This document shows, in pieces, positions 1-64,000 of a stretch of DNA of 64,000 bases (positions are counted from its first letter, which is position 1; every line of letters starts with the position of its first letter). Position numbers and translations under genes: made by a program. Under the pieces are notes generated by a model that had not been told where the DNA came from, searched no databases, and worked only from the letters and a program-made list of their open reading frames with translations. The stretch covers positions 61,234-125,233 of the forward strand of contig JODI01000018.1 of the NCBI GenBank assembly GCA_000720805.1, read 5' to 3'. Source of the DNA: Streptomyces violaceoruber (lineage in GTDB: Bacteria; Actinomycetota; Actinomycetes; Streptomycetales; Streptomycetaceae).

Positions 1-103
1 GACCGGCGCGCTGCTCGGGCCGGACGGCGGCGACCTCGGCAAGCAGCGCAGGCGCAGGCCGCGCCCGGGCACGGAACACGAGAAGAGGTACACCCCGGCA
101 TGA
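1..103 (+). CDS. 3' end of an unidentified gene (partial)
   Basis: The reading frame beginning at base 2 is open to a TGA at 101-103 and encodes 33 residues ending in a basic, Arg/Pro-rich tail. The stop overlaps the ATG of the next small gene by four bases (ATGA), which suggests an operon leading into the vWA/PP2C/kinase genes. Too little is visible to name a family. It may be a further component of that triad locus. Confidence 0.5.
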   Translation, partial: TGALLGPDGGDLGKQRRRRPRPGTEHEKRYTPA

Positions 104-219
104 CCCAGGTGACCCCACCCATCGGACGCGGACGACGCATGGCGGCGAGCCTGTTCGTCGCCGCGCTGGTCCTGACGGCGGCCGCCGCGGCCTACGCGGT
201 ACGGCTGCTGCTGCCCTGA
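100..219 (+). CDS. 39-aa single-pass membrane peptide
   Basis: The ATG at 100 overlaps the upstream stop. The product has a short polar, basic N-terminus (residues 1-13) and one Ala/Leu/Val-rich membrane helix (about residues 14-37), ending almost at the membrane. It lies 28 bases before the vWA gene on the same strand. No family is recognised. Its tight packing and codon composition argue that it is real. It could anchor or regulate the neighbouring phosphorylation system, but that is only an inference from position. Confidence 0.55.
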   Translation: MTQVTPPIGRGRRMAASLFVAALVLTAAAAAYAVRLLLP

Positions 220-247
220 ACCCACCCCTGACCGGAAAGGACATCGA

Positions 248-934
248 GTGAGCGACATTCCCGGCGGGCCCATGGCCAACCGGCCGGTCCACTTCATCTG
301 GCTGATCGACTGCTCGTACTCGATGCAGGGCGACAAGATCGCCCAGCTCAACTACGCGATCCGGGAAGCGATTCCCGAGATGCGGTCGGTGGCACACGAC
401 AACCCGGCGGCCCAGCTGCTGCTGCGCACCGTCACCTTCTCCACCACGGCCCGCTGGCACCACCGGACGCCGGTCCCGGTCGACGACTTCACCTGGCAGG
501 ACGTCCAGGTGGACGGCATGACCAACCTCGGCGAGGCACTGCAGCTGGTCTCGCAGGAGCTGCAGAGCCCGCCGATGCCGCAGCGCGCGCTCAAGCCGGT
601 GCTCGCGCTGGTGTCGGACGGGGTGCCCACCGACGACTGGAAGGCGGGCCTGAAGGCGATCGACGCGACACCGTGGGGCCGCAAGGCAGTACGGGTCGCC
701 ATCGCCATCGGCGGCGACGCGGACCGCGGCGTGCTGCAGGAGTTCCTCGGCAACCCCGAACTCCAGCCGCTCGACGCCAACAACCCCAAGCAGCTGGCCG
801 CGGCCATCCGGTGGGCGTCCACGGCGGCGGTCAAGGCGGCCTCGCAACCCGTGGCGGGCCCGGCGGAGACGGCGGCGAAGCAGCCGTACGCGCCGCCGGT
901 CCTCCCCGACGACGATGACGACGACGTGTGGTGA
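248..934 (+). CDS. vWA-domain protein, TerY type
   Basis: The 228-aa protein is almost entirely a von Willebrand factor A domain. A metal-ion-dependent adhesion site is visible: D21-x-S23-x-S25 in the first strand, a conserved Thr in the 'GMTNLGEAL' segment and Asp in 'LVSDGVPTDDW'. The C-terminus ends in an acidic Asp run. GTG at 248 is preceded by GGAAAGG (234-240), and the stop overlaps the phosphatase start by seven bases. TerY proteins travel with a PP2C phosphatase and a kinase in the so-called TerY-P triad, linked to stress or conflict responses. The next two genes are those partners, so the assignment rests on both fold and context. Confidence 0.85.
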   Translation: MSDIPGGPMANRPVHFIWLIDCSYSMQGDKIAQLNYAIREAIPEMRSVAHDNPAAQLLLRTVTFSTTARWHHRTPVPVDDFTWQDVQVDGMTNLGEALQLVSQELQSPPMPQRALKPVLALVSDGVPTDDWKAGLKAIDATPWGRKAVRVAIAIGGDADRGVLQEFLGNPELQPLDANNPKQLAAAIRWASTAAVKAASQPVAGPAETAAKQPYAPPVLPDDDDDDVW

Positions 935-1821
935 CGCTCGGAGTGCGGCGTTGGGAGACCCTCGGCCACAGCGTCCAGGGAGTCGGAAAGCAGCACAACC
1001 AGGACTGGTACGCCTGCGAGGGCGCCGGCTCCGACGACGACCCCCTGGTCCTGGCGGTGGCCGACGGGCACGGCTCGGCCGTCCACTCGCGCAGCCGGCT
1101 CGGCGCCCGGTTCGCCGTGGACCGCTTCATGGGCCTCGCGGCCGACTTCGGCCGGGCGGCCCGCGACAGCCATGAACCGGGGCGGCTGTCCCGGCTGATG
1201 ACCTACGCCCGGGACGACTTCCCGCGCGCTCTCGTGCAGGACTGGCGGCGGGAGGCGCTCGGCCACTGGGACCGGCACCGCCCGGTGGCGGACGACGGCG
1301 CGCCGGAGCCTTCGGACGCCGCGAAACTGCTGCTGTACGGCAGCACGCTGATCGGTGCCGTGCTCACGCCGTGGCTGTTCGTGGCGTGGCAGCTCGGCGA
1401 CGGCGACCTGGCCGTGGTCGAGCACGACGGCACGCTGCGCCGCCCGCTGGCCCCCGCCGAGGAGGACCTGGGCGACGAGACGGAATCCCTGTGCGGCCGG
1501 GAGGCCTGGCGGGCGGTGCGGATGCACTGGGCGCCGCTGTTCGACGAGGCGCGCACCCCGCGCCTGGTGGTGCTGTCGACGGACGGGCTGTCGAAGAGTT
1601 TCGCGTCGGCCGACGGCTACCCGGAGTTCGTGGCCGGCCTGGACGGCCGGCTGGCCGCGCGGGGCAGCGAGGAGGTACGGGCCGTGCTGCCCGAATGGCT
1701 GCGGCAGGCCTCGCGGTACTCCGGGGACGACACGACCCTGACGGCCGCGCTGCGCCCCGCAGAGATCCTGCCCGCACCACCGGCGGAGCAGGCGGAATCG
1801 GAACGGAAGACGGAGACGTAG
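928..1821 (+). CDS. PP2C-family Ser/Thr phosphatase of a TerY-P triad
   Basis: The 297-aa protein has PP2C metal-binding motifs: Q25-D26 near the N-terminus, A-D46-G-H-G, 'STDGL' in the middle and 'SGDDTTL' close to the C-terminus. It is cytosolic, with no membrane segment. It should dephosphorylate targets of the kinase encoded immediately downstream, and perhaps the vWA partner. The GTG start lies inside the vWA gene, and the stop (1819-1821) directly abuts the kinase ATG at 1822. All three should be translated as a coupled unit. The C-terminal tail is low-complexity and Glu-rich. Confidence 0.85.
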   Translation: MVTLGVRRWETLGHSVQGVGKQHNQDWYACEGAGSDDDPLVLAVADGHGSAVHSRSRLGARFAVDRFMGLAADFGRAARDSHEPGRLSRLMTYARDDFPRALVQDWRREALGHWDRHRPVADDGAPEPSDAAKLLLYGSTLIGAVLTPWLFVAWQLGDGDLAVVEHDGTLRRPLAPAEEDLGDETESLCGREAWRAVRMHWAPLFDEARTPRLVVLSTDGLSKSFASADGYPEFVAGLDGRLAARGSEEVRAVLPEWLRQASRYSGDDTTLTAALRPAEILPAPPAEQAESERKTET

Positions 1822-3159
1822 ATGAGCGGCATGCTCGACAGCGGGACGCGCCTGACCGCGGAGAACGGCGACGAGGTCGAGGTCGTCGACATGCTGGGCG
1901 CCGGCGGCCAGGGCGAGGTGTACCGGGTCCGGACGCCGGGCGGCGAGAAGGCCCTCAAGTGGTACTACCCGACCTGCGCGACGTCGGAGCAGGAGGGGAT
2001 CGTACGGGATCTCGTGTCGCGGGACTTCGACGACGACCGGTTCCTGTGGCCGGAGGCCTACGTGCCGGCGCACCGCGGTTCGTTCGGGTACCTGATGGGG
2101 CTGCGCCCGGACCACTTCAAGGGGCTGCCGGCGCTGTTCCGACGCCAACTGCGCACCAACACACGGGCGTTGCTGACGGCCTGTCTGTACACGGTGGAGG
2201 CGTACCAGGCGCTGCACTCACGCGGGATCGCCTACCGGGACATCTCCTGGGGCAACATCTTCTTCGACCCGGGCACCGGTGACGTCCTGGTGTGCGACAA
2301 CGACAACGCGGTGGTGGAGGGGGAGGCCAGCGGCATCTCGGGGACGATGGAGTTCATGGCCCCGGAACTGGTGCGCGGCGACCCGGGGGCCCATCCGGGC
2401 ACCCAGTCCGACCTGCACTCCCTCGCCGTCCTGTTGTTCATGTTCCTGATGAACCATCACCCGCTCAAGGGAAGACGGGAGTTGGGGATCCACTGCCTCG
2501 ACGAGGCGGCCGAGCGCAAGCTGTACGGCAGGAGCCCGCTGTTCGTCTTCGACCCGGCCGACGACTCCAACGCGCCCGACCCGATGGAGCACACGACCGT
2601 GCTGGCCACCTGGGACGCGGCGGCCGGGACGCTGCAGGAGCTGTTCCGCCGCAGCTTCACCGTCGGCCTGAAGGACCCGGCGGCCCGGGTGCGCGAGTCC
2701 GAGTGGCGGGACGCGCTGCGCGCGGTGCTCGACTCCGTCGTGGAGTGCGCCTCCTGCGGGCGGCAGAACATGACGGAGCCGGGCGAGAACCCGCCGCCCC
2801 GCGCCTGCTGGGGCTGCGGTAGCGGGCTGGTGCTGCCGCCCCGGCTGACGGTGACCACACCTCCGCCGCGCACCGAACGCCACATCCGGCTGGGCCGGGC
2901 GGCCCGGGTGCAGGCCCACCACCTTCTCCCGGAGCCGACCCGGCACGACTGCTCCGAGGCGACCTTGGTCGCCGAACTGGTCGAACACCCCTCCAAGCCG
3001 GGCCGCTTCGGTATCGCCAACCGCTCGAAGGAACGCTGGACGGGCACCCGCTCCGACGGCACCCCCCAGCAGATCGACCCCGGCCAGACGGTCCCGCTGC
3101 GCGCGGGCCTGGAACTGGACCTGGGGGGCGGGGTCCGGGCGGTGGTGCGGGCACGGTGA
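1822..3159 (+). CDS. Ser/Thr kinase-like protein with C-terminal zinc ribbon
   Basis: The 445-aa product starts with a kinase fold: a Gly loop 'GAGGQGEVYRV', a Lys in 'ALKWYY' and a catalytic loop 'YRDISWGNIFF'. HRD is therefore YRD, and the metal-binding DFG is replaced by DND ('VCDNDNAVV'). After about residue 300 come two CxxC pairs (CASC...CWGC) forming a zinc ribbon, then a beta-rich tail of about 100 residues. This kinase plus zinc-ribbon layout is typical of TerY-P triads. The unusual DND may alter activity, although Asp is kept. No membrane helix is present, unlike PknB-type kinases. Confidence 0.8.
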   Translation: MSGMLDSGTRLTAENGDEVEVVDMLGAGGQGEVYRVRTPGGEKALKWYYPTCATSEQEGIVRDLVSRDFDDDRFLWPEAYVPAHRGSFGYLMGLRPDHFKGLPALFRRQLRTNTRALLTACLYTVEAYQALHSRGIAYRDISWGNIFFDPGTGDVLVCDNDNAVVEGEASGISGTMEFMAPELVRGDPGAHPGTQSDLHSLAVLLFMFLMNHHPLKGRRELGIHCLDEAAERKLYGRSPLFVFDPADDSNAPDPMEHTTVLATWDAAAGTLQELFRRSFTVGLKDPAARVRESEWRDALRAVLDSVVECASCGRQNMTEPGENPPPRACWGCGSGLVLPPRLTVTTPPPRTERHIRLGRAARVQAHHLLPEPTRHDCSEATLVAELVEHPSKPGRFGIANRSKERWTGTRSDGTPQQIDPGQTVPLRAGLELDLGGGVRAVVRAR

Positions 3160-3165
3160 GGTGAG

Positions 3166-3220
3166 GGCGGGGGCTGGGGGCTGGAAGCTGAGGGCTGGAA
3201 GCTGAGGGCTGGAGGCTCAC
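3166..3220. repeat. Short tandem repeat downstream of the kinase
   Basis: A GCTGGAAGCTGAGG unit is repeated about three times with one-base variants just after the kinase stop. It makes no convincing reading frame. It marks the edge of a degenerate stretch running to the S1-domain remnant. Confidence 0.6.
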
Positions 3221-3285
3221 ACCGAATCGCGTCCCGCTGCGCGAGCGCCTCGTCCCACTCGGACTGCATCGGATTCGTCTCATCG

Positions 3286-3560
3286 TCAGGTGTTCCGGTG
3301 GCCCTCCATACTGGCGACAAGGGCCTGGACATGCGACAGGGCAATGCGACGGCGTGCGACATCGACATCGATGATCTTCACGGTGAGGGCATCGCCGACC
3401 TCGACGAGTCTTCGGTCGATGCATCCAACTCGCTGGTGTGCACGAGCCGCTCGAAGCCGTCCTCTCGGTCTTCGATGCGCACGAAGACACCGAACGGCAC
3501 GCCCGGACCAAGTCGACGTCGAGGACTTCGGCCGTGATCCCCTGACCATCAGATGGTCAT
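3286..3560 (-). pseudogene. S1 RNA-binding domain gene, broken by two frameshifts
   Basis: Read on the minus strand, three successive frames together give one S1/OB-fold domain. The first part is 'ITAEVLDVDLV'. The second is 'GVPFGVFVRIEDREDGFERL' followed by a VHTSELD segment. The third begins 'VEVGDALTVKIIDVDVARRR' and runs to a TGA at 3286-3288. The order and spacing match a normal S1 domain (FGVFV... HxSEL... VGD... VxxIDxxxxRIxLS). Two indels, near 3500-3510 and 3415-3425, separate the pieces, so no intact protein is possible unless these are sequencing errors. Confidence 0.7.
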
Positions 3561-3668
3561 CGTCCCTCACTCAACCTAAACCGGGGACGTGGCGCACCTG
3601 GAACGTGTGTTGGAAGTGGTCCGAGGGGCCACGGCTGGGCCTGGCTCGTGTCGTGTGATGCTGACGTC

Positions 3669-4169
3669 ATGAGTGAGCAACGCGAGGTTTCCATCGTCCG
3701 CTGGCCAGGCCGGACTCCTTCCATCGAGGACGGGCTGGCCGCGTTGCTGGCGGCCTACCATCTGCGGACGGAGGCCGAGAAGGGTGAGGTTGTTGCTGAT
3801 GTGGACGGGCTGCCAGACCGCTACCGGAGGGAGATCTCGGACCCGCGGATCGCGTTCGTCGACGATGTGGTGCTGGTGGCCCTGAGCGTGAGCGCCGCGG
3901 TGGGCTGTCTGGTGGTGACCGCCCCCGCCGACGGGCGGTCGGAGATCAAGAGGCTCTGGACGGACCCGGCGTTCCGGGGCCGGGGCATTGCGTCGGGCCT
4001 GCTCGCTGCTGCGCTCTCGCATGCTGCGGAAAGCGGCGTGGGCACCGTGCGGCTGTCGGTGTGGAACTGGCGGACTGAGGCCATTGCTCTGTACGAACGG
4101 TGCGGCTTCACCGTCACCGAGTCATGGGACGATCGGGACCAACTGGTGTGCATGGAGCGTGCCGTGTGA
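3669..4169 (+). CDS. GNAT-family N-acetyltransferase
   Basis: The 166-aa product ends in a clear GNAT acetyl-CoA fold. The motif A segment 'FRGRGIASGLLAAAL' carries R-G-x-G-I-A, and it is followed by 'VRLSVWNWRTEAIALYERCG', the usual motif B helix. The substrate is unknown. The ATG at 3669 fits family N-termini; an in-frame GTG at 3648 would add seven residues without a better ribosome-binding site. It stands alone between a broken S1 gene and a transposase tail, in a patch of less uniformly GC-rich sequence, so acquisition by transfer is plausible. Confidence 0.8.
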   Translation: MSEQREVSIVRWPGRTPSIEDGLAALLAAYHLRTEAEKGEVVADVDGLPDRYRREISDPRIAFVDDVVLVALSVSAAVGCLVVTAPADGRSEIKRLWTDPAFRGRGIASGLLAAALSHAAESGVGTVRLSVWNWRTEAIALYERCGFTVTESWDDRDQLVCMERAV

Positions 4170-4173
4170 GTGG

Positions 4174-4340
4174 TCACAGCCACTCGTTGATGGCTGCTAT
4201 GAGCACGGTCGCCTCATAGCGGACCGTCAGCTTGTCGTACGTTGTGGCCATCGCTCGGTGTCTTTTGAGGCGATTGATGCCGCACTCGACCGCATGCCGC
4301 GCCTTTCCCGCCGCCGCGCCGCCGCGCCACGACGAAGGAG
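4174..4340 (-). pseudogene. IS5-family transposase C-terminal remnant
   Basis: The minus strand from about 4320 to a TGA at 4174-4176 encodes '[20 protein letters not shown]', then a TYDKL segment and a terminal '[12 protein letters not shown]'. This is the typical C-terminal end of IS5-type DDE transposases in actinomycetes. Only about 45 codons survive. The catalytic core and the 5' end are absent, and no inverted repeats were identified. It ends five bases after the GNAT gene, so the insertion decayed right against that gene. Confidence 0.75.
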
Positions 4341-4442
4341 ACGCGAACGTCGTCGTGTCACAGCCCGGTGACGGGCATTCACCTTTCCGTCACATGTGGT
4401 CTACCGTGTTCCGCCCGTACTGGCAGCACTCGGGGGAAACCT

Positions 4443-5087
4443 GTGCGTACCCGCATCATCTCTGCTGTCCTGCTCTGCGCAGCTACGGTCGGCACCGTTG
4501 CCTGTCAGCCGACAGACAGGCCCCAGCCGTCGGGCATCAGTAGCCCGTCGGTATCCGTGACATCGGCCAGCAGCGTACCGGCCAAAGACGGCAAGCCCGC
4601 CGAGGAAAAGGCGACGGTGCCGGACTTCGCCGGCATGGGCCTTCAGTCCGCTCAGGACAAGGCGCAAGAGCAGGGTTTCTACTCGCTGAAGTCGCACGAC
4701 GCACTCGGCCGGGACCGCATGCAGGTCTTCGACCGGAACTGGAAGGTGTGCAGCCAGAACGTGGCCGCAGGCAAGCCGGTGCCGACGGACACGACCCTCG
4801 ACTTCGGCGCGGTCAAGCTGGAGGAAGACTGTCCGGCGCAGGAAGAGAAACCGCTGGCGGCGACGGGCGGCAAGATGCCCGACTTCGAGGGAAAGTCGGT
4901 GAAGGCGGCACGCGCGGCGCTCGACTCCGGCACATCGATCACAGTGAACGACGCTGCGGCCGATGACCGGATGGTGTTGATGGAGAGCAACTGGCAGGTG
5001 TGCAGCCAGACTCCGGCCGCTGGGGCGGCACTCAGTGAGCAGCCAGTGGAGTTCACCGCGGTCAAGTTCGGGAAGTCCTGCCCGTAA
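4443..5087 (+). CDS. Lipoprotein with two PASTA-like repeats
   Basis: GTG at 4443, preceded by a G-rich ribosome-binding site (4432-4437), gives 214 residues. A lipoprotein signal peptide ends in a TVAC lipobox (Cys about 20), followed by a Ser/Pro linker. Two tandem domains of about 70-75 residues then share the pattern [MV]PDF.G......A, W.VCSQ.PAAG and V.F.AVK....CP, each with two Cys that could form a disulfide. The folds look PASTA-like (penicillin-binding and Ser/Thr-kinase associated), so it may bind cell-wall fragments outside the membrane. A second lipoprotein gene follows 38 bases downstream. An upstream in-frame ATG at 4368 would lack a proper signal peptide. Confidence 0.7.
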   Translation: MRTRIISAVLLCAATVGTVACQPTDRPQPSGISSPSVSVTSASSVPAKDGKPAEEKATVPDFAGMGLQSAQDKAQEQGFYSLKSHDALGRDRMQVFDRNWKVCSQNVAAGKPVPTDTTLDFGAVKLEEDCPAQEEKPLAATGGKMPDFEGKSVKAARAALDSGTSITVNDAAADDRMVLMESNWQVCSQTPAAGAALSEQPVEFTAVKFGKSCP

Positions 5088-5125
5088 CGGCGGGTCACAT
5101 CGCTAGCTCAGACTTTGGGGGATTC

Positions 5126-5779
5126 ATGCGCGTTCGCGCGACTGCAGCCACGGCTGCCCTGCTTCTGGCCGCTCTCACCGCATGCGGCGGTGGCGGCAGC
5201 GACAAGACCGACACCAAAGCGGCCGACTCCGAGCCGAAGGTGTCGGCACCGTCCAGTAAGGACAAGAACGTCGACTGCACCGACCAGTCCCTCAGCCAGG
5301 CCGACTGGATGGACCACTGCTCCGACAAGGTCGGCACCGGCGGGGACGGCACGGCCAGCAAGTCGACCGGCCTGAAGTTCGGCGAGACGTACACGTGGCC
5401 TGACGGGCTGAAGGCCACTGTGGTCGACGCAAAGGTCTTCACCGACTTCAATGAGGAGTACGGGGAGAGAGCGGAGCCGGGCAACACTGACTTCCGGGTG
5501 ACATTGAAGCTGCAGAACGGCGGCAAGTCGTCTGTGGACCTGGGGGATCTGTCGCTGATCGTGGACGGTGCCACGAACGGCGGGGAGGCGTCCTTCACTT
5601 CGTTCGAGAACGGTTCGCAGCCGCTTGAGGGCCGACTGGCGCCGGGCGTGATTGCGATGAAGAACAACGACAACGCGCTTGAGACGAAGTACGGCAAGAA
5701 GATCGTGGTGACCGTGCAGCGGACCAGTGACGACTTCAGCCTGGACTTCCCCGAGTTCGAGGGTGCGATCACCGGCTGA
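5126..5779 (+). CDS. Secreted lipoprotein, DUF4352-like
   Basis: The 217-aa product has a signal peptide with a clear LTAC lipobox (Cys20), then a Gly/Ser/Lys-rich spacer and a beta-rich domain (about residues 85-215). The phrase 'FRVTLKLQNGGKSSVDLGDL' resembles DUF4352/MPT63-type immunoglobulin-like lipoproteins. The ATG at 5126 follows a TGGGGG site. It is probably co-transcribed with the PASTA-like lipoprotein upstream. Its ligand is unknown. A region of about 150 bases with no gene separates it from the convergent secreted protein. Confidence 0.7.
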   Translation: MRVRATAATAALLLAALTACGGGGSDKTDTKAADSEPKVSAPSSKDKNVDCTDQSLSQADWMDHCSDKVGTGGDGTASKSTGLKFGETYTWPDGLKATVVDAKVFTDFNEEYGERAEPGNTDFRVTLKLQNGGKSSVDLGDLSLIVDGATNGGEASFTSFENGSQPLEGRLAPGVIAMKNNDNALETKYGKKIVVTVQRTSDDFSLDFPEFEGAITG

Positions 5780-5928
5780 GCAGAGCCGTCGTCGGGGGCG
5801 GCGCCGATGGCCGGTCCGGGGCCGCCGAGGCCGGGTGTCGCTCGCGCCCAGGGGCGCACCCCGTGGGGCTTACGCAGCCCACGGGATGTGCCGTGGCCAG
5901 AGAGGACTTCTGAGGAGCCGTTGGTCGG

Positions 5929-6708
5929 CTACCTCAGGTTGAGTGCGTCCCCGGCCGACACCTTGAGCGAGGTGGTCGTGGTGCCGGGGAAGTACCAGCG
6001 CCAGCTGCCTGCCGAGGTGACGGTCACCTTGGTGGTCAGCTTTCCGGCGTCGCCCGTAGCCACGGTCTTGACCGTGGTGTAGTGGGCGGCGCCCTTCTTC
6101 CTGAACTGGAGCTTGACCTGCTGCCCGGTGAACCCGTGGTACTTCAGGTCCTCCCAGTTGGCCCGCGACAGCTTGCCGGTGACGGTCACCTTGGTGCCCT
6201 TGGCGACCTTCTCGGGTGCGATCACCGTGGTGAGCTGGGCGGCCCGCTTGACCTTGTACTCGGCGATGTGGTCGGAGATCCAGTAGTCACCGTCTTTCGC
6301 CTCGACGGTGGCATTGACCTGCCAGACGCCGGCGACCTTGTTGCTGTCGATGTCGTCGCTGTCGGCGATCCAGCCGGGGTCGATGGTCATCGTGGCCCGG
6401 CACACCGAGGTGGTCGCGCTCTTCTTCGTGCAGGACGAGTCGCCGTTCCAGGTCGCGAAGGAGTAGGCGTTCGTCTTGTTGAAGGTGCTGACGTCCGTGA
6501 GCCGCTTCACCCCTGAGTTGTCCTTGATGGTGATGGCGATCGGGTACACGATCGTCTTCGACGTACCCACGATGACGTTGCCGCCGCCGTTGACGACGGT
6601 CTTCACCACCCTGATGTCGCCCCGCCCCTCCGCGTGCGCTCCGGTCGCCGTCGTCAGCACCAGGGCCGCCGCCCCGCCTGCCGCGGCCCAGGCCGTTCTG
6701 CCTCTCAT
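5929..6708 (-). CDS. Secreted beta-sandwich protein, function unknown
   Basis: The 259-aa protein has a Sec signal peptide of about 26 residues ending in AHA, then two Ig-like stretches. The first (about 30-150) has two Cys flanking 'CTKKSATTSVCR'. The second begins 'VIAPEKVAKGTKVTVTGKLS', which resembles bacterial Ig domains that coat or bind surfaces. No catalytic motif is seen. The gene stands alone, convergent with the lipoprotein pair. The codon use is Lys/Thr-rich for this genome, as in many exported proteins. Confidence 0.65.
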   Translation of the reverse strand: MRGRTAWAAAGGAAALVLTTATGAHAEGRGDIRVVKTVVNGGGNVIVGTSKTIVYPIAITIKDNSGVKRLTDVSTFNKTNAYSFATWNGDSSCTKKSATTSVCRATMTIDPGWIADSDDIDSNKVAGVWQVNATVEAKDGDYWISDHIAEYKVKRAAQLTTVIAPEKVAKGTKVTVTGKLSRANWEDLKYHGFTGQQVKLQFRKKGAAHYTTVKTVATGDAGKLTTKVTVTSAGSWRWYFPGTTTTSLKVSAGDALNLR

Positions 6709-7069
6709 GATCCTCCCCTTGTCGTGTGCGTGCCAGGAGAGGCTATGTGATCAGGGACCTCCACGCCGTTCGGTTTCCGGGCTGCGGGAACCGCCTGCCC
6801 GCCATCGGTCTCAGGCCGCGACCATCCGATGCGTGACCTGCGCTGAGATGGTGACCCGCACCTGCCCAGGAGGGCACCGTCGTACTCCAGACTGTCCATC
6901 TTTCGCCAGCTGGCGGTGGCCCGGCATCCCGACTCACAGGACTGGCCCATCTCGTCCCACCAGTCGGTCCACGCCCGAATGGATCAAGGTGCCGTCGTGC
7001 CCGGCGTTCGCATGGACAGGTCCTGCGAGATGCGCTGCTGCGGGAGGACGGGGTCGTCACCGGCGACGG
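6709..7069. other. Stretch without a supportable gene
   Basis: About 360 bases lie between the secreted protein and the 107-aa gene. Short open frames exist on both strands, but none has a coherent composition or a recognisable family. It probably contains the promoter of the secreted protein (upstream of 6708) and the 3' trailer of the 7070-8907 operon. A decayed fragment cannot be excluded. Confidence 0.5.
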
Positions 7070-7393
7070 TCACATCCCCAGCGCCCGGGCCAGTTCCTGG
7101 GCCAGGGCGAAGCCGCCGCTGCCCGCAGCGACGCCGACGCTGATGGTCTCCAGGGCGGAGCGGATGCGGCCGCGGTCGGCGGCGCGTCCCTCCTGGCCGG
7201 CCCGCGCCAGCTCGCCCTGGATGACTCGGGCCGGGGCGACGAGCGCGGGGTTCTCGCCGCGCAGCCGCTCGACGAGCTGGTCGGCCACCCGCAGCACGGT
7301 GGCCGCGTCCGCCCCGTTGTTGATCTCGATACGGCCGTTGTCGCCGAAGTTGGCAGGCCCCTCGATGTTCCCGTGGAAGTTGAACGTGCTCAT
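7070..7393 (-). CDS. 107-aa protein with N-terminal amyloid-like Gly/Asn motif
   Basis: Residues 3-25 form a motif of the pattern T-F-N-x-x-G-N-I-x-G-P-x-N-F-G-D-N-G-x-I-x-I-N. The remaining 80 residues look helical and end in a Gly/Ala-rich hydrophobic segment ('ISVGVAAGSGGFALAQELA'). The same motif sits at the C-terminus of the protein encoded 26 bases upstream. An AGGAG site precedes the ATG by seven bases, so the two genes are very likely one transcription unit. Paired N- and C-terminal copies of a short beta-motif are how bacterial amyloid-signalling pairs are organised. Here one partner may seed the other. The function is inferred, not shown. Confidence 0.6.
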   Translation of the reverse strand: MSTFNFHGNIEGPANFGDNGRIEINNGADAATVLRVADQLVERLRGENPALVAPARVIQGELARAGQEGRAADRGRIRSALETISVGVAAGSGGFALAQELARALGM

Positions 7394-7419
7394 GTCCTGG
7401 CTCCTGTTCCGTGCCCGGC

Positions 7420-8907
7420 TCAGGGATTGGGCGCGTGGCCGCCCTGCCCCGAACCTCCCTGACCCTGCTGCCCGTTGACGTTGATCTGCCCGTTGTTGCC
7501 GAAGTTGCTGGGACCCGTGATGTCCCCGGAGATGTTGTAGGTCTGGGTGTTGATGATCTGCCGGGCCTTGTCGAAGGAGCCGGTGTCGACGTTGTGGTCC
7601 CGCAGGAACTGCTCGGTCGCGACGAGCACGCCCTGCTGGAGGCGGAACAGGAAGTCCTGCGCGTCGATGCGTTCGGGGTAGCCCGCCTGGTTCCAGTCGC
7701 TGATGTCGTACCGCAGGCTGCTTCTGGCACCGCAGTCGACGAGCAGGTGCTGGTCCCTGATGTCCCGGCGCAGGCGCGTCAGCTCCCGCTCGGTGGTGCG
7801 GCGCCGCCTGCGCCGCTCACGGCGGCGGCCCACGGCGCCGCACAGTTCGGGCCAGGTGTGCGAGGTGGCGTGCGAGACCAGGCTCCACCAGCGGTCGAAG
7901 CGGGCCACCGGCAGGCGGTCCACCCGGTAGAACCGGCCGCTCAGCGGCGGGATCGCGTAGGCCGCGACCTCCCAGGTGAGGCTGGGCGGGTTCAGGATCG
8001 CCCGCAGGTACATCGAGACGATGAGCCGTCCGCCCTCGCCGACCCGCTCCAGGCACAAATGGGTCCGCATGCCCGCGCCGGGGCTGAGCAGTCCGGCCTG
8101 GACGAACTGCTTGGGGATCTGGGCGCGCGGTCGCGCGGTGCGGTCGGGCAGCAGATCGGGCAGCATGTAGGCGTTGCTGCCGAGGACGTAGAGCCGGTTC
8201 CTGGCCCGCAGTCCTTCGAGTCCGGAGATGCCCTCCATCTGGCGTGCCACATAGGTGTGGAGGTCGACGGCGTCGAAGGGGCGCAGGGGGAGTTTGCCGC
8301 CGCCCGGGGCGTCGGCGGGCCTGCTGACGTCGATGGGCTGCCAGACCACTTCCTTGATCTTGCTGCCGCTGCCGACGAACGGGGAGGTGCGGGCGGCCGC
8401 GTCGGCGTACGGCAGGACGTTGGCCCGCTTGAGTTCGTGCAGCCAGGCTTCCGTCTCCGGTTCGACCGGGGGCGCCAGCCGGTCGACCTTGTCGGGGTTG
8501 CGGAACACCTCCTGGGCGGCCTCGTGGGCCTGGGCCTCGGTGTGGTGGACCAGCCACCAGGAGGCCGCGAGGACGGCGAGGGGACCGTAGACCCCGATCA
8601 GGGCGACCGACCCGAGGCCGCCGATCAGCCCCCACCCGGCGACCAGCAGGGAGGCCAGGAGGGCCGCGCCGAGCCAGGCCAGTTGGCCGTCCAGGGTCTC
8701 GCGGCGCCGCACGGCCGCGCGGGCGTGCCGGGCGAGGGCCACGAAGTTGACGCCGAGGGTCAGTCCGACCGCGTCCAGCCGGTCCCCGGTGAGTTCCTGG
8801 TCGGCCGTGCGGGCGAAGTCCTCGTCGAGGTGGACCGACGCGCACAGCCGTCGGGTCACCCCGTCCTTGCGGTACTGCGGCAATGACGGTAACGCTCTGC
8901 CCACCAC
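7420..8907 (-). CDS. Two-TM membrane protein with C-terminal amyloid-like motif
   Basis: The 495-aa protein has a cytosolic N-terminus, two adjacent hydrophobic helices (about 75-118) and a large cytosolic region rich in charged residues. This includes an Arg/Glu-rich coiled segment at about 380-405. At 456-478 it carries a 23-residue motif matching that of the 107-aa neighbour at 13 identical positions, followed by a Gly/Gln-rich tail 'GQQGQGGSGQGG'. The GTG at 8907 is chosen on a GGAAGG site about ten bases upstream. I do not recognise a named family for the body. The architecture suggests a membrane-located sensor or effector that signals through motif templating. Confidence 0.65.
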   Translation of the reverse strand: MVGRALPSLPQYRKDGVTRRLCASVHLDEDFARTADQELTGDRLDAVGLTLGVNFVALARHARAAVRRRETLDGQLAWLGAALLASLLVAGWGLIGGLGSVALIGVYGPLAVLAASWWLVHHTEAQAHEAAQEVFRNPDKVDRLAPPVEPETEAWLHELKRANVLPYADAAARTSPFVGSGSKIKEVVWQPIDVSRPADAPGGGKLPLRPFDAVDLHTYVARQMEGISGLEGLRARNRLYVLGSNAYMLPDLLPDRTARPRAQIPKQFVQAGLLSPGAGMRTHLCLERVGEGGRLIVSMYLRAILNPPSLTWEVAAYAIPPLSGRFYRVDRLPVARFDRWWSLVSHATSHTWPELCGAVGRRRERRRRRRTTERELTRLRRDIRDQHLLVDCGARSSLRYDISDWNQAGYPERIDAQDFLFRLQQGVLVATEQFLRDHNVDTGSFDKARQIINTQTYNISGDITGPSNFGNNGQINVNGQQGQGGSGQGGHAPNP

Positions 8908-9016
8908 GGTGACCTGCCCTTCCCCCGGATCTCGCGCGCTTCACCCTAGGGACAAAGGGGGCCACTTGTCCTGGACTCCGGAACAAACGAGACGTCGACC
9001 GCCGCCATACGGTAAG

Positions 9017-9391
9017 TCAGCCCTCGTCGGGCGTGAACGGTGTCCCCTGGTGGAAGAAGAGGAGCCAGTCCCCCTCGGTCCGCCGCCACAGCGAACTGCG
9101 GTGCACATGGCGGCCGTTGTCCTCGGTGTCGAAGATCAGCTGGACCAGGTCGGGCGCGAGCCGGACACCCTTCATCCGGCAGACGGTGACCTGGTGGGCC
9201 CCCGGGTCGGTGGTGGTGGCCAGGGCGGCGATGATCGAGTCCCGGTCCCAGTGCCGTCCGGACGCGCCGAACTCGTGGAAGTCGGGGTGCAGCAGCGCTC
9301 CCACCAGCTCGGGCGAGCCGCGGACCTCCGGGGCGAGCAGCCTCAACTCGTTCTGGACGGCGGCCTCCACGGCCAGGTCGCGGTCATCCAT
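9017..9391 (-). CDS. NTF2-like (DUF4440) protein
   Basis: The 124-aa protein has the SnoaL/NTF2-like pattern: an N-terminal helix, 'LLHPDFHEFGASGRHWDRDS', and C-terminal strands with 'WRRTEGDWLLFFHQGTPF', typical of DUF4440. Such cone-shaped folds bind small molecules or act as modest isomerases. No specific substrate can be read. It overlaps the end of the DUF1697 gene by eight bases on the same strand, so the two are translationally coupled. Confidence 0.75.
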   Translation of the reverse strand: MDDRDLAVEAAVQNELRLLAPEVRGSPELVGALLHPDFHEFGASGRHWDRDSIIAALATTTDPGAHQVTVCRMKGVRLAPDLVQLIFDTEDNGRHVHRSSLWRRTEGDWLLFFHQGTPFTPDEG

Positions 9392-9932
9392 CGGTCATCT
9401 CCACCAGCTTGAGGACGGTGTTCCAGTTGCGGCTGGTGGCGATCAGGCCCTTGTTCAGCCGGGGCTTGGAGAGGTGCTCGGCCAGCTTGGAGCGGCCGAG
9501 GCCGTTCGGGGCGTAGAGGTAGAGCGCGCGGTCGCCGAGCCGGAACTCCTCCGGGAGGCAGGCCGCCCGGTCGATCTCCGCGAAGCGTTCCTCGTCGACG
9601 GGGGCGGAGAAGTAGGTGACGTGGAGCTGCTTGGCCTCCAGTTCGGCGGCCGGGAAGGGGCAGGCGTCGGCGACGGCCTTGAGATAGGCGTGGTCGCGCA
9701 CGATCACGTCGACGACGAAGCCGAACCGTTTCTCGATCGCTTCCGTGAGCTCGGCCGCCAGTGCGTCCTCGTCCCCGTGGTCGCCGGCGAAGGTGGCCTG
9801 GCCGCTCTGGAGGTAGGTGCGCACGTTGTCGTGGCCGAGGCCCTCCATCAGGGCCCGCAGGTCGGCCATCGGGACTTTCCTGCTGCCGCCCACGTTGATC
9901 CCGCGCAGCAGCGCCGCATACGTCGTCGTCAT
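9384..9932 (-). CDS. DUF1697 family protein
   Basis: The 182-aa protein begins 'TTTYAALLRGINVGGSRKVP', a DUF1697 hallmark, and continues with 'YLQSGQATF' and a C-terminal 'TSRNWNTVLKL' that also fits the family. The biochemical role of DUF1697 is not established; it is a small ferredoxin-like fold common in actinomycetes. ATG at 9932 is preferred over GTG at 9938 because the AGGG site is better spaced. It is coupled to the downstream NTF2-like gene. Confidence 0.8.
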   Translation of the reverse strand: MTTTYAALLRGINVGGSRKVPMADLRALMEGLGHDNVRTYLQSGQATFAGDHGDEDALAAELTEAIEKRFGFVVDVIVRDHAYLKAVADACPFPAAELEAKQLHVTYFSAPVDEERFAEIDRAACLPEEFRLGDRALYLYAPNGLGRSKLAEHLSKPRLNKGLIATSRNWNTVLKLVEMTDG

Positions 9933-10191
9933 CCGCACACCCTAAGGCGGCCCGCGGTGGCCGTGACGCCCCACGGGGTGGGCACGACAGCCCTGTCCGG
10001 CGCCGCGGACAGCCAGGTAGATGTAAGGGGCCCCTGTCCTACCCAGTGGGGAGACGTGGGCGCCGGGGGGATGATTTCGGGCCGCGGGACCTCACCGGGC
10101 AGCACGAGGAGATGGTCTTATCCGGCCCCTACCTTCGAAGTGAAAGGTGACGGCAGGGGGCCGGCACCGCTCACGAGGGGGCAAGCCCGTC

Positions 10192-12447
10192 ATGGGGAAC
10201 GGAGATACGCGGGTGCGGGGCCTGGCCGCGCGGGCCGGCGGCTGGAGTGCTCGGCACCGATGGGCTGCCGTCGGCATCTGGGTGCTGTTCGTCGTCCTGG
10301 CGATGGGGCTCGGCTCGGCAGCGGGCCGGGTCGATGTCAAGGACAGCGACCAGCTGAAGGGCGAGACCCACACCGCCGCCAAGATCGTCGAGGACGCCGG
10401 GATCGACGAGCCGGCCAGTGAGACCGTTCTGATCCAGGCCAGGGACGGTGGCGTCAAGGCCACGGACGCCGAGTTCCGCGCCGCCGTCACCGCGGTCATC
10501 GACGCCGTCGAGAAGACCGGCGAGGTCTCGGGCATCACCTCGCCGTACGACACGAACACCATCTCGAAGGACGGCACCGGCGCGCTGGTGCAGTTCGACA
10601 TGCGCGGCGAGTCGGACACCGCGGGCGAGCGGGTCGAGCCGGTGCTCAAGGCCGTCGAGGGGGTGCAGAAGGAACACACGTCGCTGCGGATCGAGGAGAT
10701 CGGCGGCGCCAGCATGATGAAGACGTTCGACGACGCGTTCGGGGACGACTTCCAGAAGGCCGAGTACTCGGCGGTGCCGGTGGCGCTCGGCATTCTGCTC
10801 ATCGCCTTCGGCGCCCTGGTGGCGGCGCTGCTGCCGGTGCTGCTGGCCGTCACCGCGATCATGGCGACGATGGGCCTGATGGGCATCGTCAGTCATGTGA
10901 TGCCGATGAGCGACACCGCGAACTCCGTGATGCTGCTGGTCGGTCTGGCCGTCGGCGTCGACTACTGCCTGTTCTATCTGCGCCGGGAGCGCGAGGAGCG
11001 TGAGGCCGGCCGGGACGCGCAGACGGCCCTCAGGGTCGCCGCCGCCACCAGTGGCCGCGCGATCATCGTCTCCGGGGTCACGGTGTGCGTGGCGATGGCG
11101 GGCATGCTGTTCACCGGGCTCGCCGAGTTCGAGGCGATGGGCCTGGCCTCGCTGATGGTCGTGGCGGTCGCCATGGTCGGTTCGGTGACGGTGCTGCCGG
11201 CGCTGCTGTCGCTGCTGGGCGAGCGGGTCGAGAAGGGCCGTATCCCCTTCCTGCGCCGCCGTCGCCGTACCGGAGGAAACGGCGAGAGCCGGTTCTGGAC
11301 GGCCGTCCTGAAGGGCGTGCTCGCCAAGCCCGTCGTCTCCGTGGTGGTCGCGGCCGGCGCGCTGCTCGCGATCGCGGCACCCGCGCTCGGCATGAAGACC
11401 CAGCAGCTCACCCTGGACCAGGAGTTCGGGGACTCGCTGCCCATCGTGCAGACGTACAACCGGCTCAACGACGCCTTCCCGGGCGGCTCCGAGCCGGCCG
11501 AGGTGGTCGTCAAGGCGAGCGACATCAACGCACCCGAGGTGACGAACGCGCTGGCCGCTTTCAAGAAGGAGGCCGTCGCGTCCGGTGCCTCCCGCGGCCC
11601 GGTCGAGATCAAGCTGCACGCCGCGCAGAACATCGCCTACGTGTACGTCCCGCTGGTCGGGGGCTCCGACCTCGACCAGGCGGGGGCGAGCCTGGACAAG
11701 CTGCGCGACGAGGTGCGTCCGGCCACGCTCGGCAAGGTCGACGGGGTCCAGGCGCCGATCACCGGCCAGGTCGCCGGGTCGCAGGACTTCAACGACCAGC
11801 TGGCCGGAGCGGTCATCCCGGTCTTCGCGTTCGTCGTGGTCTTCGCCTTCGGGCTGATGCTGCTGTCCTTCCGCTCGCTCACCGTCGCGATCACCTCGAT
11901 CGTGCTCAACCTGCTGTCGGTGGGCGCGGCCTACGGCATCCTCGTGGGCGTCTTCCAGCACGGCTGGGGCGCGTCGCTGGTGGGCGCGGAGGGTGTCGGC
12001 GCCATCATCACCTGGCTGCCGCTGTTCCTCTTCGTGATCCTGTTCGGCCTGTCGATGGACTACCACGTGTTCGTGGTCTCCCGGATCCGCGAGGCACGCC
12101 TGCGCGGCCGGACGACCGCCGAGGCCATCCAGCACGGGGTGGTCACCACCGCCGGTGTCGTGACCAGTGCCGCGGTCATCATGGTCGCCGTGTTCGCGAT
12201 CTTCGGCACCCTGTCCATGCAGTCCATGAAGCAGATGGGCGTCGGCCTCGCGGCCGCGGTGCTCATCGATGCGACGATCATCCGGGGCGTGCTGCTGCCC
12301 GCGGTGATGGCGCTGCTGGGCGAGCGCAACTGGTATCTGCCGAAGTGGCTGCACCGGCTGCCCGACCTCACCCACGACGAGGCGCCCGAGGCGGCGGCCG
12401 CACCGCCGGCCCCACGGCACAACGAGGGTGAGCGGCTGGGGGTCTGA
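10192..12447 (+). CDS. MmpL-family RND membrane transporter
   Basis: The 751-aa protein has the RND/MMPL layout: TM1 at about 20-42, a large extracytoplasmic loop, TM2-6, a cytoplasmic basic loop ('LRRRRRTG'), then TM7, a second loop and TM8-12. The 'VGLAVGVDYCLFYLRREREER' region (its core 'GLAVGVDYCLFYL') and the matching 'GLSMDYHVFVVSRIREA' carry the Asp/Tyr pair typical of proton-driven MmpL pumps. These export lipids or hydrophobic compounds across the membrane. ATG at 10192 follows GAGGGGG. A strong hairpin ends the transcript just downstream. It is monocistronic. Confidence 0.85.
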   Translation: MGNGDTRVRGLAARAGGWSARHRWAAVGIWVLFVVLAMGLGSAAGRVDVKDSDQLKGETHTAAKIVEDAGIDEPASETVLIQARDGGVKATDAEFRAAVTAVIDAVEKTGEVSGITSPYDTNTISKDGTGALVQFDMRGESDTAGERVEPVLKAVEGVQKEHTSLRIEEIGGASMMKTFDDAFGDDFQKAEYSAVPVALGILLIAFGALVAALLPVLLAVTAIMATMGLMGIVSHVMPMSDTANSVMLLVGLAVGVDYCLFYLRREREEREAGRDAQTALRVAAATSGRAIIVSGVTVCVAMAGMLFTGLAEFEAMGLASLMVVAVAMVGSVTVLPALLSLLGERVEKGRIPFLRRRRRTGGNGESRFWTAVLKGVLAKPVVSVVVAAGALLAIAAPALGMKTQQLTLDQEFGDSLPIVQTYNRLNDAFPGGSEPAEVVVKASDINAPEVTNALAAFKKEAVASGASRGPVEIKLHAAQNIAYVYVPLVGGSDLDQAGASLDKLRDEVRPATLGKVDGVQAPITGQVAGSQDFNDQLAGAVIPVFAFVVVFAFGLMLLSFRSLTVAITSIVLNLLSVGAAYGILVGVFQHGWGASLVGAEGVGAIITWLPLFLFVILFGLSMDYHVFVVSRIREARLRGRTTAEAIQHGVVTTAGVVTSAAVIMVAVFAIFGTLSMQSMKQMGVGLAAAVLIDATIIRGVLLPAVMALLGERNWYLPKWLHRLPDLTHDEAPEAAAAPPAPRHNEGERLGV

Positions 12448-12477
12448 TCCACCCGCACCCCTGAACAACCCAAGACT

Positions 12478-12514
12478 GAGGGCCCGTTGGTCACCGGGGA
12501 GCCAACGGGCCCTC
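12478..12514 (+). terminator. Strong hairpin after the MmpL gene
   Basis: GAGGGCCCGTTGG (12478-12490) and CCAACGGGCCCTC (12502-12514) are perfectly complementary over 13 bases, with an 11-base loop. There is no long T run, which is common in Streptomyces. It can serve the convergent glycosyltransferase as well. Confidence 0.8.
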
Positions 12515-12632
12515 TGCCGTGCGTCGCGCGTGGCGTTGCGGCGGTGCTCTGCCGTGCGACGCACATCGCGCTACGGCCGTGCTCTGCCGTACGTCGCACA
12601 TCGCGCTACGGCCGTGCTCTGCCGTGTGCGCG
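12515..12632. repeat. 35-bp direct repeats in the intergenic region
   Basis: Two near-identical 35-base units run 12541-12575 and 12576-12610, differing at three or so positions. Partial copies lie before (about 12515-12540) and after (12611-12632). They lie between the convergent MmpL and glycosyltransferase stops and are not coding. Confidence 0.75.
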
Positions 12633-12646
12633 AGTCCGGCGGCGTG

Positions 12647-13840
12647 CTAGGGAAGTTCGGCCTCGATGAGGTCGGCCGCGCGCTTGGTGCCGCCCTCAGC
12701 GGCCATCTCCGCCTGGAGGTCCTTCAGCAGCCGCGCGACGTCGGGGTCGTCGACCAGAGCGAGGGCGGCTTCCCGCAGCGCCTGGGCGGTCGCCTCCTCG
12801 GTCGGGATGTGCCGTGCGACTCCGAGCGACTGGAGCACGTCCGCGTTGCCGAACTGGTCCACGGCCTGTGGAACGGCGATCATCGGGGTGGCCGTGGCCA
12901 GCCCCTCCTGGCTGCCGCCCGCCCCGGCATGTGTGACGAACAGGTCGGCCTGCTTGAGGATCGCCAACTGCGGCACCCAGGAGCGCACTTCCACGTTGTC
13001 GGGTACGTCACCCAGCGCGGCGGGGTCGACATGCCGGCCGATCTGCAGCACCAGGTGCCAGCCGGGCAGCTCCCCGAAGGCCTTGACGCACTCCCGGTAG
13101 AAGTCCGGCCGGTCGGTGAAGGCCGAACCCAGCGAGACGAGGACGACCTTCTCCACGCTGGCGGGCCGCTGCCAGCCGCCCTCGGCCGCCCGCTCGCCCT
13201 GACAGGCGCCGACGAAGGAGTGCACGCTCTCGTCGACCCGGTCGGCGTTCGGCTGCAACGCCCTCGGGATCAGCACCAGGGAGCGGGCGGGACGGCCGGC
13301 GAACGAGTCCGGGTGCTCGGTGATCCCGTTCTCCTCCAGCCAGGCGTGGAAGCGGGCGTAGTAGGCCTGCCCGCGCTCGGTCTTCTTCGGCTCCGCCCAC
13401 ATCGGCTCGGCCACCTCCTTCTCGTAGCCGTCCCAGGCGACGAGGTTCGGCGACAGGGAGACCGCGGGCACGCCCCAGCGGTGGGCGAGGACGCGGGCCG
13501 GGTACGAGGTGATGTCGTGCAGCACGAGGTCGGGTTCGTCGCCCTGGTAGGCCTCGATGAGCTGCGGCAGCGCCTGGATCGCGTCCGCCAGGAAGGGCTC
13601 GACGTTGTCCAGGAGGGTGGTGCCCCAGGCCGCCGGGTCGTCGTCGGGGCCGGGCAGCGTCGAGTTCCAGAGCTTCACCTCGGCACCGGTCTCGGCGACC
13701 TTCTCGGCGAACATCGGCGGAATCGCGTACGTGACCCGGTGCCCGCGCGCCACCAGTTCACGGATCACTTCGAGGCTCGGGTTCACGTGGCCATGGGCGG
13801 CGATGGAGAACATGGCGATGTGTGCGGGTCGACTGGTCAT
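12647..13840 (-). CDS. Macrolide-type glycosyltransferase (OleD/Mgt family)
   Basis: The 397-aa GT1 enzyme is close in wording to OleD of S. antibioticus: an N-terminal '[20 protein letters not shown]' (catalytic His about 16), an '[15 protein letters not shown]' segment, and the nucleotide-sugar box '[20 protein letters not shown]' continuing with GGSQEG and '[10 protein letters not shown]'. Such enzymes glucosylate macrolides and other acceptors with UDP-glucose in the cytosol, inactivating them. It can provide self-resistance or detoxification even without a macrolide cluster, and none is visible here. ATG at 13840; monocistronic. Confidence 0.9.
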
Positions 13841-13919
13841 GAGAGCGACCGTAGGCGAGACGAGACGTCTCGTGCAATCTCATTTCGGAAAGGCGGCCGA
13901 AGGCCTTCCGACGGACCTC

Positions 13920-14483
13920 CTAGAGGTCCGGACACCGCACGACGGCACCCTCCACGCGCCGGCCGTCCTGACCCGTGACGGTCACCGGCTTCGGCTGCGC
14001 CTCGGGGTCGGCGATGCGCTGTGCCGCGACGGCCGTGCAGATGAGCTGGGCCGTGGCGAGGTCGGGAATGTCCACCCCCACGGGCCGCAGTTCGATGGAG
14101 ACACGGTCGTCCCGCGTGGTCACCTTCACGACGTCCGGCGGAGGGGGGCGCATGAAATTGTCCGGGGAAAGGGCGGTCGGGGACGGTGCGGCCGTCGCCG
14201 ACCCGTCCGACGGCGGCAGCAGGGTGGTGATGCCCTTGACCCGCTCCGCCTCGCTCGGCCCCTGGAGCAGCACCTGCACGGCCGACTCGACCTCGACCGG
14301 CGCGACGGTCCGGCGGGGGACGCCGACCAGGGCGCCGTCGGCCACCAGGTAGACCCGGATCGTCGGCACCACCCCACTGGCGGGACCGCCCGCCTCCACG
14401 ACACCGGTCGCGGGGACACCGCAGGAGGCGAGGACCCACAGGACCGGCAGGAACAGCAGCGCGGATCGGCGTACGGCTTTCAC
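13920..14483 (-). CDS. GerMN-domain lipoprotein
   Basis: The 187-aa protein has a lipoprotein signal peptide with an LASC lipobox (Cys21), then a GerMN-like domain containing 'IRVYLVADGALVGVPRRTV' and 'VESAVQVLLQGPSEAE'. GerMN lipoproteins often sit with sensor kinases, as LpqB does with MtrAB, and modulate sensing outside the membrane. Its start overlaps the histidine kinase stop by four bases, making it the third gene of a response regulator-kinase-lipoprotein operon. It is far shorter than LpqB, because it lacks the beta-propeller. Confidence 0.8.
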   Translation of the reverse strand: MKAVRRSALLFLPVLWVLASCGVPATGVVEAGGPASGVVPTIRVYLVADGALVGVPRRTVAPVEVESAVQVLLQGPSEAERVKGITTLLPPSDGSATAAPSPTALSPDNFMRPPPPDVVKVTTRDDRVSIELRPVGVDIPDLATAQLICTAVAAQRIADPEAQPKPVTVTGQDGRRVEGAVVRCPDL

Positions 14484-16018
14484 GATCCGCTCCCCCCGGT
14501 CGACTCGTCGCTCCTCAGCGGGAGTTCGACGGTGAAGACGGCGCCGCCCTCCGGCCGGTTCGCCGCGTGGACGGTGCCGCCGTGCACCCGGACGTTCTCC
14601 GCGGTGATGGCGAGGCCCAGGCCGCTGCCCTCGGTACGGGTGCGCGCGGCGTCCGACTTGTAGAACCGCTCGAAGACGTGGGGCAGCACGCTGTCGGGGA
14701 TGCCGGGGCCGCTGTCCAGCACCTCGATGACCGCGAGCCGGTCCCCGCCTTCGTAACCTTGCTCACCCCTGTGCTCTTTGCGGCTTTCATGGCGTTCGTG
14801 TCGTTCGTGACGTTCATGCAGGCGGACCCGGACCGGTCGCTCGCCGTGCCGCAGGGCGTTGCCGACCAGGTTGGCGACGACGACGTCGAGGCGGCGCGGG
14901 TCGACGCGGCCACGCAGGGCGTCGGGCGGCGGCAGGTCGACGTCCACGAGGTCCGTCCAGGCGCGGGCGGCGAGGGTGCGCCGCAGTGACTCGGCGAGGT
15001 CGATCTCGTCCAGGTGCAGCACGGCCGCGCCCGCGTCGAAGCGGGAGATCTCCATCAGGTCGTCCACCAGCCGGGCCAGCTTCACGGTCTCCTCGCTGAT
15101 CAGCCGGACCGCGGTGGCGGTGTCCGGGTCGAGGTGGCTCGCGTCCTCGTCCAGGACGTCGGTGACCGCGGACATGGCGGCCAGCGGAGTGCGCAGTTCA
15201 TGCGAGACATCGGCGGCGAACCGGCGGGCCCGGGCCTCCATGCCGCGCAGTTCGGCGACCGACTCCTCCAGCGCGGCGGCCGTCTCGTTGAACGTGTGGG
15301 AGAGGTCGGCGAGTTCGTCGGATCCCTGGACGGCGAGCCGGGTGTCCAGCCGCCCCTCGGCGATGCTGCGGGTGGCGCTGCGCAGCGCCCGCACCGGCCG
15401 CAGCACCCCGCGCGCGGCGAGCAGCGCCAGCAGCACGGCCAGCGCCAGGGCGGGCACGGTGGCCCGCTGAACGGCGGCGACCAGGGCGTCGACGTACGCC
15501 CCTTCCCTGGTCTGCGGCACCGTCAGGAAGACCTTGATCCCGGAGGGGACGCGCGCGGAGTCCGTGGCGGACAGGTCGTAGATGACCGACATACCGACGA
15601 CGAGTGAGGTGTGGTCCCCGCTGGTCACGCGCTGGAAGACGGTGGCCGGACTGGTGTCCACGGCCTGGCGCAGCTCTGGCGTCACCTCCTCGGACGGGTC
15701 GTCGGGACCGGAGGTGGCGCTCAGGTCGCCGTAGACGACCAGCACCCGCCAGGTCCCGGCGGGTTCGGCCTCGGCGATGCCGGCCGCCAATCGCCGCACT
15801 TCGGCCTCTCCAGGGGGGATGCCGATGTCCGGGGCGAGCCGGTCGACCTGGGTGCGCAGCAGCTTGATGACGGTGTCCTGGCTCTGCTGGAGCACGCTCG
15901 TGCGGGCTTCGCGGAAGGTCAGGGCGCCGGTGGAGGCGGCGGCGAGAGCGGCGACGAGGGCGAACGCCACGACCAACCGCATGCGCAGGCCGCGCAGTTG
16001 GGGGACACCGGCCCGCAT
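14480..16018 (-). CDS. Sensor histidine kinase (AfsQ2-like)
   Basis: The 512-aa kinase has TM1 at about 13-35, an extracytoplasmic sensor region of about 140 residues, TM2 near 180-200, HAMP, a HisKA box 'FAADVSHELRTPLAAM' and an HATPase domain with 'DSGPGIPD' and 'GSGLGLAI'. Between the N box and the G1 box lies a peculiar low-complexity insertion, RHERHERHE followed by a Lys/Glu-rich stretch, encoded by 9-bp repeats. It should phosphorylate the regulator encoded just upstream. ATG at 16018 is the best start; longer frames run back into the regulator gene. The next gene, a lipoprotein, overlaps it. Confidence 0.85.
   Translation of the reverse strand: MRAGVPQLRGLRMRLVVAFALVAALAAASTGALTFREARTSVLQQSQDTVIKLLRTQVDRLAPDIGIPPGEAEVRRLAAGIAEAEPAGTWRVLVVYGDLSATSGPDDPSEEVTPELRQAVDTSPATVFQRVTSGDHTSLVVGMSVIYDLSATDSARVPSGIKVFLTVPQTREGAYVDALVAAVQRATVPALALAVLLALLAARGVLRPVRALRSATRSIAEGRLDTRLAVQGSDELADLSHTFNETAAALEESVAELRGMEARARRFAADVSHELRTPLAAMSAVTDVLDEDASHLDPDTATAVRLISEETVKLARLVDDLMEISRFDAGAAVLHLDEIDLAESLRRTLAARAWTDLVDVDLPPPDALRGRVDPRRLDVVVANLVGNALRHGERPVRVRLHERHERHERHESRKEHRGEQGYEGGDRLAVIEVLDSGPGIPDSVLPHVFERFYKSDAARTRTEGSGLGLAITAENVRVHGGTVHAANRPEGGAVFTVELPLRSDESTGGSGS
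14790..14822. repeat. 9-bp tandem repeat inside the kinase gene
   Basis: The unit GTTCGTGTC or a close variant is repeated about three times. On the minus strand it encodes His-Glu-Arg triplets (HERHERHER). It is in frame and lengthens a loop of the ATPase domain. Confidence 0.7.
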
Positions 16019-16044
16019 TTTCAACGCACCCCGCACCGAACCCC

Positions 16045-16737
16045 TCACCGTGCCGCGAATCGGTAGCCGAAGCCGCGCACGGTCTGGATGTAGCGGGGTT
16101 CGCGCGGCGGCTCGCCCATCTTGGTCCGCAGCCGCTTGACGCAGGCGTCCACCAGACGGGCGTCCCCGTGGTAACTGTGCTCCCAGACCGCCTCCAGGAG
16201 TTGCTGCCGGCTGAACACCTGGCCGGGCGAGGCCGACAGGGTCAGCAGCAGCCGCAGTTCGGACGGGGCGAGCGCGACCGGCGCTCCCTGCCAGGCGACC
16301 GCGAGTCCGGCCCGGTCGATGGACAGGTCCCCGTAGGTGTCGATCCTCGGTATGCCGCCCTCGCCGGGCGTCTGGGCCGCCCGGCGCAGCACGGCGCGGA
16401 TCCGCGCCTCCAGCACCCTGGCCTGCACGGGCTTGACCACATAGTCGTCCGCTCCCGCCTCCAGTCCTACGACGATGTCCTCGTCGTCGCCTCGCGCGGT
16501 CGCCATGATGATCGGCAGCGTCTGGTCCTGGGCGCGCATCCCCCGGCACACGTCCAGGCCGGGCATGCCCGGCAGCATCAGGTCCAGCACCACGACGTCC
16601 GGCCGGAAGGACCGCAGCCGCTCCAGCCCGTCCTCGCCGGTCTCGGCGGCGGCGAGTTCGTGCCCCAGGCGGCGCAGGGCGAGGGCGACACCCTCCCGCA
16701 CGGCACGGTCGTCTTCGATCAACAGAACGCGTGGCAT
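16045..16737 (-). CDS. OmpR-family response regulator (AfsQ1-like)
   Basis: The 230-aa regulator has a receiver domain with the acidic pair in 'LLIEDDRAV', phospho-acceptor Asp in 'VVLDLMLPG' and Lys in 'DDYVVKPVQ'. It also has a winged-helix DNA-binding domain ('RLLLTLSASPGQVFSRQQLL', 'RLVDACVKRLRTKMG'). The wording is closest to AfsQ1 among the regulators I know. The intergenic region upstream carries GTTAC-N6-GTTAC, the AfsQ1-type site, so autoregulation is likely. It is probably a paralogue, because the sigQ gene that flanks afsQ1 in S. coelicolor is not here. It heads the operon. Confidence 0.85.
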   Translation of the reverse strand: MPRVLLIEDDRAVREGVALALRRLGHELAAAETGEDGLERLRSFRPDVVVLDLMLPGMPGLDVCRGMRAQDQTLPIIMATARGDDEDIVVGLEAGADDYVVKPVQARVLEARIRAVLRRAAQTPGEGGIPRIDTYGDLSIDRAGLAVAWQGAPVALAPSELRLLLTLSASPGQVFSRQQLLEAVWEHSYHGDARLVDACVKRLRTKMGEPPREPRYIQTVRGFGYRFAAR

Positions 16738-16786
16738 GCGCTCAGTATCCGTACACCTGGCGACCCCCGGAGCCTTGTTACCGGAT

Positions 16787-16856
16787 GATCACATGAGTCC
16801 ACAGGGGGAGGACCGTTACTGTTCCGTTACTGTTCGGGCCAGATCCGATCACATGA
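16787..16856. promoter_or_regulatory. Response-regulator site between divergent genes
   Basis: CCGTTACTGTT occurs twice in exact tandem (16813-16823 and 16824-16834), giving GTTAC-N6-GTTAC. GATCACATGA occurs at 16787-16796 and again at 16847-16856. The site is 43 bases before the metalloprotease start and 76 before the regulator start. The 11-base spacing is typical of OmpR-family dimers. Control of both genes by the AfsQ1-like regulator is an inference. Confidence 0.6.
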
Positions 16857-16876
16857 CGATCACAACCTGAGCAACT

Positions 16877-17788
16877 ATGACCGCGCACACAACACCTTCC
16901 TCTCCTGGCCGTCGTCGTCGGGGCGGCGCCGCCCATGCCTCCGTACGCGGGCGGAAGGGGCCGCTGCTGGGAGGGCTGGCCGCGGTGGCCGTACTGGGCG
17001 CCGCCGGTTTCGCGGCCGTGGGCTGGACGTCTCCCGGGGCGGGCGGGTCCCCCTCCGACGCCCGGGCCGAGGCCACGCAGTCCACGGAAACAGGGGTATC
17101 GGGGGTCTCGGGGGATTCCGGTCCCGCGCCCACCGGCCCGACGCACAGAGCCAAGCCCTCGCCGCCCCGGCAGTCCCCCAACTCCTCCCCCAAGCCGTCC
17201 GACAAGACCACGCGGCCCGACATCCCGCTCACCGGACCGGGCACCTTCACCACCGCGTCCGGCGGCAGCGGCACGTCGGGAAAGGGGACGGTCCTGCGCT
17301 ACCGGGTCGAGGTCGAGGTCGGCCTCGACCTGTCCGCCGCGGACGTGGCCAAGCAGGTGGAGCGCATCCTGGCGGACCGGCGCGGCTGGACGGCGGACGG
17401 CAAGTCCGCGTTCCGGCGGGTGTCGAGCGGCACGACGGACTTCGTCGTCCGGGTCGCCACGCCCGGGACCGTGGACAAGATCTGCGGGCAGCACGGGCTG
17501 GACACCCACGGCGACTACAACTGCAGCGTCTCGATGAACGTGATGGTCAACCTCGAGCGCTGGCTGCTGGCAACCCCCGTCTACGCCAAGGACGTCACGG
17601 GTTACCGCGCGCTGATCATCAACCACGAGGTCGGCCACTTCCTCGGCCACGGCCACGCCGACTGCCCCGGCCCGGGCAAACCGGCCCCCGCGATGATGCA
17701 GCAGATCAAGGGCATGCACGGGTGCGCGCCCAATGTCTGGCCGTACGACGAGAAGGGGCAGTACGTCACCGGCCCGTCCGTTCCCTGA
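16877..17788 (+). CDS. Membrane-anchored DUF3152 zinc metalloprotease
   Basis: The 303-aa protein has a basic N-terminus, one membrane segment (about 28-48), a Pro/Ser/Thr-rich spacer (50-125) and a DUF3152 domain. The zinc motif is plain: N-H-E-V-G-H-F-L-G-H-G-H (HExxHxxGH) followed by Cys. Several Cys ('ICGQHG', 'YNCSV', 'ADCPG', 'HGCAP') could form disulfides. The catalytic domain should face outward. The gene diverges from the two-component operon and shares its putative operator, so the protease may be a target of that system. Confidence 0.85.
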   Translation: MTAHTTPSSPGRRRRGGAAHASVRGRKGPLLGGLAAVAVLGAAGFAAVGWTSPGAGGSPSDARAEATQSTETGVSGVSGDSGPAPTGPTHRAKPSPPRQSPNSSPKPSDKTTRPDIPLTGPGTFTTASGGSGTSGKGTVLRYRVEVEVGLDLSAADVAKQVERILADRRGWTADGKSAFRRVSSGTTDFVVRVATPGTVDKICGQHGLDTHGDYNCSVSMNVMVNLERWLLATPVYAKDVTGYRALIINHEVGHFLGHGHADCPGPGKPAPAMMQQIKGMHGCAPNVWPYDEKGQYVTGPSVP

Positions 17789-17800
17789 CCTGACCTGACA

Positions 17801-17826
17801 CCTGCCCCTGCCCCTGCCCCTGCCCC
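17801..17826. repeat. CCTGCC hexanucleotide repeat
   Basis: Four tandem CCTGCC units lie between the convergent metalloprotease and binding-protein genes, just after the metalloprotease stop. They are non-coding. Confidence 0.8.
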
Positions 17827-17855
17827 GCCGCTCCCCGGCCCGGGCCGCGCCGCCT

Positions 17856-19139
17856 TCAGCGCTGGTAGCGGGCCAGCACCAGATTCCCGTCCTCCTCCAG
17901 CCGTTCCCGCAGTTCACCGAGGCCGATCGCCCCGCTGTAGTACTCCTGGAACGCGGGTGTGGCGACCTTGTCCTTCCACTCGGGGTAGCCGCGCACGGAC
18001 TGCGCGGGCGCCGGGCGCAGGTGGGCGGCGAGGGCGGTGCCGGTGGCCCAGCCGTCCTTCGCGGTGTGCAGGGCGGGGTCCTTCAGCGCCTGGGTGCCGG
18101 TGGGCAGCATCCAGTCGCCCAGGGCGAGCCGGACCATGTTCCGCGGCCGCAGCAGGAAATCGATGAACGCGGCGGCCTCCTTCTTGTGCGGGCTGTCCTC
18201 GGCGACCGACAGGGTCTGCGGGCTGACGCCCTGCGTGAGCCCGTCCGCGCCGGCCGGGGCGGGCAGCACCTGCCACGCGAAGCCCTTCGGCGCCTGCTGG
18301 GTGATCTGCTGACGGTACGAGAAGCCGAGCGGGACCATCGCGTAGCGGCCGCCGAAGAAGCCGGGGAGGGTGTCCGAGCCGCCGCTGCCGAGGGTGGTGG
18401 GTGAGGCGCTGCGGTCGGTGGTGGCCTGGTCGTGGATGGTACGCGGCACCACCTGGTCCGCCGCCTCGAACCGGATTTCCACCTTGCCGTCCGCGCCCCG
18501 GTGGAAGAGCCGTCCGCCCGCCGACAACGACAGGTTGAGGCTCGCGGAGACGGGCTCCTTGAGCGGCCAGGCGACGCCGTATTTCCCGTCGCCGCTGAGC
18601 TGCCGGGTGATCCGCCGGAACTCCGGCCAGCTCCACGGCTGTTCGGGGGTGGGAATCCGTACGCCCGCGTCCTTCAGCCACTTCGCGTTGGCGATGAGCA
18701 CGCGCGGCTCCTGGAGGAACGGGACGCCGTAGATCCCCTCGCCGAAGGTGGCCGTGTCCCAACTGCGCCGCGGGATGTCCGACGTGAGCCGGGCGGGCAG
18801 CAGGTCGGTCAGATCGGCGAGGTAGCCCCCGTACGCGAAGTCAGCGAGGTCGTCCGAGGCGTCGTGGATGATGTCGGGCGCCTCACCGCCCTCGAAGGAG
18901 GTGAGCAGCTGGTCGTGGACGCTGTCCCAACTGCCCTGCACATACTCGACCTTGATGTCCGGATGGGTCGCGTTCCACTCCTTCACCAGCTCCTGGTTCG
19001 CCGCCACGGACTCCTGCTGCCAGGCGAGGGACTGGAAGCGGAGCGTGATCCGGCCGGTGCCGGAGCCACCGCCGACGCCGGTGCACCCCGCGAGAAGCAG
19101 CAGGACCAGTGCGAGGATTCCGGCGATCCTGACTCGCAT
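17856..19139 (-). CDS. Sugar ABC transporter substrate-binding lipoprotein
   Basis: The 427-aa protein has a lipoprotein signal peptide with LAGC (Cys19) and a SBP_bac_1 (family 1, maltose-like) fold: 'ITLRFQSLAWQQES', 'WNATHPDIKVEYVQGSWDSV', 'GEAPDIIHDASDDLADF' and 'GVPFLQEPRVLIANAKWL'. It delivers an oligosaccharide, identity unknown, to the two permeases encoded just before it on the same strand. ATG at 19139 overlaps the permease stop by one base (TGATG). No ATPase gene is nearby; in Streptomyces such importers usually share MsiK. Confidence 0.9.
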   Translation of the reverse strand: MRVRIAGILALVLLLLAGCTGVGGGSGTGRITLRFQSLAWQQESVAANQELVKEWNATHPDIKVEYVQGSWDSVHDQLLTSFEGGEAPDIIHDASDDLADFAYGGYLADLTDLLPARLTSDIPRRSWDTATFGEGIYGVPFLQEPRVLIANAKWLKDAGVRIPTPEQPWSWPEFRRITRQLSGDGKYGVAWPLKEPVSASLNLSLSAGGRLFHRGADGKVEIRFEAADQVVPRTIHDQATTDRSASPTTLGSGGSDTLPGFFGGRYAMVPLGFSYRQQITQQAPKGFAWQVLPAPAGADGLTQGVSPQTLSVAEDSPHKKEAAAFIDFLLRPRNMVRLALGDWMLPTGTQALKDPALHTAKDGWATGTALAAHLRPAPAQSVRGYPEWKDKVATPAFQEYYSGAIGLGELRERLEEDGNLVLARYQR

Positions 19140-19972
19140 CAGCCCCTCACCGCCCCGGCCGTCATGCCGCCCGTGATCCGGCGTTGGATGATCGCGAAGA
19201 CGACCAGGGAGGGCAGGGTGGCGAGGAAGGCCGCGGCGGCGAGCGGACCGAGGTCGGCGACGCCCTCCGCGCCGATGAAGTGGGTGAGGACGACCGGCAG
19301 GGTCTGCTTCTCGGGCGTCTTCAGCAGCACCAGCGCGAAGAAGAACTCGTTCCACGCGGTGATGAACGCGAACAGGCCCGTCGCCACGATCCCCGGCGCG
19401 AGCAGCGGCGCGGTCACCGACACCAGCGTCCGCACCCGCCCGGCCCCGTCGACCGCCGCCGCCTCCTCCAACTCGGCCGGCACGGAACGGACGTATCCGA
19501 CGAGCATCCACAGCGCGAACGGCAGCGCCCAGACCACGTACACCATCACCAGCCCCGCAAGGGAGTTGATCAGCCGCAGGTTCTTCAGGACCAGGAACAG
19601 CGGGATGATCACCAGCACCAGCGGGAACGCCTGGCTGACGACCACCCAGCCGGTCGCGGCCTTCGCGAGGCGGGTGCGGTGGCGGGCCATGACGTAGGCC
19701 AGCGGGGTCGCGATCAGTACGGCGATCAGCGCGGCGCCGAGCGCGGCGAGCAGCGAGTTGCCCGCGGCGCGCAGCAGCGGCTGTTCGTCGAAGGCCTGCC
19801 GGAAGTTGTCGAGGGTGGGGTCGCGCGGGATCCAGGCGGGGTGCGGACTGCCCAGCTCCCGGGGGGACTTGAAGGCGGTGGAGAGCAGCCAGAGGAAGGG
19901 GAGGGCGAGGAAGACGAGATACGCGAGCAGGGCGGCGTACTGGCCGACCCGGCCGCCGGTACTGGTCCTCAT
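19139..19972 (-). CDS. Sugar ABC transporter permease (MalG-like)
   Basis: The 277-aa protein has six membrane helices and the EAA loop 'ELEEAAAVDGAGRVRTLVSV' that contacts the ATPase. A short periplasmic region ('PRDPTLDNFRQAF') precedes the permease core, as in MalG relatives. It forms the channel with the neighbouring permease. Its ATG lies within the four-base overlap with the end of the upstream permease gene, and its stop overlaps the binding-protein start. Confidence 0.9.
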   Translation of the reverse strand: MRTSTGGRVGQYAALLAYLVFLALPFLWLLSTAFKSPRELGSPHPAWIPRDPTLDNFRQAFDEQPLLRAAGNSLLAALGAALIAVLIATPLAYVMARHRTRLAKAATGWVVVSQAFPLVLVIIPLFLVLKNLRLINSLAGLVMVYVVWALPFALWMLVGYVRSVPAELEEAAAVDGAGRVRTLVSVTAPLLAPGIVATGLFAFITAWNEFFFALVLLKTPEKQTLPVVLTHFIGAEGVADLGPLAAAAFLATLPSLVVFAIIQRRITGGMTAGAVRG

Positions 19973-20904
19973 GTCTCGTCCCCTCCCCTGATCCGGCCCA
20001 CCAGGAAGAGGGCCAGCAGCACCGAGATCACCGCGACCATCACGCAGCCCATGGCCGCCGCATAGCCGAACTGGCCGTACCGGAAGGCCTCTTCGTAGGC
20101 GAAGAGCATGGGCAGACGGGTACGGCCGCCGGGCCCGCCGCTGGTCAGGACGTACACCAGGGCGAACGAGTTGACGTTCCAGATGAAGTTGAGGGCGGTG
20201 ATGGCGAGCGCGATGGGGCGCAGTGCGGGCCAGGTGACGGTCCAAAAACGCCGCCAGGCACCGGCGCCGTCCATGGCCGCGGCCTCGTGGAGTTCGCGCG
20301 GGGTGTTCTGCAGGCCTGCGAGCAGGGCGACCGTGGTCTGCGGCATGCCCGCCCAGACACCGACGACGATCACCGCGGGCAGGGCGGTCCCGAGGCCGCT
20401 GAGCCAGTCCCGGCCGTCGCCGAGGCCGAGGTCGCGCAGGGTCTCGTTGAGGACCCCCGCGTCCGGGTTGTACACGAGCCGCCACATCACGCCGACGACC
20501 ACCTCGGGCATGGCCCACGGGATGATCGCCAGGGCGCGGGCGAGCCAGCGCAGGCGCAGCTCCTGGTCGAGGAGGAGCGCGAGGCCGAGCGCGAGCAGGA
20601 ACTGCGGGACGGTCACCCCGACCGCCCAGACCAGACCGATCCGGAACGACTCCCAGAACAGCGTGTCGTGCAGCAGGTCCTGGAAGTTGAGCCCGCCGAT
20701 CCACTCCGTGGGTTCGGTCCGTCCGGACTGGGAATCGGTGAAGGCCAGGAGGATCCCGTAGAGCAGCGGACCCACGCTCAGCACCAGGATCGGGATCAGC
20801 GCGGGCAGCACCAGGAACCAGGCCCCGCGGTCGGTGGGCCGCCGGCGTCCTCCGGCACGCGGCGCGCCCGGTGCCGACCGCTTCGTCGCGGTCACCAAGG
20901 TCAC
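19969..20904 (-). CDS. Sugar ABC transporter permease (MalF-like)
   Basis: The 311-aa protein has six membrane helices, a first periplasmic region 'QSGRTEPTEWIGGLNFQDLL' and the EAA loop 'ELHEAAAMDGAGAWRRFW'. The GTG at 20904 is chosen for its AAGGAG site seven bases upstream; longer frames run into a divergent gene. It is the first gene of the importer operon. The 228 bases upstream should hold the operon promoter; no regulator gene adjoins it. Confidence 0.88.
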   Translation of the reverse strand: MTLVTATKRSAPGAPRAGGRRRPTDRGAWFLVLPALIPILVLSVGPLLYGILLAFTDSQSGRTEPTEWIGGLNFQDLLHDTLFWESFRIGLVWAVGVTVPQFLLALGLALLLDQELRLRWLARALAIIPWAMPEVVVGVMWRLVYNPDAGVLNETLRDLGLGDGRDWLSGLGTALPAVIVVGVWAGMPQTTVALLAGLQNTPRELHEAAAMDGAGAWRRFWTVTWPALRPIALAITALNFIWNVNSFALVYVLTSGGPGGRTRLPMLFAYEEAFRYGQFGYAAAMGCVMVAVISVLLALFLVGRIRGGDET

Positions 20905-21132
20905 GTCATCGGCTCCTTTGCCACGTCGGCGGCTCCTTCGCACGGTTCGTGACGTTCGGGCCCGACGGGCCTCCGCCATGGTCGTGAAGCCGCTGTACGC
21001 CGTCAAGACACCGCGCACACCGGCCCGACCTGTACGAATGCGAGACTGACCGGCGGATGGCGGGAACCCGACACTTCCGGGCCAGGCGCGAGGCGGCTCG
21101 CCGCAGGGGGCACGACGACACGAAGGTGGGCG

Positions 21133-21996
21133 ATGGACGAGGCACAAGCGCGGGATGTACTGGCCGCGGCGGGTGTGTTGCCGGGTCCGGCAGGGGACGC
21201 GCGGCTGCTGGCCCTGGGCGAGAACGCGGTGTTCGCCGCCGGTGACCTGGTCGTCAAGGTGGGCCGGGACGCGGAGCTCTTCGACCGGGCGCGCCGCGAA
21301 CTGGCCGTCGCGGTGTGGCTCGCCGAGTCGTGCGTGCCCGCGGTCCGGGCGGCGGATTCGACGCCGCTGCTCGTGGAGGGGCACCCGGTGACCGTGTGGC
21401 ACCGGCTGCCCGATCCGGTACGCCCGGCCGAACCCCGCGACCTGGCCGAACTCCTGCGGATGATCCACACCCTGCCCGCCCCCGGCTTCGGTCTCCCGCC
21501 CCGCGATCTGCTGTCCGGAGTGGAACGCTGGCTGCGCCTCGCGGGCGACGCGATCGACCCGGCCGACGCGGCCTACCTCCGCGAGCGCCGCGACGGCTTC
21601 GCATCGGCCGCCGCCGCCCTGACCCCGCACCTGCCGCCCGGCCCCATCCACGGCGACGCCCTCCCCCGCAACGTCCACGTCGGCCCGGACGGCCCGGTCC
21701 TGGTCGACCTGGAAACCGTCTCCGCCGACCTGCGCGAGCACGACCTGGTCGTCATGGCCCTCTCCCACGACCGCTACGGCCTGCCCGACGCGGCCTACGA
21801 CTCCTTCACCGAGACGTACGGCTGGGACGTACGCGCGTGGCCGGGCTGCTCGGTCCTCCGGGGCGCCCGGGAGACGGCGAGCTGTGCGTGGGTGGCCCAG
21901 CACGCCCCGAGCAACCCGAAGGCCCTGACCGAGTTCCGACGCCGGGTGGCGTCCCTGCGGGACGGGGACGAGACGGTGCGGTGGTATCCGTTCTGA
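21133..21996 (+). CDS. APH-type phosphotransferase, small-molecule kinase
   Basis: The 287-aa protein has a choline/aminoglycoside-kinase fold: an N-lobe 'LLALGENAVFAAGDLVVKVG' with the ATP Lys, a Brenner motif 'HGDALPRNVH' (Asp general base, Asn metal ligand), and 'VLVDLETVS' in place of the usual DFE/DWE. Catalytic residues are intact. The substrate cannot be read; family members act on antibiotics, sugars or choline. It diverges from the sugar importer and converges with the LysR gene, 15 bases apart. Confidence 0.8.
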   Translation: MDEAQARDVLAAAGVLPGPAGDARLLALGENAVFAAGDLVVKVGRDAELFDRARRELAVAVWLAESCVPAVRAADSTPLLVEGHPVTVWHRLPDPVRPAEPRDLAELLRMIHTLPAPGFGLPPRDLLSGVERWLRLAGDAIDPADAAYLRERRDGFASAAAALTPHLPPGPIHGDALPRNVHVGPDGPVLVDLETVSADLREHDLVVMALSHDRYGLPDAAYDSFTETYGWDVRAWPGCSVLRGARETASCAWVAQHAPSNPKALTEFRRRVASLRDGDETVRWYPF

Positions 21997-22011
21997 GCGG
22001 GCGCGGGCCGG

Positions 22012-22938
22012 TCACGCGTCCGGCGGGGCGTCCTGGCCGTCCCTGACCCGGATCGTCCGCGCCGCACGCCGCAGTTCCGTCAGGACCGTGCGGACCGCCC
22101 TGCGCGCCGCGCGTTCCGGGCGGTGGAGGGCGTCGATGTGACGGTGTGCCTGGACGCCGGCGAGGGGTCTGAGGACCAGTGCCGGGTGCGGGCGCGTCGT
22201 CCAGCGCGGCATCAGGGCGAGTCCGCCGCCGGCAGCCACGGCCTCCGCGGCGACCGCGAACTCGTTGATGCGATGCGCCAGACGGAGCCGGCGGCCCGCT
22301 GCCGCGGCGATGGCCTCGATGGTCGCCATCACCGGGAAGCCGTCGTGGACGGTGATCCACGGCTCGTCGGCGACGTCGGCCGGCGTCAACCGCCGCTTGG
22401 CGGCGAGCGGGTGGCCGACGGGGAGCGCCACGTCCAGGGGTTCGCGCAGCAGCGTCGTCACGGTCACCGTGCGCGGCCATGGAGGGGCGTGGTCGAGGCG
22501 GTGGGCGAGCACGAGGTCGTACTCGCGGGTCAGCCGCGGGAAGTCGTCCTGGACGACGTCCTCGTCGGCGAGGGCGAGGGCCGGGTGCCCGGGTCCGGCG
22601 AGGGCCCGCAGCAGCAGCGGGAAGAAGGCCGCGGCCGCGCTGTGGAACGCCGCCACCGACACCTCGCCGTCGGGCCGGTCCACGAACTCCTCCACCGCGT
22701 GCCGGGCACGCGCCAGCGCCGTCTCCACCTCGACCGCCGCCCCCGCCAGCGCCTGCCCGGCGTCGGTGAGCACCAGCCGGCGCCCGTCGCGCTCGGTCAG
22801 CGGCACGGGGAGAGAGCGCTGGAGCAACCGCAGCTGCTGCGAGATCGCCGACGGGGTCACCAGCAGCGCCTCGGCGACCGCGGTGACACTGCCGAGTTCG
22901 CCCAGCTCCCGCAGGATCCGCAACTGCCGTTCGTCCAC
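22012..22938 (-). CDS. LysR-family transcriptional regulator
   Basis: The 308-aa protein has an N-terminal LysR helix-turn-helix ('LGSVTAVAEALLVTPSAISQ') followed by 'QLRLLQRSL', and a C-terminal effector-binding domain of periplasmic-binding-protein type. It faces the EamA exporter gene across 94 bases. The arrangement suggests it controls that exporter in response to the exported metabolite. The start is GTG at 22938. Confidence 0.88.
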   Translation of the reverse strand: MDERQLRILRELGELGSVTAVAEALLVTPSAISQQLRLLQRSLPVPLTERDGRRLVLTDAGQALAGAAVEVETALARARHAVEEFVDRPDGEVSVAAFHSAAAAFFPLLLRALAGPGHPALALADEDVVQDDFPRLTREYDLVLAHRLDHAPPWPRTVTVTTLLREPLDVALPVGHPLAAKRRLTPADVADEPWITVHDGFPVMATIEAIAAAAGRRLRLAHRINEFAVAAEAVAAGGGLALMPRWTTRPHPALVLRPLAGVQAHRHIDALHRPERAARRAVRTVLTELRRAARTIRVRDGQDAPPDA

Positions 22939-22961
22939 CCCCTCAGTCTAGGAGCATTCTG

Positions 22962-22990
22962 TAGCTGCACTAAAAGATCGTTTAAGAAAG
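22962..22990. promoter_or_regulatory. LysR-type operator candidate
   Basis: The divergent region contains CTAAAAGATCGTTTAAG, an imperfect dyad of the T-N11-A type used by LysR proteins. It lies in an AT-rich pocket, unusual for this genome, between the LysR and EamA genes. Promoter elements for one or both genes probably overlap it. Confidence 0.5.
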
Positions 22991-23032
22991 TGGCCCTGGG
23001 CTTCAGGGACCCTCTCGGTGCACCGTGGGTGG

Positions 23033-24031
23033 GTGTCCCACACCCGCCGTACCGACGCGGTACTCCTCCTGGTCGCCCTCGTCTGGGGTTCGAGCTATCT
23101 GTCCGCCCAGACCGCCACCGCGGCCCTTCCCGTCCTGCTGGTCCTGTTCGCGCGGTACGCCCTGTCCGCGCTCGCCTGTCTCGGTCTCGTCGCCGCCCGC
23201 GCGGGTGCCCGAGGTGGCTCCCGCCGCTGGACCCGCGACGAGCTCCGGGCCGGGGTGCCGCTCGGGATCACCCAAGCCGCCGTCCTGGTCGTGGAGACGT
23301 ACGGCGTCGCCCACACCACCGCCGCCAACGCCGGGCTCATCATCAGCCTGACCATCGTCCTCACCCCGTTCCTCGACCGCGCCGGCCACCCGGGCGGGCT
23401 GCCTCCCGCCTTCTACGCCGCCGCCGGAGTGTGCGTCCTCGCCGTGGGACTGCTGATGTCCGGCAACGGCTTCCACGCGCCCCGCCTCGGCGACCTGCTC
23501 ATGCTCGGCGCGGCCGTCGTCCGGGCCGGACACATGGCCCTCATCGGCCGGCTCACCGCGGGCCGCGCGATCCGCCCCCTGCACCTGACCACCGTGCAGA
23601 CCCTCGTCGGCTCTGCCCTGTTCCTGATCCCGACCGCGCACCAACTCCCCACCCTGGTCCGCGCCGACGCCGCGACCTGGACGCAACTGCTCCATCTCGC
23701 CCTGTTCTGCAGTGTCTTCGCCTTCCTCGCGCAGACCTGGGCGGTGCAGCGCACCTCCGCCGGCCGCGCCGGCCTGCTGCTGGGCACGGAGCCGATCTGG
23801 GCCGCGGCGGTGGGCATCGCCCTCGGCGGCGAACACCTCACGTTGTTCACCGGCCTCGGCGCCGCCCTGATGGTCGCCGGGACCTACTGGGGGCAGGCCG
23901 TGGAGCGCGACCACCGTGCCCATCGCGCAACCACCGACCACGCCGCCGCCGATCGCGCCCCCCACATCCGACCCGCCCAGGACACCCAGGAGAACCCCGC
24001 ATGCCCGGTCACGACACCTACCAGCGCCTGA
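23033..24031 (+). CDS. EamA/DMT-family metabolite exporter
   Basis: The 332-aa protein has about ten membrane helices in two EamA repeats. The first begins 'DAVLLLVALVWGSSYLSAQT' and the second follows residue 150. A hydrophilic His/Ala-rich tail of about 40 residues ends the protein. EamA proteins export amino acids, purines or other metabolites by antiport. GTG at 23033 fits family N-termini (SHTRRTDAV); a GTG at 23018 would add five residues. The tail overlaps the YbaK gene by 31 bases in another frame. It is likely controlled by the divergent LysR. Confidence 0.85.
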   Translation: MSHTRRTDAVLLLVALVWGSSYLSAQTATAALPVLLVLFARYALSALACLGLVAARAGARGGSRRWTRDELRAGVPLGITQAAVLVVETYGVAHTTAANAGLIISLTIVLTPFLDRAGHPGGLPPAFYAAAGVCVLAVGLLMSGNGFHAPRLGDLLMLGAAVVRAGHMALIGRLTAGRAIRPLHLTTVQTLVGSALFLIPTAHQLPTLVRADAATWTQLLHLALFCSVFAFLAQTWAVQRTSAGRAGLLLGTEPIWAAAVGIALGGEHLTLFTGLGAALMVAGTYWGQAVERDHRAHRATTDHAAADRAPHIRPAQDTQENPACPVTTPTSA

Positions 24032-24513
24032 TCTCCCTGCTCGACACCTCCCGCGTCGACTACGACCTCATCGATCACGCCCCCGAGGGCACCACCGACG
24101 CCGTCAGCGCGCTGCGCGGCCATCCGGCGTCCGAGGCCGCGAAGTGCATCGTGCTGCGGGTCAAGGTCGACCGCCGCACCACACGGCACGTCCTCGCGGT
24201 CGTCCCCGGGGACCGTCGGCTGGACCTGGACGCGATCCGTGCCCTGTTCGCGGCCAGGTACGTCGGTTTCAGCGATGCGGAGACGGCCGAACGACTGGCT
24301 CGCGCGGTGCCCGGCACCGTGCTGTCCTTCAGCTTCGACCCCGAACTCGAACTCGTCGCCGACCCGGACGTCGTGGACCGGTCCCGGCTGTACTTCAACG
24401 CCGCCCGTCTGGACCGGTCGTTGTGCATGTCGGGCGCGGACTACGCGCGGACCGCCCAGCCGCGGGTGGTGCCGATCGCCGGCCCCCACCCGGCTGACGG
24501 GACGCTCGCCTGA
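24001..24513 (+). CDS. YbaK/EbsC-family aminoacyl-tRNA deacylase
   Basis: The 170-aa protein has the YbaK/ProX fold: 'YDLIDHAPEGTTDAVSALRG', the conserved Lys in 'SEAAKCIVLRVK', and 'VLSFSFDPELELVADPDVV'. Such proteins hydrolyse mischarged aminoacyl-tRNAs (for example Cys-tRNAPro) in trans. A CAGGAGAA site precedes ATG at 24001. The 31-base overlap with the EamA gene suggests coupling, so an amino-acid role for the exporter is possible but unproven. Confidence 0.85.
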   Translation: MPGHDTYQRLISLLDTSRVDYDLIDHAPEGTTDAVSALRGHPASEAAKCIVLRVKVDRRTTRHVLAVVPGDRRLDLDAIRALFAARYVGFSDAETAERLARAVPGTVLSFSFDPELELVADPDVVDRSRLYFNAARLDRSLCMSGADYARTAQPRVVPIAGPHPADGTLA

Positions 24514-24521
24514 CGGGAGCC

Positions 24522-24550
24522 CCTCCGGACGGAGGCCCGCCTGCCGGAGG
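24522..24550. terminator. Hairpin between convergent genes
   Basis: CCTCCGG (24522-24528) pairs with CCGGAGG (24544-24550). The loop region overlaps a GGAGGCCCGCCTG direct repeat. It lies between the YbaK and exonuclease stops and could end both transcripts. Confidence 0.5.
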
Positions 24551-24568
24551 CCCGCCTGACGGATGGGG

Positions 24569-25291
24569 TCACACCCGCTCGTCGGCCAGTTCCCGGAAGG
24601 GCCATGCTCCGTCCACCACCGCGGCCGTGTCGCCCTTGCGGCGCAGGAAGCTCTGGAAGTCCGCCGCCCACTCGGCGTACCACTCGATCTGGCGGCGGTG
24701 CAGTTCCACCGGGCCGAGGGCCGCGACCTTGGGGTGACGGTCGGCTATCGCGCAGGCCAGCCGGGCGGCGGCGAGGGCGTCGGCCGAGGCGTCGTGCGCG
24801 GTGTCGAGCACCACGCCGTACTCCTCGCAGACCGCTTCGAGGTTGCGCTTGCCGCGGCGGTAGCGGTCGGCCCAGCGGTCGATGGTGTAGGGGTCGACGA
24901 CCGGGGCGGGGTCGAGGCCCCCGAGGCGGTCGCGCAGGGACGGCAGGCGGTGGCGGCGCAGTTCGGCGGAGAGCAGGGTGAGGTCGAAGGCGGCGTTGTA
25001 GGCGACGACCGGCACGCCCGTCCTCCAGTACGTCACCAGGACGTCCGCGATGGCCTCCGCGACCTGGTCGGCGGGCCTGCCGTCGGAGATCGCGCGCTCG
25101 TTGCTGATGCCGTGCACCGCCACCGCGTCCGCGGGGATCTCCACGCCGGGATCCGCCAGCCACTCCCGTCGGCCGAGGGGCTGTCCGGCCCTGACCTCGA
25201 TCACGGCGCCCGTGACGATGCGCGCCTCGCGCGGATCGGTTCCGGTCGTCTCCAGGTCGAAGCCGATCAGCAGCTCCCGGTGCCAGCCCAT
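24569..25291 (-). CDS. DnaQ-like 3'-5' exonuclease
   Basis: The 240-aa protein has the DEDDh exonuclease motifs: ExoI 'GFDLETTGTDP' (Asp and Glu), ExoII 'VVAYNAAFDLTLL' (Asp), and ExoIII 'HDASADALAAARLA' (His and Asp). It resembles the DNA polymerase III epsilon-type proofreading nucleases but lacks a clamp motif. It may act alone on nucleic acid 3' ends. ATG at 25291 follows a GGGGG site; an in-frame GTG at 25357 would add a non-conserved leader. Confidence 0.88.
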   Translation of the reverse strand: MGWHRELLIGFDLETTGTDPREARIVTGAVIEVRAGQPLGRREWLADPGVEIPADAVAVHGISNERAISDGRPADQVAEAIADVLVTYWRTGVPVVAYNAAFDLTLLSAELRRHRLPSLRDRLGGLDPAPVVDPYTIDRWADRYRRGKRNLEAVCEEYGVVLDTAHDASADALAAARLACAIADRHPKVAALGPVELHRRQIEWYAEWAADFQSFLRRKGDTAAVVDGAWPFRELADERV

Positions 25292-25409
25292 GGGTGGTCC
25301 CCCTTCTTGGTGGTGCTTTCCCCCAGTGGTCTCCACGATCCCACGCACCACTGACAATCCGAGGACCGCATTCCGCTTACGCCGCGTCCGCGGCGGACCT
25401 GAGGGACTT

Positions 25410-26648
25410 TCAGGACACCGGTCGCGAATCCGCCCAAGCCGTCTCGAACTCCTCGCGGTAGGTCGGGAAGAGACCGCTCTCGTCGACCTGGCCCGACTTG
25501 ACCAGCTTGCTGCCGCCGCGCAGCACCAGCACCGGCGCCTCCATCCCCCGCGAGCGCCGCAGATACGACTGCACCACGGCGATGCCGTCCGCGCCGTCGC
25601 CGTCGACGAGGTAGGCGGTGAAGCGGGGGGTGTCGTCGTAGACCTGGATCTCGAAGGCTCCCGGGTCGCGCAGCTTGGAGCGGACCCGGCGCATGTGCAG
25701 GATGTTCATCTCGACGGCCCGGCTCAACTCGCCGCGTTTGACGCCGAGTTCGCGCTCACGTCGCTTGACGGCGCTGGAGGCCGGGTTCAGGAACAGCAGC
25801 CGTACCCGGCAGCCGGACTCGGCCAGCCGCACCAGGCGGCGCCCGGAGAAGTTCTGCACGAGCAGGTTGAGGCCGATGCCGACGGCGTCGAGGCGGCGGG
25901 CCTCGCCGAAGATGTCCTCGGCGGGGAACTGGCGCATGAGCCGCACCCGGTCGGAGTGCACGGCGACCACGTCCGCGTACCGGTCGCCGACGAGGTCCTC
26001 GACCGCGTCCACCGGGAGCCGGCGCGCGGAGGGCACGTCGCCGCCGGTGCCGAGCATCTCCAGCAGCCGGGCGGAGGCCCGCTCGGCCTGGTTCAGGACG
26101 GCCTCGGACAGGGCGCGGTTGCGGGAGACGACGTTCCGGGTGACCTCCAGCTCGTCCAGGGCGAGTTCGACGTCCCGGCGGTCGTCGAGGTACGGCTCGA
26201 AGCACGGCCAGTGCTGCACCATCAGCTCGCGCAGCTGCGGCAGGGTGAGGAAGCTGAGGACGTTGTCGTCGGCCGGGTCGAGCAGGTAGCCCTTGCGGCG
26301 GCTGACTTCGCGGACCGCGACCGCGCGCTGGACCCACTCCTGACCGGCCGGTCCGGCCGCGGCGACCACCCAGTCGCCGCCGTGCACGGGTTCGTAGATG
26401 GGGCGCAGCACGGCGGCCACGACGGCGCGCAGCCGCTGTTCGACGAGGTTCAGCCAGATGTAGGCCCGGCCCGCACGCTGGGCGCGGACGCGCACCTCGC
26501 GCCAGGCGTCGGCGTCCCAGTCCAGCTCCGGTCCGATGGAGCCCGTGTCCATCGGTCTGGCAAGGGACACCGTGCCGGGCGGGACGTCTGCGGAGTTCCC
26601 CTCGTGACCCTCGTCACCAGGGGGCAGCTCCAGCCCTCCCGAGCCCAC
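25410..26648 (-). CDS. SAV2148-family HEPN domain protein
   Basis: The 412-aa protein matches what I recall of the SAV2148 family, a Streptomyces-conserved group with a HEPN-type region: 'ELDWDADAWREVRVRAQRAG', 'IWLNLVEQRLRAVVAAVLRP' and 'RRKGYLLDPADDNVLSFLTL'. HEPN proteins are often RNases or RNA-binding proteins, though the R-x4-6-H active-site motif is not obvious to me here. GTG at 26648 gives the remembered N-terminus (GSGGLELPPGDEGHEGN); internal starts at 26570 and 26552 are possible. It seems monocistronic. Confidence 0.75.
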   Translation of the reverse strand: MGSGGLELPPGDEGHEGNSADVPPGTVSLARPMDTGSIGPELDWDADAWREVRVRAQRAGRAYIWLNLVEQRLRAVVAAVLRPIYEPVHGGDWVVAAAGPAGQEWVQRAVAVREVSRRKGYLLDPADDNVLSFLTLPQLRELMVQHWPCFEPYLDDRRDVELALDELEVTRNVVSRNRALSEAVLNQAERASARLLEMLGTGGDVPSARRLPVDAVEDLVGDRYADVVAVHSDRVRLMRQFPAEDIFGEARRLDAVGIGLNLLVQNFSGRRLVRLAESGCRVRLLFLNPASSAVKRRERELGVKRGELSRAVEMNILHMRRVRSKLRDPGAFEIQVYDDTPRFTAYLVDGDGADGIAVVQSYLRRSRGMEAPVLVLRGGSKLVKSGQVDESGLFPTYREEFETAWADSRPVS

Positions 26649-26762
26649 CCGCGCACCGCCTTCCGCTCCCCCGAGCCCTCGGGGGGCCAGGCCCCCACCC
26701 AACGATCAAGGAAGGGTACTCCGGGAGCGGTCGGCGGTGCAGCCGGATGGACAGGTCGTTTC

Positions 26763-28100
26763 TCAGCCGCGGGGCTCCCAGTGGCCGTTCTGCCAGCCGA
26801 GCTCGGCGGGAGTGAGCGGATTCATAGCCGTGACGTCCCGCGGGGCGATGGAGAAGCCCTGCCAGTGGACCGGCATGGGCTGCTGGTCCTCGTCCCGGGC
26901 GATGTGGTGGAAGCCCACGTTCATCCAGACCACCGGGTGGGTGAGGGTCTGGCCGTTGACCCACTTGTCGACGGACTTGCCGCCACAGTCGCCGGGGTTG
27001 TTGCTGGCGAACAGCTCGCAGTTGTTGTACTGGGTGAAGTACAGGTCGTGCTTGGTGAAGCTGCGGCCCGGGTACTTGGTGCTGGCGCCGGGGACGATCT
27101 CGTACGAGCGCGCGTGCCCGTCCTTGTTCTTGCCGGTCGCGCTGACCACACGCCACCAGCGATAGGTCTTGGCGTCGGCCGCGAGTTCCTTGGTGATCTT
27201 GGTGCGGGTGGTCTTCGTGGTCGGGGCCTGCTGGCCGCGGGCGGGCGCGGTGACGGCCGAGTCGTACTGCTCGACGCCGTTCTTGGAGGAGCCGTCGAGG
27301 CCGAAGTCGAGCCGCCAGAAGACGTTGTGGCTGTGGCTGGTGGCGTAGGCCTTGGCACCCTTGCCGATGGGCCAGCCACGGCCGTCGCCGGCGTCGTAGT
27401 CCTCGTAGGACAGGCTGCCGGTCGCGCCCACGTTCATGGTGACCGTGCCGTCGTCCTGGAAGCGCCACTCGGTGATGTACTCGTACCAGCCGACCTGGTT
27501 GACCGCGTAGACGAGCAGGTCCTTGCCCTGGGCCTGGTAGACCTTGTTCGCCGCTTCGCCCTGCATGCGGTAGGCGTGGCCGCGGGAGCGGGTGGTGGTG
27601 CACAGGCCCTTGACGTTCGGGTTGTCCGAGGTCCACACGTCCGGGACCTTGACGGTGCGGATGGTGCCGCCGGGGCACTCGCCGGGCGCCAGGTTCATCA
27701 GGCTCTGGGCGAAGGGCTGGCCCGTGAGGTCGTCGTACTCGGCCTTCCCGTCGTCGTACGGCACGTGGACCTGGCCGAGCCTGGCGCTGTTGAGGACCTT
27801 GATCGGCGCGGCCTCGCCCTTGGGCTGGTAGGAGATGTTCTCCAGGACGAGCCCGGCCTTGTTGTCGTAGCGCCAGCACATCCGCCACGTGGTGCCGCTG
27901 GAGAGCTGCTGCTCGATGCGGTACGCGGCACTGCAGTCGGCCGCCGCCGCAGGGGCGGCCTTCGGCAGGGCGGCGGCCGGTCCGGCGCCGGTCGTCGCGC
28001 CGGCGGCCAGTGCGGCCACGGACAGGCCGACGGCGGCCCGGGAGCGGGCGCGGCTCGTTCTCCGCGGCCCGAGGTTGCTGATGGAACGCTTTTCGCGCAT
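26763..28100 (-). CDS. Secreted copper amine oxidase-like catalytic domain
   Basis: The 445-aa protein has a twin-Arg-rich signal peptide and then the catalytic fold of copper amine oxidases. Asp123 (in 'EYDDLTG') fits the general base. Tyr206 in W-Y-E fits the tyrosine converted to topaquinone, 83 residues later, the same spacing as in E. coli amine oxidase. His256-x-His258 and His399 ('FHHIARDEDQQPMP') fit the copper ligands. The canonical N-Y-D/E is W-Y-E, so cofactor formation may differ. At about 400 mature residues it lacks the N-terminal domains, which appear in the gene just upstream (28155-29006). Confidence 0.75.
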   Translation of the reverse strand: MREKRSISNLGPRRTSRARSRAAVGLSVAALAAGATTGAGPAAALPKAAPAAAADCSAAYRIEQQLSSGTTWRMCWRYDNKAGLVLENISYQPKGEAAPIKVLNSARLGQVHVPYDDGKAEYDDLTGQPFAQSLMNLAPGECPGGTIRTVKVPDVWTSDNPNVKGLCTTTRSRGHAYRMQGEAANKVYQAQGKDLLVYAVNQVGWYEYITEWRFQDDGTVTMNVGATGSLSYEDYDAGDGRGWPIGKGAKAYATSHSHNVFWRLDFGLDGSSKNGVEQYDSAVTAPARGQQAPTTKTTRTKITKELAADAKTYRWWRVVSATGKNKDGHARSYEIVPGASTKYPGRSFTKHDLYFTQYNNCELFASNNPGDCGGKSVDKWVNGQTLTHPVVWMNVGFHHIARDEDQQPMPVHWQGFSIAPRDVTAMNPLTPAELGWQNGHWEPRG

Positions 28101-28154
28101 GAAGAAGTGACTCCCTCGCAGGAGGTGCGGTTCGGAAGATGGACGGAGTGCGGC

Positions 28155-29006
28155 TCAGAGCGGGAGCTTGGCGACCTTGCGGGTGCTCAGGTCGATCACC
28201 AGGGACCGGGCGTCGATCCACGGCCCGTTCTTGACCTTCGGGAACAGCCGCACGCACCGGTGCTCGCCGCACTTGTCGAGTACGGCGGGCTGGGCGCCCG
28301 GAGCAGCCCGGTAGATGCCGCCCGACACCAGCAGCTGGTCCGTGGAGGTGAGCTCCTTGCCGGTGGCGTCCTTGTAGTCCGCCTTGAGGCCCGCGCCCAG
28401 CGGGTCGGCGATCAGGAGGGTCGCCGCCTCGATGCTCTCGGCCTTGCTCGGCGGCGGCTGGACGCCGTGCTGGGTGTCGCTCCGCGCGACCTTGCCGCTG
28501 TCCAGGTCGACGGTCCGGGTGACGAGGGTGTCGTCCCGGTAGTCGTAGAACGTCACCTCGGCGCGCCGGGGCGCGTCCGGATCGTCGACCTCGGCGGCCT
28601 CCGGGTCGGCGAGGTCGACGGTCAGGGTCTGCGGGCCCCGGTCGCCCTCGACGTCCTCGCTGGTGTCGAACAGCTGCCGGTTCACGGCGATCTTCTCGAC
28701 CCGCGCGATCTCGTCGTCGGTCAGCGGGTCGCGCCCCTTGCCCTTCTTGCCCTCGGCCGGGGCCTGCTCCACCACACCGGGCGCCACGGAGGCGCCCTGG
28801 CTCTGGCCCTCGCTCTGGCCCTCGCTCTGCCCCTGGCCCTGATCCTGCCCGGACTGCTGCGCGGCCCGGGCGGTCCCCGTGCCTCCCGTTTCGTCGGCCC
28901 CCGCCGTTCCCGGCAGGGTGATCCCGACCATCACGGCGGTTCCCGCCACCGCGATGGCCGCACCGGCCACCACCTTGCCCAGATGGCGGTGCACTATGTT
29001 GCGCAC
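28155..29006 (-). CDS. Secreted companion of the amine oxidase (N-domain-like)
   Basis: The 283-aa protein has a signal peptide (about 1-38), a Gln/Gly/Glu repeat linker (about 50-75, SEGQSEGQSQG) and a domain beginning 'RDPLTDDEIARVEKIAVNRQ'. The 'PLT..EI.....' opening and the following alpha/beta pattern resemble the N2/N3 domains of copper amine oxidases. It is encoded 54 bases before the catalytic-domain gene on the same strand. The two may form one enzyme in two pieces outside the cell. It has two Cys at the C-terminus ('CGEHRC'). Confidence 0.65.
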   Translation of the reverse strand: MRNIVHRHLGKVVAGAAIAVAGTAVMVGITLPGTAGADETGGTGTARAAQQSGQDQGQGQSEGQSEGQSQGASVAPGVVEQAPAEGKKGKGRDPLTDDEIARVEKIAVNRQLFDTSEDVEGDRGPQTLTVDLADPEAAEVDDPDAPRRAEVTFYDYRDDTLVTRTVDLDSGKVARSDTQHGVQPPPSKAESIEAATLLIADPLGAGLKADYKDATGKELTSTDQLLVSGGIYRAAPGAQPAVLDKCGEHRCVRLFPKVKNGPWIDARSLVIDLSTRKVAKLPL

Positions 29007-29201
29007 ATCTTCCCCCTACTCCCCAAGGTCCCAGGAGTACGTGTTTGCCCCACTGGTTTCGGCCCACGGCATGGTCGTTGATCACCGCGGACACTGGTCG
29101 CACGGTAAGAGGGACGTAAGTCATAGGTGGTTCCCTCACTTTTGGGGAGACTCAAGTCCTAGGCGCCCCGGCGGCCCCCCTCAGCTGAAAGAGTCGTATC
29201 C

Positions 29202-31319
29202 ATGCAGGTCTGGCCTGGAGAGGCGTATCCACTCGGTGCCACGTACGACGGCGCCGGCACGAACTTCGCGGTCTTCACGGAGGCCGCGGACCGAGTAGAG
29301 CTGTGTCTGCTGCACGACGACGGCTCGGAGACGGCGGTGGAACTGCGCGAGAGCGACGCGTTCGTACGGCACGCGTATCTGCCCGGCGTCATGCCGGGAC
29401 AGCGCTACGGCTTCCGTGCGCACGGACCGTACGCACCCGAACGCGGTCTGCGCTGCAACTCCGCGAAGCTGCTGCTCGACCCGTACGCGAAGGCGATCAG
29501 CGGGTCGATCGGCTGGGGCGAGGAGGTGTACGGCTACCACTTCGGCGCCCCCGACAAGCGCAACGATCTCGACTCGGCGCCGCACACGATGACGTCGGTC
29601 GTGGTCAACCCCTACTTCGACTGGGGCGACGACCGGTTGCCGCGCACCGACTACCACCAGACGGTGATCTACGAGGCCCATGTCAAGGGCCTGACCATGC
29701 GGCACCCGGGGCTGCCCGAGGAGCTGCGCGGGACGTACGCCGCCCTCGCCCATCCGGCGATCATCGAGCACCTGACCGAGCTGGGCGTCACGGCACTGGA
29801 GCTGATGCCGGTCCACCAGTTCGTGAACGACCACCGCCTGGTCGACATGGGGCTGAACAATTACTGGGGCTACAACACGATCGGCTTCTTCGCCCCGCAC
29901 AACGCGTACGCCTCCTGGGGCGACCGGGGACAGCAGGTCCTGGAGTTCAAGTCGGCGGTGCGGGCGCTGCACGAGGCGGGCATCGAGGTCATCCTGGACG
30001 TCGTCTACAACCACACGGCCGAGGGCAACCACCTGGGCCCGACGCTGTCCTTCAAGGGCCTCGACAACCCGCAGTACTACCGGCTGACGGACGACCCGCG
30101 CTACTACATGGACACCACGGGCACCGGGAACTCGCTGCTGATGCGTTCCCCGCACGTGCTCCAGCTGATCATGGACTCGCTGCGGTACTGGGTCACCGAG
30201 ATGCACGTCGACGGGTTCCGTTTCGACCTCGCGGCGACCCTGGCGCGGCAGTTCCACGAGGTGGACCGGCTGTCGTCGTTCTTCGACCTGGTGCAGCAGG
30301 ACCCGGTGGTGTCCCAGGTGAAGCTGATCGCCGAACCGTGGGACGTGGGCGAGGGCGGCTACCAGGTGGGCAACTTCCCGCCGCTGTGGACCGAGTGGAA
30401 CGGCAAGTACCGCGACACCGTGCGGGACCTGTGGCGGGGCGAGTCACGCACGCTGGCGGAGTTCGCGTCCCGGCTGACTGGTTCGTCCGATCTGTACCAG
30501 GACGACGGTCGGCGCCCGCTGGCCTCCATCAACTTCGTGACCTGCCACGACGGGTTCACCCTGCACGACCTCGTCGCGTACAACGACAAGCACAACGAGG
30601 CCAACGGCGAGGACAACCGGGACGGCGAGAGCCACAACCGGTCCTGGAACTGCGGGGTCGAGGGCGACACCGACGACCCGGCGGTGCTGGACCTGCGGGC
30701 CCGGCAGATGCGGAACTTCATCGCCACGCTGATGCTGTCCCAGGGCGTGCCGATGATCAGCCACGGCGACGAGGTCGCGCGCACCCAGCACGGCAACAAC
30801 AACGCCTACTGCCAGGACAGCGAGCTGGCCTGGGTGGAATGGCCGGGCGACGAGGGGCTCGGCCGTGAGCTGCTGGACTTCACGCGCGCGATGGTGGGGC
30901 TGCGCAAGGACCATCCGGTGTTCCGGCGCCGGCGCTTCTTCCACGGCCGGCGCGTGGAGGGCTCCCACGGCGAGCTGTCGGACATCGCCTGGTTCACCCC
31001 GGAAGGCAAGGAGATGACCCAGCAGGACTGGGACTCGGCGCAGGCGCCGGCGCTCGCGGTGTTCCTCAACGGCAACGCGATCTCCGAACCGGGCCCGCGC
31101 GGGGAGCGCATCACCGACGACTCGTTCCTGCTGATGTTCAACGCCTCACCCAAGGCGCTGGACTTCGTCGTGCCGGTCAACCACGGCCGCCAGTGGGAGG
31201 TGGTCGTCGACACCGCCCGCTCGGACGCCGTCCCGCCGGGCACCGGCACGAAGGTCCAGGCCGGGGACCGGCTGACCCTGAAGGACCGGAGCATGACGGT
31301 GTTGCAGCGGCCCCTCTAG
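29202..31319 (+). CDS. glgX: Glycogen debranching enzyme GlgX
   Basis: The 705-aa GH13 enzyme has an N-terminal CBM48-like domain ('GATYDGAGTNFAVFTEAADR') and an alpha-amylase barrel. Catalytic motifs are visible: 'DGFRFDLAATL' (nucleophile Asp), 'LIAEPWDVG' (acid Glu) and 'TCHDGFTLHDL' (Asp). GlgX-type isoamylases trim limit-dextrin branches from glycogen, giving linear maltodextrins for the treY and treZ products. It starts at ATG 29202 in a divergent region shared with the amine oxidase pair. Confidence 0.93.
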   Translation: MQVWPGEAYPLGATYDGAGTNFAVFTEAADRVELCLLHDDGSETAVELRESDAFVRHAYLPGVMPGQRYGFRAHGPYAPERGLRCNSAKLLLDPYAKAISGSIGWGEEVYGYHFGAPDKRNDLDSAPHTMTSVVVNPYFDWGDDRLPRTDYHQTVIYEAHVKGLTMRHPGLPEELRGTYAALAHPAIIEHLTELGVTALELMPVHQFVNDHRLVDMGLNNYWGYNTIGFFAPHNAYASWGDRGQQVLEFKSAVRALHEAGIEVILDVVYNHTAEGNHLGPTLSFKGLDNPQYYRLTDDPRYYMDTTGTGNSLLMRSPHVLQLIMDSLRYWVTEMHVDGFRFDLAATLARQFHEVDRLSSFFDLVQQDPVVSQVKLIAEPWDVGEGGYQVGNFPPLWTEWNGKYRDTVRDLWRGESRTLAEFASRLTGSSDLYQDDGRRPLASINFVTCHDGFTLHDLVAYNDKHNEANGEDNRDGESHNRSWNCGVEGDTDDPAVLDLRARQMRNFIATLMLSQGVPMISHGDEVARTQHGNNNAYCQDSELAWVEWPGDEGLGRELLDFTRAMVGLRKDHPVFRRRRFFHGRRVEGSHGELSDIAWFTPEGKEMTQQDWDSAQAPALAVFLNGNAISEPGPRGERITDDSFLLMFNASPKALDFVVPVNHGRQWEVVVDTARSDAVPPGTGTKVQAGDRLTLKDRSMTVLQRPL

Positions 31320-31335
31320 GGGCGGCTCCTCATCG

Positions 31336-31385
31336 CCGCCCCCGCGCGCGTGCCCCGACCTTTCGCGGCCCGCGCGCGGGGGCGG
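31336..31385 (+). terminator. Perfect 15-bp hairpin after glgX
   Basis: CCGCCCCCGCGCGCG (31336-31350) pairs perfectly with CGCGCGCGGGGGCGG (31371-31385). It sits 17 bases after the glgX stop, so treY probably has its own promoter in the following 108 bases. Confidence 0.8.
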
Positions 31386-31493
31386 GGGCGGCTGCCCGCG
31401 GCAGGTGATCGTCACTCGGACGGTTGTCTTCGTGGGCGGGACGGGTGCGCGGGTCATGACACGAAAGGCCGCGGGACGGGTACGTAGCTCTGC

Positions 31494-33842
31494 ATGACAC
31501 CTGAGCGATCTGTCCCGGCGGTGCCCACAGCCACCTACCGGCTGCAGCTGCAGCCCGAGTTCCCGTTCGGTGCGGCCGGGGCGGTCGTGCCGTACCTCGC
31601 CTCGCTCGGCGTCTCGCACCTGCACCTGTCCCCCGTCCTGGAGGCGGTCCCCGGCTCCACGCACGGCTACGACGTCGTGGACCACGCGCGCGTGCGCGAG
31701 GAACTGGGCGGCGAGGAGGGGCTGCGGGCCCTGTCCCGCACCGCGCGCGAGCACGGACTCGGCCTGGTCCTGGACATCGTGCCCAACCACATGGCGATGG
31801 CCCCGCGCCACAACCGTGCCCTGTGGGAGGTGCTGCGGGAGGGCCCGAAGTCGCCGTACGCGCGCTGGTTCGACATCGACTGGGAGGCGCAGGGCGGCCA
31901 GGTGCTGCTGCCGGTGCTCGGGCATCCGCTCGGCACTGAGATCGGGCAGCTGGAGGTCGACGGAGACCTGCTGCGCTACTACGACCACGTGTTCCCGTTG
32001 CGCGAGGGCACCGAGGAGCTGCCGCTGCCGCAGCTGCTGGACGCCCAGTGGTACCGCCCGGTGTGGTGGCGGCTGGCCCGCACCGAGCTCAACTACCGGC
32101 GGTTCTTCAGCATCTCGGAGCTCATCGGGGTGCGCGTCGAGGACCCCGAGGTGTTCGAGGCGACCCACGCCAAGATCCTCCAGCTGCTGCACGAGGGCGT
32201 GGTCGACGGACTGCGCGTCGACCACCCCGACGGCCTCTCCGACCCCGACGGCTACCTCCGGCGGCTCCACGAGGCCACCGGCGGCCGCTGGACGGTCGTG
32301 GAGAAGATCCTGGCCGACGGGGAGCACCTGCCGGCCTCCTGGCCGGTGGCGGGCACCACCGGCTACGACGCCCTGCGGCACATCGACGGCCTGTTCGTGG
32401 ACCCGGCGGGCGCCGGGGAACTCCTCGGCCAGTACCGGCGGTTCGCGGCCCCGCAGACGGACCGGGGCGGCGACTGGGCGGCGACGGTACGGCGGGCGGC
32501 GTACAAGGTGCTCACACACGAGCTGGCGGCCGAGGTGGACCGGCTGACCCGGGTGGCGAGCCGCCTGTGCGCCACCTCCCCGGAGCCCGCGCTGCGCGAC
32601 CGCGCCCCCTGGGCGCTGCGCACCGCCCTCCAGGAGCTCCTGGTCCGCCTGGAGGTGTACCGGCCGTACGCCTCCCAGGACGCGTCCCGGGTCGTCACGG
32701 AGGAGGCCGCGGCCGAGGCCAGGGCGGCGTTCGTGGTGCCCGAGGAGGCGGGCGCGGTCGACGCCGTACGGGATCTGGTGCTGGGGCGGTACGGCGACGG
32801 GCCGGCGCAGGTCGAGTTCCGGACGCGGTTCGCGCAGACGTCGTCGGCGTTGCGGGCGAAGTCCGTGGAGGACACCGCGTTCTACCGCTATGTGCCGCTG
32901 CTGTCGGCGACCGAGGTCGGCGGCGACCCGGGCAGCCCGGCCGTGTCGCCGGACGACTTCCACGCCTACTGCGCGCGCGTGCAGCGCGACTGGCCGGTGA
33001 GCGGGACGGTCGCCTCCACGCACGACACCAAGCGCAGCGCGGACGTACGGGCGGCCCTCGCGGTGCTCACCGAGTGCCCGCAGCGGTGGGCGGACGTGCT
33101 GGCCGAGGTGACCCGCACCGGGGACGGCGTACCGGACGCGCAGCTGGCGTGGGCGGCCTGGCAGACGGTGTTCGGTCTCGGGCCCGCCGAGCCGGAGCGC
33201 GTCCGGGAGGCGCTGCTGAAGCACGTGCGCGAGGCCGGGCTGTACACGAGCTGGACCGAGCAGGAGCCGCCGTACGAGGAGGCGGTGGCGGCGTTCGTCG
33301 CGGCGGGGCCGTGCGGGGCGCCGGGCGAGCACGTGACCGCCTTCCGGAGCGCGCTGGAGCCCCACATCCGGGCGAACGTGCTGGGGACGGCCCTGGTCCA
33401 GCTGACGATGCCGGGGGTGCCGGACGTGTATCAGGGCACGGAGAGCGAGTACCGGGCGCTGGTCGATCCGGACAACCGGCGGCCCGTGCGGTTCCCTCCG
33501 GAGGATCCCGGGGACAAGGGCGCGGTGACAGGGGCGGCGCTGCGGCTGCGCGCGCGTCGGCCGGAGGCCTTCGGGGACGCGGCGACGTACACACCTCTGG
33601 CCGCCGAGGGGGTGGCGGCGGGGCACTGCGCGGCGTTCGTGCGCTCCGGGGAGGTGCTCACGGCGGTGACCCGGCTGTCGCTGCGGCTGACGGAGGCGGG
33701 GGGCTGGCGGGACACGCTGCTGCCGCTGCCGCCCGGGCGGTGGGCCGACGTGCTCGACCCCGAGCGGGAGTTCACGGGGCACACGCGCGTGGCGGACCTC
33801 TTCGACCGGCTTCCGGTGGCTCTGCTGGAGCGGGCCGGGTGA
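31494..33842 (+). CDS. treY: Maltooligosyl trehalose synthase TreY
   Basis: The 782-aa protein starts 'VPTATYRLQLQPEFPFGAAG' and has 'HGYDVVDHARV', typical of TreY. Catalytic motifs are 'DGLRVDHPDGL', 'TVVEKILA' and 'ASTHDTKRS'. TreY converts the reducing end of a maltodextrin into an alpha,alpha-1,1 linkage, giving maltooligosyl trehalose, which TreZ then cleaves to trehalose. Length and motif order are normal. It ends just before a G-rich/C-rich hairpin and a convergent inhibitor gene. Confidence 0.93.
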   Translation: MTPERSVPAVPTATYRLQLQPEFPFGAAGAVVPYLASLGVSHLHLSPVLEAVPGSTHGYDVVDHARVREELGGEEGLRALSRTAREHGLGLVLDIVPNHMAMAPRHNRALWEVLREGPKSPYARWFDIDWEAQGGQVLLPVLGHPLGTEIGQLEVDGDLLRYYDHVFPLREGTEELPLPQLLDAQWYRPVWWRLARTELNYRRFFSISELIGVRVEDPEVFEATHAKILQLLHEGVVDGLRVDHPDGLSDPDGYLRRLHEATGGRWTVVEKILADGEHLPASWPVAGTTGYDALRHIDGLFVDPAGAGELLGQYRRFAAPQTDRGGDWAATVRRAAYKVLTHELAAEVDRLTRVASRLCATSPEPALRDRAPWALRTALQELLVRLEVYRPYASQDASRVVTEEAAAEARAAFVVPEEAGAVDAVRDLVLGRYGDGPAQVEFRTRFAQTSSALRAKSVEDTAFYRYVPLLSATEVGGDPGSPAVSPDDFHAYCARVQRDWPVSGTVASTHDTKRSADVRAALAVLTECPQRWADVLAEVTRTGDGVPDAQLAWAAWQTVFGLGPAEPERVREALLKHVREAGLYTSWTEQEPPYEEAVAAFVAAGPCGAPGEHVTAFRSALEPHIRANVLGTALVQLTMPGVPDVYQGTESEYRALVDPDNRRPVRFPPEDPGDKGAVTGAALRLRARRPEAFGDAATYTPLAAEGVAAGHCAAFVRSGEVLTAVTRLSLRLTEAGGWRDTLLPLPPGRWADVLDPEREFTGHTRVADLFDRLPVALLERAG

Positions 33843-33860
33843 GGGGGCGCGGGCGGGTGC

Positions 33861-33880
33861 CGGGGGGCGGACACCCCCCG
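33861..33880 (+). terminator. Hairpin between treY and the SSI gene
   Basis: CGGGGGG (33861-33867) pairs with CCCCCCG (33874-33880) over a six-base loop. The position between two convergent stops makes it a likely bidirectional terminator. Confidence 0.75.
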
Positions 33881-33924
33881 CTCCACCGCCTACGCGCGCG
33901 TGCCGCGGGGCGACGCCGTGCGGG

Positions 33925-34344
33925 TCAGTCGTCCAGGGCGAAGACGGACCCGGTCCGGGCCCGCATGACGCAGGTGTTCGTGAAGGTCTCCGTGTAGTCG
34001 ACCGGACGGCCCTCCCACTGTCCGCGCGCGTGGGCGGTCACCGGGGCGTGGATCATCGTGCAGTAGGTGTCCGTGGCCGGGAAGGCGCGGATGTCGCCGG
34101 CGACCGTCTCCAGTTCCGCGCAGGCCTCGGCGGCGTGCCGGTGGCCCACGGGCGGGTCGCACAGCAGCAGGGTGCCTCGGGTGGCGCCGGAGCCGGCGTC
34201 GCCCGTGGTGACGGTCACGAGGAGCCAGTCGCCTTGGTCGGCCGCCCGGGGAGCGGCGTGCGCGGGCGACACGAGGGCGAGGAGGAGGACGGCCGCTGCC
34301 GGCAGGGCGCCTCGGAGCGCTTTCGCTGTGGTGGTGTTCGTCAT
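33925..34344 (-). CDS. Streptomyces subtilisin inhibitor-like protein (SSI family)
   Basis: The 139-aa protein has a signal peptide ending in AHA and then the SSI fold: 'LLLCDPPVGHRHAAEACAEL', a reactive loop 'CTMIHAPV' and 'FTNTCVMRARTGSVFAL'. Aligned with SSI (CPMVYDPV), the P1 residue is Met, which suits subtilisin-like proteases. The four Cys give the two family disulfides. It is secreted and controls extracellular proteases. ATG at 34344 shares ATGA with the stop of the carboxypeptidase gene upstream, so the two are translationally coupled, an unusual context for an SSI gene. Confidence 0.9.
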   Translation of the reverse strand: MTNTTTAKALRGALPAAAVLLLALVSPAHAAPRAADQGDWLLVTVTTGDAGSGATRGTLLLCDPPVGHRHAAEACAELETVAGDIRAFPATDTYCTMIHAPVTAHARGQWEGRPVDYTETFTNTCVMRARTGSVFALDD

Positions 34345-35690
34345 TCCCGATGCATCGGCACGGCGGCCTGGGAACCCCACCCCGGCTCACCCGAACGGGA
34401 GCAGTCGGGCGCGTACCGCGCGGCGAGTTCGAACGCGGCCAGCACCACCCGTGACTGGTACTCCACCTGCCGGGGGACGGGGACCCAGCGTGCCCCGCAG
34501 CCGTCGCGGTAGTCGGCGCACCACTCGTCGAGCAACCGGTCGAGGTCGGGCAGCGCCCCGGCCGGATCGGCCCCTGCCCGGATCACCAGCTGGTGCAGCA
34601 GCCCCGCCGTCCGCAGGGCCAGGCGCCGTCCGGCGATGCGCAGGGCGGCCAGGTGGGCGGAGCTGAGGGGCGGCAGGGGGCGGACGCCGTCGGGGATGTC
34701 GGGGTCCCACGCGTCGGCGAGGCCGGGGCAGACCATGAGGTAGTCCTCGACCGGGGCGAGCAGGCGGGCCGTGTCCGGGGTGGCCGAGACCTGCGGGCGG
34801 ATGCGCGCGAGGAGCACCTCCAGGAGCCGCGCGTCGCCCCGCAGGGCGTGGCTCACGGTCCGCAGCACACCGGCCCGGTCCGCGGGCGCGCCGGCGTCCT
34901 CCACGGCCGCCACGCCCCACATGGGCGCCTCGACGACGGCGGTCACCGTGCCGTGCCGGTGGGGGTGGTACCAGGTCGACTCGACGGCCGCCTCGGTGAT
35001 GGCGGCGGCCAGGTCGCCGGGGCTCGGTGGCGGTATCCGGTAGACGGCGGGCCCCAGGCGCGGCCAGTACAGGGTGTCGTACGGACCGAGTTCGCGCGGT
35101 ATGCCGAGCCGGGCCGCGGTGCGCGCGACCCGCTGGGCGAGGCCGGGCAGGTCGCGGGTGAGCTCGACGAAGCCGCCTCCGACGTCGACACCGTGCAGCG
35201 AGCACTGGAAGAACGGCCGCAGCTCGTCCTGGAGGCCGAGCAGGGCGCGCGTCTCCGGCAGTACGGCGGCGGCCGCGCCGTCGGGCAGCCACTCGGGCTG
35301 TTCCAGGAAGCCGGGCCGGAAGAAGTTCCGGAAGTACGTGTCGAGGGTGTACGGGCCCCGCAGCCAGCCCTCGTTGCGGCGCAGGCCGTCCGGGTCGAGG
35401 CACAACAGCAGGTTCCAGGTCGCGTCGGCGCCGGTGGTGAGCGTCGGATCGGCGAGGGCCCGCTCGGCCAGCCGCAGGACGGTGGCGCCGCCCACCGGTT
35501 CGTTGGCGTGCGGGCCTGCGACGACGAGGGCCTGACGGCTGCCGTGGCCGACGGAGAGCAGCCACAGGGGGGTGCCCGCGCGCGAGGTGCCCACCCTACG
35601 GAGTCGGGCGTCCTCGGGGTGGCGGGCGACCAGCGCGGCCGCCCTGGCGCCGAGTTCGTCGACGGTCGGGTAACGGAGGAGGGGCGGCAG
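34341..35690 (-). CDS. M14-family zinc carboxypeptidase, probable CTG start
   Basis: The M14 fold shows zinc ligands in 'GPHANEPVGG' (HxxE) and in 'CSLHGVDVGG' (His). No signal peptide is visible, so it acts in the cytosol unless exported unusually. The conserved N-terminal stretch 'LLRYPTVDELGARAAALVAR' is open but lies upstream of the first ATG/GTG in frame (GTG 35594). A GGAGG six bases before CTG at 35690 gives a 449-aa protein that includes it, so CTG is my preferred start. The stop overlaps the SSI start. It may trim peptides, perhaps peptidoglycan-derived ones. Confidence 0.8.
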   Translation of the reverse strand: MPPLLRYPTVDELGARAAALVARHPEDARLRRVGTSRAGTPLWLLSVGHGSRQALVVAGPHANEPVGGATVLRLAERALADPTLTTGADATWNLLLCLDPDGLRRNEGWLRGPYTLDTYFRNFFRPGFLEQPEWLPDGAAAAVLPETRALLGLQDELRPFFQCSLHGVDVGGGFVELTRDLPGLAQRVARTAARLGIPRELGPYDTLYWPRLGPAVYRIPPPSPGDLAAAITEAAVESTWYHPHRHGTVTAVVEAPMWGVAAVEDAGAPADRAGVLRTVSHALRGDARLLEVLLARIRPQVSATPDTARLLAPVEDYLMVCPGLADAWDPDIPDGVRPLPPLSSAHLAALRIAGRRLALRTAGLLHQLVIRAGADPAGALPDLDRLLDEWCADYRDGCGARWVPVPRQVEYQSRVVLAAFELAARYAPDCSRSGEPGWGSQAAVPMHRE

Positions 35691-35722
35691 GGCACACCTC
35701 CACAGTGCGGTTCCGTCGGTTC

Positions 35723-35815
35723 ACCTGATGTGCAGGGTGTACGCACAGTCAGTCACGACTTGACGGGTTCGTCAACACCAAGTGGAGCAAAGGGACTTGA
35801 GTCAGCACATCAGGT
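35723..35815. promoter_or_regulatory. 11-bp inverted repeat around the carboxypeptidase promoter
   Basis: ACCTGATGTGC (35723-35733) and GCACATCAGGT (35805-35815) are perfect reverse complements, 71 bases apart. They flank a region containing a minus-strand TTGACG that could be the -35 box of the carboxypeptidase/SSI operon. Paired distant half-sites suggest looping by a regulator, but neither it nor the promoter is proven. Confidence 0.45.
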
Positions 35816-35843
35816 AAAGCACAGGCCAGAGCTAAGGTCCGGC

Positions 35844-36395
35844 TCAGTCGACGGCCAGCCGGAACGCCATGCGGCCGAAGCCGACCTGGTCGCCCTCGCG
35901 GACCACCGCCGCGCCGATGACCCGTCGTCCGTTGACCGTCGTACCGTTGGTGGAACCGAGGTCCCGCAGCACCCACATACCGCCCTGCCGCCTGAGTTCG
36001 GCGTGCACCCGGGAGACCGTCTCGTGGGCCAGCCGGAGGCCGTTGGCGGGGTCGCGGCCGATACGCAGCGGATGGCCGTCGCCCGGGTGCGGCAGCAGCA
36101 GCTTGGGGAGCCGCTCGGCCTGCCAGGCCCTGCGCAGCCGTACGGTGAAGCCGGAGACCGCCTCGACGGTGCCGAACACCAGGCGGGAGACGCGGCTCTC
36201 CCGGGGCAGGTCGGCGGTGAGCGCGGCGAGTTCGTCCGAGCGGCGGGCGGCCAGCGCCAGTTCCATGCGGTGAATGAACGTGTCGTGCGAGAGACGGCCC
36301 ATGGCGACGCCGTCACGCAGTACCTTCAACGCCTTGTCGCGCTCCCCGTCGGACAATCGCGCGGGATACGTGTTGAACTCGAAGGACGACGTCAC
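35844..36395 (-). CDS. DUF1707-FHA domain protein
   Basis: The 183-aa protein starts 'VTSSFEFNTYPARLSDGERD' followed by a DUF1707 helical segment (about 10-60: 'RLSHDTFIHRMELALAARRS'), then an FHA domain at about 110-180: 'LRIGRDPANGLRL', 'VSRVHAELRR', 'VLRDLGSTNGTTVNG'. FHA binds phosphothreonine, so it is a target or adaptor of a Ser/Thr kinase such as PknB relatives. GTG at 36395 is chosen on family N-termini. It lies between the carboxypeptidase promoter and the divergent treZ. Confidence 0.88.
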   Translation of the reverse strand: MTSSFEFNTYPARLSDGERDKALKVLRDGVAMGRLSHDTFIHRMELALAARRSDELAALTADLPRESRVSRLVFGTVEAVSGFTVRLRRAWQAERLPKLLLPHPGDGHPLRIGRDPANGLRLAHETVSRVHAELRRQGGMWVLRDLGSTNGTTVNGRRVIGAAVVREGDQVGFGRMAFRLAVD

Positions 36396-36568
36396 GCTCG
36401 TGATTGTCGGGCAGTGAACGCCGGGTGTCCAGAAAACCGGAGAACGCCCGGCCCGCGCGCGTGGCGGACGACACCTGCCGCAAAGCGGAGGATTCACCGG
36501 TGCTTTGATCGCGTTTGAAGCACCATGGACGGGCTACATCACGGTGAGCAGACGAAGGGGAACCGTCC

Positions 36569-38314
36569 GTGCAGTTCGAGGTGTGGGCACCGCAGGCCGC
36601 TCGTGTGACGCTCCATTGCGAGGAGGCCACGCGCGCGTTGGAGCGCGATCCGCAGCGCCCGGGATGGTGGCGGGGCGAGGCGGAGGCGCGGGACGGCACA
36701 CGGTACGGCTACGCGCTGGACGACGGTCCCGTGCTGCCGGACCCTCGCTCGCGCCGGCAGCCGGACGGTCCGGACGGTCTGAGCGCGGTGGTCGACCACG
36801 AGCGCTACGCGTGGCGGGCCAAGTGGTCCGGGCGCCCGTTGCCCGGGGCGGTGCTGTACGAGCTGCACGTCGGCACGTACACGCGCGAGGGCACACTGGA
36901 CGCGGCGGCCGAGCGGCTCGGGCACCTGGTCGAACTGGGCGTCTCACACGTCGAGTTGATGCCGCTGTGCCCCTTCCCGGGCCGACACGGGTGGGGGTAC
37001 GAGGGCGTCTCGCTGTGGGCGGTGCACGAGCCGTACGGCGGCCCCGAGGCGCTGAAACGCTTCGTCGACCGGGCGCATGATCTCGGCCTGGGCGTGGTCC
37101 TGGACGTGGTGCACAACCACCTGGGGCCCTCGGGCAACTACCTCCCCCAGTTCGGGCCCTACTTCACGGACACCCACCACACGCCCTGGGGTTCCGCGGT
37201 GAACCTGGACGCACCCGGCTCCGACGAGGTGCGCGCGTTCCTGCTGGGCAGCGCGCTGGCGTGGCTGCGGGACTACCGGATCGACGGGCTGCGACTGGAC
37301 GCGGTGCACGCGCTGGCGGACACGCGCGCGTGCACCTTTCTGGAGGAGCTGTCGACGGAGGTGGACACCCTCGCCACCGAAGTGGGCCGGCCGCTGTTCC
37401 TGGTCGCCGAGTCGGATCTGAACGACCCGCGGCTGGTCACCTCGCGCGCGGAGGGCGGCCTCGGTCTGCACGCGCAGTGGAACGACGACTTCCACCACGC
37501 CCTGCACACCGCGCTGACCGGCGAGGACCAGGGCTACTACGCCGACTTCGGACGCTCCCCCCTGAAGTCGGTCGCCAAGACGCTCACGGGCGGCTACTTC
37601 CACGACGGCACGTACTCGAGCTTCCGGGGCCGCCACCACGGGCGCCCGCTGGACCGCTCGCGCGTGGCGGGGCACCGGCTGCTCGGCTACAGCCAGACCC
37701 ACGACCAGGTCGGCAACCGCGCCCAGGGCGACCGCCTGTCGGCGTCCCTCTCCCCCGGCCTGCTGGCCTGTGCGGCCGCGCTGGTCCTCACGGCGCCCTT
37801 CACGCCGATGCTGTTCATGGGCGAGGAGTGGGCGGCGGGCACGCCGTGGCAGTTCTTCACCGACCACACCGATCCCGAGCTCGCCGAGGCCGTACGACGG
37901 GGCAGGCGGCGGGAGTTCGCCGCGCACGGGTGGGCCGAGGAGGACGTCCCCGACCCGCAGGACCCGGCGACCCGCGACCGCTCCTGCCTCGACTGGTCCG
38001 AGCCGGAACGCGAGCCCCACGCACGTGTGCTGGCCTGGTACCGCAAGCTCATCGAGCTGCGTGCCGAACAGGCGGACCTCACCGATCCCGACCTCGCCGA
38101 CACCAAGGTGGCCTACGACGAGCAAGAACGCTGGCTGGCCTTCCGGCGCGGAGACGTCCGCGTGGCGGTGAACCTGGCCGAGAAACCGGCCGCGATCCCC
38201 CTGGGGCCCCGGGAGGCACGCGTCCTGGCCGCCTGGGAACCGGTCGAACCACCGGGCGCGGGCGGCGTGCTGCATCTGCCCGGGGAGTCCTGCGTGGTGC
38301 TGCTGCAGGGGTGA
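36569..38314 (+). CDS. treZ: Maltooligosyl trehalose trehalohydrolase TreZ
   Basis: The 581-aa GH13 enzyme has an N-terminal beta domain ('MQFEVWAPQAARVTLHCEEA') and barrel motifs 'GWGYEGVSLWAVHEPYGGPE', 'DGLRLDAVHAL' (nucleophile), 'LVAESDLNDP' (acid) and 'YSQTHDQVGNR'. It releases trehalose from the product of TreY. In many actinomycetes treX, treY and treZ form a tight cluster. Here three other genes sit between treY and treZ, so treZ has its own promoter. The start is GTG at 36569. Confidence 0.93.
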   Translation: MQFEVWAPQAARVTLHCEEATRALERDPQRPGWWRGEAEARDGTRYGYALDDGPVLPDPRSRRQPDGPDGLSAVVDHERYAWRAKWSGRPLPGAVLYELHVGTYTREGTLDAAAERLGHLVELGVSHVELMPLCPFPGRHGWGYEGVSLWAVHEPYGGPEALKRFVDRAHDLGLGVVLDVVHNHLGPSGNYLPQFGPYFTDTHHTPWGSAVNLDAPGSDEVRAFLLGSALAWLRDYRIDGLRLDAVHALADTRACTFLEELSTEVDTLATEVGRPLFLVAESDLNDPRLVTSRAEGGLGLHAQWNDDFHHALHTALTGEDQGYYADFGRSPLKSVAKTLTGGYFHDGTYSSFRGRHHGRPLDRSRVAGHRLLGYSQTHDQVGNRAQGDRLSASLSPGLLACAAALVLTAPFTPMLFMGEEWAAGTPWQFFTDHTDPELAEAVRRGRRREFAAHGWAEEDVPDPQDPATRDRSCLDWSEPEREPHARVLAWYRKLIELRAEQADLTDPDLADTKVAYDEQERWLAFRRGDVRVAVNLAEKPAAIPLGPREARVLAAWEPVEPPGAGGVLHLPGESCVVLLQG

Positions 38315-38361
38315 GCGCCTGCGGGGTCCGGCCGGGGCCGGGGCCCGCGGGGACTCGGCTC

Positions 38362-38389
38362 GCGTAAGCGTTTGCGCATGCGCTTACGC
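38362..38389. terminator. Perfect 9-bp inverted repeat between treZ and the TetR gene
   Basis: GCGTAAGCG (38362-38370) and CGCTTACGC (38381-38389) flank TTTGCGCATG. The symmetrical core and the convergent setting suit a bidirectional terminator; a regulator site cannot be excluded. Confidence 0.55.
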
Positions 38390-38428
38390 CTCGCACGGAC
38401 GGAGTTGCCCGGGCCGCGCCGGGCGATC

Positions 38429-39022
38429 TCAACGAGGGTCCGGAAGGCGGCGCTCCCCCTGGGTGTCGCCGCTCCCCGCGCTCGTCAGGATCGCGCTCGC
38501 GACCACATCGAAGAGGTGATCGGCGCGTGGGGCGAGCGAGGGCTGATCGCCGAGCCACGCGAGCGCCGCGATCAGCGCGAACAGATCGGTGCCGTCGATG
38601 TCGGACCGCGCCATGCCCGCGGCCTGGGCACGGGCGAGGAGCCGCGCACCGGCCGCCCGCAGGGTGACGCACGAAGCGTGGAGGGCGGACTCGGTGTCCT
38701 CGATGGCGGCTGCCATCAGCATGGTCACCCCCCGGTACTCGGTGGTCCACCCGACGCAGTCGCGCAGCCACGAGACAAGAGCGTCTTCCGGCGAGCTCGA
38801 CGTCTCGAACTCGCCCGCCTTCGCCGTCAGTTCGTCGAAGCTCGTGCGGAGCAGGGCGTCGAGCAGCGCCTCGCGGGTCGGGAAGTGACGCAGCAGCGTC
38901 GCCAGCCCGACGTCGGCCCTGCGCGCGATGTCGCGCAGTGACACGTCGACGCCTTGCTCGCCGATGGCGGTGCCCGCTACTGCGAGCAGGTGGTCGCGGT
39001 TCTTCCTGGCGTCGGCCCGCAT
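38429..39022 (-). CDS. TetR-family regulator of the divergent oxidoreductase
   Basis: The 197-aa protein has an N-terminal TetR helix-turn-helix ('VSLRDIARRADVGLATLLRH' with FPTREALLDALL) and a helical ligand-binding domain with the TetR_C pattern ('EDALVSWLRDCVGWTTEYRG'). Three copies of a 15-bp element in the divergent intergenic region are its probable operators. It likely represses itself and the oxidoreductase until an electrophile or quinone-like ligand binds. ATG at 39022. Confidence 0.88.
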   Translation of the reverse strand: MRADARKNRDHLLAVAGTAIGEQGVDVSLRDIARRADVGLATLLRHFPTREALLDALLRTSFDELTAKAGEFETSSSPEDALVSWLRDCVGWTTEYRGVTMLMAAAIEDTESALHASCVTLRAAGARLLARAQAAGMARSDIDGTDLFALIAALAWLGDQPSLAPRADHLFDVVASAILTSAGSGDTQGERRLPDPR

Positions 39023-39031
39023 CTGCCCCTC

Positions 39032-39061
39032 TTGACTATCCGGATCAGTGGTCCATATATT
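39032..39061 (+). promoter_or_regulatory. Promoter of the oxidoreductase gene
   Basis: TTGACT (39032-39037), 18 bases, then TATATT (39056-39061) fit a sigma-70/HrdB promoter. The first operator copy lies inside the spacer, consistent with repression by the TetR protein. Confidence 0.65.
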
Positions 39062-39097
39062 CGGATCAGTGGTCCACTTACATGGAGCACTGATCCG
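39041..39097. promoter_or_regulatory. Triple 15-bp operator of the TetR protein
   Basis: CGGATCAGTGGTCCA occurs at 39041-39055 and 39062-39076, spaced 21 bases (two helical turns). A one-mismatch reverse copy, TGGAGCACTGATCCG, occurs at 39083-39097. The last two form an inverted repeat with a six-base spacer. The array sits exactly between the divergent TetR and oxidoreductase genes. Confidence 0.8.
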
Positions 39098-39133
39098 AAT
39101 AAGCCTAATCCCGCGACGCGGGCAGGAGAAACG

Positions 39134-40141
39134 ATGCCGACATACATGATGAGGGCGGTCCGGCTCCATGAGCACGGCGGCCCTGAGGTTCTGCGTCTCG
39201 ACGAGGTGCCGATTCCCGAGCCGGGACCGGGTGAGGTACTCGTCCGCGTGCACGCGGTCGGCGTCAACCCACCGGACTGGTACCTGCGCGGCGGGCTGAC
39301 CAGCGTGCCCGGGACGGATTCGACGGTCAGCCTGCCGGTGATTCCGGGGACGGACGTGTCGGGCGTCGTCGAGGCCGTCGCCGCGGACGTGGACGGCCTC
39401 GCCGTGGGGGACGAGGTCTTCGGTCTGCTGCGTTTTCCCGGCTTCGACGGCAGCGCCTACGCCGAGTACGTCGCCGCGCCTGCCTCGGAGCTCGCACGCA
39501 AGCCGGCCGGCATCGACCACGTGCACGCCGCCGGGGCGCCCATGGCCGGGCTGACGGCGTGGCAGTACCTGATCGAGGTCGGACACGATCACCCGTCGCC
39601 CTTCCAGGAGGCACGGCACCGTCCGACGGCACTCGGCGCCGGCACGACGGTGCTCGTCAACGGCGCCGCGGGCGGCGTGGGGCACTTCGCCCTGCAGCTG
39701 GCGAAATGGAAGGGCGCACGCGTCATCGCGGTGGCGTCGGGCGCGCACGCGGCTTTCCTGAGCGACCTCGGCGCCGACCGGTTCATCGACTACACCAAGA
39801 GCCGTCCCGAGGAACTCGTGCACGACGTCGACCTCGTTCTCGACACCGTCGGCGGCCCCGGCAGCAGCCGCCTCCTGCGCACGCTCAAGCACGGCGGCGC
39901 CCTCTTCCCGGTGTTCCCCGGCGAATACGACGACGAGGAGACCGCGAAGCTGGGCGTCACGGTCTCGATCGCACAGGTCCGCTCGAACGGCGCGCAGCTC
40001 GCCGAACTGGGACGCCTGCTCGACGCGGGCACGGTCCGCGTCGCGATCGACAGCACGTTTCCGCTCGCGGACGCCCGGGCGGCGCACGAACGCGCCGCCC
40101 GAGGGCACCTCCAGGGCAAGATCGTGCTCACGGTCGGCTAG
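39134..40141 (+). CDS. NADP-dependent quinone-oxidoreductase-like MDR enzyme
   Basis: The 335-aa protein has the zinc-independent MDR fold: 'MRAVRLHEHGGPEVLRLDEV', 'VHAVGVNPPDWYLRGG', and an NAD(P)-binding loop 'VLVNGAAGGVGHFALQLAKW'. The Cys/His zinc ligands of alcohol dehydrogenases are missing, as in quinone oxidoreductases. It reduces quinones or enones with NADPH. ATG at 39134 follows GGCAGGAGAA. It is controlled by the divergent TetR through the triple operator. Confidence 0.88.
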   Translation: MPTYMMRAVRLHEHGGPEVLRLDEVPIPEPGPGEVLVRVHAVGVNPPDWYLRGGLTSVPGTDSTVSLPVIPGTDVSGVVEAVAADVDGLAVGDEVFGLLRFPGFDGSAYAEYVAAPASELARKPAGIDHVHAAGAPMAGLTAWQYLIEVGHDHPSPFQEARHRPTALGAGTTVLVNGAAGGVGHFALQLAKWKGARVIAVASGAHAAFLSDLGADRFIDYTKSRPEELVHDVDLVLDTVGGPGSSRLLRTLKHGGALFPVFPGEYDDEETAKLGVTVSIAQVRSNGAQLAELGRLLDAGTVRVAIDSTFPLADARAAHERAARGHLQGKIVLTVG

Positions 40142-40363
40142 GCCCGTCTGATGCACCGACGCGTCCGGCGCTCGCCCACGGGGCACCGGCGGCCATCGGG
40201 AAGCCGATGCGCGAACCCTGGGGCGCGTCTTCCGGCCACGTGGCCGCGGTCCTCGCGTCGGTGACCACGCGGTCCCGTTCGGCCGGCTCAGTTCGGTTCG
40301 GTTCGGTTCGTCACGGGAGATCGCCGGCCCCGAGATCGCCGGCCCCGAGGCCGCCGCCTCCTC
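40142..40363. repeat. GC-rich intergenic stretch with short repeats
   Basis: The stretch contains CGGTTCGGTTCGGTTCG (from about 40289) and two copies of GAGATCGCCGGCCCC (about 40317-40346). No gene is supported. It lies between the convergent oxidoreductase and APH-like genes and could form terminating hairpins. Confidence 0.5.
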
Positions 40364-41320
40364 CTACGGCTCCGCGTCGTCCTTCTCCTCGTCGTCCCGC
40401 AGTTCCGTGACCCTCTCCAGCAGGATCGCCTCCCAGGCGCGCCGCAGTTGGGTGCGCAGGAGCGGCAGGGGCGTGGCGTCACGCGTGTCCAGGTGGGCGG
40501 CGAGGCGGATGACCGTTTCGCAGCGGGCGAGCCAGAGGCCGCGCAGGCAGGGGCGGGCGCCGTAGCCGGCGAGGGTGGCGGCGCGGACCGCTGCCGGGGA
40601 GCCGACGGCGAGCGCGAGGCCGGCGATGTCCTCGGCGGGGTCGCCGACGACCGTGTCGGCCCAGCCGAGGACACCACGCACCCGGCCGTCGGCGCTGACC
40701 ACGAGGTGCGCGCCCCGGAGGTCGTGGTGGACGAGGACCGCGGAACCGGGCTGAGCGGCGAGCTGGACGGCGGCCGTCGGCGCGAGCTGGTGCAGGCGCA
40801 CGGGGTCGAACTCGTCGGCCGCGGCAAGGTGTTCCGCGGCCTGCCCGGCCGCCCGGCGCAGGGCCTCCAGGGAGCGCGGGGCGGTGCGCGGCACCCCGAG
40901 CGTCTCGGCCTGCCGGACCGGCACCTCGCGCAGGCCGGTGAGCAGACCGGCCAGGTCGGCCTCTCCGACGGCGGACACGTCGTGCTCCTCCCCCGACCCG
41001 CCGGCCACCCTGGTGTCCAGGGTGTAGGTCAGCCCGGCGGACCACTCGCCGTGCGCCACGCTCGTCGGCACCGCGACCGGCAGGTGGGGGCGCACCAGGT
41101 CCCGCAGCCGCAGTTCACGGCGCTGCCGGACGGCTGCCTCCCGGTCGGGGGCCAGGCGCAGGACGTGGCGGGCGCCGACCCACCAGACGGAGCTCTCCTC
41201 CCTCCCGGAGACCGGCCGGACCTCGGGCCCGGCGTCGTCCGCGCCGGCCCCGCTGTCCTTGAGCAGGGAACGGACCAGTTGGCGGACGGTGTCCGCGGTG
41301 GGTGTCGGTGCCTGAGTCAT
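40364..41320 (-). CDS. APH-like protein with altered Brenner motif
   Basis: The 318-aa protein has an aminoglycoside-phosphotransferase fold. The N-lobe has 'SSVWWVGARHVLRLAPDREA', and the catalytic loop reads 'VLVHHDLRGAHLVV'. The catalytic Asp is kept, but the usual HGD...N is HHD...H, and the metal-binding loop reads 'VLGWADTVVGDPAEDIAGL'. The change of the metal-ligand Asn to His is unusual, so activity is uncertain. The gene lies 45 bases from the M24 peptidase gene in the same direction and may share its transcript. Confidence 0.75.
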   Translation of the reverse strand: MTQAPTPTADTVRQLVRSLLKDSGAGADDAGPEVRPVSGREESSVWWVGARHVLRLAPDREAAVRQRRELRLRDLVRPHLPVAVPTSVAHGEWSAGLTYTLDTRVAGGSGEEHDVSAVGEADLAGLLTGLREVPVRQAETLGVPRTAPRSLEALRRAAGQAAEHLAAADEFDPVRLHQLAPTAAVQLAAQPGSAVLVHHDLRGAHLVVSADGRVRGVLGWADTVVGDPAEDIAGLALAVGSPAAVRAATLAGYGARPCLRGLWLARCETVIRLAAHLDTRDATPLPLLRTQLRRAWEAILLERVTELRDDEEKDDAEP

Positions 41321-41365
41321 GGTCGCGCCGTAGTCGGTCGGGGACGTGGGGGCTCCTGCTGATCG

Positions 41366-42493
41366 TCACTCCACTATGACCATCTCCCGGCCGGTGGTGT
41401 TCAGGCGGCGCCCGCCGTCCTCCGTCACGGTGACGATGTCCTCGATGCGCACCCCGAAACGGCCCGGGAGATAGACACCGGGTTCCACGGAGAAGCACAT
41501 GCCGGGTACGAGGGGCTGCTCCTCGCCCTCGATCATGTACGGCGGCTCGTGCGTGGTGACGCCGATGCCGTGCCCGGTGCGGTGGATGAAGAACTCGCCG
41601 TAGCCGGCGTCGGCGATGACCGCGCGGGCGGCCCGGTCGACTTCCTGGCAGGCCACGCCGGGCCGTACCGCGCGAAAGCCCGCCTCCTGGGCCTGGCGGA
41701 CGAGGTCGTGGATCCTGCGTTCCTCGTCGGTGGGTTCGCCGACGTGGACCGTGCGGGAGGTGTCGGATCCGTAGCCGGCCCTGAGGCCGCCGAAGTCGAG
41801 GACGACCATGTCGCCGCGTTCGACGACACGGTCGCCGACCTCGTGGTGTGGGTTGGCGCCGTTCGGACCGGAGGCGACGATGGTGAAGTCGACCTGCTCG
41901 TGTCCGTGTTCGCGCAGCAGGCGACTGAGGTCGGCGGCGATCTCGGACTCCCTGCGGCCGGCGAAGGGAACGTTGCGGATCTCCTCGAACGTGGCGTCCG
42001 CGGCCGCTCCCGCTGCCGCCAGCAGTTCGAGTTCCGCCGCGTCCTTGACGGCGCGCAGCATGGGCAGCGCCTCGGTGAGGGAGGCGTACGAGGTGCCGGG
42101 CAGCGTCTTCTGCAGTCCCAGCAGATGCATGGCCCAGGCGTTGTCGCTGATGCCGAAGCGGCCGTTCCGGTCGAGGAGCGGGGCGGCGAGCGCGTACGGG
42201 TCCTTGCCGTCGGTCCAGTCACGCAGGGTCAGCGCGGGCGCGCCGGTGGCCTGCGCGGCGTCCGGGGCCTCCAGGGTGGGGACGACCAGGACGGGGTCCT
42301 GTCCGAGGGCGAGGACCAGCAGGGTGAGGCGCTCGGTCATCGCGGTGGGCGCGTAACCGGTGAGCCATACCAGGTCCGGCCCCGGCGCCACCAGGAGCCC
42401 GGCGAGCCCCGCGTCGGCGGCCGCCCGCGCGGCGCGCTCCATACGGGCCCGGTAGTCGTCGGCGGTGAAGGGGGCGCGCGTGCTGCCGGTCAT
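41366..42493 (-). CDS. M24-family metallopeptidase (Xaa-Pro dipeptidase-like)
   Basis: The 375-aa protein has the creatinase-type N-domain and the pita-bread catalytic domain with five ligands visible: Asp in 'MVVLDFGGL', Asp in 'GYGSDTSRT', His in 'HRTGHGIGV', Glu in 'SVEPGVYLP' and Glu in 'RIEDIVTV'. It cleaves N-terminal residues before proline, or prolidipeptides, in the cytosol. ATG at 42493. It is followed by the APH-like gene. Confidence 0.9.
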   Translation of the reverse strand: MTGSTRAPFTADDYRARMERAARAAADAGLAGLLVAPGPDLVWLTGYAPTAMTERLTLLVLALGQDPVLVVPTLEAPDAAQATGAPALTLRDWTDGKDPYALAAPLLDRNGRFGISDNAWAMHLLGLQKTLPGTSYASLTEALPMLRAVKDAAELELLAAAGAAADATFEEIRNVPFAGRRESEIAADLSRLLREHGHEQVDFTIVASGPNGANPHHEVGDRVVERGDMVVLDFGGLRAGYGSDTSRTVHVGEPTDEERRIHDLVRQAQEAGFRAVRPGVACQEVDRAARAVIADAGYGEFFIHRTGHGIGVTTHEPPYMIEGEEQPLVPGMCFSVEPGVYLPGRFGVRIEDIVTVTEDGGRRLNTTGREMVIVE

Positions 42494-42696
42494 CCGGGCC
42501 TCCCTGGGGGGTGAGGGGACTCAAGGGACTACGGGAGCATCCTGCCCGGACAGCGGGGGCGGCGCGAGCCGGTTGTCATGGCTTTCGGTTTCTTCCCGCC
42601 CGGCCTGACGGACGCCCATCGCGCCACCTTGCAGTCCACTGCTCACATCACGGCGCCCCACCGGCGACGACGGCCGACCTGCCGGTTCCGGTGGTG

Positions 42697-43290
42697 TCAT
42701 GTGACGATGCCGGGGACGGCCGTCAACTGCTGGTAGCCGCCGCTTTTGTGACGTACCGTCAGGACGATTGGGCGGCTGGGACGGGCCTGCCTCACGGCGT
42801 GGGCCAGGTCGGCGGCCGAGTCGACGCGGGTCCGGCCGAAGGCGAGGACCACGTCTCCCCGGACCAGACCAGCCGAGTAGCCCGGCCCCGGCACATGCAC
42901 GCCGACGACCAGGGCGCCGGCCTTCTCCGCGTCCATGGCCTCCAGGCCGAGGGTCGCGCCGCCGAGCACCGGCGAAAGGCTCGCGGAAGCGGGCGGCTCG
43001 GAGCGGCCCCGGTGTGCCGAGGCGGACGTGCCGGCCTGGGCCCCCGGCGCGGCCTGTCCGGCCTGGCGCTGCAGTTCGGCGACTCTGCTCATGCCGATCA
43101 CCGTGGTGCCGACCGTGCCGAGGCCGATCCCGGTCAGGATGAGGACCGTCCCGACGGACAGGGCGAACACCAGGGCCCGCAGCCGTCGGCCCCGCCGCCG
43201 TGCGGCGTGCGGACGTCGGGCGGGGCCGGGCCTGCCACCGCCGGGGTCCCGGCCGGGCATCGGCTTGGGACGCAACGCAGTCTGTTCCAT
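42697..43290 (-). CDS. Membrane-anchored PDZ-domain protein
   Basis: The 197-aa protein has a basic Arg/Pro-rich cytosolic N-terminus, one membrane helix (about 40-65) and an extracytoplasmic PDZ domain ('GALVVGVHVPGPGYSAGLVR', 'GDVVLAFGRTRVDSAADL'). No protease domain is attached, so it may bind C-termini of other membrane proteins or act with a separate protease. The last codons stop before a region of about 200 bases with no gene. Confidence 0.8.
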   Translation of the reverse strand: MEQTALRPKPMPGRDPGGGRPGPARRPHAARRRGRRLRALVFALSVGTVLILTGIGLGTVGTTVIGMSRVAELQRQAGQAAPGAQAGTSASAHRGRSEPPASASLSPVLGGATLGLEAMDAEKAGALVVGVHVPGPGYSAGLVRGDVVLAFGRTRVDSAADLAHAVRQARPSRPIVLTVRHKSGGYQQLTAVPGIVT

Positions 43291-43561
43291 GGATCGCCTC
43301 CGGCTGAAGCCCTACCCGGGGCGATGGCGCGTGACGAGCCACGAACGAGTGACAGTGACCGGCGGTCGAGGACGGCGGGCCATGAGTCTTGGGCAGCTCA
43401 CCTCACCCCGTCCGGCGGCGGCTCGCGCCCGCACCCGACTCTCCGGGCGCCGACGCGAGCCGCGAGGGGACGCACCGCGTGGGAGGTGTGTCAGCCGGTG
43501 TCCCTCCCCGTGCTCGTCGTGCGTCGGTCCCGCCGTGGCCGGACTTCCGCGCTGCGGGAGG

Positions 43562-45730
<2,169 letters not shown>

Positions 45731-45830
45731 CTACCCAGGGCCTTTCGGCGGCATCCGCGAGCCCGGACATGATCACACCATCGCGTGAATCAGGGGCGAA
45801 TCCGGGAGTTCTCACCGGGCTCTGTGGCGT

Positions 45831-46092
45831 TCACGCGTCAGGTGACCTGCGTACGGACCGCCCGCCCCACCTCGGCACGTCGCAGGCGCTCTCGTCGATG
45901 TCGTGGGTGACGAAGACGACGGTCGTGGCGTCGGTGCGGTGGACTTCCAGCAGGAGGTCTTCGAGGTCTTCGAGATCCTCGCGGGTCTGGGCGTCCAGGG
46001 ACCCGGAGGGCTCGTCCATGAGGAGGAGGATGGGGCGGCAGACCAGGGCGCGGGCGATGGCGACGCGTTGCCGCATCAGCCCGGAGAGCTGT
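45831..46092 (-). pseudogene. ABC-transporter ATPase fragment
   Basis: The minus strand encodes '[20 protein letters not shown]', a [11 protein letters not shown]alker B-like stretch and a THDIDE H-loop. This is the C-terminal half of an SsuB/TauB-type ATPase. The signature LSGG is LSGL, an 'EDLEDLED' duplication is present, the Walker A half is missing, and the C-terminus runs into unrelated sequence to a TGA at 45831. The 5' break falls right at the end of the ARMT1-family gene, suggesting a deletion joint. Confidence 0.75.
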
Positions 46093-47299
46093 TGACCTGG
46101 ATCAGCGCGTGCGTGCCGCTGGTGCGCCAGCGCCGGCCCTCGGCGGCGACCAGCGCCGCCTCCGTGTCCGCGTCCAGGCCGGTGATCACCTCGGACTTCA
46201 GCGTGCGCAGGGCGGCGACCGGGCCCGGGAAGTGCGCGGTGACCTCGGCGAAGGGTGTGGTCGGGGGCCAGCGGCGGTCGCCCACCAGACGGCGGTAGTT
46301 GAGGTCGCCCTTCACGATGGTCAGGTCGGCCGTGGCGAGTTCGGCGCGAAGATCGTCGGGCATGTCCGCGTACGGCAGCGGGGCGCAGGAGAAGGGGTGC
46401 GCGCGCACCGTGAGGCGGCCGTCGGCCATCGCGGCCCACAGCCGGTGCCCGTACGCGGCGGCCTCGCCGGGTGCCCGCGTGAGCCTGCGCAGCGCGTCGA
46501 CCACGTCGGCGGTGGTGGCGTCGGAGACGTAGTACGGGTATGGCTTCACCTGCAGAACGGCCCGCCCGATCCGCCCGTGCGCGAGGAGGTGGGCGATGAG
46601 CAGCAGGTCGGGGATGAGTTCGCGTCCGGCGTTGTCGGCGATCAGGCAGAGGGTTCCGGTAGCGGCACCGGCGCCACCGAGCAGTGTCCAGAGGGTGTCG
46701 GTGTCGTCGGCGACCAGGCCGGGAACGGCGGCCCGGTCCTCGGCTTCGGCGTCCGAGAGGCGGAAACCGAGGTCGGCCCGGTTGCCCCACAGGGAGCCGT
46801 GGAGCAGGGCCGTGGCCTGTTCGTCCACCGGGCGGCCGGTGAGTTCGTCGAGGGCGGCCAGTTCCTCGTCCGTCTCCCGGGAGTCGAGTTCGGCGAGCTT
46901 GGAGGGGCGGAACGGGTCGATGCCCTGCCAGGGGCCGGGGCCGAAGTAGCCGACGGCGTCCAGGAGCCGACGGTAGAAGTGGCTCTCGGACCACAGCCAG
47001 GGCACGTCGAACCAGGAACGGCCCGTGTACGCGTCCATCCCCCACGCCGACCAGCGGTCCAGGTCGTGCGCGTCGGCCGGGAGCGGCTCGACGACGCCCT
47101 TGGTGCAGCTCTCGAGGAGCGCGTCGAGGGCTTCGTGCTGCTTGGGGCCGTACGGGAAGGACTCCCGCACCTGCCGGATGATCGCGGGGTGCCGCTCGGC
47201 GAGCACGCTGTACGGGAACGAACCGGGCTCGTCGCCGAGGATAACGGGGGCGGACGGCACGGAGTGAGCGGGCTGAGCGGGCGGCGGGTTGTCGGGCAT
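46076..47299 (-). CDS. ARMT1-family (DUF89) damage-control phosphatase
   Basis: The 407-aa protein has DUF89 motifs: '[20 protein letters not shown]' (metal-binding Asp/Asn) and '[20 protein letters not shown]'. Such phosphatases remove damaged phospho-metabolites, including sugar phosphates. The ending 'SGTHALIQV' is the normal family end, with only a few altered residues after it at the joint with the ABC fragment. ATG at 47299 is chosen because the longer frame upstream has no family similarity. About 236 bases upstream, to the butyrolactone receptor, hold no supportable gene. Confidence 0.85.
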
Positions 47300-47535
47300 G
47301 CACGTCACCGTAGCGCGCGACTCCTCACGGACCGAGTCGGCGGACATCGCGTGGTGCTTGACCGCCGCCCCGACCACCTGCGCTTTCACAGCCGCGCGCC
47401 GGGACCCCGGGGTGCCCTCTGCAACGCTTCTCGCGCCCCGGTCCGAGAGACAAGCGAAGCGCGGTCGCCATGACGAGCGCCCGTCGGCCGCCCCTTCCCA
47501 GCGCGGCCGGCACTCGCCGGGCCTCCCCACCTCCC

Positions 47536-48183
47536 TCACGCCACCCTGATCTCCCGTTCCAACTGCGTGACCAGCGTCAGATACCGCGCCCGGCGGGGTA
47601 CCGGGACCATGCCGCGGATCATCAGGTGCCACATCTCGGCCAGTCGGCGTGGCTGGCGGGCCACGGGTTCGAGGGAGCGGCTGACGACCCGGGTGCCGAC
47701 GAAGAAGCAGACGAGGGAATGGGCGACGGCGTCGATGTCGGTGTCCGGATGGAGGTCGGACTCCTTCACCGCGCCGAGGAGTTTGCGGGAGGAGAGCTCC
47801 AGCCACTCCGTGAAGGGGTGCCGAAGCGGCGGACGCACCTCCACTCCCCCGGTGGCCAGGCGCAGGCCGGCGCGGGGGACGGGATCCTCGACCGACATCC
47901 GCGCTATGCCGAAGGTGATGCGCACCAACGCCTCGAGCGAGGTGTAGCCCCGGCCGTCCGCGTCTCTCGCCAGCCGGCGCGAGGCATGGGACTGCAGCTC
48001 CATGATCGCGTGGGCCAGATCCTCCTTGGCGGCGAAGTGGAAGTAGAGGGCGCCCTTGGTGACCTGGGCGTGCTCGACGATGTCGCTCAGGCTGGTGGAC
48101 TCGTAGCCGTGCCGGTCGAACAGGTCGGCGGCGGCCTTGATGATCGTCGAGCGGGTCTGCTCGGCGCGTAACTGCCTCGGCAT
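47536..48183 (-). CDS. ScbR/ArpA-family gamma-butyrolactone receptor (TTA codon)
   Basis: The 215-aa TetR-type protein starts 'MPRQLRAEQTRSTIIKAAAD' and has the HTH 'TSLSDIVEHAQVTKGALYFH', classic for butyrolactone receptors. Leu5 is encoded by TTA (CAG TTA CGC), rare in Streptomyces and read by the bldA tRNA, so translation should depend on development. The downstream C-terminal half has the ligand pocket. It lies 65 bases after the afsA-like gene on the same strand and may be co-transcribed. An ARE-like half-site occurs before it. Confidence 0.88.
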   Translation of the reverse strand: MPRQLRAEQTRSTIIKAAADLFDRHGYESTSLSDIVEHAQVTKGALYFHFAAKEDLAHAIMELQSHASRRLARDADGRGYTSLEALVRITFGIARMSVEDPVPRAGLRLATGGVEVRPPLRHPFTEWLELSSRKLLGAVKESDLHPDTDIDAVAHSLVCFFVGTRVVSRSLEPVARQPRRLAEMWHLMIRGMVPVPRRARYLTLVTQLEREIRVA

Positions 48184-48216
48184 TGACGGGACTCCTGCGG
48201 GAAAGAACGGGTCATG

Positions 48217-48230
48217 CCGTTTGTTTCTGG
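48217..48230. promoter_or_regulatory. ARE-like half-site before the receptor gene
   Basis: CCGTTTGTTTCTGG (reverse CCAGAAACAAACGG) holds the ACAAACGG half typical of autoregulatory elements bound by ScbR/ArpA proteins. It sits 34 bases before the receptor start. Confidence 0.5.
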
Positions 48231-48248
48231 CTCTTCGTACACGATAAC

Positions 48249-49154
48249 TCACCTCCCCCAAGTACCGACCGTGCAGACGAAGACCGACGAATCTCCTTGC
48301 CTGCCGACGACTTGTACATCGCTGCCGGATCCGTCCGTGGCCTCGACCCAGACGGGTTCGTCCAGCTCGGCGTATCGGTGGAAGGTGATGCGGAACGAGA
48401 CCGGTGCACGGGTTCCAAGGGTGTGCGCCCGGACGGCCTGACGGGCGGCTTCCAGCAGCAGCATGCCTGGAACGTGATCAAGGGGGTGGTCAAAAAAAAC
48501 AGGATGTGCGGTATCTATTCGCAGCTGCCAGAGGCTCGGACCGGTCGCCGGGGCGAGGACCACGTCCTCGGGCAGCGCGCGGCCGACGGTGGCGGCGGGC
48601 AGCGGGGGCGGCAGCGGCAGGGGGGCCACGGTGGCGGCCGTACGACCGCCACGCAGCCGGCGGTAGACGGGCTCGCTGGTGCAGGTGAACGCCACCCGCC
48701 GCGCGGTCGCGACGAGTTCCCCGTCGCGCAGGACCTCCGCGGTGTACACCGCGCCCACCGGGCGGCGGCCGCGGTACTGGACGTCGACGAAGGTGACCTC
48801 GACCGTGAGCTCGGCGGGAACCGCTCCCACGGCCAAGCACCGTGGGAACGTCTCGACTTGGAACTCCTGGAGGACGAAGTGGTGGTCCAGCGGTACCTCG
48901 TACTCGGTGTGCGCGATCAGCGTTCCGCTCTGCCGCACCGTCTCCACGACGAGCAGCGGATCGTACGCGGACCGGTCCGGGGACACGTGTAATCCGTGTG
49001 CGCGCGGCCATTGCGCCGACACCGAGAATCGGTCGGCCCCGATCCGTCTCCAGCCGGTGAGCAGGGTTTCCGCGACCGCCGCGCGGTGCACGAGTTGACG
49101 GGGAACGGTCGCCGTCATGGACTGGGGTTCGGCAAGTTGCCGCGGTTGAGTCAT
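48249..49154 (-). CDS. AfsA/ScbA/BarX-family butyrolactone synthase (TTA codon)
   Basis: The 301-aa protein has two AfsA hot-dog repeats: 'SAYDPLLVVETVRQSGTLIA' in the first, and 'HPLDHVPGMLLLEAARQAV' in the second with the conserved Glu and Arg. It condenses a beta-ketoacyl chain with dihydroxyacetone phosphate to start A-factor-type signals. Leu55 is encoded by TTA (GGA TTA CAC), so it should also depend on bldA. A T8 run lies in codons for Val-Phe-Phe. ATG at 49154; an inner ATG at 49118 is less likely. A divergent ARE lies upstream. Confidence 0.88.
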   Translation of the reverse strand: MTQPRQLAEPQSMTATVPRQLVHRAAVAETLLTGWRRIGADRFSVSAQWPRAHGLHVSPDRSAYDPLLVVETVRQSGTLIAHTEYEVPLDHHFVLQEFQVETFPRCLAVGAVPAELTVEVTFVDVQYRGRRPVGAVYTAEVLRDGELVATARRVAFTCTSEPVYRRLRGGRTAATVAPLPLPPPLPAATVGRALPEDVVLAPATGPSLWQLRIDTAHPVFFDHPLDHVPGMLLLEAARQAVRAHTLGTRAPVSFRITFHRYAELDEPVWVEATDGSGSDVQVVGRQGDSSVFVCTVGTWGR

Positions 49155-49224
49155 GTCTCTCCCTACGGTCCCCCGAAAGGCCATGTGCAGACAGTGAAGC
49201 GTCCACTCCGGTGAGCGTTAGAGT

Positions 49225-49242
49225 ACGAGCCGACCGGTTTGT
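49225..49242. promoter_or_regulatory. Autoregulatory element between the afsA-like gene and the second receptor
   Basis: ACGAGCCGACCGGTTTGT (reverse ACAAACCGGTCGGCTCGT) matches the ARE pattern, with one perfect half (ACAAACCGG) and one degenerate half. It lies in the divergent region between the synthase and the plus-strand receptor, in an AT-richer pocket where promoters are expected. Confidence 0.65.
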
Positions 49243-49359
49243 TTTCAATGAGATCAGTCGGCGGCCCCCTATGATCGGGGCGATCGGGCACCCGAGGTGA
49301 AGCACCTGGGTCGAACGGTCCCGGGGGAACAGCCAACTCGGCGCATTGGAGGGGCTCTT

Positions 49360-50001
49360 ATGGCACAACAGGAGCGCGCCATCAGGACGCGCCGAGCGAT
49401 CCTGGAAGCGGCGGGCGCGGTCTTCGACGAGCACGGCTACGCGTCCACCACCATCTCCATGGTGCTGGAGCGGGCCGATGTCACCAAGGGCGCCCTGTAC
49501 TTCCACTTCTCCTCCAAGGAGTCCCTGGCCCAGGCGGTGCTGGACGAGCAGGTGCCGTTCGGCGCGGTCCCGGAGCAGCCCTGCAAGCTGCAGGAGATCA
49601 TCGACATGACGTTCGTGGTGGCGCAGCGGCTGCTGACCGACTCCCTGCTGCGGGGCAGCGTGCGGCTGACGGTGGACCAGGCGACGCCCCCCGGGGTCGA
49701 CCACTCCGGGCCGTTCCGGCAGTGGGCGGAGCGGCTCACCGTGCTCATGGAACAAGCCCGTGGCCAGGGCGAGTTGCTGCCCACCGTGCAGCCTCGGGAC
49801 ACCGTGGAGCTGCTGGTGGGAGGCTTCGCCGGCATCCAGTTGATGTCCCGGGCGCTGACGGACCGGACGGACCTCGCGCACCGGATCTCCGTCCTGTGGT
49901 CCCACATCCTGCCCAGCATCGCGGTGCCGGGCCTGCTGCTCGGCCTGGACAGCAGGGCCGACCGCGGTCTGCGGGTCCTCTCCGCGGTCCCCGTACCGTG
50001 A
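49360..50001 (+). CDS. Second ScbR-family gamma-butyrolactone receptor
   Basis: The 213-aa TetR-type protein starts 'MAQQERAIRTRRAILEAAGA' with the HTH 'ASTTISMVLERADVTKGALY'. It is related to but clearly distinct from the TTA-bearing receptor. No TTA codon was seen, so it can be made before bldA is active. GGAGGGG (49348-49354) precedes the ATG. It diverges from the afsA-like gene and overlaps the reductase gene by GTGA. It may be a pseudo-receptor or the true receptor. Confidence 0.87.
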   Translation: MAQQERAIRTRRAILEAAGAVFDEHGYASTTISMVLERADVTKGALYFHFSSKESLAQAVLDEQVPFGAVPEQPCKLQEIIDMTFVVAQRLLTDSLLRGSVRLTVDQATPPGVDHSGPFRQWAERLTVLMEQARGQGELLPTVQPRDTVELLVGGFAGIQLMSRALTDRTDLAHRISVLWSHILPSIAVPGLLLGLDSRADRGLRVLSAVPVP

Positions 50002-50849
50002 TCCTCGTGACAGGGGCCACCGGCACCGTCGGGCGGCTGGTGGCCGAGCGCCTGTCCGGTACCGGTCGGGTCCGTCTGCTCGTCCGCGCTCCGCACCGCG
50101 CCCCCGTCCCGGGCCCCGGTACCGAGACGGTGGCCGGGGACTTCGACGATCCCGGCAGCCTGCGCGCGGCGCTCACCGGCGTACGGTCCGCGCTGCTCGT
50201 CACCACGAATCCGCTGGCGCCCGCCCAGGACGAGAACTTCGTGACGGCCGCCCGCGCGGCCCGGGTGACGCATGTGGTGAAGCTGTCGGCCCAGGCGGTG
50301 ACCGACCCCGGCGCCACCGACCTGGTCACGCGGTGGCAGCGGGACAACGAGGAGCTGCTGCGCGCGTCGGGCCTGCCGTGGACGCTCCTTCGGCCGCGCG
50401 CCTTCATGTCCAACACCCTGGGCTGGGCCGGCTCCGTACGGAAGGAGGGAGTGGTCCGGGCGCCCCACGCCGGCTCGCGCAACGCGACGGTCGATCCGCG
50501 GGACATCGCCGACGTGGCGGTACGGGCCCTCACCGACCCCGACCGGCATGCGGGGCACGCGTACGCGCTCACCGGACCCGAGGCACTCGCTCCCGCGCGG
50601 CAGACGGAGATCCTCTCGGAACTTCTCCAACAGCCACTGGTGTTCGAGGAGTTGCCGCCCGATCAGTTCCTGCGGGGACTGCTGAGGCGCTATCCCGCTC
50701 CGGTGGCGCATGCCCTGGCCGAGAGCGCCGAGCGCGGCCGGCACGGGTCGAAGACGCACGTGGACCCCACGGTCGCCGAGCTGCTCGGCCGACCGGCGGG
50801 CACCTACCGCGAGTGGGCGGCCGCCCACCTGGACGCGTTTCGCGCCTGA
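49998..50849 (+). CDS. NmrA-like NAD(P)-binding reductase
   Basis: The 283-aa protein has a Rossmann start 'ILVTGATGTVGRLVAERLSG' and NmrA features ('LLRPRAFMSNTLGWAGSVRK'). Its GTG overlaps the receptor stop (GTGA), so it is translated with the receptor. A short-chain reductase is the expected partner that reduces the butenolide or 6-keto group of butyrolactone signals, so signal maturation is plausible, though other redox roles are possible. Confidence 0.8.
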   Translation: MILVTGATGTVGRLVAERLSGTGRVRLLVRAPHRAPVPGPGTETVAGDFDDPGSLRAALTGVRSALLVTTNPLAPAQDENFVTAARAARVTHVVKLSAQAVTDPGATDLVTRWQRDNEELLRASGLPWTLLRPRAFMSNTLGWAGSVRKEGVVRAPHAGSRNATVDPRDIADVAVRALTDPDRHAGHAYALTGPEALAPARQTEILSELLQQPLVFEELPPDQFLRGLLRRYPAPVAHALAESAERGRHGSKTHVDPTVAELLGRPAGTYREWAAAHLDAFRA

Positions 50850-50873
50850 GGGGCCGGCCGGGAGGGCTCTCTG

Positions 50874-51113
50874 GTAGGGGGGACCCCGTTCGTCGGGGTG
50901 GGGGGACCCCGTTCGTCGGGGTGAGGATCCCATTCGCTTGAGCGACGCTCCCGCGCGCCCGAGGTGGCCTCCCGCGCGCCCGAGGTGGGCTCCCGCGCGC
51001 CCGAGGTGGGCTCCGTACGCGCGAGGTGGGCTCCGTGCGTCCGAGGCGCGAACCTCGTACGCCCAAGGTGGAGATCCCATTCGCCCGGGGTGGGAACCCG
51101 TACGCTCGCCGGG
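50874..51113. repeat. Degenerate ~21-bp tandem array, about 11 units
   Basis: Units follow roughly GGG-CTCCCGCGCGCCCGAGGT; three central copies (about 50944-51008) are nearly identical, while outer ones drift (GGATCCCATTCGC, ACCCCGTTCGTCGGGGT). Unit length is 20-23 bases, so no single frame is kept. It lies between the reductase and LPMO genes. Confidence 0.7.
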
Positions 51114-51215
51114 CATCCCTTGAACGCGCCCCGCGGTTTTCCCGTACTGGACGGGAGCAGACCGTGGCCCCCACGGAAGTCAGGCCGTTCCGTTCCGCCC
51201 GAGGAGACGTTCCGG

Positions 51216-52205
51216 ATGCCCCGGACCACCGCACACCGCACCGCCGCCCTGGCGGTCTCCGTCACGAGCTCCCTGCTGCTCGGCGTGTGGGCGGCGGTAC
51301 CCGCCGCCGCACACGGCGCCCCCACGGATCCGGCCAGCCGGGTCTACGGCTGCTCCCCCGACGGCGACCAGAACGGCACCGCCGCCTGCCGCGCGGCCGT
51401 GGCGGCGAACGGGGCGCCGTTCACGGCCTGGGACAACCTGCGCGTCGCGAACGTGAACGGGCGGGACCGCCAGACCATCCCCGACGGACAGCTGTGCAGT
51501 GGCGGCCTGCCCGCCTACAAGGGCCTCGACCTCGCCCGCGCCGACTGGCCGTCCACGCGGATGACACCTGGCGCCGCGCTGACCATGCGGTACGTCTCCA
51601 CGATCCCGCACACCGGAACCTTCCGGCTCTATCTCACCAAGCCCGGCTACGACCCGACGAAGCCGCTGACGTGGTCCGACCTTCCGGAGAAGCCGTTCGC
51701 GGAGGTGACGGACCCGGCGCTGACGGACGGGGCGTACCGGATCGGCGCGACCCTGCCGTCCGACCGGACGGGACGGCATGTGCTGTACACGATCTGGCAG
51801 AACAGCAGTACGCCGGACACGTACTACTCGTGCTCGGACGTGGTGTTCCCGGCGGCGAAGAGTGAGGGGGCGGGGGCCCAGCGGGCCGGTTCGGCCACGG
51901 GCGGCAGCACGGGTGAGGGCAACACCGGTGCGTCGCCCGGCAAGAACGGCCAGACCGCCGAGACCGGCCAGAACGGTCAGCGTGCCAACCCCGCCGAAAA
52001 GAGCCCGGTGCCTGCCGGTTCCGCACCGAACGCCGTCCCGTCCGGCAGCCCAGCCGAGGCCGGCGCCGCCCCCGAGAGCACCCCGGTGGCCTCCTCCGCC
52101 GACGCGGACTCCGGCCCCTCCGCGCCGACCATGGCGGGCGGCGCCGCCGCGGTGCTGCTGCTCACCGGGGGCGCCGCCCTGGCGCTGCGCATGCGCCGAC
52201 GCTGA
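51216..52205 (+). CDS. AA10 lytic polysaccharide monooxygenase, membrane tethered
   Basis: The 329-aa protein has a signal peptide ending AAA before His33 (HGAPTDPAS), the mature N-terminal copper-ligand of AA10/CBM33 enzymes. A second His is in 'STIPHTGTFRLYLT', and 'YYSCSDVVF' closes the domain at about 205. A Gly/Ser/Pro-rich linker then leads to one C-terminal helix and a basic tail ('LRMRRR'), so it stays on the membrane. It should oxidatively cleave chitin or cellulose. GAGGAG precedes the ATG. Confidence 0.85.
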   Translation: MPRTTAHRTAALAVSVTSSLLLGVWAAVPAAAHGAPTDPASRVYGCSPDGDQNGTAACRAAVAANGAPFTAWDNLRVANVNGRDRQTIPDGQLCSGGLPAYKGLDLARADWPSTRMTPGAALTMRYVSTIPHTGTFRLYLTKPGYDPTKPLTWSDLPEKPFAEVTDPALTDGAYRIGATLPSDRTGRHVLYTIWQNSSTPDTYYSCSDVVFPAAKSEGAGAQRAGSATGGSTGEGNTGASPGKNGQTAETGQNGQRANPAEKSPVPAGSAPNAVPSGSPAEAGAAPESTPVASSADADSGPSAPTMAGGAAAVLLLTGGAALALRMRRR

Positions 52206-52232
52206 AGGCCGGGCGCGGGGGCGCCGGTCGAC

Positions 52233-52273
52233 CGTCCGACTGACTGCCTGATTGGCTGGCTGGCCGTCGGACG
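52233..52273. terminator. Hairpin between convergent LPMO and secreted-protein genes
   Basis: CGTCCGAC (52233-52240) pairs with GTCGGACG (52266-52273). The stem lies between two convergent stops. Confidence 0.6.
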
Positions 52274-52283
52274 CTCTGACCGA

Positions 52284-53587
<1,304 letters not shown>

Positions 53588-54280
53588 ATGGCCTCGTCCT
53601 CGGACCTCACCTCGCCCGCCGGCGACACCCCTGAAAACCCGGAAAGCGGTTCCGCGACCGATCTGCCCGAAGCCCCCGCCGGTCCCGTCAGACGCGGACG
53701 GGTGCGGGCGCGCCGAGCCGCGATCATGGCGGTGCCGGCCGTCGCGGTCGCCGCGGGACTCGCGATCCTGACGGCCGAGGGGGCGCTGGGCGTGCAGTTC
53801 GCCATCTCCGGCATGGCCTTCACCGTCACCGCCACCGAGCTGAAGGGCACCGGATTCGAGCAGTTCGGCGGCATGGACGAAATGGATGAGAACAATCCGA
53901 ACCAGGGCAATACCGGCGGCCAGGTGCTCGTCGTCACCTCCGTCATCAAGAACGCCACTCTCGCCGACCTCTGCCAGAGCGTGGACCTGGGCGGCACCAA
54001 CCTGGTCATCAGGGCGGGCAGGGGTAAGGACAAGGTCGAGGCGAGCGATCTGACCACCGACTCGACCCAGATGTCGGGCAACGCCGAGTTCAACAACATC
54101 GAGATCGGGAACGACGCCGGCACGCTCAGCAAGGGGGGCGTGAAGGGCCCGGCCGGTGTGTTCAGCCAGCAGTCGGACGGCGTACGGATCACCGACCTGC
54201 GGCAGACCAACTACGCGACCACCGCGGGGACGTTCAAGCTGCCCGGCCTTGATCTCAGCTTCAGCGAGAAGGCCTGCTGA
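53588..54280 (+). CDS. DUF6230-family membrane protein
   Basis: The 230-aa protein has a polar N-terminus (about 1-40), one membrane segment (about 45-67) and an extracytoplasmic beta-rich domain with 'QFAISGMAFTVTATELKGTG' and terminal Cys. This matches DUF6230, formerly misnamed 'cholesterol esterase' in streptomycetes. Its stop shares a base with the DUF6114 start, forming the common pair. Function is unknown. Confidence 0.75.
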   Translation: MASSSDLTSPAGDTPENPESGSATDLPEAPAGPVRRGRVRARRAAIMAVPAVAVAAGLAILTAEGALGVQFAISGMAFTVTATELKGTGFEQFGGMDEMDENNPNQGNTGGQVLVVTSVIKNATLADLCQSVDLGGTNLVIRAGRGKDKVEASDLTTDSTQMSGNAEFNNIEIGNDAGTLSKGGVKGPAGVFSQQSDGVRITDLRQTNYATTAGTFKLPGLDLSFSEKAC

Positions 54281-54858
54281 TGCCGGGGCGGCCAGACCAG
54301 GACCCGCGGTCCGGTTTCCAGCGCTGGCGGGCGGACCGCCCGTTCTGGGGCGGGCTGCTGCTCACCCTGGGCGGGGTGGAGGTCCTGCTCACCGAAAAGG
54401 CCTCACTCAAGGTGATCATGCACGTCGGCATGCAGGGCCTGGCCGGTTACCTCCTGCCGTGCCTGATGGTGCTGCTCGGACTGCTGACGCTCTTCAACCC
54501 GGCCCAGCGGCTCTTCTACTCGATCACCGGCGTCCTGCTGTCCCTGGGCACCTGGGTCACCTCGAACCTGGGCGGCTTCTTCGTCGGCCTGCTGCTGGGC
54601 ACGGTCGGCAGTTGCCTCGCCTTCGGCTGGCTGCCCGACCAGGAGCCACGCGTGAGCCGACGGCAGCGGAGGAAGGTGGCACGAGAAGCGCGAGAGGTGC
54701 GGAAGTCCCCTGAAACGCGGGAGACGAGGGAGACGCCTGCAGCGCGGGAGGCGGAGGAGACGCCGCGGACGCCGCGACTCGATCGGGAGGCTCCCGGCGA
54801 AGGGGCCCTTCACGAGGAGACGCACGCCGGTCAGCGGCAGGCCGTCGAACCCGCCTGA
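54280..54858 (+). CDS. DUF6114-family membrane protein
   Basis: The 192-aa protein has about four membrane helices ('PFWGGLLLTLGGVEVLLTEK' through 'GGFFVGLLLGTVGSCLAFGW') and a long charged Glu/Arg-rich cytosolic tail. It is the usual partner of DUF6230, translated from the overlapping stop/start. Function is unknown; together they look like a membrane complex. Confidence 0.75.
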   Translation: MPGRPDQDPRSGFQRWRADRPFWGGLLLTLGGVEVLLTEKASLKVIMHVGMQGLAGYLLPCLMVLLGLLTLFNPAQRLFYSITGVLLSLGTWVTSNLGGFFVGLLLGTVGSCLAFGWLPDQEPRVSRRQRRKVAREAREVRKSPETRETRETPAAREAEETPRTPRLDREAPGEGALHEETHAGQRQAVEPA

Positions 54859-54998
54859 TCGTCGGCCCGGATCTCGGGCCCTGCTCTCCGGTCCGGATCT
54901 CCGGCCCGCTGATCTCCGGTCCGCCGTTCTCCGGTCCGGCCGCCCGGTGAGTGAATCGGGCGGCCCCGGCCGGACTCGCCGCGCAAGGGCGGCCGGGC

Positions 54999-55274
54999 TC
55001 ACCGCGCGGCGGCGGGCGGCTCCCCGGGGACGGCGCTCGACGTCACACCGGTCGCCGCGTCCGCCACCGCGCCGCCTTCCGCACCCGACGTCACGCCACC
55101 CGCCACGTCCGTCGTCGCGTTCTCGTCCTTCAACGCCTTCGCCTCACTCTTGAGGATGCGCATCGACTTGCCGAGGGACCGGGCCGTGTCCGGCAGTTTC
55201 TTCGAGCCGAACAGCACGATGAGCACGATCGCCACGACCAGCAGGTGCCACGGTTCCAGTCCGTTGCGGAGCAT
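54999..55274 (-). CDS. TatA-type twin-arginine translocase subunit
   Basis: The 91-aa protein has an N-terminal membrane helix '[20 protein letters not shown]' followed by '[20 protein letters not shown]', the TatA amphipathic helix with FGSKKLP. It forms the Tat pore ring. A long acidic, Ala-rich tail follows. It is separate from tatC, as extra tatA genes often are. ATG at 55274. Confidence 0.88.
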
Positions 55275-55368
55275 GGCAGCCCCCTCACTTTCCCTTGCCC
55301 AATGGTTGCTACATTGCGCAACTGTACAACCCGCAAGTGGGAACAACGGGTGAGAACAGAGGGCGTCG

Positions 55369-56895
55369 ATGACCGTGACCAGCCATCGCCGGGCAGCACC
55401 GCCGAGCCGGCCCGCCGGGCGGCGCGGGCGCGGGCGCAGGCGCCGAGCCAGCCGTCGGGCCCGGCTCGCGCTCATGGTCCTGCTGTCCCTGCTGGTGCTC
55501 GTCGCGTCGGGGGCGACCTGGCTGTACCTGCGGCTGAACGGCAACATCTCCACGTTCGACGCGGGCGGCCTGTCCGACGACCGGCCCCGCGCCGGCGCGT
55601 CGAAGGGCGAGAACGTGCTGGTCATCGGCTCCGACGCGCGTACCGACGGCAACGCGGCGCTGGGCGGCGGCGACAAGGACGACGTAGGCCGCTCGGACAC
55701 GACGTTCCTGCTGCACATATACGCCGACCACCGGCACGCGCTGGCCGTCTCCATACCCCGCGACACCCTGGTCACCATCCCCTCGTGCAAGCTGCCCGAC
55801 GGCACGTGGACGAGGGAGCAGACCGACACGATGTTCAACGCGGCCTACTCGGTCGGCCAGACCGCCGCGGGCAACCCCGCCTGCACCCAGAACACGGTCG
55901 AGCAGCTCACGGGGCTGCGGGTCGACCACACCGTCGTCGTCGACTTCAAGGGTTTCGCCCGGCTGACGGAGGTGGTGGGCGGGGTCAAGGTGTGCCTGCC
56001 CCAGGACGTGTACGAGAACGACCTCGACCCGCACCGAACGACCCCGGGCAGGCTGCTGTTCAAGAAGGGGGAGCAGACCCTCGCCGGGCAGCGGGCGCTG
56101 GACTACGTCCGCATCCGGCACGGCATCGGCGACGGCTCCGACATAGGCCGTATCAAGCGCCAACAGGCTTTTGTGGCAAGTCTGTTGAAAGAGGTGAAGA
56201 GCAGGGGCCTGACCGCGACCAAGCTGCTGCCGCTCGCCGACGCGGCCACCAGCTCGCTGACCGTCGATCCCGGCCTCGGCTCCGCCGAAAAGCTCATCTC
56301 CTTCGCGATGTCGCTGAAGGACATCGACCTGCACAACACCAAGTTCGTCACGCTGCCCTGGCGGTACGAGGGTCCGCGGGTGGCGATCGTCCAGCCGGAC
56401 GCGGACGCGCTGTTCGCGGCGCTCCGGGCGGACCGGACGATCGACGGCAGGAACGCGGGCGGAAAGACACCCAAGAGCCCGGCGACCGCGCCCTCGCCCG
56501 CCCCCTCCCCCGCGCCCGTCTCCGGCGCCGGCATCGACGTCACGGTCTACAACGGCACCACCGTCACCGGCCTGGCCGCCCGGGCAGCCGCCGCGCTCAC
56601 CGCGGACGGCTTCACGGTCATCGGCACGGCGACGGCGTCCTCCCAGGACCACACCACCACGCTGATCGAATACGGCCCCGGGCTCGCGTCCCAGGCACAC
56701 ACCGTCGCCCGCGCCTTCCCGGGAGCCGGGATCGAGCCCGTGACCCGCTCCGGCGTCAGCGTCGTCCTCGGCCGGTCGTACGCCGACACGCCGGCCGCCG
56801 TCGCCTCGCCGGTCCCGGCGGCCGTGCCCTCGGAGGTCGCCGCCCATGCCCGGTCGGCGGACGACGACCCCTGCTCCGACCTGACCTACGGCTGA
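55369..56895 (+). CDS. LytR-CpsA-Psr family cell-wall ligase
   Basis: The 508-aa protein has a basic N-terminus, one TM (about 35-57), an LCP domain ('[12 protein letters not shown]', '[20 protein letters not shown]' and '[10 protein letters not shown]', then '[20 protein letters not shown]') and a C-terminal LytR_C domain ('[20 protein letters not shown]'). LCP proteins attach teichoic or other anionic polymers to peptidoglycan. The pyrophosphate-binding Arg/Asp residues look intact. Its end overlaps the convergent P-type ATPase gene by ten bases. Confidence 0.9.
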
Positions 56896-59567
56896 TCCCG
56901 GTCGAGCCGGGCCCGGGCGGCGCGCAGCGCGAGGGCGTAGAGGCCGAGAACGGCGGCGAGCAGCAGGTACCAGGCCGGTGGCAGGACGGTCATGCCGAGC
57001 GAGGCGCCCAGCGGACTGGGCGGCAGCAGCAGTCCGGCCACGGCGAGCAGGGCCGCCGCCCACCCGACCGGGCCCCGCCGGCGCCCCTCCGCCAGGCCCC
57101 GCCCGGTGCGCAGGAGCAGCATGACCAGGGCCTGGGTGAGCAGGTTCTCGGTGAACCAGGCGGAGTGGAACACCGTACGGTCGTCCAGCGCGTCGGGTCC
57201 CCGCAGGGCGAGCGCGAGGACGGCGAAGGTGGCGAGGTCGGCGACCGCGTTCAGCGCGCCGAAGCTGGTGATGAACCGCAGGAAGGCACGTGGCCGCAGC
57301 ACGGCCGGGCCCCGCAGCGCCGCCGCGCCGGGACGGTCGTACGCGAAGGCGAGCTGGGCGGTGTCGAAGCACAGGTTCTGGACGAGGACCTGGGCCGGGA
57401 GCATCGGCAGGAAGGGCAGCAGCAGCCCGGCGGCGAGCATGGCGAGGACGTTGCCGAGGTTGGAGGAGAGCGTGACGCGCAGATACGAGGCGATGTTGGC
57501 GCTGCTGTGCCGCCCGGCGGTGACCGCCTGCCCGATCGCCGCGAGCCCCTTGTCGGCCAGCACGACCTCGGCGGCCTCCCGGGCCGCGTCGACGGCACCC
57601 CGGGGCGCGATCCCGACGTCCGCGGCACGCAGCGCGGGCACGTCGTTGACTCCGTCACCGAGAAACCCGACGGTATGCCCGTCGGCCCGCAGCCCGGTGA
57701 CGAAACGCGCCTTGTCGGCGGGGGTGCAGCGGGCGACGACGGTGATACGACCGCCCCCGCCACCGACACCGGGCTCCTCCGCATCCGGCTCCCCCGCGAC
57801 CGGTATCGCCCCCACCCCCGACCCTGGGCCCCGGCAGGCACCCGCCGCAGCGGCCACATGGCCGCCGACAACGGAGTCCGGCGCCCCCGACTCCCCCGCG
57901 ACCCGCACCTCCCCCACGTCCAGTCCCAGGTCCCGGCAGGCGCGGGCCGCTGTGGCGGGGTGGTCGCCGGTGAGGACCGTGAGGGTGATGCCGAGGGCGG
58001 TGAGCCGGCGCAGGGCTTCGGGGGCGGTCGGGGTGAGGGCGTCCCGGAAGGTGACGAAGCCGCGGAGGGCCAGGCCGCTTTCGTCGGCGGCCGTGTAGGC
58101 GCGGGTGCGGGCGGGGCGGTCGGCCGTGGCCACGGCCAGCACCCGCAGCCCGGCCCCCGCCTGGTGGGCGGCCAGTGCGCGCAGCCGGTCCCGTTCGGCG
58201 GGGTCGAGCGCACAGCGTTCCAGTACGTCGTCCACGGCGCCCTTGACGACCAGCGTGTGCGTGCCGAGGCGGCCCTGGACGACCGCGCTCGCCAGCCGGC
58301 ACCGCGGGTCGAAGGGCACGGCGGCCACTCCGTCCTCCTCCTCGCCGACCGGGCCGGCCGCGTCCAGCAGGGCCTCGTCGAGGGCGTCCGGGGCGGGCAG
58401 CTCGGCCAGTTGGAGGGTCCACCAAGCGTTGACGGCGGCCCAGCGCAGCACGTCGGGGTCGTCCCGGCCGGCCGGGTCGATGGACCGTTCGACGACCGGC
58501 CGGTCCTGCGTGAGGGTGCCGGTCTTGTCGACGCAGAGCACGTCGACCGCGCCCAGGTCGTGCAGCGCGGGCAGCCGTTTCACGATCACACCGTGGGTGC
58601 GGACGAGCAGTGAGGCCCCGCGTGCCAGGCAGGTCGTGACGATCACCGGGAGCATCTCGGGGGTGAGCCCGACGGCCACCGCGACGGCGAACGGCAGCGT
58701 CTCCAGGCCCCGGCCGCGCAGGGCCGCGTTGGCCATCAGGACGAGCGGCGGGGTCAGCAGCATGAAACGGATCAGCACCCGGGAGATGCCGAGCACGGAC
58801 CGGTCGAAGGCGCTCGCCGACCGCCGCTCCGGCGCCCCGCCGTGCGCGGCGGACAGCCGGGTCCGCGCTCCCGTGGTGAGGACGACGGCGGTGGCACTGC
58901 CCGTGACGACCCCGCTGCCCTGGAAGCACAGGTGCGGCGCCGCGAAAGGACCGCCGGTGGCGGCATCGTCGGCGTCGGCCCCCGGGGATCCGTCCCGCGG
59001 GATGCCGTCACTCGCGGCTTTCGCCACCGGTGCCGACTCCCCCGTCAGTGCCGCCTGGTGCACGGTCAGCCCTCGGGACCGCAGCAGTCGTACGTCCGCG
59101 GGGACCAGGTCGCCCGGACCGAGGCGGACCACATCGCCCGGGACCAGTTCGGCGACCGGTGTCTCCCGCGCCGAGGGGACGGACGAGTCGTCCGTCCCGC
59201 GTCGCAGGACCGTGGCCGTACCGGAGACCAGGGCGCGCAGCGCGGCCATGGAGCGGTCGGCGCGGTACTCCCCGCTCGTCCGCAGCACGCAACTGACCCC
59301 GACCAGCGCGAGGATCACCGTGGCGGTGCCCCAGGAGGCGACGGCGGCCGAGACCAGACCGAGGCAGAGCAGTACGGCGGTGAAGGGGTCGCGCACACTG
59401 CGCACGAACCTGCGGGGCCAGGAGGTCGTACGGAGGTCGGGGAGCGTGTTCTCGCCGAACCGGGCGAGCCTGCTCTGGGCCTCGGCGTCGGTCAGTCCGC
59501 GCGGGCCGGTGTCCAGTCGTCGCAGCGCCTGCAGGGAGGTGTCCTCGGCGGCGTGCTCGGAGAGCAT
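56886..59567 (-). CDS. P-type cation ATPase, MgtA/MgtB-like
   Basis: The 893-aa P-type ATPase has all key motifs: TGES ('AALTGES'), phosphorylation 'CVDKTGTLTQD', 'TGDHPATA' and 'GDGVNDVPALR'. Helix 4 has 'VGLTPEMLPVIV', the MgtA/MgtB-type pattern for Mg2+ import. It lies 13 bases after an ArsR-type regulator on the same strand. A loop near residues 610-650 is Gly-rich and variable. The metal is inferred as Mg2+ from helix 4, not proven. Confidence 0.88.
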   Translation of the reverse strand: MLSEHAAEDTSLQALRRLDTGPRGLTDAEAQSRLARFGENTLPDLRTTSWPRRFVRSVRDPFTAVLLCLGLVSAAVASWGTATVILALVGVSCVLRTSGEYRADRSMAALRALVSGTATVLRRGTDDSSVPSARETPVAELVPGDVVRLGPGDLVPADVRLLRSRGLTVHQAALTGESAPVAKAASDGIPRDGSPGADADDAATGGPFAAPHLCFQGSGVVTGSATAVVLTTGARTRLSAAHGGAPERRSASAFDRSVLGISRVLIRFMLLTPPLVLMANAALRGRGLETLPFAVAVAVGLTPEMLPVIVTTCLARGASLLVRTHGVIVKRLPALHDLGAVDVLCVDKTGTLTQDRPVVERSIDPAGRDDPDVLRWAAVNAWWTLQLAELPAPDALDEALLDAAGPVGEEEDGVAAVPFDPRCRLASAVVQGRLGTHTLVVKGAVDDVLERCALDPAERDRLRALAAHQAGAGLRVLAVATADRPARTRAYTAADESGLALRGFVTFRDALTPTAPEALRRLTALGITLTVLTGDHPATAARACRDLGLDVGEVRVAGESGAPDSVVGGHVAAAAGACRGPGSGVGAIPVAGEPDAEEPGVGGGGGRITVVARCTPADKARFVTGLRADGHTVGFLGDGVNDVPALRAADVGIAPRGAVDAAREAAEVVLADKGLAAIGQAVTAGRHSSANIASYLRVTLSSNLGNVLAMLAAGLLLPFLPMLPAQVLVQNLCFDTAQLAFAYDRPGAAALRGPAVLRPRAFLRFITSFGALNAVADLATFAVLALALRGPDALDDRTVFHSAWFTENLLTQALVMLLLRTGRGLAEGRRRGPVGWAAALLAVAGLLLPPSPLGASLGMTVLPPAWYLLLAAVLGLYALALRAARARLDRDQP

Positions 59568-59580
59568 GGAGGCGGCCGGT

Positions 59581-59925
59581 TCACAGGCCGCGCAGGCGGC
59601 GGGCCGGGGCGGCGCGGTCGGAGAGCCGGCCGAGCATGAGCCGTACCACGTCGACGACGTCGGGGTCGTCGACGAAGTACACCTGGCGGCGGCCCTCGCG
59701 GCGGGAGCGGACCAGGCCGGCCAGCTTCAGCTTGGTCAGGTGCTGACTGACGGCGGGCAGCGCACCGCCGACCCGCTCCGCGAGCCCGCTCACGTCGCTC
59801 TCGCCCTGGGCGAGCGCCCACACGATGTGCAGCCGGGGGGGCGAGGCGAGCAGCCCGAAGGCAGCGGCCGCCTGCGTGAGCACGTCGTCGGAGGGGTCGT
59901 CGAAGCCGTGGCCGGCCGCCGTCAT
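59581..59925 (-). CDS. ArsR/SmtB-family regulator without Cys
   Basis: The 114-aa winged-helix protein has 'AFGLLASPPRLHIVWALAQG' and 'PAVSQHLTKLKLAGLVRSRR' with a following wing 'REGRRQVYFV'. It has no Cys, and the usual alpha-5 His/Asp metal site is not evident. It is encoded 13 bases before the P-type ATPase, probably as one operon, so it likely represses that pump. What it senses cannot be read. ATG at 59925. Confidence 0.82.
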   Translation of the reverse strand: MTAAGHGFDDPSDDVLTQAAAAFGLLASPPRLHIVWALAQGESDVSGLAERVGGALPAVSQHLTKLKLAGLVRSRREGRRQVYFVDDPDVVDVVRLMLGRLSDRAAPARRLRGL

Positions 59926-60050
59926 GGTTCGCGTCCTCCTGTCCGCCGGTCCCCGGAAGGAAGTCACGCCCGCCGCGTCCGGGGAAAGCCGTGGGGCCGG
60001 TCCAGTGTAGGTGGCCGGGCCCCCGCCGCGATCAGCGGCGACGTGCTCAT

Positions 60051-60078
60051 GGGAGGGGAGGGAAGGGGAGGGGAGGGG
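60051..60078 (+). other. G-rich tract, potential G-quadruplex
   Basis: The plus strand has six runs of three or four G separated by one or two A (starts GGGAGGGGAGGGAAGGGG). It lies immediately before the methyltransferase remnant. Such tracts can fold into a G4 on the transcribed or opposite strand. Confidence 0.7.
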
Positions 60079-60352
60079 CTGTCGTCCGGCAGTCACCTGG
60101 CGATGTCCACGGGTACGGCCGAGTTCGCGCAGGACGAGGTCGGCCGGGTGGCCCGGGAGTACGCGGCCCGGGGCATGCCGATGCGGCTGCGTATCTTCAC
60201 CAAGGCCGTAGGCCGAGGAGTTCTTCACGGGCCTGGAACTCGTCGAGCCGGGCATCGTCCAGGTCCGCAGGTGGCATCCGGACGGCACGGGCCCCGAGGT
60301 GGTCCGGGACGACGACCTCGCGACGTACGGGGCTGTGGCGCGCAGGCCGTGA
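60078..60352 (+). pseudogene. SAM-dependent methyltransferase (DUF574-like) remnant
   Basis: Frame one gives 'GSHLAMSTGTAEFAQDEVGR' and 'YAARGMPMRLRIFTKA'. After a frameshift near 60210-60213, frame two gives 'AEEFFTGLELVEPGIVQVRR' followed by 'WHPDGTGPEVVRDDD' to a TGA at 60350. These are the C-terminal portions of the large DUF574 S-adenosyl methyltransferase family of streptomycetes. The N-terminal Rossmann part is gone. Confidence 0.72.
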
Positions 60353-60407
60353 CGCAGGGAGGGTGGCTGTCGGCCGGACCCGCTGGGGAGACTGGTTGCG
60401 CATCCCC

Positions 60408-60594
60408 TGACGCGGCGGAGAGAAGCGGTGCGCCCAGCTGACGCGGCGGGGAGTCGAGGTGCGCCCAGCTCACGCGGCGGGGAGTCGAGGTGCGCCCAGC
60501 TCACGCGGCGGAGAGCCGAGGTGCGCTCAGCTGACGCGGCGGAGAGCCGAGGTGCGCCCAGACCGACGTGGCCGGGAGGCGGGTTGCGCATGCC
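60408..60594. repeat. 31-bp tandem repeat, six units
   Basis: Units start at 60408, 60439, 60470, 60501, 60532 and 60563; the core is TGACGCGGCGGGGAGTCGAG then GTGCGCCCAGC. The first five units are well conserved, the sixth diverged, and a possible seventh lies before 60408. Thirty-one is not a multiple of three, so coding is unlikely. Confidence 0.85.
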
Positions 60595-60845
60595 GGTCGA
60601 GCGGGCCCGCCGCCCCTCCCGTCACCCGCCGCCCCGCCGCTCCCCCGCCCTCGGTCCTCCCGCTGCCGAAAGATCATCACAATGCGGCACCGACAACTCA
60701 GTGCGAGCAGCCGATCACTTGACTACCGGCGGTCACACACGGTTGGCTCCAAGCCAATGACGGTTCAACCGGTCGGCGCACCGTCCGCGCCTGGACCGCA
60801 CATTCGTGTTCCGCTTGCTCGGCCGCACAGCGAGGTGCCCGCTCC

Positions 60846-61859
60846 ATGAACACTCCTCCTCCACCTCAGGCCTCCTCCGGATCCGTCGGCGCCGCCGCCC
60901 TGACCGCCGCACTGTGTCTGCTCCTCGCCGGCTGCTCCGGATCCGGCGGCGCCCGGCTCGACGCGGACACCGACGCGGCGGGGAGCGCGGCCACCGGCCG
61001 GATCAGGGTCGCCCTGATCACCCACGGCGGGAAGGGGGACGCCTTCTGGGACCGGGTGCGGCAGGGCGCCCGCGCGGCGGCCGCCAAGGACGGCGTCGCG
61101 CTGACGTACGCGAACGACTCCGACCCGGCCAAGCAGGCCCAGCTGGTGCGTGACGCGGTCGGGGACAAGGTCGACGGCATCGCGGTGACACTGGCCAAGC
61201 CGCAGGCGATGAAGGGCCCGGTCGCCGAGGCGAAGGCGGCCGGCATCCCCGTGGTCGGTTTCAACTCCGGTATCGACGCCTGGCGTTCCCAGGGGCTGCT
61301 GGAGTACTTCGGCCAGGACGAGAGCCTCGCGGGCCGGGCGGTCGGCGACAAACTGGACGCCCTCAAGGCCAAGCACGCCCTGTGCGTGATCCACGAACGG
61401 GGCAACGTCGCCCTGGAGGCGCGCTGCGCCGGCGTGAAGAAGACCTTCGCGGGGCAGACCGAGATGCTCTACGTCGAGGGCACCGACCTGAACGGCGTGA
61501 ACGCCGCCGTCACCGCCCAGTTGCAGCAGGACCCCACGATCGACGAAGTCGTGACGCTGGGCGCCCAGTACGCGGAGACCGCGGTCAAGGCGGTGAAGGC
61601 GGCGGGCAGCAAGGCCAAGGTGGCCACCTTCGACCTCGACAAGGACCTGGTCACGGCGGTCCGGGACGGGGACGTGCAGTTCGCCGTGGACCAGCAGCCG
61701 TATCTGCAGGGTTACCTCGCCGTGGACGCGCTGTGGCTGTACCGGACCAACGGCAACTTCAGCGGCGGCGGAGTGGCTCCCGTGCTCACCGGGCCCGCGT
61801 TCGTCACGAAGGCGAACGTCGCCGCGGTCGCCCGGTTCGCCGCCGCCGGAACCCGCTGA
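60846..61859 (+). CDS. Sugar-binding lipoprotein, RbsB-like
   Basis: The 337-aa protein has a lipobox LAGC (Cys about 30) and a type-1 periplasmic-binding fold ('IRVALITHGGKGDAFWDRVR', 'GIPVVGFNSGIDAW', 'TLGAQYAETAVKAVK'). No permease gene follows; instead a sensor kinase starts 62 bases later. This suggests a receptor role for a signalling system rather than transport, an inference from position. Confidence 0.82.
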   Translation: MNTPPPPQASSGSVGAAALTAALCLLLAGCSGSGGARLDADTDAAGSAATGRIRVALITHGGKGDAFWDRVRQGARAAAAKDGVALTYANDSDPAKQAQLVRDAVGDKVDGIAVTLAKPQAMKGPVAEAKAAGIPVVGFNSGIDAWRSQGLLEYFGQDESLAGRAVGDKLDALKAKHALCVIHERGNVALEARCAGVKKTFAGQTEMLYVEGTDLNGVNAAVTAQLQQDPTIDEVVTLGAQYAETAVKAVKAAGSKAKVATFDLDKDLVTAVRDGDVQFAVDQQPYLQGYLAVDALWLYRTNGNFSGGGVAPVLTGPAFVTKANVAAVARFAAAGTR

Positions 61860-61921
61860 CCGCCCGCCCTCCGCCGCTCTCCCCCGCTCGCCCTCTCCCC
61901 GCTGATCGCCCAAGGAAGACC

Positions 61922-63954
61922 ATGTCTAGACGGACAGGTTCCCGACGCCGCCTCGGCTCCATCCGGCTCTCCCTGATTCTCCTCGCCCTGGTGCCGAGCG
62001 TCACCCTCGCCGCCCTGTGGGGTGTCACGACGACGCAGATGTTCTCCGAGGGCCTCCGGCTGCGCTCGCAGACGGAGCTGAGCCGGTCGACCGGCGCGAT
62101 GGGCACCGAGGCCACGCTCGCGCTCCAGCAGGAACGCGGGCTGTCGGCCGCCTGGCTGGCCGGGCGGCCCGGCTCGCGGGCCGCCCTGGACCGGGCGCGC
62201 CGGGAGACGGACAAGGCGGTCGCGAAGCTCGTCGGCCGGTCCGAGGCCATCCAGAAGGCTCCCGCCCGCGTGGCCGACCGGCTGTACTCGGTGGTCGGGT
62301 CGGTGGGCAGCCTGGAGTACTACCGCAGCCAGGTGGACGATCCCACCGACATCACGGCCGAGCAGGCACTGGACCAGTACACGTCGATCATCGACGACCA
62401 GATCCACGCCTTCCAGGAGCTCTCCCAGGTCGACGACGGCGACCTCACCTCGCAGGCCGGTCCGCTGGTCGCCCTGGAGCACGCGGCGGAGCTGGTCTCC
62501 CAGGAGGACGCCCGGCTCACCCTCGCCTGGCCGTCCGGGCACCTCGACGAGAAGGCGTGGACCGACTTCGGCCACCTGGTCAGCACCCGGCGCTGGATCG
62601 TCCAGGACCAGATCGTGCCCGCACTGCGCGGCAGCACCAAGACGCAGACCGAGCGGATCCTGCAGAGCCCCCAGTGGCAGACCGTGCAGAGCATCGAGGA
62701 CCGGGTGCTCGCGGCCCAGCCGTCGGGCGGCGCCCGCCGGGTCGCCCTGCCCGGTGCGGGGCAGCAGTGGGCCGCAGCGCTGAAGACGGTCTCCGACCGG
62801 TACGGCGACCTGATCCGGCAGCAGACCTCCGGGCTGCTCGGCCGCAGCGCCGACAAGGCGGACCGGCTCCTGCTGACGGCCGCCTCGTTGAGCGCCGGCG
62901 GGCTCGTGGCGCTGCTGCTGTGCGTGGGCATGTCCTGGCGGATCACCCGTTCCCTGTCCCGGCGGCTGCGCGGCCTGCGGGAGGCCACCCTGGGGCTGGC
63001 CGAGGAGCGGCTGCCCGACGTGGTGCGCCGGCTGGAGCGGGGCGAGAAGGTCGACGTGGACCTGGCGGCGCCGCCGTTGGACTACGGCTTCGACGAACTC
63101 GGCCAGGTCGCCCAGGCGTTCAACACCGCGCAGCGCACGGCCGTAATGACCACCGTGGAACTCGCCGACACCCGGCGCGGTTTCCAGAAGGTGATCCTCG
63201 GCATCGCCCGGCAGAGCCAGAACCTGGTCAACCTCCAGCTCAGCCAGCTGGACGCGCTGGAGCGCGAGCACCAGGACCCGGACGTCCTCAAGGGCCTGTA
63301 CGAACTGGACTCCACGGCCAGCCAGTTGCGCCGCTACGAGGAGAACCTCGTCATCATCAGCGGTGAGCAGCCGCGGCGCAGCTGGACCGAACCGGTCGCG
63401 CTGATCGACATCCTGCGCAGCGCGATCGGCGAGGTCGCCCAGTACCAGCGGGTGGAGGTGCACACCGACGAGGAGGTGTACCTGGCGCCGCCCGCGGTCG
63501 CGGACGTGATCCACCTGCTGGCCGAGCTGATCGACAACGCCACCGCCTACTCCCCCGCGCCGAGCCCCGTGGGGGTGCGGGCCGCGATGGTGGCCAAGGG
63601 TCTGGCCGTCGAGGTCGAGGACCGGGGGCTCGGCCTGTCCGAGGAGGACTACGCCTCCCTCAACGCCCAGTTGGCCGACCCGCCGCAGTTCGACGTGGTG
63701 GCGCTCGCCGACGACCTGCGGCTCGGCATGTTCGTGATCTCCCGGCTCGCCCGGCGGCACGGCATCACGGTCACCCTGCGCTCCTCGCCGTACGGCGGCA
63801 CCACGGCGATCGTGCTGATCCCGCACGAGGTGGTGGTGCCGGAGGCGGCGGCCGTGGAGTCCCCGAAGGACACGGCGTCCACGGCGGAACCGCAGTCCGG
63901 AGAGGACACGGTGCGGGACCCGGACCCCGTCGAGAACCCGGCCCCCTCGCCCAC
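61922..63954 (+). CDS. Nitrate/nitrite-sensing-domain sensor kinase (CvnA-like), truncated
   Basis: The protein has TM1 (about 20-40), an extracytoplasmic NIT domain (about 60-300), TM2 (about 318-340), HAMP and a GHKL ATPase domain ('HLLAELIDNATAYSPAPSPV', 'VEDRGLGLSEED'). A helical stretch 'NLVNLQLSQLDALEREHQDP' followed by ELDSTASQLRRYEENL stands where a His box would be. It lacks a canonical H-E-x-R/K-T-P, as in conservon CvnA-type kinases. Genomic coding ends at about 63954. The frame then runs into adapter, so the last 12 residues (from 'CLLYTSDAADE') are artefact. Confidence 0.85.
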
Positions 63955-64000
63955 CTGTCTCTTATACACATCTGACGCTGCCGACGAATAGAGAGGTGGA
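63955..64000 (+). other. Illumina Nextera adapter contamination
   Basis: CTGTCTCTTATACACATCT (63955-63973) is the Tn5 mosaic end, followed by GACGCTGCCGACGA (63974-63987), ATAGAGAG (63988-63995; the reverse complement of i5 index CTCTCTAT) and GTGGA, which nearly matches the adapter's GTGTA. This is library sequence, not genome. Confidence 0.97.

Follow-up and report, generated by a model that had tools for sequence, protein, structure and literature searches.

The kinase gene and the end of the window

The window, the whole 64,000-base stretch of DNA that was analysed (G000:C18:61234-125233), closes with a sensor kinase gene that runs into sequence of another kind. The following features lie at this end.

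61922-63954, plus strand: 5' part of a cvnA-type sensor kinase gene, 677 whole genomic codons, with NIT and HATPase_c (Pfam); its 3' part lies at the start of contig C43
63953-63991, plus strand: false kinase C-terminus in the translation of the window, consisting of T from a mixed codon, CLLYTSDAADE and a TAG stop inside the index
63955-63973, plus strand: Tn5 mosaic end CTGTCTCTTATACACATCT, 19 bases, the first adapter bases past the genome; exact, 0 mismatches
63974-63987, plus strand: reverse complement of the 14-base Nextera read-1 extension, GACGCTGCCGACGA; exact
63988-63995, plus strand: reverse complement of the i5 index, ATAGAGAG (index CTCTCTAT); exact
63996-64000, plus strand: start of the reverse-complemented P5 primer, GTGGA; four of five bases match GTGTA
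63649-63969, minus strand: spurious open reading frame with an MYKRQ start in the adapter (GTG start at 63969)
63771-63971, minus strand: spurious open reading frame with an MCIRDR start in the adapter (ATG start at 63971)

The 46 terminal bases of the window (63955-64000) are Nextera adapter and not bacterial DNA. The mosaic end, the 14-base extension and the i5 index that the earlier note had read here are all three exact and stand in the order of the library. The mosaic end is the single match in the window on either strand with up to three mismatches allowed, and none of 100 shuffled sequences contained a match, even at three mismatches. In PMC4248319 the 19-mer is found as the oligonucleotide Tn5MErev, and the 14-base stretch is the reverse complement of the Tn5ME-A extension printed there. 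PMC8185305 and PMC6308894 both show CTCTCTAT as an i5 index that follows immediately after the P5 primer. GTGGA, which the earlier note left unexplained, departs from the P5 start GTGTA only at 63999, the last base but one of the contig. C18 is 125,233 bases long and base 64000 of the window is its final base; the window therefore stops at a true contig end, as had been claimed.

The kinase open reading frame reads ...PSPTCLLYTSDAADE at its end, with the stop at 63989-63991 falling within the index. The false CLLYTSDAADE ending and the false minus-strand starts MYKRQ and MCIRDR, already described in the earlier note, are all present in the list of open reading frames; the only refinement is that the count of false residues rises from 11 to 12, since the codon for the T that precedes CLLYTSDAADE takes two of its bases from the genome and the third from the adapter. 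Translated in its three forward frames the adapter gives LSLIHI, CLLYTSDAADE and VSYTHLTLPT, and two reverse frames give MCIRD and VYKRQ.

The further claim that this is a well-known contaminant ending stood in part: the same tail was seen on one further protein in the database, but the ending is undocumented in the literature searched, in which neither CLLYTSDAADE nor MCIRDR occurred. A search of a protein database with the last 60 residues of the kinase frame returned one match among 62 candidates (E value of 7.2, not significant), and the common tail was noticed by eye. The matched protein has 41 residues, the first 24 of which are unlike the kinase, and ends in APSPTCLLYTSDAADEL. The APSPT that it has in common with the kinase is in our view due to chance, and the rest of its end would fit an independent adapter tail. 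In the literature searched, MYKRQ occurs only in a paper on a fish receptor variant, which is unrelated.

Adapter sites in the assembly and in other genomes

The assembly (G000) comprises 10,528,896 bases in 350 contigs and was searched for the mosaic end with up to two mismatches allowed. There are 42 mosaic ends (40 exact and two with one mismatch), and the tails of all 42 were read. At 41 of them the adapter points outwards at a contig end, no more than 65 bases from it. The tails are i5-type at 19 sites and i7-type at 21, with two too short to type. A full index is reached by 16 of the 19 i5 tails, all of which read ATAGAGAG, and by 16 of the 21 i7 tails, all of which read TAAGGCGA; the eight i5 and i7 tails that fall short of the full index agree over their length. 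One dual-indexed library therefore explains the adapter sites. We take the kit names of the two indices to be S502 (i5) and N701 (i7). The tails stop at many different lengths, and one or two mismatches are present at six of the 41 terminal sites, in four of these at or near the end of the tail, as expected of read ends. Untrimmed reads from a single dual-indexed library would produce this pattern across the assembly. The opposite end of C18 (L032, G000:C18:1-2000) has a mosaic end too, in bases 3-21.

The only internal mosaic end of the 42 lies at 95168-95186 of contig C34, where it is followed by 41 bases of i7-type adapter (to 95227) and then by other sequence (L012 and L063). Among the matches listed, and as read from their positions, the best matches of the two flanks lie on one contig, about 15 kb apart or less, in nine of 12 same-genus relatives. 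Their orientation among these matches is the same as in C34 in five relatives (G001, G003, G009, G011 and G012, the last assigned from a partial match) and inverted in four (G004-G007), and in G002, G008 and G010 the flanks are not together on one contig nearby among the matches listed. Since the flanks are near each other in nine of 12 relatives but in mixed orientation, it is possible that the internal adapter marks a wrong join.

Over the 20 bases that precede each of the 42 adapters, GC content averages 0.757 and absolute GC skew 0.485, compared with 0.718 and 0.209 for a control of 5,000 random window positions each. The control was drawn from random window positions and not from adapter-free contig ends, and the skew result is therefore a lead only. 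It raises the rather doubtful idea that adapter-tipped contig ends mark C- or G-rich runs that tagmentation libraries lose; if so, proline/alanine linkers such as that of this cvnA gene would be broken systematically.

The mosaic end with its extension (at most one mismatch) is present in four of the 31 genomes compared (G000 and 30 relatives), namely G000 and three of another family in the same order. The comparison with related genomes had been proposed in the earlier note as a way to refute the adapter reading, and it did not do so: the mosaic end is absent from all six orthologous kinase loci examined, those of same-genus relatives, and the four copies in the three more distant genomes all lie near contig ends, at 4, 4, 8 and 17 bases. 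A scan of a public genome collection for the mosaic end with its extension returned at least 120 stretches, a number from which no frequency follows. Among the matches listed there are 126 exact copies, 120 of them no more than 50 bases from the end of the stretch and the other six within 466. The end of the stretch is the end of the contig for all 25 listed stretches whose start is internal to a contig and for all 27 of 8,000 bases; the remaining 68 listed are whole contigs, by our reading of the listing.

Two of the public contigs (L081 and L139) have long, mostly-G runs after the adapter, at contig ends; such runs are typical of two-colour Illumina machines past the end of the fragment. Two others (L130 and L152) have the complete adapter followed by A-rich sequence with scattered C, also at contig ends, and these A-rich tails are another sign of reads past the fragment end. 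A search of a plasmid collection with bases 62000-64000 of the window matched the adapter part in five Klebsiella plasmid records over 33-39 bases at 97-100% identity, so that finished plasmid records may also retain adapter.

The kinase gene on contigs C18 and C43

Pfam analysis of the kinase gives NIT and HATPase_c, with HAMP under the curated cut-off. The kinase DNA is matched in all 31 genomes, and at 86% identity or more in seven (G000 and the six same-genus relatives). In these six relatives the frame continues to 792-921 residues; the contig of one (L057) ends before the stop. When the next part of one relative's locus was used as the query, the best match in G000 was C43:41-1771. Bases 2-415 of C43 code for a match to the orthologues' C-terminus, 137 residues long and closed by a stop, and downstream of them lie genes for Robl_LC7, DUF742 and ATP_bind_1 proteins, in that order. 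The kinase, its C-terminus and the three genes are consecutive in five of the six relatives, the sixth (L057) being cut by a contig end.

The order in cvnABCD conservons is sensor kinase, roadblock, DUF and small GTPase genes, according to PMC13343842. From the gene order we infer that the DUF742 protein is CvnC and the ATP_bind_1 protein CvnD. As C43 opens with the 137 C-terminal residues of the kinase, followed by the next genes, an assembly gap has divided a single conservon. The kinase that looks solitary and truncated where C18 ends is the leading gene of that conservon, which extends over two contigs.

A search for an overlap between the last genomic bases of the window and the beginning of C43 found none; the adjacency of C18 and C43 therefore rests on gene order in the relatives. 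The spacing in four relatives gives a missing piece of about -12, 57, 60 and 69 bases, and two relatives with longer linkers (L059 and L061) give about 260 and 410 bases. Because the length of the linker varies, these sizes are to be read as a range only.

Upstream of the kinase, at 60846-61859 of the window on the plus strand, is a gene resembling those for periplasmic sugar-binding proteins (Peripla_BP_4). Matches to it precede the kinase in the loci of all six relatives, some of them shortened by the end of the stretch. A link between this gene and the signal of the kinase is conceivable.

Origin of the terminal bases

The tail of the window is almost certainly untrimmed adapter read-through that was left in the assembly. 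The identity of the adapter, the index pair common to the sites, their position at contig ends and the continuation of the gene on C43 are direct observations; we infer the read-through itself, the lack of trimming and that the break was due to low coverage. The library, made by Nextera (Tn5 tagmentation) with a single i5/i7 index pair, would have contained some fragments shorter than the read, and reads from these would have continued at their 3' ends through the mosaic end and the index into the P5 or P7 primer. The gap lies inside the proline-rich linker of the cvnA gene, where read-through reads would have been the last to extend C18. This would be why the tip of C18 consists of 46 adapter bases, with 12 false residues and a stop from the index entering the open reading frame calls. 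Three observations are counted against this account: one of the 42 mosaic ends (in C34) is internal, C18 and C43 do not overlap and there is a mismatch at 63999.

One alternative is a real transposon end, from a Tn5/IS50-like element or an engineered mini-Tn5 inserted in the kinase gene; the 19 bases are indeed an end that is recognised by transposase. Behind the mosaic end, however, are extension, index and primer bases and no transposon interior; half of the copies (21 of 42) have an i7-type tail, and 41 of 42 are at contig ends. In addition, PMC4248319 presents the mosaic end as a hyperactive substitute in vitro for the wild-type ends. We regard a genuine insertion as extremely improbable. 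Even less credence can be given to the idea that the frame shows the natural C-terminus of a divergent kinase, or that its likeness to an adapter arose by chance. It is true that the frame reads through the junction and is closed by a stop, but the orthologues extend well beyond this point, a conserved continuation is present on C43 and the shuffled sequences gave no match to the mosaic end.

A narrower alternative accepts the adapter as real contamination and holds that the last ~100 bases before 63955 are wrong as well, being a chimeric join and not the linker of the kinase. The DNA alignment to the relatives ends at about 63853 and leaves ~101 bases unaligned, and the adapter embedded in C34 indicates that one such site in the assembly is not terminal. 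Yet the unaligned stretch keeps the frame, its acidic and proline-rich composition resembles that of the variable linker in the orthologues, and the protein alignment to one relative extends to residue 670 of 677. A chimeric tip is accordingly very unlikely, if less so than the two preceding explanations.

With read-through as the preferred explanation, the observation is an ordinary artefact of sequencing and assembly; it is no feature of the organism and holds no new biology. Its importance is one of data hygiene only, since protein databases can take up the false tail as well as both false minus-strand open reading frames. Anyone who uses the assembly should remove the adapter sites by trimming and be cautious with contig C34.

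Two known systems can be compared with the end of C18. The gene order of the conservon, or actinobacterial G protein system (cvnABCD), is that of the kinase on C18 together with the genes on C43; the copy in G000 differs in being split over two contigs. The tail itself has the same order of mosaic end, read-1 extension, i5 index and P5 start as the Nextera dual-index adapter, from which it differs by the one mismatch at 63999, and the i7/P7 counterparts of that adapter are present elsewhere in the assembly, likewise at contig ends.
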